From: Oscillospiraceae bacterium
GTDB lineage: Bacteria > Bacillota > Clostridia > Oscillospirales > Acutalibacteraceae
Direction: 5' to 3'
Assembly (NCBI GenBank): GCA_009786735.1
Contig: WQRM01000007.1
Span: forward strand, 1-17,938
Length of the DNA: 17,938 nucleotides
Below, piece after piece: positions 1 to 17,938 of the stretch; within the stretch, counting starts at the first letter, position 1; the number at the start of each line of letters is the position of its first letter. The position numbers and the translations under genes were made by a program. Below the pieces are notes generated by a model. It saw nothing but the letters and a program-made list of their open reading frames with translations. It was not told where the DNA came from and made no database searches.

Positions 1-8
1 TGTTTCAT
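1..8 (-). CDS. Start of a gene leaving the window (first codons only)
   Basis: Only ATG-AAA and two further bases lie inside the window, so no product can be named. The start is supported by an AGAGG ribosome site 7 nt upstream (minus strand, about 16-20) and a promoter with TTGACA, a 17-nt spacer and TATGAT at 40-68. The gene would follow lipoprotein A in the same direction but with its own promoter. A Met-Lys beginning would suit another signal peptide, which is only a guess. Confidence 0.5.
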
Positions 9-39
9 GTGATTACCTCTTTTCAAAATGTCAAACTAT

Positions 40-68
40 ATCATACCGCAAAACGCTGCGTTTGTCAA
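40..68 (-). promoter_or_regulatory. Sigma-A-type promoter for the gene starting at 8
   Basis: On the minus strand, TTGACA (63-68) is followed by a 17-nt spacer and TATGAT (40-45). The TGA inside the -35 box is the stop codon of lipoprotein A. The spacer holds a 13-bp palindrome, AAACGCTGCGTTT (51-63), a possible operator. The predicted transcription start is near 33. Confidence 0.7.
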
Positions 69-943
69 GCGGGCACAAACAAGGGGCGCCAGTAAAGTTC
101 AACTTCAGTCCAACGCACAAAGTATTCACAAAACACACCACCATGTTCGGCTGCAATGACTTGCATTTGTTGCGCAGTAATGGGCGTGTAGTTTTCCCAA
201 TCCCAAGGTTCGCGGACAATGTAACGATTAATGATAAGGTCTATCATATTATATTCATCATCAAAAATCGCTCGTTCGCCCACACGAAGCCCCGTGCTAA
301 ATTGCAACTGACCCTCCACCATAAGAAAAATATCCTGCCAATAACTACCCATGCGACCACCAGAGATCGAAACCCCACCGGAGAACACATCCATGCGTGG
401 GTTGCGACCAGGGTTTTGCAATTGTTGCATAGGCACACCATCAATCATAGCATAAATATCAAACAATTCTGGTTCGCCCAGCCCGCGAGCAAAACCAATC
501 AACAGTTCATCCACGCCATCACCATCAATATCATGCCGTGCATAGTACATGTGCATTGAAAATCTGCTTTTGTTCATTGCCGATTGCCACACACTTTCTA
601 TACCCTCCAGCATAGTGAAGTGTTGCAATAGCGGTTGCTCTGCTTCCCATTGCGCAAGCAGAGCCAACCACTCTTCATAGTCTTCATATCCTGTATATTG
701 GAGTTCACGCGCCCACTGCGCAAACTCCGCATACGCCCGCAACACAAACGAAAACGGGTCGGCTTCGTCCACCTCAACGGCGATGACGAACGGCTCCATC
801 ACGCGGGCGGGTTGGGTCGTCGTCGTTTCTTCGGTGGTGGCTTCAACATCGGGCGGAGTTACATCCGTCCCCACAGGCTCTGCCACGCCCACACAAGCCG
901 CCAACAGCAGCAACACCGCCACCAGCGCAAGCACACGTTTCAT
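65..943 (-). CDS. Lipoprotein A: secreted lipoprotein with Thr-rich linker and Ca-binding-like loop
   Basis: Predicted 292-residue lipoprotein of unknown function, anchored outside the cell membrane. A short basic, hydrophobic signal ends in the lipobox LAAC (Cys17). A Thr/Glu-rich linker (about 27-45) follows, then a globular region containing DIDGDGVDELL (138-148), the DxDxDGxxEL pattern of EF-hand-like calcium loops. It is the last gene of a three-gene operon: the upstream membrane gene stops at 949-951, overlapping an in-frame ATG. An AGAGG site sits 9 nt before the ATG at 943 and 6 nt before an alternative at 946, so either may be used; an earlier ATG at 952 touches the ribosome site. 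Open reading continues far upstream but is antisense to nothing and overlaps the DUF1624 gene. Two other lipoproteins here share the architecture. I see no enzyme motif. Confidence 0.85.
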   Translation of the reverse strand: MKRVLALVAVLLLLAACVGVAEPVGTDVTPPDVEATTEETTTTQPARVMEPFVIAVEVDEADPFSFVLRAYAEFAQWARELQYTGYEDYEEWLALLAQWEAEQPLLQHFTMLEGIESVWQSAMNKSRFSMHMYYARHDIDGDGVDELLIGFARGLGEPELFDIYAMIDGVPMQQLQNPGRNPRMDVFSGGVSISGGRMGSYWQDIFLMVEGQLQFSTGLRVGERAIFDDEYNMIDLIINRYIVREPWDWENYTPITAQQMQVIAAEHGGVFCEYFVRWTEVELYWRPLFVPA

Positions 944-948
944 CATAA

Positions 949-1668
949 TCATCCTCTTTCTATCATCGTTTGCCACAGCAACACCAAGCCCATCAGCACC
1001 GGCTGATGCGCGAGATACACCCAAATCGCCCGCCGACCAAGCCAAGCAAGCGGTCGGCAGCGGGACTTCGCCAGCCATGCGGGAAAACGCTCGCGCCACA
1101 TGCCCACCGCCGTGCCCGCCAAAAACAGGAACACCCACGGCAACAGCGGGAAGTAGTCCGCCGTGAACCACGCCGTGCTTGGCACACCCACGATGAACAA
1201 CACAAAGGAGCGCGTGTGCGGCAGCATGGGCATCAAAATCCGCGCAGCGATGAACAACGTGCCGAAACCCGCCAGTTGCAGCCACGCGGGGAGTTTATCC
1301 AGCGCGCGGCGCAGCAGAGCGAACAGCAAAATCGCCGCCGCAAGAAAGTGCAGCACGCCAAAGAGAATCTCCAGTTGCATGCCGAACAGCCGCAGCGAGA
1401 AGGTTGCAACGGTCACACCCAGCGCCATGCCTGCGAGCATCAACCCGCGCTTGGCGTTGCTGCGCGAGAATCGGCAGCACAACCCGCACAAGAAGATAAA
1501 CGTGCCCGCGATGAACGGCTGCACGGGCATCGCTGCAGTGAACCATCCCGCCCATGGTTGCAGGCCGAACTCAAACCCCCACAAGAACAGCGCGTGATAG
1601 CACACCATCGCCGCCACGGCAAGGCCGCGCAGCTCGTCCAGTGTGTGGTAGCGTTGTGGTGTGTTCAT
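949..1668 (-). CDS. DUF1624 / heparan-alpha-glucosaminide acetyltransferase-like membrane protein
   Basis: Predicted 239-residue polytopic membrane protein of the DUF1624 family (HGSNAT catalytic-domain-like), a group thought to move acyl groups across membranes; no substrate is known here. The N-terminal signature LDELRGLAVAAMVCYHALF, with its conserved His in the first helix, is typical. Roughly seven hydrophobic helices follow, including LLPWVFLFLAGTAVG, and the protein ends after a YLAHQPVLMGLVLL helix. The ATG at 1668 overlaps the stop of the GNAT gene (ATGA), which suggests translational coupling; a GTG at 1677 would add three residues. The length is about normal for the short members of this family. 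The gene lies between a soluble GNAT enzyme and a lipoprotein, so a cell-envelope acylation role is possible but is only inference. Confidence 0.88.
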   Translation of the reverse strand: MNTPQRYHTLDELRGLAVAAMVCYHALFLWGFEFGLQPWAGWFTAAMPVQPFIAGTFIFLCGLCCRFSRSNAKRGLMLAGMALGVTVATFSLRLFGMQLEILFGVLHFLAAAILLFALLRRALDKLPAWLQLAGFGTLFIAARILMPMLPHTRSFVLFIVGVPSTAWFTADYFPLLPWVFLFLAGTAVGMWRERFPAWLAKSRCRPLAWLGRRAIWVYLAHQPVLMGLVLLWQTMIERG

Positions 1669-2213
1669 GTTAGCCACTCGTCTTTCAATCGTCGATACTC
1701 AACGCGGTCTTTCATGCGCCCGTCATGCCATGTGTAAGATTTGTATTGCGCTTCTTTGATGAACCCGCATTTTTGCATCACGCGCTCGGACGCACGGTTT
1801 TCTGTCAAACAGCCGATGGCGATGCGATACACGCCGTTTTCCTCAAACGCAAAGCGAACAACCTCATTCACCGCCTCGGTCATGTAGCCCTGACCATGAT
1901 ATTGCGGCAAGATGAAATAGCCCATCCCCACTAGCTTGCCCAGCGGCGTTGTTGCCGTCACGGTGTATCCCATTGCGCCAACAAACGCGCCGGTTGTCTT
2001 GTGCTCGATGGCAAAAAAATATTTCGTTCTGTTTGGGCTGCTTGCTTCATTGACAGCCATTGCAAGGTTTTGGCGGCTCTCGTCAAGCGAGTGCGTCATG
2101 ATTTCCTGCAGATAGTACATGGTCTTCGCGTCGGAGAAAAGGCGATGCCAGCCATCCATGTCGGACGGCATCGGGTCACGGATAATCAGCCGCGTTGTTT
2201 CGAGACGTATCAT
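1665..2213 (-). CDS. GNAT family N-acetyltransferase (RimJ/RimL-like)
   Basis: Predicted 182-residue acetyl-CoA-dependent acetyltransferase of the GNAT_3 (RimJ/RimL) type, cytoplasmic. The beginning TTRLIIRDPMPSD is typical. The acetyl-CoA-binding motif A is visible as LPQYHGQGYMTEA near residues 102-114, and motif B follows in NRASERVMQKCGF (about 140-152), the usual 'N..S..v..K.GF' hallmark. The family modifies protein N-termini or small molecules; the substrate cannot be told from sequence. The ATG at 2213 is preceded by AAGG with 9 nt spacing. It is the first gene of the minus-strand operon leading into the DUF1624 gene and lipoprotein A. The upstream region is shared with divergent lipoprotein B and holds overlapping palindromes. 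I see no good -10/-35 pair for this direction. Confidence 0.93.
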   Translation of the reverse strand: MIRLETTRLIIRDPMPSDMDGWHRLFSDAKTMYYLQEIMTHSLDESRQNLAMAVNEASSPNRTKYFFAIEHKTTGAFVGAMGYTVTATTPLGKLVGMGYFILPQYHGQGYMTEAVNEVVRFAFEENGVYRIAIGCLTENRASERVMQKCGFIKEAQYKSYTWHDGRMKDRVEYRRLKDEWLT

Positions 2214-2240
2214 AGAAAAAAACCTTGCACTTTCTCAAAT

Positions 2241-2266
2241 AGTTACAACATTGTAACTTTACAATG
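2241..2266. promoter_or_regulatory. Two overlapping palindromes, candidate operator
   Basis: AGTTACAACATTGTAACT (2241-2258) and CATTGTAACTTTACAATG (2249-2266) are both perfect palindromes with 8-bp arms around a 2-bp centre. They share the middle half-site, giving three alternating TTACAA/TTGTAA half-sites. The second palindrome covers the -35 box of the lipoprotein B promoter. This is the layout expected of a repressor operator in a divergent intergenic region. The regulator is not identifiable. Confidence 0.6.
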
Positions 2267-2286
2267 CCGCGCGCGTGTGCTATAAT
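2258..2286 (+). promoter_or_regulatory. Extended -10 promoter of lipoprotein B
   Basis: TTTACA (2258-2263), a 17-nt spacer, then TGC-TATAAT (2278-2286). The -10 box is a perfect consensus and carries the TGn extension. The predicted start is near 2293, just upstream of the AAGGAGG ribosome site at 2294-2300. The -35 box lies inside the right-hand palindrome. Confidence 0.8.
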
Positions 2287-2308
2287 AGGCAAAAAGGAGG
2301 GCTTGACC

Positions 2309-2938
2309 ATGAAATTGATTGCGATTTTGCTGGTGTTGCTTGTGCTGGCGGGCTGCGGTTCGGCGGCGGTGGTGGATGGCGAGCATGACGTTGAAACCAC
2401 CACGGAAGTGCACACAACTGTCGAGGAAAGCACAGCGACGGAAGCAACAACGACCGAATCTGCCACGCTGCCTGTATTTACACCCAGAGAGCCTAATGAG
2501 ATTACGCTTTCCGACACATTAACGTTAATCGAAGTATTTGGTGAGTGGAATAATGTGCAGGAAGAAGTCTGGCTGCGCGATGAAGAAACCAGCGAGCTAA
2601 CCTTGTTATTTGAGCGCGCTGGATATGACCTGCATCCCAGTGTGCGCGGCGTTATCAACGAACGTTTTTTTACCGTTACCCTTTTTGTCCCCGATTCCTC
2701 CGGAGGGTTTCCTCGGTTCATTTATGACATTGAACAACGTCGCAGCATTTACTTCGACAATATCGTGATTGGCGAAAACGGGCGCATTTATACCTACAGC
2801 AATGATGTTTGGGATTGGCTTGACCCGCCGGTGTATTATTTCTACATTGATGAACTTGAAGATAGCGATGAACCTACTTTGCGCGAAACTGGTTTGACCG
2901 TGAGCGAATGGTCTCGTTTGCGACGCGAACAGCAATAA
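2309..2938 (+). CDS. Lipoprotein B: secreted lipoprotein with Thr-rich linker
   Basis: Predicted 209-residue lipoprotein of unknown function. The signal peptide ends in LAGC (Cys16), followed by a long Thr/Glu-rich linker (about 28-52), then a roughly 150-residue domain rich in aromatic and acidic residues. Its C-terminal part alternates short strands, for example IYFDNIVIGENGRIYTY, suggesting a beta-rich fold. Unlike lipoproteins A and C it has no DxDxDG loop. The start is clear: AAGGAGG stands 8 nt before the ATG, under a strong extended -10 promoter. The 3' half is visibly poorer in G+C than the neighbouring ADH gene. It appears monocistronic, with a separate promoter before the ADH, although no terminator hairpin is seen between them. 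Confidence 0.88.
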   Translation: MKLIAILLVLLVLAGCGSAAVVDGEHDVETTTEVHTTVEESTATEATTTESATLPVFTPREPNEITLSDTLTLIEVFGEWNNVQEEVWLRDEETSELTLLFERAGYDLHPSVRGVINERFFTVTLFVPDSSGGFPRFIYDIEQRRSIYFDNIVIGENGRIYTYSNDVWDWLDPPVYYFYIDELEDSDEPTLRETGLTVSEWSRLRREQQ

Positions 2939-2944
2939 CGCAAC

Positions 2945-2963
2945 AAAAAAACCTTGCACTTTC
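2945..2963. repeat. 19-bp repeat copy (other copy at 2216-2234)
   Basis: AAAAAAACCTTGCACTTTC is found identically here and at 2216-2234. Here the A-tract plus TTGCAC forms the UP-element-like and -35 part of the ADH promoter. The other copy lies in the divergent GNAT/lipoprotein B region. A degenerate version (seven A, then TCTTGCG) begins the promoter at 5801. Confidence 0.7.
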
Positions 2964-2982
2964 CCCCCGTATATGTTATCAT
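2954..2982 (+). promoter_or_regulatory. Promoter of the ADH-lipoprotein C unit, with palindrome over the -10
   Basis: TTGCAC (2954-2959), a 17-nt spacer, then TATCAT (2977-2982). A palindrome with perfect 9-bp arms, ATATGTTAT (2971-2979) and ATAACATAT (2987-2995), brackets the -10 box and the predicted start near 2989. This position suits a repressor. An AT-rich run of seven A sits directly upstream of the -35. Confidence 0.65.
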
Positions 2983-3011
2983 AAGTATAACATATTTTAG
3001 GGGGATTTGCA

Positions 3012-4175
3012 ATGTATAAGTTATTCTGCCGCGTGTTCCAAAAAGTGATGAAAGTTTCGGCGTGCTTTTTGCCGTGGAAAGAACCCACCCTGCTGCGCAG
3101 CATCGACGAGCTGGTGCAGCACATCGCCAAAAGCGAGCAGCGTGTGCTCGTCGTCACGGACGAAGTGTTGATGAAACTTGGTCTGCCCAACGGCATGCTG
3201 GAGGGTCTGCAGGCCGCAGGCGTGACCGCGCATGTGTATGACAAAACCTGCCCCAACCCCACCATCGAGAACATCGAGGCGGCGCGGGCGATGTATGTTG
3301 AGCAAAACTGCACCGCAATCGTCGCGTTCGGCGGCGGCTCACCCATGGACTGCGCAAAGCTGGTGGGCGCACGCATCGCCAAGCCGCGCAAGCCCGTGCC
3401 CAAACTGCGCGGACTGTTCAAAATACTCAAGCGACTGCCACCGCTGTACGCCGTGCCCACCACCGCCGGCACCGGCTCGGAAGTCACCATCGCCGCCGTG
3501 GCCACCAATCCCGCCACGCACGAGAAATTCGCCTGCATGGACCCCAGCCTGCTGCCCAAGTTCGCGGTGCTAGATCCCGCGCTCACCTTGGCACTGCCCC
3601 CGCACATGACCTCCACCACCGGCATGGATGCCCTCACCCACGCGGTGGAGTCTTACATCGGCGGCAGCAACACCAAGCATACCGCGAAAAACGCCGTGGA
3701 TGCCACGAAGCTTGTGTTCGCGCACCTCGAAGCCGCCTACCAAGACGGCAGCAACCTTGAGGCACGCAAAGCCATGCTCGAAGCGTCATACATGGCGGGC
3801 GTGGCGTTCACCCGCGCATATGTCGGTAACATCCACGCCATCTCGCATGCGCTGGGCGCGTTGTATCACATCCCGCACGGCTTGGGCAACGCGGTGGTGA
3901 TGCCACACGTGCTGGCCTTCTATGGCGAAAAAGCACACAAATGCCTGGGCGGGTTAGCCCAAGCGGTTGGTTTGAGTAATGCCGAAGAGTTCATCGCGGC
4001 AATTCGCGGCATGAACGAGCGCATGCAGATTCCCACGGGCTTTGCGCAAATCAAAACCGAAGACCTGCCTGCCCTAGCCGCCCGCGCCACCAAGGAAGCC
4101 AACCCGCTGTATCCCGTGCCGGTGATTATGAGCCGCGACGACGTGATGGCGGTCATCAAAGGCATGATGGAGTGA
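3012..4175 (+). CDS. Iron-containing alcohol dehydrogenase
   Basis: Predicted 387-residue group III (Fe-dependent) NAD(P)-linked alcohol dehydrogenase, interconverting an alcohol and an aldehyde or ketone in the cytoplasm. The nucleotide-binding GGGSPMDCAK (107-116) and the PTTAGTGSE stretch (149-157) are intact. All four metal ligands can be placed: Asp206 and His210 (MDALTH), His275 and His289, with the same 4- and 14-residue spacings as in known family members. The length is usual. AGGGGG lies 8 nt before the ATG at 3012. Lipoprotein C starts 7 nt after the stop, so the two are probably co-transcribed, which is an unexpected partner for a metabolic enzyme. The substrate cannot be told; butanol-, propanediol- and glycerol-type enzymes are all in this superfamily. 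The first 25 residues are more hydrophobic than usual. Confidence 0.95.
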   Translation: MYKLFCRVFQKVMKVSACFLPWKEPTLLRSIDELVQHIAKSEQRVLVVTDEVLMKLGLPNGMLEGLQAAGVTAHVYDKTCPNPTIENIEAARAMYVEQNCTAIVAFGGGSPMDCAKLVGARIAKPRKPVPKLRGLFKILKRLPPLYAVPTTAGTGSEVTIAAVATNPATHEKFACMDPSLLPKFAVLDPALTLALPPHMTSTTGMDALTHAVESYIGGSNTKHTAKNAVDATKLVFAHLEAAYQDGSNLEARKAMLEASYMAGVAFTRAYVGNIHAISHALGALYHIPHGLGNAVVMPHVLAFYGEKAHKCLGGLAQAVGLSNAEEFIAAIRGMNERMQIPTGFAQIKTEDLPALAARATKEANPLYPVPVIMSRDDVMAVIKGMME

Positions 4176-4182
4176 TTCAGCC

Positions 4183-4878
4183 ATGAAAAAACTGTGCGCC
4201 TTGTTGTGCGTCCTCGTTTTGCTGGGGGCGTGTGCTTCGCCTGCGCTGGTGAATGACGAACCCACCACCGAGCAAGCCACCACAACCGAGCCGCCAACCA
4301 CCGCCGCGCCCACGCGCGAGTGGCCGGGCGTGCCGCAGGCTTACTGGGCGATACTGGAGAACTCAGCGCCGCGAGAAGATTGGGAGCCTTTGTTCCCACC
4401 TTCGATTCTACGCTTTTACGCGCTGGCAGACATCAACAACGACGGCGTGCCGGAGCTCATTATGGCACATATGTGGGTAAGCTCAGACGTAGAGCCAGTC
4501 ATTTCTAGGATTTACACACTTGACGGCGATGAACCTGTTTTTCTGGAGGGTTTCAATCCCGTCCGTTCACGCGGTCACATCGCAGACGATGGCACGATAT
4601 ATGGAGCGAGGTATCATCACGGTCATTGGTGGCTTTGGTCTTCCGTGCTAAACCCGCACGCAACGGAGCTAACACAGCTGTCCGCATGGAGCGCAGAAAA
4701 TCTTGCGTGGGATTTTTATCAAGAAGAGCCGTGGTATGTAGAGCCTGACTTCATCTACTTTCGCGGAATAAACGAAGTTCATCGCCAGCAAATCACCGCC
4801 GAAGAATTTTACGCTGCGACGCCAGGCTATGATCCCCCACCCAACCCCATGCAGTTTGAGTTCATCCCGCTGGGGTGA
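4183..4878 (+). CDS. Lipoprotein C: secreted lipoprotein with Thr/Pro linker and Ca-binding-like loop
   Basis: Predicted 231-residue lipoprotein of unknown function. The signal peptide ends in LGAC (Cys17). A Thr/Pro/Glu linker (about 25-45) precedes the folded part. DINNDGVPEL (83-92) matches the DxNxDGxxEL pattern of EF-hand-like or FG-GAP-type calcium loops, as in lipoprotein A. The C-terminal half is rich in Trp, His and Tyr. It begins 7 nt after the ADH stop; the only ribosome site is GGAG at 4169-4172, inside the ADH end, with 10-nt spacing, which suggests coupling. It converges with the Cys-rich gene, whose stop is only 9 bp beyond; no clear terminator separates them. Confidence 0.87.
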   Translation: MKKLCALLCVLVLLGACASPALVNDEPTTEQATTTEPPTTAAPTREWPGVPQAYWAILENSAPREDWEPLFPPSILRFYALADINNDGVPELIMAHMWVSSDVEPVISRIYTLDGDEPVFLEGFNPVRSRGHIADDGTIYGARYHHGHWWLWSSVLNPHATELTQLSAWSAENLAWDFYQEEPWYVEPDFIYFRGINEVHRQQITAEEFYAATPGYDPPPNPMQFEFIPLG

Positions 4879-4887
4879 GCCTCACCA

Positions 4888-5736
4888 TCACTCCGCGTGC
4901 TCCGGCGCATCGCGATACACCCGCTGCGGCTGCTGCATATACAGCCCATGCACGTCGTCAGGCGGCGCAGCACCGGGCTGGCGCGGCATGTGCGCAGGCG
5001 CAGGCACAGGATGCGTGAACCGCGACGGCTCATAGTGCCGCGCTGCCTCGTAGGTATGCCGCGGCGGCGGCTGATCAAGCATATACCGCTGCATCAACAG
5101 CTGCGACGCCGTCATGCAGCTGTCTTGGCGCGCGGACTCTTGCGCTTGCATCGGCACGGCGGATGCCACGGGCGCTGCAGGAACGTCCACGACTTCGGGC
5201 ACGGCTGCCTCCGCTGTGATTGCCGCTGCACCCGACGCAGGGGCTACGCCACCGGTTGGACCACACGCCCACCAAGGCATCGCCACAGGAAAACTGCACT
5301 CACGACCATCCGGCGACACGATGCGGAAATTACGCACACAAAAGCCTCGACGGCATGGGTCGTTGCAGCTTTCCATGTCGCCGCAACAGCCGCAGTTGGG
5401 CATCATCGGTGGTATGGGCGGGAATGCCGTGCTTGTGCCACAGCATCCGCCGCCGCCAAAGCCGGGGATGCCACAGCCGCCCATGGGCGTGCAGCCCGGG
5501 AACATCGAGCCAAAGTTATTCATTAATCCACCAAACATATTGCTACTCCCTGTTGTGTTATTGGACTGGTTTGCGTTGTTGTTCGCGTTATTGTTCGTGT
5601 TGTTGTTGATGTTGACATTCTGGTTGGCATTGAGCCCACCAAGAAGACCGCAGGGATTACACCAGCCAAATCCCCACGGCGCGCCGCCAAAACACCCGGC
5701 AGGTGCACCAACGCAACAGTTGCAATCATTCAGCAT
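4888..5736 (-). CDS. Cys-rich, Asn-rich low-complexity protein of unknown function
   Basis: Predicted 282-residue protein I do not recognise. It has no signal peptide. Eighteen of its 19 cysteines fall in residues 1-158: an N-terminal group (Cys5, 7, 8, 15, 26, 29), then Cys82-99 in Gly-rich sequence, and a dense block from Cys115 to Cys158. An Asn-rich tract (about 36-60, with NNN runs) separates the first two groups. An Ala/Val/Pro linker (about 163-200) follows, and the tail is rich in Pro, His, Tyr and Arg. Such composition is seen in spore-coat and other cross-linked surface-layer proteins, but no homology is claimed. AGGGGG stands 8 nt before the ATG, closely resembling the ADH ribosome site. 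I found no convincing promoter for it in the 100 bp before the start. Confidence 0.8.
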   Translation of the reverse strand: MLNDCNCCVGAPAGCFGGAPWGFGWCNPCGLLGGLNANQNVNINNNTNNNANNNANQSNNTTGSSNMFGGLMNNFGSMFPGCTPMGGCGIPGFGGGGCCGTSTAFPPIPPMMPNCGCCGDMESCNDPCRRGFCVRNFRIVSPDGRECSFPVAMPWWACGPTGGVAPASGAAAITAEAAVPEVVDVPAAPVASAVPMQAQESARQDSCMTASQLLMQRYMLDQPPPRHTYEAARHYEPSRFTHPVPAPAHMPRQPGAAPPDDVHGLYMQQPQRVYRDAPEHAE

Positions 5737-5800
5737 ATGTAAATCCCCCTTGGTGTAATATATGCGCCCGCCAAGCCAGTGGTGCGGCGTGAAAAAAATC

Positions 5801-5829
5801 TTGCGTATTTGCCAAAAATGTGGTATACT
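5801..5829 (+). promoter_or_regulatory. Extended -10 promoter of the paralog-holB-ricT-ferredoxin operon
   Basis: TTGCGT (5801-5806), a 17-nt spacer, then TGG-TATACT (5821-5829). The TGn extension should offset the imperfect -35. A run of seven A lies just upstream, as at the ADH promoter. The predicted transcription start is near 5836, about 120 nt before the first start codon. Confidence 0.75.
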
Positions 5830-5835
5830 AGATAT

Positions 5836-5955
5836 TAGACGCTAAGGCAATTAGCAACTTGCTTGCCGCAAGTGAGGAATTTTGCGAAACAGTGCGACAA
5901 AGAAGTATGCAAGGGAGATTTAGCCCCTGCAAAAACAATTCAGGAGGAAGAACCT
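5836..5955 (+). ncRNA. Structured 5' leader, possible cis-regulatory RNA
   Basis: This 120-nt untranslated leader contains three hairpins in a row. The first is GCTAA/TTAGC (5841-5855). The second is ACTTGC/GCAAGT (5857-5873). The third pairs TGCAAGGG (5908-5915) with CCCCTGCA (5924-5931) with one A-C mismatch. The third stem lies about 12 nt before the AGGAGG site and could influence initiation. I cannot match it to the c-di-GMP, cobalamin, THF or SAM riboswitch consensus. A TTG within it opens a reading frame into the gene, but that has no ribosome site. Confidence 0.45.
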
Positions 5956-6429
5956 ATGAAACGCATCGCACAACTTACCCTCGTCGCACTACTCGCCCTT
6001 GCTTTGGTGCTGCCCGCAGCAGCCATCGCAAACATCGACGGCTCCGAACCCGAGTGGGACGGCTACGCTGGCATCCGCCCGATGAGCGACGTGCTCGTCG
6101 TTGGTGACATCGAACCCGATGTTGAACCAATCGAAGCCGATCCCTACGCCGAAGAGCCCAACCGCGCACAATTCGCCCGCAGCAACAACGACCTGCCCGA
6201 CAACTACGTTGAACCCATCTATGTAGACGGCGTAGCCGACGGCATCATGGCCATCAGCGCGGAAATCGGCGGTGGTTACGCGGAAATCGAGCCCATCAAC
6301 TATCCGGGCATCGAAGCCATCAGCGCAGAAACCGGGCACAGTGTTCCCGTGGCACTGTTCTATGCAACACTGGCCGTGGCCGTGCTGGCACTGGTGTTGG
6401 CCGTGGTCGCACTGGTGAAGAAAAAATAA
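5956..6429 (+). CDS. Secreted, C-terminally membrane-anchored protein, paralog 1
   Basis: Predicted 157-residue protein of an unrecognised family. Residues 1-25 form a signal peptide ending in LPAAAIA. A conserved box follows: NIDGSEPEWDGYAGIRPMSD (26-45). The middle is very acidic and has recurring EPI/IEPI and AISAE units (58-60, 86-88, 112-114, 99-103, 121-125). A single hydrophobic helix (about 129-153) ends in KKK, so the chain should be outside with a tiny cytoplasmic tail. AGGAGG precedes the ATG by 8 nt. The next gene encodes a paralog with the same order of parts. It is first in the operon that continues into holB and ricT, behind a structured leader. A surface-exposed or processed peptide role is conceivable, but no function is known to me. 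Confidence 0.88.
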   Translation: MKRIAQLTLVALLALALVLPAAAIANIDGSEPEWDGYAGIRPMSDVLVVGDIEPDVEPIEADPYAEEPNRAQFARSNNDLPDNYVEPIYVDGVADGIMAISAEIGGGYAEIEPINYPGIEAISAETGHSVPVALFYATLAVAVLALVLAVVALVKKK

Positions 6430-6462
6430 CACAAGCATCGACCAAAACCTTAGGAGGAAACC

Positions 6463-6918
6463 ATGAAACGCATTGTTCAACTGGCACTGGCTCTTGCGCT
6501 TGCCCTTGCCCTCATGCTGCCCGCCGCCGCCATTATCAACACTGACGGCACTGACCCCGACTGGGACGGCTACGAAGGCATTCGCCCCATGAGTGACGTT
6601 GTTGTCCTCAATGACGCTGAGGATCTCGATGACTATTCTGCCTATGAGCTTGATGCCATTGCAGACTACGACAGCGGCTTTGGCTTTGACGACCCCGAAT
6701 GGGATCGCCATCCCCTCGCCCGCGACGGCGAAGGCTATGCAGACATCGAACCCATCGCCATCGGCATTGAACCGATTAGCGCAGACAACACGATGATGAA
6801 CACGATTGTTCTCTGGGCTGCCCTCGGCATGGCCGCGCTGGCGCTGCTGCTGGCGATTATCGCGCTGGCAAAAGCCGGTCGCAAAAAACCCGCACGCATC
6901 AAAAATGATTTCTTCTAA
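6463..6918 (+). CDS. Secreted, C-terminally membrane-anchored protein, paralog 2
   Basis: Predicted 151-residue paralog of the preceding gene. The first 49 residues align without gaps: signal peptide (1-25), then NTDGTDPDWDGYEGIRPMSD (26-45). The middle diverged, but keeps acidic composition, a second DPEWD (77-81) and the IEPIA/IEPIS units (95-105). A hydrophobic helix (about 113-136) is followed by a longer basic tail, KAGRKKPARIKNDFF. AGGAGG precedes the ATG by 6 nt, and 33 bp separate it from paralog 1. HolB starts 9 bp downstream, with a ribosome site overlapping this stop codon, so the genes should be co-transcribed. This is a clear local tandem duplication followed by divergence of the core. 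Confidence 0.88.
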   Translation: MKRIVQLALALALALALMLPAAAIINTDGTDPDWDGYEGIRPMSDVVVLNDAEDLDDYSAYELDAIADYDSGFGFDDPEWDRHPLARDGEGYADIEPIAIGIEPISADNTMMNTIVLWAALGMAALALLLAIIALAKAGRKKPARIKNDFF

Positions 6919-6927
6919 GGAACTGCC

Positions 6928-7767
6928 ATGGCATTACCCACGCAATTGCATCTTATGCTAACTCGCGAAAGCCTCCCTCACGCCTTGTTGCTTGAGGGGG
7001 GCACGCAAGCTTTTCGGCGCGAAGTTGCGCTTGAACTTGCACAGGCGCTGCTGTGCGAAACTCCGCCGCATGACCCCGACCAAGCATCCCTGTTCGGCGA
7101 GCCCGAACCCACGCAAAAGCCCTGCAACACATGCAACCACTGCTACAAGGCCTTGCAGAACATACACCCCGACCTGCACTTGGCCGAAGGCGGCACGGGC
7201 GCGCGCTCGTTCCACATTGATGCCATCCGCGCGATTCGCCAGCAAGCGGCAGTGCTGCCCAACGAGGCCGAGCACAAAGTTTTCGTGCTGCACAACGCCC
7301 ACACCATGACCGCCGAGGCACAAAACGCGCTGCTGAAACTGCTGGAAGAGCCGCCCGACTATGTGTGCCTCATCCTGACCGCACCGGCACGCAAGTTGCT
7401 GCTGCAAACGGTCATTTCACGCACGGCAACCATCTACCTGGGTCCTGCCGCCGAAGAAGCCATTGACCCCGAGCGCGAGGCGCTGCTGCAGCAACACGCC
7501 ACGGCTATCACACAGGCGATGCTGCAAGGCGGGCGACCCTATGCCATGCTCGAAGCCACCGCCCCGCTTGAAGGCGACCGCGAGCTGCTGCGTGAGCTGC
7601 TGCCCTGCCTGCGCCGCGCCCTGCACGCTAAGCTGGTGGAGGACATCACCCTTGCGCCGCGCGCGCTGCAGCTCATCGACGAGCTGCGCAAACTGGAGGA
7701 TGCCTTGCTCCGCAACGCCAACCTCAACCTGCTCATCACGCGCCTAGCGGCACTGAACACGAAATAA
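6928..7767 (+). CDS. holB: DNA polymerase III delta' subunit (clamp loader)
   Basis: Predicted 279-residue delta' subunit of the clamp loader, which helps open and load the beta sliding clamp during replication. Zinc-module cysteines are all present: Cys43, Cys66, Cys69 and Cys72, followed by NIHPDLHL. The hallmark AQNALLKLLEEPP lies near 130-142. The P-loop is degenerate: EGGTQAFRREVA stands where GxxGxGK would be, so ATP binding is unlikely; E. coli delta' also does not hydrolyse ATP. The protein is somewhat shorter than many (about 320 residues). AAGGA overlaps the stop of the upstream gene and lies 6 nt before the ATG. The ricT gene follows after 44 bp, a pairing common in Bacillota. Only the two secreted paralogs upstream are unusual. 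Confidence 0.93.
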   Translation: MALPTQLHLMLTRESLPHALLLEGGTQAFRREVALELAQALLCETPPHDPDQASLFGEPEPTQKPCNTCNHCYKALQNIHPDLHLAEGGTGARSFHIDAIRAIRQQAAVLPNEAEHKVFVLHNAHTMTAEAQNALLKLLEEPPDYVCLILTAPARKLLLQTVISRTATIYLGPAAEEAIDPEREALLQQHATAITQAMLQGGRPYAMLEATAPLEGDRELLRELLPCLRRALHAKLVEDITLAPRALQLIDELRKLEDALLRNANLNLLITRLAALNTK

Positions 7768-7769
7768 AC

Positions 7770-7789
7770 ATGCGGAAATTCATCCGCAT
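7770..7789. other. Hairpin between holB and ricT
   Basis: ATGCGGA (7770-7776) and TCCGCAT (7783-7789) form a perfect 7-bp stem with a 6-nt loop. No U-run follows, so it is not an intrinsic terminator. It lies 23 nt before the ricT start and may be an RNA stability or processing element. Confidence 0.4.
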
Positions 7790-7811
7790 TGTCAAATAGA
7801 AAGGGAACCCT

Positions 7812-9095
7812 ATGGCCATCATCATTGGCGTGCGATTTCGCGAAATCGGGCGCGTGTACTATTTCGACCCCGGCGACTATGAGGTAACGAAAGGCGACCG
7901 CGTTATCGTGGAAACCGCCCGCGGCGTCGAGTGCGGCGAGGTTGCACAAAACCGCACCGAAGTGCCGGACGAAGAAATCAAAAAGCCGCTCAAGCCGCTG
8001 CTGCGCATCGCCACCGAGCAAGACCTCGCCAACGTTGCCGGCAAAGCCGCCAAGGAGGCCGAGGCCTTCAAGGTTGGCGAAGAGAAAATCGCCAAACATG
8101 CGCTAGACATGAAGCTCGTCAACGTTGAATACACATTTGACGGCAGCAAAATCGTCTTCAACTTCACCGCCGACCAACGCGTGGATTTCCGCGCGCTCGT
8201 GCGTGACCTCGCCTCCACCTTCCGCACACGCATTGAGCTGCGGCAAATCGGCGTGCGCGACGAAGCGAAGCTGCTGGGCGGACTGGGCATTTGCGGGCGA
8301 CCGTTTTGCTGCAGCACCTTCATGGGCGACTTCCATCCCGTGAGCATCAACATGGCCAAAGGGCAGGGGCTTAGCCTCAATCCCACCAAAATTTCGGGCA
8401 CCTGTGGGCGGCTGATGTGCTGCCTGAAGTATGAAGAAACCGCCTATGCCGACGCCGCAAAAACCTTGCCGCGCGTGGGTTCAACGATCGAAACGCCCGA
8501 GGGTTCGGGGCGGGTGCTGGAAGTCAACGCGGTGTCGCAGGACATTAAGGTCAAGCTCGCAAACCGCATGGACGGTCCGCCGGTGGTGTTCCGCTTTGAC
8601 AACGAAAAGGGCGTGATTCGCAAGCCGATGAAGGAAAACAGCCTGCGCAGCACTTCCCTGTTGGGCGAGCTGGATGCCGCACCGTTGCGCAGTGTTGCGG
8701 ACTCCCCGCCGCCGCGCCGCGCCGAGCAACAACCTCGCCAGCCGCGTAATCAACGCAATCAGCCTGCACAAGAGCGCAACCAAAATCAAGGGCAAAGGGC
8801 TGCCGCCGAGTCTGGCGAAGCTAAGTCGGGGCAATCGCGCAACCGCAATCGCAACCGCAACAACCGTAATCGCAACCCACAAAATCAACAGGGCAATCAG
8901 CAGCCCAGGCAACCGCAACAGCCCAAGCCGCAGCAAAGTGCGCCCACGCCGCAACCACCGCCAGCGCAAGGCGAAATCAGACGCGCAAACGCGCCAAAGC
9001 CAGAAGGTCAGCAGCAAAACAACAACCGCCGCCAGCCCTGGCATCGCAATCGACGCAAACCAAACAACAATGGCAACAACAATAATCAAAACTAG
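7812..9095 (+). CDS. ricT: PSP1-domain protein RicT/YaaT with long Asn/Gln/Arg tail
   Basis: Predicted 427-residue PSP1-domain protein of the RicT (YaaT) family. In Bacillus subtilis, RicT acts with RicA and RicF in an Fe-S-bearing complex that governs RNase Y mRNA maturation and affects sporulation and competence. The PSP1 core spans about 1-260. The cysteine sets are conserved: CGRPFCC (161-167) and CGRLMCC (198-204), which include the cluster ligands of the family. From about 290 to the end the chain is low-complexity, dominated by Arg, Asn, Gln and Pro (RNRNRNNRNRN-type repeats), strongly basic and probably disordered, suitable for RNA contact; this tail is much longer than in B. subtilis. 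AAAGGGA precedes the ATG by 5 nt. Ferredoxin follows with a ribosome site overlapping this stop. Confidence 0.94.
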   Translation: MAIIIGVRFREIGRVYYFDPGDYEVTKGDRVIVETARGVECGEVAQNRTEVPDEEIKKPLKPLLRIATEQDLANVAGKAAKEAEAFKVGEEKIAKHALDMKLVNVEYTFDGSKIVFNFTADQRVDFRALVRDLASTFRTRIELRQIGVRDEAKLLGGLGICGRPFCCSTFMGDFHPVSINMAKGQGLSLNPTKISGTCGRLMCCLKYEETAYADAAKTLPRVGSTIETPEGSGRVLEVNAVSQDIKVKLANRMDGPPVVFRFDNEKGVIRKPMKENSLRSTSLLGELDAAPLRSVADSPPPRRAEQQPRQPRNQRNQPAQERNQNQGQRAAAESGEAKSGQSRNRNRNRNNRNRNPQNQQGNQQPRQPQQPKPQQSAPTPQPPPAQGEIRRANAPKPEGQQQNNNRRQPWHRNRRKPNNNGNNNNQN

Positions 9096-9107
9096 GAGGA
9101 TTTTCCC

Positions 9108-9287
9108 ATGGCTTTTCGGATCAACGAAGAATGCATCTCCTGTGGCCTGTGCGAGGCCACCTGCCCCAACGAATGCATCAGCGAAGTGGACGGCGTATTC
9201 GTCATCGACGAAAGCAAATGCGTCGGCGACGACTGCAAAGAGTGCGTGGACATGTGCCCCGTTGGCGCCATCGTGCCCGCAGAATAG
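9108..9287 (+). CDS. Small 2[4Fe-4S] ferredoxin
   Basis: Predicted 59-residue bacterial-type ferredoxin carrying low-potential electrons in the cytoplasm. The first motif, CISCGLCEATCP, has normal spacing (Cys9, 12, 15, 19). The second is expanded: Cys38, then Cys43, Cys46 and Cys50-Pro, i.e. CxxxxCxxCxxxCP rather than CxxCxxCxxxCP; an extra Cys23 lies between. Two clusters are still expected. AGGAGG overlaps the ricT stop and is 7 nt before the ATG. It closes the operon and is followed at once by a strong terminator. Its position next to RicT, an Fe-S protein, makes a functional link possible, but this is inference. Confidence 0.93.
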   Translation: MAFRINEECISCGLCEATCPNECISEVDGVFVIDESKCVGDDCKECVDMCPVGAIVPAE

Positions 9288-9300
9288 CCCGCAAAAACAT

Positions 9301-9333
9301 AAACGCCCCGTTTCTTGGGGCGTTTGATTTTTA
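9301..9333. terminator. Bidirectional intrinsic terminator
   Basis: AAACGCCCC (9301-9309) and GGGGCGTTT (9317-9325) form a perfect 9-bp stem with a 7-nt loop, followed by GATTTTTATT. On the minus strand the hairpin is followed by ATGTTTTTG. It therefore ends both the ferredoxin operon and the convergent membrane-protein gene. Confidence 0.9.
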
Positions 9334-10032
9334 TTGCAACTTTGCCAAGATGCCGCGTCGGCGAGCCACTCTCAACAGCCACGCGACCGCGCAACCCAGC
9401 ACCACCCACAGCGGGTTGAACCAGAACATCGCGCCCACCAGCACGCACAACAGCAGTTTCTGATACCACAGCAGCCCCCGCAGCCTCGCATAGGGCACAT
9501 GCTGCCATGCGGTGAAAATCAGCAGCATCGCAAGCGGCGACGCAGGGATGCGCCAAAACAGCTCGGGGATGATCACGCGCGCCGCATCGGGATACAGGAA
9601 AACGTTGAGCAGGGTCGTCAACACAACGCCCACAAAACCCGCGGGGATAATCTTGTGCAGCCGCTTGAATTTGCGCGGCCAGGTGATGAGCACCACCATC
9701 ATGATCGTGGAAAACAGCACCGTGCGCCAGTTGGGATGAAAGCCCCACATGCGATAGCTCGCCAGCAGCGCAGGCATCGCCGCGCCCACAGCACCCGTGG
9801 CGAAGTAGCCCGCCGCTTGGTGCATGGTCACGCGCACCGCCAAGCCCAGCGCCAGCCCGGGATACAGCGCAGCAGGCGGTCTGCGGCGCACCGGCAAGCG
9901 TGTGTTCGCGTGGTGCAGCGCCACGAGCATCGCAGCCGCCACGCCCCAATGCAGTAGCAGAACGCGCGGCTCAATCACCAGCGCGCCCAGCAGCAACGGC
10001 AGCGCCGTCAATACATAGCCTAATAGTTTCAT
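9331..10032 (-). CDS. Integral membrane protein, weakly SulP-like
   Basis: Predicted 233-residue protein made almost wholly of hydrophobic helices (about 6-7), with basic loops (VRRRPPA near 48-54; WPRKFKRLHK near 118-127; RVARRRG at the end). The stretch WPRKFKRLHKIIPAGFVGVV followed by a hydrophobic helix resembles the central part of SulP anion transporters, but the protein is far shorter and I do not assert membership. The ATG at 10032 coincides with the predicted transcription start of a good extended -10 promoter, so the message may be leaderless; no ribosome site is visible. Its stop codon overlaps the T-tract side of the shared terminator. It diverges from the dipeptidase, with only 42 bp between start codons. 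Confidence 0.8.
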   Translation of the reverse strand: MKLLGYVLTALPLLLGALVIEPRVLLLHWGVAAAMLVALHHANTRLPVRRRPPAALYPGLALGLAVRVTMHQAAGYFATGAVGAAMPALLASYRMWGFHPNWRTVLFSTIMMVVLITWPRKFKRLHKIIPAGFVGVVLTTLLNVFLYPDAARVIIPELFWRIPASPLAMLLIFTAWQHVPYARLRGLLWYQKLLLCVLVGAMFWFNPLWVVLGCAVAWLLRVARRRGILAKLQ

Positions 10033-10038
10033 ATGTAT

Positions 10039-10067
10039 AGTATACCACACCAACACACGAAAGGCAA
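10039..10067 (-). promoter_or_regulatory. Extended -10 promoter with start at the ATG
   Basis: On the minus strand, TTGCCT (10062-10067), a 17-nt spacer and TGG-TATACT with -10 box at 10039-10044. Transcription would begin about 7 nt on, at 10032, which is the A of the start codon of the membrane protein. Confidence 0.6.
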
Positions 10068-10074
10068 GACATTT

Positions 10075-10938
10075 ATGCGTATCTTCGACCTGCACTGCGA
10101 CACCCTCACCGAAGCGTTCAAGCGTGAACAACACCTGCACGAGTTCAGCGGCCATGTGTCTCTCGCGCACGGCGCGCAGTTCGATCAATGGGCGCAACTG
10201 TGGGCAATCTTTGTGCCCGACACCCTGCAAGGGCAAGCCGCCGCGGACTATTTCGACCGTGTGGCGGCGCACTATCACGCACAGCTGGGCGAGCTTTCTG
10301 TCGCGTGCACGCCCCTGCTTGCGCTCGAAAACGGCAACGCCCTCGCCGGCGATTTAGCCCGCCTTGACCACATGCACACGCTGGGCGTGCGGGCAATCAC
10401 CCTCACCTGGAATGGCGAAAACGAGCTGGGCTATGGCGTGGGCACGGGCAGCACGGCAGGGCTGAAACCCTTCGGCAAACAGGCTGTGCAACGCATGCAC
10501 GAGCTCAGCATCCACCCGGACGTGTCGCACCTGAACCCCGCAGGTTTTTGGGATGTCGCGGCGTTTGGGCAGCCGCTGCTCGCCACACACAGCTGCTGCG
10601 CCGCCATGCAACCGCACCGCCGCAATCTTGATGACAAGCAGCTGCGCGCCATCTTCGCAAGCGGCGGCTTGGTGGGGCTGTGCCTGCACGCAGACTTCCT
10701 CGGCGGCACAAGCGACGCACAAGCCGTGGCGCGGCACTTGGCGCATATGCTCGAATTGGGCGGCGAAAACTGCGTTGCACTGGGCAGCGACTTCGACGGC
10801 TGCACCGTGCACGAAAGCCTCGCGGGGCTAGACAAACTGCCGCACCTGCACGAAGATTTAGCGCAACTGGGCTTCAGCGAACATCTGCTGACTAAGTTCT
10901 TCTGGAGTAATGCGAGCAATTTCTTTCGCCAGCGATAA
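10075..10938 (+). CDS. Membrane dipeptidase family (M19) peptidase
   Basis: Predicted 287-residue zinc dipeptidase of the renal dipeptidase family M19, cleaving dipeptides, sometimes with D-residues. Metal-site positions can be placed: His7 and Asp9 (DLHCDT), Glu85 (ALEN), His152 (VSHLN), His172 (THS), and the conserved Asp239 in GSDFDG. The RNLDD and GGLVGL stretches are also typical. There is no signal peptide, so it is probably cytoplasmic; the length is a little under the usual ~310. AAAGG stands 10 nt before the ATG at 10075; an upstream in-frame ATG at 10033 has no ribosome site and overlaps the divergent gene's promoter. Only a -10-like element is visible upstream, without a good -35. 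A bidirectional terminator follows the stop. Confidence 0.93.
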   Translation: MRIFDLHCDTLTEAFKREQHLHEFSGHVSLAHGAQFDQWAQLWAIFVPDTLQGQAAADYFDRVAAHYHAQLGELSVACTPLLALENGNALAGDLARLDHMHTLGVRAITLTWNGENELGYGVGTGSTAGLKPFGKQAVQRMHELSIHPDVSHLNPAGFWDVAAFGQPLLATHSCCAAMQPHRRNLDDKQLRAIFASGGLVGLCLHADFLGGTSDAQAVARHLAHMLELGGENCVALGSDFDGCTVHESLAGLDKLPHLHEDLAQLGFSEHLLTKFFWSNASNFFRQR

Positions 10939-10957
10939 GACCTGCCGCGAAGCGCGT

Positions 10958-10990
10958 AAAAAACCGCCCCGTAGTGGGGCGGCTTTTTCC
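10958..10990. terminator. Bidirectional intrinsic terminator
   Basis: CCGCCCC (10964-10970) and GGGGCGG (10976-10982) form a 7-bp GC stem with a GTAGT loop. CTTTTTCCTTTT follows on the plus strand (ending the dipeptidase gene). Six T follow on the minus strand (10958-10963), ending the small RNA candidate. Confidence 0.88.
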
Positions 10991-11048
10991 TTTTCACGTC
11001 CTGATCATTTCACGGCCTAAGCCTGAATGTCCTGCGCCGCAAGGGCAC
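10958..11048 (-). ncRNA. Candidate small RNA (~91 nt)
   Basis: A minus-strand transcription unit lies in an otherwise gene-free gap. Its promoter is at 11055-11083 and predicted start near 11048. It ends at the GC-rich terminator with six U, giving about 91 nt. No sensible reading frame with a ribosome site lies inside. The body has a small stem near the 5' end (CC-TGC/GCA-GG), a GGC-TTAG-GCC hairpin, and two copies of CGTGAAA (plus coordinates 10992-10998 and 11008-11014) in what looks like single-stranded sequence. It lacks the GGAA-capped domain of SRP RNA. Confidence 0.5.
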
Positions 11049-11054
11049 AATATC

Positions 11055-11083
11055 ATCATAACAAACTCCGGCGCGCAAGTCAA
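11055..11083 (-). promoter_or_regulatory. Promoter of the small RNA candidate
   Basis: On the minus strand, TTGACT (11078-11083), a 17-nt spacer, then TGT-TATGAT (-10 at 11055-11060). The -35 matches the consensus at five of six positions, the -10 also at five of six, and the TGn extension is present. Confidence 0.7.
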
Positions 11084-11264
11084 CGTTTTTCGCGCGCAAT
11101 TGCCGCAACGCAGCAAAGAAAAATGTTCCCATGGGAAATCCTTCCTGCTTGGTTTGCGGCTCACGGAAAATTCTTCGCCGCGCTCACAATTTGTGGCAGC
11201 CCGCATATTCCCCCGAAAAATGCATACACTAAGGCTAACATTCGACAGAAATGAGTGTGCGTTC
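11084..11264. other. Gap with no recognisable gene
   Basis: Between the sRNA promoter and the start at 11265 I see no ribosome-site-led reading frame. The only notable element is a 12-bp palindrome, TTCCCATGGGAA (11126-11137). A -10-like TACACT (11225-11230) has no matching -35. Confidence 0.4.
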
Positions 11265-11483
11265 ATGCAATTTTTCGAGAACATCCGCCGCCGTCGCAGC
11301 CGCGCCGCAGCGGCACGTCACCGCCAATGGTGGGAAACCGCAGCCGAGTTCCCCGTTGAGCCCCCCGCGGACTTCGACCCCGACATCGCGAACTTCCCCG
11401 CCAGTGAGTTCGACCCCATGGGCAGCTACACCGGCAACCCCATTGACGGCGGCGAACCCATCCAAGACGCCGACGACCTGTAG
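11265..11483 (+). CDS. Small protein, Arg-rich start and acidic tail
   Basis: Predicted 72-residue protein I do not recognise. It starts MQFFENIRRRRSRAAAARHR, strongly basic, and continues into an acidic, Pro-rich part (EFPVEPPADFDPDIANFP) and a Gly/Asp-rich end. It has no signal peptide or membrane helix. The ATG at 11265 has no clear ribosome site and the promoter is not convincing, so the start is uncertain. A good terminator follows the stop by 15 bp, supporting a transcript here. A reading frame in another phase (from 11251) is of nearly equal length but has an implausible Pro/Thr/Ser composition. Confidence 0.55.
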   Translation: MQFFENIRRRRSRAAAARHRQWWETAAEFPVEPPADFDPDIANFPASEFDPMGSYTGNPIDGGEPIQDADDL

Positions 11484-11498
11484 CCCGCGCAAACCCAA

Positions 11499-11528
11499 AA
11501 CACCCTGCACAACAGCAGGGTGTTTTTT
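11499..11528. terminator. Bidirectional intrinsic terminator
   Basis: AACACCCTGC (11499-11508) and GCAGGGTGTT (11515-11524) form a perfect 10-bp stem with a 6-nt loop. TTTTTT (11523-11528) follows on the plus strand. The minus strand continues TTTTGGGTTT. It ends both the small basic/acidic gene and the convergent microprotein gene. Confidence 0.9.
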
Positions 11529-11541
11529 GGTGTGATGATAC

Positions 11542-11655
11542 TTAGCACGGGGGGCAAAAAATCCAGCCAAGAAGCCCGCGCAGCGCAAAAAAATCGCCAA
11601 CCACGCCGCCAATTGCCACAACAGAGCTGATGATATACGGCCAAATTGTATCCAT
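11542..11655 (-). CDS. 37-residue hydrophobic microprotein
   Basis: Short reading frame: ATG at 11655, TAA at 11542-11544. The peptide is MDTIWPYIISSVVAIGGVVG, then DFFALRGLLGWIF and a CPPC end: one or two membrane-spanning stretches and a terminal CxxC. I do not recognise it. The evidence for expression is strong: AAAGGAG stands 6 nt before the ATG, a near-consensus promoter (11686-11714) lies about 30 bp further upstream, and a terminator lies just beyond the stop. It sits directly downstream of the membrane-linked XRE regulator but has its own promoter. Size and hydrophobicity are like type I toxin peptides or small membrane regulators; neither is shown. Confidence 0.72.
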   Translation of the reverse strand: MDTIWPYIISSVVAIGGVVGDFFALRGLLGWIFCPPC

Positions 11656-11685
11656 GTCAAACTCCTTTGCAAAAACTATGCAACC

Positions 11686-11714
11686 AGTTTAACACAAAAC
11701 CAGCGCGCTGTCAA
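11686..11714 (-). promoter_or_regulatory. Near-consensus promoter of the microprotein
   Basis: On the minus strand, TTGACA (11709-11714), a 17-nt spacer and TGT-TAAACT (-10 at 11686-11691). The TGA of the -35 box is the stop codon of the XRE gene (11711-11713). The predicted start is near 11679. Confidence 0.82.
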
Positions 11715-12328
11715 GCACTTTTGTCTTTCTTTCGCCACCACACCAGCCAACATATCCACATCGCCAGCAAGCAAAACGCAACATAACCTAGCCAAAATGC
11801 CAGCGGAAAGTTAATTGCCCAGTGGATAGCGGGATGCAGCGGCAGCATATTAAGACTGTGGCGCAGCATATTATACGCTACCCGCAGCGGGGTATACAGC
11901 AACGGCCACAGATTCACCAGCGTGAACAGCTGCACCGCGCGTGCCTTGTGTTCGGTGGCAAAAATCAATCCTGCGCCAAACAGCATGCAGCCCACCGCCA
12001 TGAAAATCCACCCGCTGAATACCCAGACGCCGTCGACCAGCAACATCAAGCCCAGCATGTTAATCACCGTGCCCACAGCGGTGAAAATGCGCATGTCGAT
12101 TTTTCGCGGCGGGCTAACATTCGTTGCATCACCTGCACCCGTCAGCAGGTAATCCGTGGACACGCCAAACAGCGCTGCGAGGGCAATGATTTTGTCCACG
12201 TCGGGCATGCTCTGCCCGCTTTCCCATTTGCTCACCGCCTGACGCGACACCTCCACCTGCTCGCCCAGCTCCTCCTGTGAAATGCCGCGCACCTTGCGCA
12301 GCTGTTGTATTCTGTCGTGCAATTCCAT
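11711..12328 (-). CDS. XRE-family regulator with C-terminal membrane helices
   Basis: Predicted 205-residue membrane-linked transcription regulator. Residues 5-60 form a Cro/C1-type helix-turn-helix, with recognition segment VSRQAVSKWESG (27-38). After a short linker come about four hydrophobic helices (roughly 81-100, 102-124, 132-150, 168-198), and the chain ends in WWRKKDKSA. The family usually binds DNA as a dimer; the membrane part may sense an envelope signal, which is inference. TAGGAGGT lies 5 nt before the ATG. The promoter has an extended -10 (12398-12406), and the leader carries two strong hairpins. The microprotein lies directly downstream. The targets are not known, though its own gene or the microprotein are natural candidates. 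Confidence 0.93.
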   Translation of the reverse strand: MELHDRIQQLRKVRGISQEELGEQVEVSRQAVSKWESGQSMPDVDKIIALAALFGVSTDYLLTGAGDATNVSPPRKIDMRIFTAVGTVINMLGLMLLVDGVWVFSGWIFMAVGCMLFGAGLIFATEHKARAVQLFTLVNLWPLLYTPLRVAYNMLRHSLNMLPLHPAIHWAINFPLAFWLGYVAFCLLAMWICWLVWWRKKDKSA

Positions 12329-12352
12329 AGTGACCTCCTACCTATTATCATT

Positions 12353-12386
12353 CCCCTCCGTGGAGGGGTGTCCCGCAGGGGCGGGA
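12353..12386. repeat. Twin-hairpin element (REP-like)
   Basis: CCCCTCC-GT-GGAGGGG (12353-12368) and TCCCGC-AGGG-GCGGGA (12371-12386) are two perfect hairpins two bases apart. They lie in the 5' leader of the XRE gene. GC-rich twin hairpins of this sort are often dispersed intergenic repeats in Clostridia, but only one copy is in this window. Confidence 0.5.
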
Positions 12387-12397
12387 TGGTTACCATT

Positions 12398-12406
12398 AGT
12401 ATAACA
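12398..12406 (-). promoter_or_regulatory. Extended -10 element of the XRE gene
   Basis: On the minus strand, TGT-TATACT. No good -35 is found 16-18 nt upstream, where the MFS terminator hairpin lies. Predicted start is near 12391, so the leader is about 60 nt. Confidence 0.5.
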
Positions 12407-12440
12407 AAAAGCACGGCGGTAGTCTACCAACCGTGCTTGG
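12405..12440 (-). terminator. Intrinsic terminator after the transporter operon
   Basis: AAGCACGG and CCGTGCTT (12409-12416 with 12431-12438) form an 8-bp stem, with an inner GGTAG/CTACC stem. On the minus strand it is followed by TTT, so the T-run including the stem end is TTTTT. On the plus strand GGTTTTTTG also follows. Confidence 0.75.
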
Positions 12441-12473
12441 TTTTTTGTCAACTCATGGTTGCCCCTGCGAAAA

Positions 12474-13742
12474 TTATGCTTCCACTGGAGCTGCTGCCAC
12501 TTCATGTGTCGGCGGATCTTTCTTGCATGCGCGCGCAAACAGGAACAAGAAGCCCAGTTGCACCACAAACAACCCCGCCAGCACCGCGTACAGGTGGCTG
12601 AGCGTTGGGCTCACGTTGGGCGGCGCGCTCGGCGTGATGTCGAGAATCATCGTGGCAATTTGCGGACCCACGAGGGCAGCAATCGCCCACGCGGTGAGCA
12701 TATAGCCTTGAATGGTTGCCAGCTGCTTCATGCCATACTGCTGATTGAGGATTTCTGGCAAACACGCAAAGCCCGCGCCAAAGAAGAACTGCACCACAAA
12801 GATAATCGCGAACGACGACCAGTGCGAAAATCCGCCAATGAAAATCGCCAGCGCACACGTCGCGATCGAAGCGATGGACATCACGTAGTACGGCAGGTGT
12901 TTCTTGTTCGTCTTGTCTTGCGACGATGCCATGATGAGTCGTCCCACCAAGTTGCCGCCGCCTGCGGTGAGCGTGCAGAACAGCACAATCATTGCGCGGT
13001 TGAGGTTTTCGTCCAGCCCCAGCATGATGTAAATCTGCTGTTCGTGGCTCATCAGCGCCAAACCAGCCGCAATGTTGATGAACAGCACCACCCACAGATA
13101 CACAAACTTGGGCTTGAAGACCACTTGCCTCACCGTCAGCGTGGCAGCCGCAGCCTCATAGGGCTTGAGCTCGGGGCGGTCGATGATGACATACGCCACA
13201 AAGCACAGCACACCATACAGCGCGGTGAGGATGTACAGCGCCACGTAGACCGAGAAGTTTTGCAGCAGCACGCCGATAATCGGGTTGCCCACCAGCCCCG
13301 CCAAGCCAAACGCAGCAATCGCCACACCGGCAGCGAAGCCCTTGCGGTCGTCAAACCACATCATCAGCGTCTTCACCGGGGTGAGATAACCCAAGCCCAG
13401 CCCAATGCCTTGCACCGGACCAAAGCCGATTAGCGCCAACACAGGGCTGCCCACTTGCACGCCAATGGCCGTGATTAACCAGCCCGCCGTGAAGAAGATG
13501 AACGTGTACAGCGACGCACGCTTCACGCTGCGCTCCACAAGTTTGCCGCCGAAGGCCGCCGTCATGCCCAAGAAAAACAGTGCGAGCATGAAGCACAACG
13601 TAAGCAGAAACGGCGTGAACGCGGGCGCATGCGCAGCAATGTCCTCGCGGAACAGCGTCCAGCAATACACCGAACCCGTGGAGAAACTCATGAATATCAT
13701 CGGCCAAAAGCCGCTGATCCATTTCCCTTTTGGAAGTCTCAT
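12474..13742 (-). CDS. MFS transporter, OFA (oxalate/formate antiporter-like) family
   Basis: Predicted 422-residue, 12-helix major facilitator transporter of the OFA family, whose known members exchange small carboxylates such as oxalate and formate. The stretch GLGYLTPVKTLMMWFDDRKG, followed by FAAGVAIAAFGLAG, is the characteristic cytoplasmic loop 4-5 signature (YxxPVxxxxkWFPdrkG). The substrate is unproven. GAGGA lies 8 nt before the ATG at 13742; another ATG at 13757 would add five residues but has a poorer site. The AEC gene ends 33 bp upstream with no terminator or promoter between, so the two transporters form an operon. A terminator follows the stop. Confidence 0.93.
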   Translation of the reverse strand: MRLPKGKWISGFWPMIFMSFSTGSVYCWTLFREDIAAHAPAFTPFLLTLCFMLALFFLGMTAAFGGKLVERSVKRASLYTFIFFTAGWLITAIGVQVGSPVLALIGFGPVQGIGLGLGYLTPVKTLMMWFDDRKGFAAGVAIAAFGLAGLVGNPIIGVLLQNFSVYVALYILTALYGVLCFVAYVIIDRPELKPYEAAAATLTVRQVVFKPKFVYLWVVLFINIAAGLALMSHEQQIYIMLGLDENLNRAMIVLFCTLTAGGGNLVGRLIMASSQDKTNKKHLPYYVMSIASIATCALAIFIGGFSHWSSFAIIFVVQFFFGAGFACLPEILNQQYGMKQLATIQGYMLTAWAIAALVGPQIATMILDITPSAPPNVSPTLSHLYAVLAGLFVVQLGFLFLFARACKKDPPTHEVAAAPVEA

Positions 13743-13775
13743 AGCAACAGTCCTCATCTATCCAAAGTTTTTTTG

Positions 13776-14807
13776 TTACGTTAAAAAGCCCATCACGCGG
13801 AACAAGAAGATAAACAGCGTCAGCGTCAGCGCCGAGAACGTCATGGTAATCATCAGCACCGACCCACCGATGTACGTGTCGCCACCCAGCTCCGCCTGCA
13901 TCACATAGGCACCCACGGCCATGGGCAGCGCGTTGAGAATCATGATGATGGTCAAGTCACTGCCGCGGAAGCCAAACGCCAAGGCAATCGCCACCGCCAC
14001 CACGGGCATCAGCAACAGCTTGAACACCGACGCGATGATTACATACTTGAACTTCGCATCAAAGCCGTGAAACTTGAGGTTTGCGCCCACGCAAATCATC
14101 GCAAGTGGCATCACGATGCCGCCGAGGCGGTCAAGGGTGGTTGCCAGGAAAGTGGGCAGCATGTCTCCGTAGACGTTTGCGCCCAAGGCATCTTGCCCCA
14201 CAACCGTGTCGCTCAAACCCAGCCCCAGCACGTTGAAGATAATCCCCAAAATCACGCCGATCACAACCGGGTTTTTCGCCACAGAAATAATCACGTTGAG
14301 TATCGCCTTGCCAACACCTTTTTGGTTTGGCTTGGGGTCATGCACCGCAAACAGCACCGACGCCGTGGCATACGACACAATGAGCAACACCGACACCACC
14401 AAAATGCTCTTGGGCAGCACATCTGGATCGTGGTACTGCTCAAACATCAGCATAAACAACGGCGGTGCAACCACAGAAAGACTGCTGCGATACGCGCTGT
14501 TGACAAACGACGACACCGAGTCTTTCTCTCGCATCAGCTTAACCGCCAGCAGCCAAACCGCCAAGAAAATCACGACCATCAGCGCGATGTTGAACACCAG
14601 GAACTGCGTGTCAAACACATTGGACAAGTTTGCACGCCGAATGGTGTTGAAAATCACAACCGGGATGCCGGAATAGAAGATGACTTTGTTGCCTTTGGCG
14701 GCAAATTTTTCGTCAATCATCCCCAGTCGCCGCAACACGATGCCGAGCCCCGCAAGCAGGATGAAGGGCACGGTGGTGTTGAGGCTGCGAATCATGTACT
14801 CTAACAA
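13776..14807 (-). CDS. AEC family transporter (auxin efflux carrier-like permease)
   Basis: Predicted 343-residue, about 10-helix permease of the AEC family; bacterial members carry malate or other dicarboxylates. Recognisable stretches are PFILLAGLGIVLRRLGMID at the start and the GGIVMPLAMICVGANL region before the last helices. The start is TTG at 14807, with AGGAG 8 nt upstream. An ATG just before it (14812) opens only a three-codon frame, and the next in-frame ATG (14795) is 20 nt from the ribosome site. It is the first gene of the two-transporter operon. Pairing an AEC and an OFA carrier suggests organic-acid transport, which is inference. I find no convincing promoter between it and the tRNA. 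Confidence 0.93.
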   Translation of the reverse strand: MLEYMIRSLNTTVPFILLAGLGIVLRRLGMIDEKFAAKGNKVIFYSGIPVVIFNTIRRANLSNVFDTQFLVFNIALMVVIFLAVWLLAVKLMREKDSVSSFVNSAYRSSLSVVAPPLFMLMFEQYHDPDVLPKSILVVSVLLIVSYATASVLFAVHDPKPNQKGVGKAILNVIISVAKNPVVIGVILGIIFNVLGLGLSDTVVGQDALGANVYGDMLPTFLATTLDRLGGIVMPLAMICVGANLKFHGFDAKFKYVIIASVFKLLLMPVVAVAIALAFGFRGSDLTIIMILNALPMAVGAYVMQAELGGDTYIGGSVLMITMTFSALTLTLFIFLFRVMGFLT

Positions 14808-14820
14808 AACATTTTCTCCT

Positions 14821-15032
14821 CAAAAAAGCAGTGAAGCACTTTTCAGTGCCCCACCGCAATAGGTGGTGTGCGGTAAGGCAGCGGTTTCCTCTTAACACAG
14901 GCTCAAAACGAGCACAGCGAAGCGACCTAGCCCCACCGCAGGCGTGGTAATTTTTTTGCTAGGCAAGGCTGAGGCAAAGGACGTGTACAACAGTACACGA
15001 CTGAAGCCGAAACACCGCATAGCGAAAAAATT
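14821..15032. other. Hairpin-rich gap between the AEC gene and tRNA-Ser
   Basis: No supported gene. Visible elements: an 11-bp direct repeat GCCCCACCGCA (14848-14858 and 14930-14940), and three small hairpins: GCACT/AGTGC near 14836-14849, CCGCA/TGCGG (14854-14873), and the perfect CGTGTAC/GTACACG (14982-14999). None has the U-run of a terminator. Reading frames across this gap and the tRNA are artefacts. Confidence 0.5.
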
Positions 15033-15124
15033 TGGCGGAGAGCAAGGGATTCGAACCCTCGGTACGTTTAAGGCGTACACACGATTTCCAATCGTGCTCC
15101 TTCGACCAACTCGGACAACTCTCC
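15033..15124 (-). tRNA. tRNA-Ser (anticodon GGA)
   Basis: A 92-nt class II tRNA. The acceptor stem GGAGAGT pairs with GCTCTCC (last pair T-G), the discriminator is G and CCA is encoded. The anticodon arm CACGAT-TTGGAAA loop region gives GGA at the anticodon, decoding UCC/UCU. A long variable arm, TGTACGCCTTAAACGTACC, and the T-arm GGGTTCGAATCCC confirm serine. It has its own consensus promoter just upstream. Confidence 0.96.
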
Positions 15125-15136
15125 ATACAATACATC

Positions 15137-15165
15137 ATTATAGCACAGCCTTGCGCCGTTGTCAA
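15137..15165 (-). promoter_or_regulatory. Full-consensus promoter of tRNA-Ser
   Basis: On the minus strand, TTGACA (15160-15165), a 17-nt spacer and TGC-TATAAT (-10 at 15137-15142). Both hexamers are perfect and the -10 is extended. The predicted start is near 15130, only a few bases before the mature tRNA. Confidence 0.92.
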
Positions 15166-15183
15166 CTAAAATTTGCGCAAGAC

Positions 15184-15212
15184 TTGACAGGCTTTGCATT
15201 TCGTGTTAAGAT
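15184..15212 (+). promoter_or_regulatory. Promoter of the small membrane protein operon
   Basis: TTGACA (15184-15189), a 17-nt spacer and TGT-TAAGAT (15204-15212). The perfect -35 is 19 bp from the oppositely facing -35 of the tRNA. Predicted start is near 15219. Confidence 0.75.
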
Positions 15213-15245
15213 AGTATATGAAGAACCTTGGAGGTGTGACTGCGC

Positions 15246-15470
15246 ATGAACAAAGTCGTTTCCATCGCACTGTTGGTCGCAGGGCTGATTTTGGTCGGCA
15301 TGTCCGGCTACTACATCGTGCAAATCGTGCGCCTTGGGCTTTGGGATGACATCATCTTTCGCGTGGTGAGCGCGCTGGCGTTCATCGGCGGCGGAGTGTT
15401 CATCGGTCTCAGCCGAGCGCTGACGAACCAACGCACGCTAATCGAACTGCTGCGCAACAAAGGAGAATGA
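15246..15470 (+). CDS. Small two-helix membrane protein
   Basis: Predicted 74-residue protein of unknown function with two membrane helices (about 5-27 and 37-56) joined by a short loop (LGLWDDIIF), and a basic tail ending NKGE. GGAGGT stands 10 nt before the ATG. It has its own promoter. Its stop TGA is followed at once by the DUF3788 gene, whose ribosome site AAAGGAG lies within its last codons, so both should be translated from one message. I do not recognise the family. Confidence 0.85.
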   Translation: MNKVVSIALLVAGLILVGMSGYYIVQIVRLGLWDDIIFRVVSALAFIGGGVFIGLSRALTNQRTLIELLRNKGE

Positions 15471-15472
15471 CC

Positions 15473-15970
15473 ATGACCAGACCCACTAAACCCTACACCG
15501 AAGTTGCCGCCATGCTCGGCCAAGCTGCCCCGGCATGGGAGGCACTCGCCGGGCAGATTCGCCGCCACTACGAAATCGACGAAATCTGGCAAGAGGGCAA
15601 GCCCACGCACAAGCATTACAATAACTTGTTTTTCAAACGTGGCGGGAAAGCCTTGATTTCGCTGCATTTGCGCGAGGGCTACTTCCTCGCCTGCGTGGTG
15701 CTGGGCGCAAAAGAGCGCGCCAAGTTCGACGAGCAACGCGACACGTTCGACGCGGCAATCTGCCAAGCGTATGACGATGCCGAAACCTACCACGACGGCA
15801 AGTGGCTCGGCTTTGAGGTGCGCGACACCACGCTGGTGGACGACATCTTCCGCCTGCTGCCGCTCAAGCGCAAGCCCAACCGCAAGGTGCTGCCCGAGAG
15901 CGTTGAGATGTGCGGAAAGCTCAACATCGGCTTGGCGCACGAGGATATTACGAAGATTCTGATGCGTTAA
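15473..15970 (+). CDS. DUF3788 family protein
   Basis: Predicted 165-residue soluble protein of the DUF3788 family, with no known biochemical function. Typical features are the N-terminal TRPTKPYTEVAAMLG, then an amphipathic helix leading into WQEGKPTHKHYNNLFFKRGG and a LREGYFLACVVLG strand, and the DDIFRLLPLKRKP segment. It contains no signal peptide. The ATG at 15473 is 7 nt after AGGAG; an ATG at 15467 overlaps the upstream stop but is too close to that site. It is the second gene of a short operon. The next gene begins 11 bp on, but differs sharply in base composition. Confidence 0.85.
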   Translation: MTRPTKPYTEVAAMLGQAAPAWEALAGQIRRHYEIDEIWQEGKPTHKHYNNLFFKRGGKALISLHLREGYFLACVVLGAKERAKFDEQRDTFDAAICQAYDDAETYHDGKWLGFEVRDTTLVDDIFRLLPLKRKPNRKVLPESVEMCGKLNIGLAHEDITKILMR

Positions 15971-15981
15971 AGGGGATGAAA

Positions 15982-16506
15982 ATGAAACGCAAAAAGTCAA
16001 CTATCTTTTGCTTGGTTTTGTTCGTGATACTATTCATTGGAATGCTTGGAAATATCGTAGCGGTAAACACCGTAATGATAGACTCCAGACACGTCTCTGA
16101 GGCGAATACAACCGAATTTTCGGCGACAGTAGAAAATATACGTGTAGCGGGAAGGCATGTTTTCATTTATCTCGAGGAGCTCGGAGAGAGTCCAATCATT
16201 TCAAACACAGGGGATTTAAGTGATACAGGTGATTTCAGTCATTTGCAAAATGGTCAAACCGTGTACTTCAGAACTGAAGACAGATTGCTAGAACGACTTG
16301 AAGAACTGTCGCTTATTTCCATTGTTTCCCTTAGAACCGAAGCGATGGAAATCGTTTCATTAAGCAGCTACAATGCACGCTTGCTAGAATCGCGTGTTGG
16401 GCTTACGAAGGTAGGTATTACTTTTTCCCTCATCTTTCTTTCATTAGCCATATATTTTGCAGTACGCCTCAAAAGGGAGCGACTATATTTTATTTCAGAG
16501 ATTTAG
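15982..16506 (+). CDS. AT-rich membrane protein with outside domain
   Basis: Predicted 174-residue protein of unknown function. An N-terminal helix (about 8-30), an extracytoplasmic beta-rich domain (about 35-140, with [14 protein letters not shown] and [10 protein letters not shown]), and a second helix (about 144-163) end in a short tail. AGGGG is 6 nt before the ATG at 15982; an ATG at 15976 abuts the ribosome site. G+C is about 37-42 percent in the lines I counted, against about 60 percent in the gene before it, and codon choice differs in the same way. This suggests recent acquisition. It reads into the 61-bp gap before metK. Confidence 0.8.
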
Positions 16507-16567
16507 ATGGGCACGACTGGGAGATTGCCCATTAACCCAAATTACAAAGCAGCAAGGAGATTATACC

Positions 16568-17746
16568 ATGAACCGCAAACTTTTCACCTCCGAATCCGTC
16601 ACCGAGGGCCACCCGGACAAGCTCTGCGACGCCATCAGCGACGCCGTGCTCGACGCCATCCTCGCGCAAGACCCGATGGGCCGCGTGGCATGCGAGTGCG
16701 CAACCACCACCGGCATGGTGCTGGTGATGGGCGAAATCACCACTTCAAGCTATGTCGACATCCCCAAAATCGCGCGCGAAGTCATCACCGACATCGGCTA
16801 CGTTGGCGGCGGCATGGGCTTTGACGGCAACAGCTGCGCCATCCTCACCGCTATTGATGAGCAATCGCCGGACATTGCGCTGGGCGTCGATAAATCGCTT
16901 GAAGACAAGGCCTGCGGCAGCGATTTAGAAGGCAGCGGTGCCGGCGACCAAGGCCTGATGTTCGGCTATGCCTGTGATGAAACGCCCGAGCTCATGCCCC
17001 TGCCGATTTCGCTCGCGCATGCACTGGCGCGGCAGCTCACGCTCGTACGCAAGAACGGCACGCTGCCCTATCTGCGCCCGGACGGCAAGACCCAAGTGAC
17101 CATTGAGTACGACGAAAACGACCGCCCTGTGCGCTGCGATGCCATTGTAGTGTCGTCGCAACACTGCGAAAGCGTGAGCCTCGACCAAATCCGCGCAGAC
17201 GTGCTGGCGCATGTCATCCAGCCCATCGTGCCCGCCAACCTGCTCGACGATGCCACGAAACTTTACGTCAACCCGACTGGCAGATTCGTCGTGGGCGGCC
17301 CGCAAGGCGACAGCGGCTTAACCGGCCGCAAGATCATCGTGGATACCTACGGCGGCTACGCTCGCCATGGCGGCGGTGCGTTTTCGGGCAAAGATCCCAC
17401 CAAAGTTGACCGCTCGGCAGCCTATGCCGCACGCCACGTGGCGAAGAATATCGTCGCTGCTGGCTTGGCGAAAAAATGCGAGGTGCAGCTGGCCTATGCC
17501 ATCGGCGTGGCTCGCCCCGTCAGCGTGCGTATCGATACCTTCGGCACTGGCAAGCTCGAGGAAACCGCTCTGGCGGCTCTCGTACAGCAGCACTTTGACC
17601 TGCGTCCTACGGCTATCATCAACCGCTTCAATTTGCGCCGCCCGATTTACCGCCAGTTGGCCGCGTTGGGTCATGTTGGACGGACGGACATCGACCTGCC
17701 ATGGGAAGCCCTCGACATGGTGGAGACGCTCAAAGCAAGCCTGTAA
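16568..17746 (+). CDS. metK: S-adenosylmethionine synthetase
   Basis: Predicted 392-residue methionine adenosyltransferase, making S-adenosylmethionine from methionine and ATP; cytoplasmic, tetrameric in known members. The three domains are intact: the N-terminal [20 protein letters not shown], the [16 protein letters not shown] motif (about 118-133), and the C-terminal [16 protein letters not shown] with the following glycine-rich [19 protein letters not shown]. The length is typical. AAGGAG lies 8 nt before the ATG. The 61 bp upstream are too short for a SAM riboswitch and show only a 7-bp hairpin (ATGGGCA/TGCCCAT, 16507-16532). I see no good promoter there, so it may be read from upstream or from one I missed. 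A terminator follows the stop. Confidence 0.97.
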
Positions 17747-17753
17747 CACAAAC

Positions 17754-17783
17754 GCCCCCGCCGCAAGGCAGGGGCTGTTTTTA
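17754..17783 (+). terminator. Intrinsic terminator after metK
   Basis: GCCCCCGCC (17754-17762) pairs with GGCAGGGGC (17767-17775) with one C-A mismatch, around a GCAA tetraloop. TGTTTTTATT follows. The minus-strand gene at the window end converges on it and may use the same hairpin. Confidence 0.85.
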
Positions 17784-17793
17784 TTGCGCATGG

Positions 17794-17938
17794 TTACAGA
17801 CCAAACAAAATCCGCACAAAGCTGAAAATCGCAAAGGCGCTCACCAGCGTCAGCGCAAGTGCTCCCAGCGCGCCCAGCACGTTGGGCAACGTGAAGAACG
17901 TTTCCGTTGGTGGCTCGGGAGTGGGCTCGACCGGGGGG
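17794..17938 (-). CDS. C-terminus of a Pro/Glu-linker membrane protein (partial)
   Basis: The last 47 codons of a minus-strand gene entering from the right edge; stop TAA at 17794-17796. The visible part has a Pro/Glu/Thr linker (PPVEPTPEPPTET), then one hydrophobic helix (about FFTLPNVLGALGALALTLVS and on) ending RILFGL. The arrangement is that of a membrane-anchored surface or envelope protein whose anchor is C-terminal. No family can be assigned. Frame choice rests on the continuous reading, the linker-then-helix order, and the convergent terminator. Confidence 0.65.
   Translation of the reverse strand, partial: PPVEPTPEPPTETFFTLPNVLGALGALALTLVSAFAIFSFVRILFGL

Follow-up and report, generated by a model that had tools for sequence, protein, structure and literature searches.

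Several described systems share parts of the architecture of the proteins discussed here. AmaP, a small protein of the membrane, recruits a soluble partner through its tail, and the second of our two proteins (gene 2) gives a weak match to its profile (NCBIfam NF033218), which at 12.9 bits lies far below the 55-bit cut-off. The LPXTG sortase-dependent surface proteins resemble the pair in having a signal peptide, an extracellular part, a C-terminal helix and a basic end; one relative of the pair (from genome G004) weakly matches a profile of this class (NF053819), with 17.2 bits against a cut-off of 47. Finally, alkaliphiles display acidic matter at the cell surface; passages in PMC12457358 describe teichuronopeptide and the Asn- and acid-rich segment of a membrane-bound cytochrome c, for which an H+-capacitor model is given.

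Here we analyze a tandem gene pair in a stretch of 17,938 nucleotides (the window) on contig WQRM01000007.1 of an Oscillospiraceae bacterium. Sequence comparisons suggest that the pair belongs to a family of membrane proteins that is undescribed and, to date, limited to a single genus. While the anatomy of these proteins is well supported by their sequences, the function proposed below is an inference.

A gene pair ahead of holB and ricT

The features of the locus to which we refer throughout are as follows:

5801..5829, + strand: promoter-like site TTGCGT-17 nt-TATACT with an extended -10 (TGG), ahead of gene 1; a sequence reading, the -35 matching at 3 of 6 positions
5956..6429, + strand: gene 1 (tail-less KKK branch), 157 aa; compared with the first copies in G001 and G010, its dN/dS is 0.28 and 0.37
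5956..6024, + strand: putative signal peptide of gene 1, approximately residues 1-23, read from the sequence; cleavage is predicted
6031..6090, + strand: W-G box of gene 1, residues 26-45; invariant columns in 13 sub-lineage rows
6364..6426, + strand: membrane helix core and KKK tail of gene 1, residues 137-157
6463..6918, + strand: gene 2 (tail-bearing branch; counterpart of the genus-wide gene), 151 aa
6538..6597, + strand: W-G box of gene 2, residues 26-45; invariant columns in 13 sub-lineage rows
6817..6870, + strand: membrane helix core of gene 2, residues 119-136
6871..6915, + strand: basic tail of gene 2 ending in FF, residues 137-151, KAGRKKPARIKNDFF; presumably cytoplasmic; terminal [FY]F in 11 of 11 rows
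6928..7767, + strand: holB (clamp loader delta prime); PF13177, E 5.4e-37
7812..9095, + strand: ricT (yaaT); RicT NF041131, 308.6 bits against a cut-off of 70

Both reading frames are intact, and the first-pass annotation of the window as encoding two paralogs ahead of holB-ricT holds, with secretion and membrane anchoring being predicted features. Each gene has its own AGGAGG ribosome site, at 5942-5947 (8 nt ahead of the ATG) for gene 1 and at 6452-6457 (5 nt ahead of the ATG) for gene 2. The reported overlap between the ribosome site of holB and the stop of gene 2 was likewise borne out: AAGGA runs across the TAA at 6916-6918, and the holB ATG follows at 6928 on the same strand with a 9-nt spacing. 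A BLASTP comparison of the two proteins recovers 47% identity over 128 aligned columns (E 3e-17), and the alignment is ungapped to about residue 53, as expected from the gap-free N-terminal alignment and diverging cores that had been described. By the substitution patterns discussed below, both genes look real and under purifying selection. The assembly of the window's genome (G000) is 71% complete and comprises 227 contigs; a search of it with gene 1 at E <= 10 recovered no further copy beyond the window pair.

The pair is probably the first part of the holB-ricT transcription unit, in line with the co-transcription proposed earlier. The promoter-like site ahead of gene 1 is kept in the relatives G001 and G010 (as TATAAT in the latter), and is thus found in three genomes. 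A consensus promoter scan did not list this site; the sole plus-strand promoter that it returned was a 9-of-12 site at 5809-5836, with the total of the scan at about the level of shuffled sequences. A consensus scan of the plus strand from 5500 to 9200 found no terminator-like site.

The leader between the promoter-like site and gene 1 (5838-5955) is partly conserved in the three genomes and includes a short hairpin-like TGCAAGGG...CCCCTGCA; G001 lacks the first part of it, and its end is kept in both G001 and G010. Because of this partial conservation, an RNA element was sought in the leader, and was rejected upon finding no Rfam match and folding no stronger than that of shuffled sequences (z -0.86 and -0.20). 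Divergently oriented from gene 1, the minus strand of the window at 4888-5736 encodes a 282-aa Cys/Gly/Asn-rich protein with a NVNINNNTNN stretch, which is also present in the G001 record and has no library match above cut-off.

The W-G box and the acidic cores

The box near the N-terminus of both proteins had been given as N-x-DG-x-x-P-x-WDGY-x-GIRPMSD. It is present in both; however, the whole WDGY/GIRPMSD string is not invariant across the 13 aligned rows of the sub-lineage, in which the constant letters are N-x-D-G-x-x-P-x-W-x-G-x-x-x-I-x-P (N26, D28, G29, P32, W34, G36, I40 and P42). The cores share the further invariant letters R-x-x-x-A-R (R70, A74 and R75) in the same 13 rows. We evaluated the recurring IEPI and ISAE units noted earlier against 10,000 shuffles, using patterns that were written after the sequences had been seen. 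The IxPI-like unit recurs beyond chance in both cores, occurring four times in core 1 (reached by 0 of 10,000 shuffles) and twice in core 2 (8 of 10,000). The ISAE-like unit stands out in core 1, where it is found twice (9 of 10,000), and is weak in core 2, where it is found once (302 of 10,000).

The W-G box is not a mark of the family, for it is absent from eight other genomes of the genus that carry the family (G002, G004, G005, G006, G008, G009, G011 and G012); it marks one sub-lineage only. The profile search with this box that had been suggested yielded five weak matches outside the genus among 394 genomes of the order, a set that includes that of the window. Two of these, in G462 and G501, were opened and look unrelated, the remaining ones being in G059, G438 and G488. 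The G501 locus (L242:1501-1935) encodes a protein built along similar lines, in which a signal peptide precedes a long acidic stretch rich in D/Y, a single helix and a tail, and which has no visible sequence relation to the family.

A family recognized by its C-terminus

What defines the family is its C-terminus, namely a membrane helix rich in small residues, followed by a basic tail that is probably cytoplasmic and ends in [FY]F. In the C-terminal alignment the final F and a preceding F or Y are present in 11 of 11 rows, and one Ala is common to all. Gene 2 has all three of these marks. Gene 1 has the helix, lacks the basic tail and ends in KKK; hence, the basic tail that had been attributed to both proteins is found in gene 2, whereas that of gene 1 amounts to KKK. 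A scan of about 1.6 Mb from 11 genomes of the genus, a sample chosen to include the family loci, for ORFs of 90 codons or more that combine a helix, a basic tail and an [FY]F end by an in-house rule returned nine, all of them family members. In these comparisons the helix plus tail is the part kept across the genus.

Distribution in the genus and the slot ahead of holB

Of the 14 genomes of the genus, 12 gave a match in our search. The G007 match was dropped because it sits in a 540-aa transporter-like ORF, and a second match in G004 (E 0.046) was also dropped. The family is accordingly present in 11 of 14 genomes, the three in which our search did not recover it being G003, G007 and G013. The slot ahead of holB is visible in 11 genomes, being out of view in G003 and G007 (contig ends) and in G009 (no ricT match). 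A family gene occupies it in nine of these 11, the exceptions being G012 and G013. In five genomes (G002, G004, G006, G008 and G011) there is one slot gene each; its product lacks the W-G box and consists of a signal peptide, an ectodomain that is Thr/Pro-rich or mildly acidic, and a C-terminal helix followed by a tail ending in YF. The most reduced version is seen in G005, where a 47-aa ORF with its own AGGAGG site encodes the helix and tail alone, ends in YNSYF and has no ectodomain. Two or three copies per genome are seen only in the W-G-box sub-lineage: G001 and G010 have three copies each ahead of holB-ricT, and among further contigs one has three copies and another has two, one of each branch as in the window.

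In five of the nine occupied slots (G002, G004, G005, G006 and G011) a gene for a PF06153 c-di-AMP receptor lies between the family gene and holB. This gene is absent from the slot in G000, G001, G010 and G008; a copy is present elsewhere in G000 and G010, and none was found in G001 and G008. For comparison, a passage in PMC3814617 places yaaT, yaaR, tmk and holB together in STRING group 1.

The link to replication and RNA-maturation genes proposed earlier therefore stands as a positional one, as the pair is not unlinked from holB throughout its relatives; however, it is breakable. G012 and G009 hold a family copy, ending in NYQKYF, away from holB, so the association is not obligatory, and G013 has darA-holB-ricT without a family gene. 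That the family is a part of the holB/ricT machinery, as the common strand, the 9-nt spacing, the overlapping ribosome site and the nine retained slots might suggest, is hardly credible given these displaced and missing copies, the lack of such a gene at the ricT locus of eight genomes outside the genus (by in-house rules) and the predicted export of the protein, whose neighbors work in the cytoplasm.

Two branches with signs of purifying selection

A tree of 15 proteins of the W-G-box sub-lineage separates the tail-bearing from the tail-less KKK forms with a support of 98/99. No other inner branch of the tree has strong support, and among the tail-bearing rows P0015 is long. The tail-bearing side comprises gene 2 of the window, the last copies of G001 and G010 and proteins from two further contigs, while the KKK side comprises gene 1 and nine others. 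A simple local duplication is not supported for the window genes, which are not a recent duplicate, since the well supported split that separates them is shared by other genomes. Gene 2 is rather the tail-bearing ortholog and gene 1 a member of an older tail-less branch.

Selection was gauged with the Nei-Gojobori method against copies of two relatives, giving dN/dS values, rough because some dS values exceed 1, of 0.28-0.37 for gene 1, 0.29-0.32 for gene 2 and 0.10-0.11 for holB. Comparisons from three genomes, subject to the same caveat, span 0.20-0.37 for the whole gene and 0.09-0.25 for the helix plus tail. The core of gene 1 evolves faster, with values up to 0.56 against 0.09-0.17 for its helix plus tail.

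Searches beyond the genus

The claim that the family is unrecognized withstood our searches in that neither genes 1 and 2 nor their relatives have a Pfam or NCBIfam match above the curated cut-off. Among the phage and defense libraries, the best PHROGs match for four proteins had an E of 0.18, and PADLOC returned none at E <= 1; the best sequence match of the family profile in PDB had an E of 0.032. With a profile of the C-terminus we searched 200 genomes of the bacterial family (three of them from the genus), where the best E outside the genus among the matches listed was 5.9e-5, and 394 genomes of the order, where four weak matches were found outside the genus (G507, G414, G219 and G289). 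Four of the matches from the 200-genome search were opened (one in G219, two in G070 and one in G142), and none ends in [FY]F. One of them, a 377-aa ORF of G070, has a signal peptide, an ectodomain, a helix and a charged tail and was rejected as it is otherwise different and lacks the [FY]F end. When the G507 and G414 matches were opened, no such gene was seen. Likewise, no gene encoding a helix plus basic tail was detected by in-house rules at the ricT locus of eight genomes outside the genus, in seven of which holB is adjacent. The separate protein searches that yielded the further contigs are limited to relatives with short exact words in common, and one of them scored no more than 8000 candidates. 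A literature search, within the library and the words used, retrieved no described [FY]F-tail membrane family and no membrane family linked to holB in termite Oscillospiraceae.

Structure, acidity and habitat

An AlphaFold model of gene 2 built from 22 aligned rows predicts helices at residues 2-28, 78-81 (short) and 108-138, with a low-confidence middle (mean pLDDT 63.2, pTM 0.31), and is too poor outside the two main helices for fold comparison. The ectodomain has 0-3 K/R residues in all 22 aligned members (the G005 ORF is not among these). Its net acidity per residue is 0.18-0.23 in the W-G-box sub-lineage, 0.20 in G012 and G009 (0.195 and 0.200) and 0.06-0.12 in the other five. When the exported ORFs sampled from G000 (28), G001 (27) and G010 (15) are ordered by acidity, family proteins take the first and second places, in top lists that lack copy 1 of G001 and G010. 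As a separate observation, a set of lipoproteins (window 2309-2938; L162, L050, L051 and L185) shares the near-identical leader MKL[LI]A[LIMV]LL[VI]L..L.GCGSA, in most cases followed by an acidic Thr-rich linker and then by different mature domains; four copies are present in the G000 sample, and such proteins also occur in G001 and G010.

The nearest named records, both of them Oscillospiraceae assemblies, are WQWM01000001 (Emb289P1bin98; G001) and WRBQ01000027 (Lab288P1bin84; G010). In the sample codes, which according to passages of PMC7024585 give the host and the gut compartment, Emb289 denotes Embiratermes neotenicus and Lab288 Labiotermes labralis, and the same source describes the P1 compartment as highly alkaline. 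A passage of PMC10018900 states this for soil feeders in general and extends it by extrapolation to L. labralis.

We compared the acidity of exported ORFs in G000, G001 and G010 with that in seven other members of the genus, using simple in-house rules for ORFs and signal peptides on samples of ten genomes (G002, G003, G007 and G009 being left out). The difference has a p of 0.02 with the family included (70 versus 75 ORFs) and of 0.09 without it (median 0.054 for 64 ORFs versus 0.043 for 73). The per-genome medians overlap (0.067 in G012 and 0.065 in G013 against 0.052 in G000), and the cytoplasmic ORFs of the three genomes are shifted in the same direction as the exported ones. For these reasons a genome-wide alkaline signature was rejected as evidence, and we do not posit an alkaline-adapted surface proteome.

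Functional hypotheses

We tentatively favor, with a probability of roughly 0.38, a model wherein the family forms an acidic brush on the cell surface, tethered to the membrane and equipped with a tail for docking in the cytoplasm, which has been multiplied in the W-G-box sub-lineage. Both proteins would be type I single-pass membrane proteins; their sequences show a signal-peptide-like start, a low-complexity acidic ectodomain nearly devoid of lysine and arginine, one membrane helix rich in small residues and, in the widespread form, a basic tail ending in [FY]F. The positive-inside rule points to an N-out/C-in topology, such that the N-terminus would be exported and cleaved and the tail would stay in the cytoplasm. 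The helices might pack side by side via their small-residue face, with the tail-bearing copy docking to a cytoplasmic partner through its basic-aromatic end. The acidic ectodomains might form a negatively charged brush at the outer face of the membrane that holds cations and protons, and the tail-less KKK copies would serve to multiply this brush in the sub-lineage of the window. Such a brush would be of help in the highly alkaline P1 of higher termites, the gut compartment from which the two named members of the sub-lineage were binned.

Nearly as likely is the possibility that these proteins are only a docking platform, with the tail recruiting a cytoplasmic protein, the ectodomain being a freely drifting spacer and the tail-less copies acting as dilutors or drifting themselves. 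The minimal G005 ORF, being helix plus tail alone, fits this explanation well, as do the [FY]F end in 11 of 11 aligned tail-bearing members and the finding that all nine helix-tail-[FY]F ORFs in the approximately 1.6 Mb sample, chosen to include the loci, belong to the family. However, it leaves unexplained why the tail-less branch has been retained under constraint (dN/dS 0.20-0.37), why that branch, like the tail-bearing one, retains the invariant letters of the box and of R-x-x-x-A-R, and why the K/R content of the ectodomain is low in 22 of 22 aligned members. It is the constraint on the tail-less branch and the low K/R content of every aligned ectodomain that lead us to favor the brush. 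Against the brush stands the observation that the G012 and G009 copies are as acidic as those of the sub-lineage (0.195 and 0.200). The chief objections to it are two: the G005 ORF has no ectodomain, which argues against the brush as the core function, and the sampled exported proteins show no significant alkaline signature.

A more elaborate form of the brush model, which we consider rather doubtful, is a two-sided device for extreme alkalinity, in which a docked tail-bearing member seeds the brush and its tail-less paralogs multiply it. If true, this would represent a protein-based proton and cation buffer in place of an acidic wall polymer, with docking to a cytoplasmic partner from the c-di-AMP/holB neighborhood, in bacteria of the termite P1 compartment, which ranks among the most alkaline habitats known.

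That the genes encode precursors of secreted peptides, the ectodomain being cleaved and set free to act as a signal or an antimicrobial, with conserved flanks and variable cores, is unlikely. The faster core of gene 1 (dN/dS up to 0.56 vs 0.09-0.17 for helix plus tail), the tandem copies and the invariant R-x-x-x-A-R, which could be a cut site, are compatible with this proposal. Nevertheless, the core is still under purifying selection, the G005 version has no ectodomain to release, and typical peptide signals do not resemble a core of this length and acidity. A scan of the window ORFs revealed no obvious processing or immunity gene directly adjoining the pair; further along, at least 3 kb downstream, the window encodes a membrane dipeptidase (PF01244, 10075-10938) and an MFS transporter (12474-13757).

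The C-terminus of the KKK copies could in principle be a cell-wall sorting signal, as sortase matches are present in 13 of 14 genomes of the genus (12 above the Pfam cut-off) and gene 1 has SAETG followed by the helix and KKK in the geometry of such a signal, but we regard this as very improbable: other KKK copies do not keep the T-G (SANVG, NAEIG, SAEVG, SADLNNG and SAELSDS), the proline is missing, ordinary sorting signals such as LPQTG and IPKTN in G001 occur in the same genus, and no sortase was found in the 71% complete G000. Sortase anchoring was rejected for lack of a kept motif.

The family adds undescribed, fast-evolving surface proteins with one fixed point, the helix plus [FY]F tail, and in its natural minimal version the conserved core stands apart from the variable ectodomain. 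If the brush model holds, it offers a testable handle on how anaerobic Clostridia live in a gut region whose pH is at the upper limit; if it does not, the pair is an example of a recognizable box that marks a sub-lineage and hides the true family.

Comparison with known systems

The nearest Pfam match in the family is to PF06679 (FAM174-like, DUF1180), which a relative from G004 matches over residues 8-146 with an E of 4.1e-5. However, at 24.5 bits this match is below the cut-off of 27.7 and it is seen in one of 22 aligned members; it probably reflects shared composition. The family differs from the LPXTG proteins in having no conserved sorting motif (LPxTG or NPxTN) before the helix. With the acid-rich surface matter of alkaliphiles it would share negative material at the outer face of the membrane, which passages in PMC12457358 propose to retain protons and repel hydroxide in those organisms; it differs in that no heme or enzyme domain was found in the family and in its occurrence in gut Clostridia, the likeness being a proposed one of function. 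Taken together, the plan of a signal peptide, disordered ectodomain, helix and tail is of a known kind, while the [FY]F tail, the ectodomain-free version and the tail-less branch are particular to this family.
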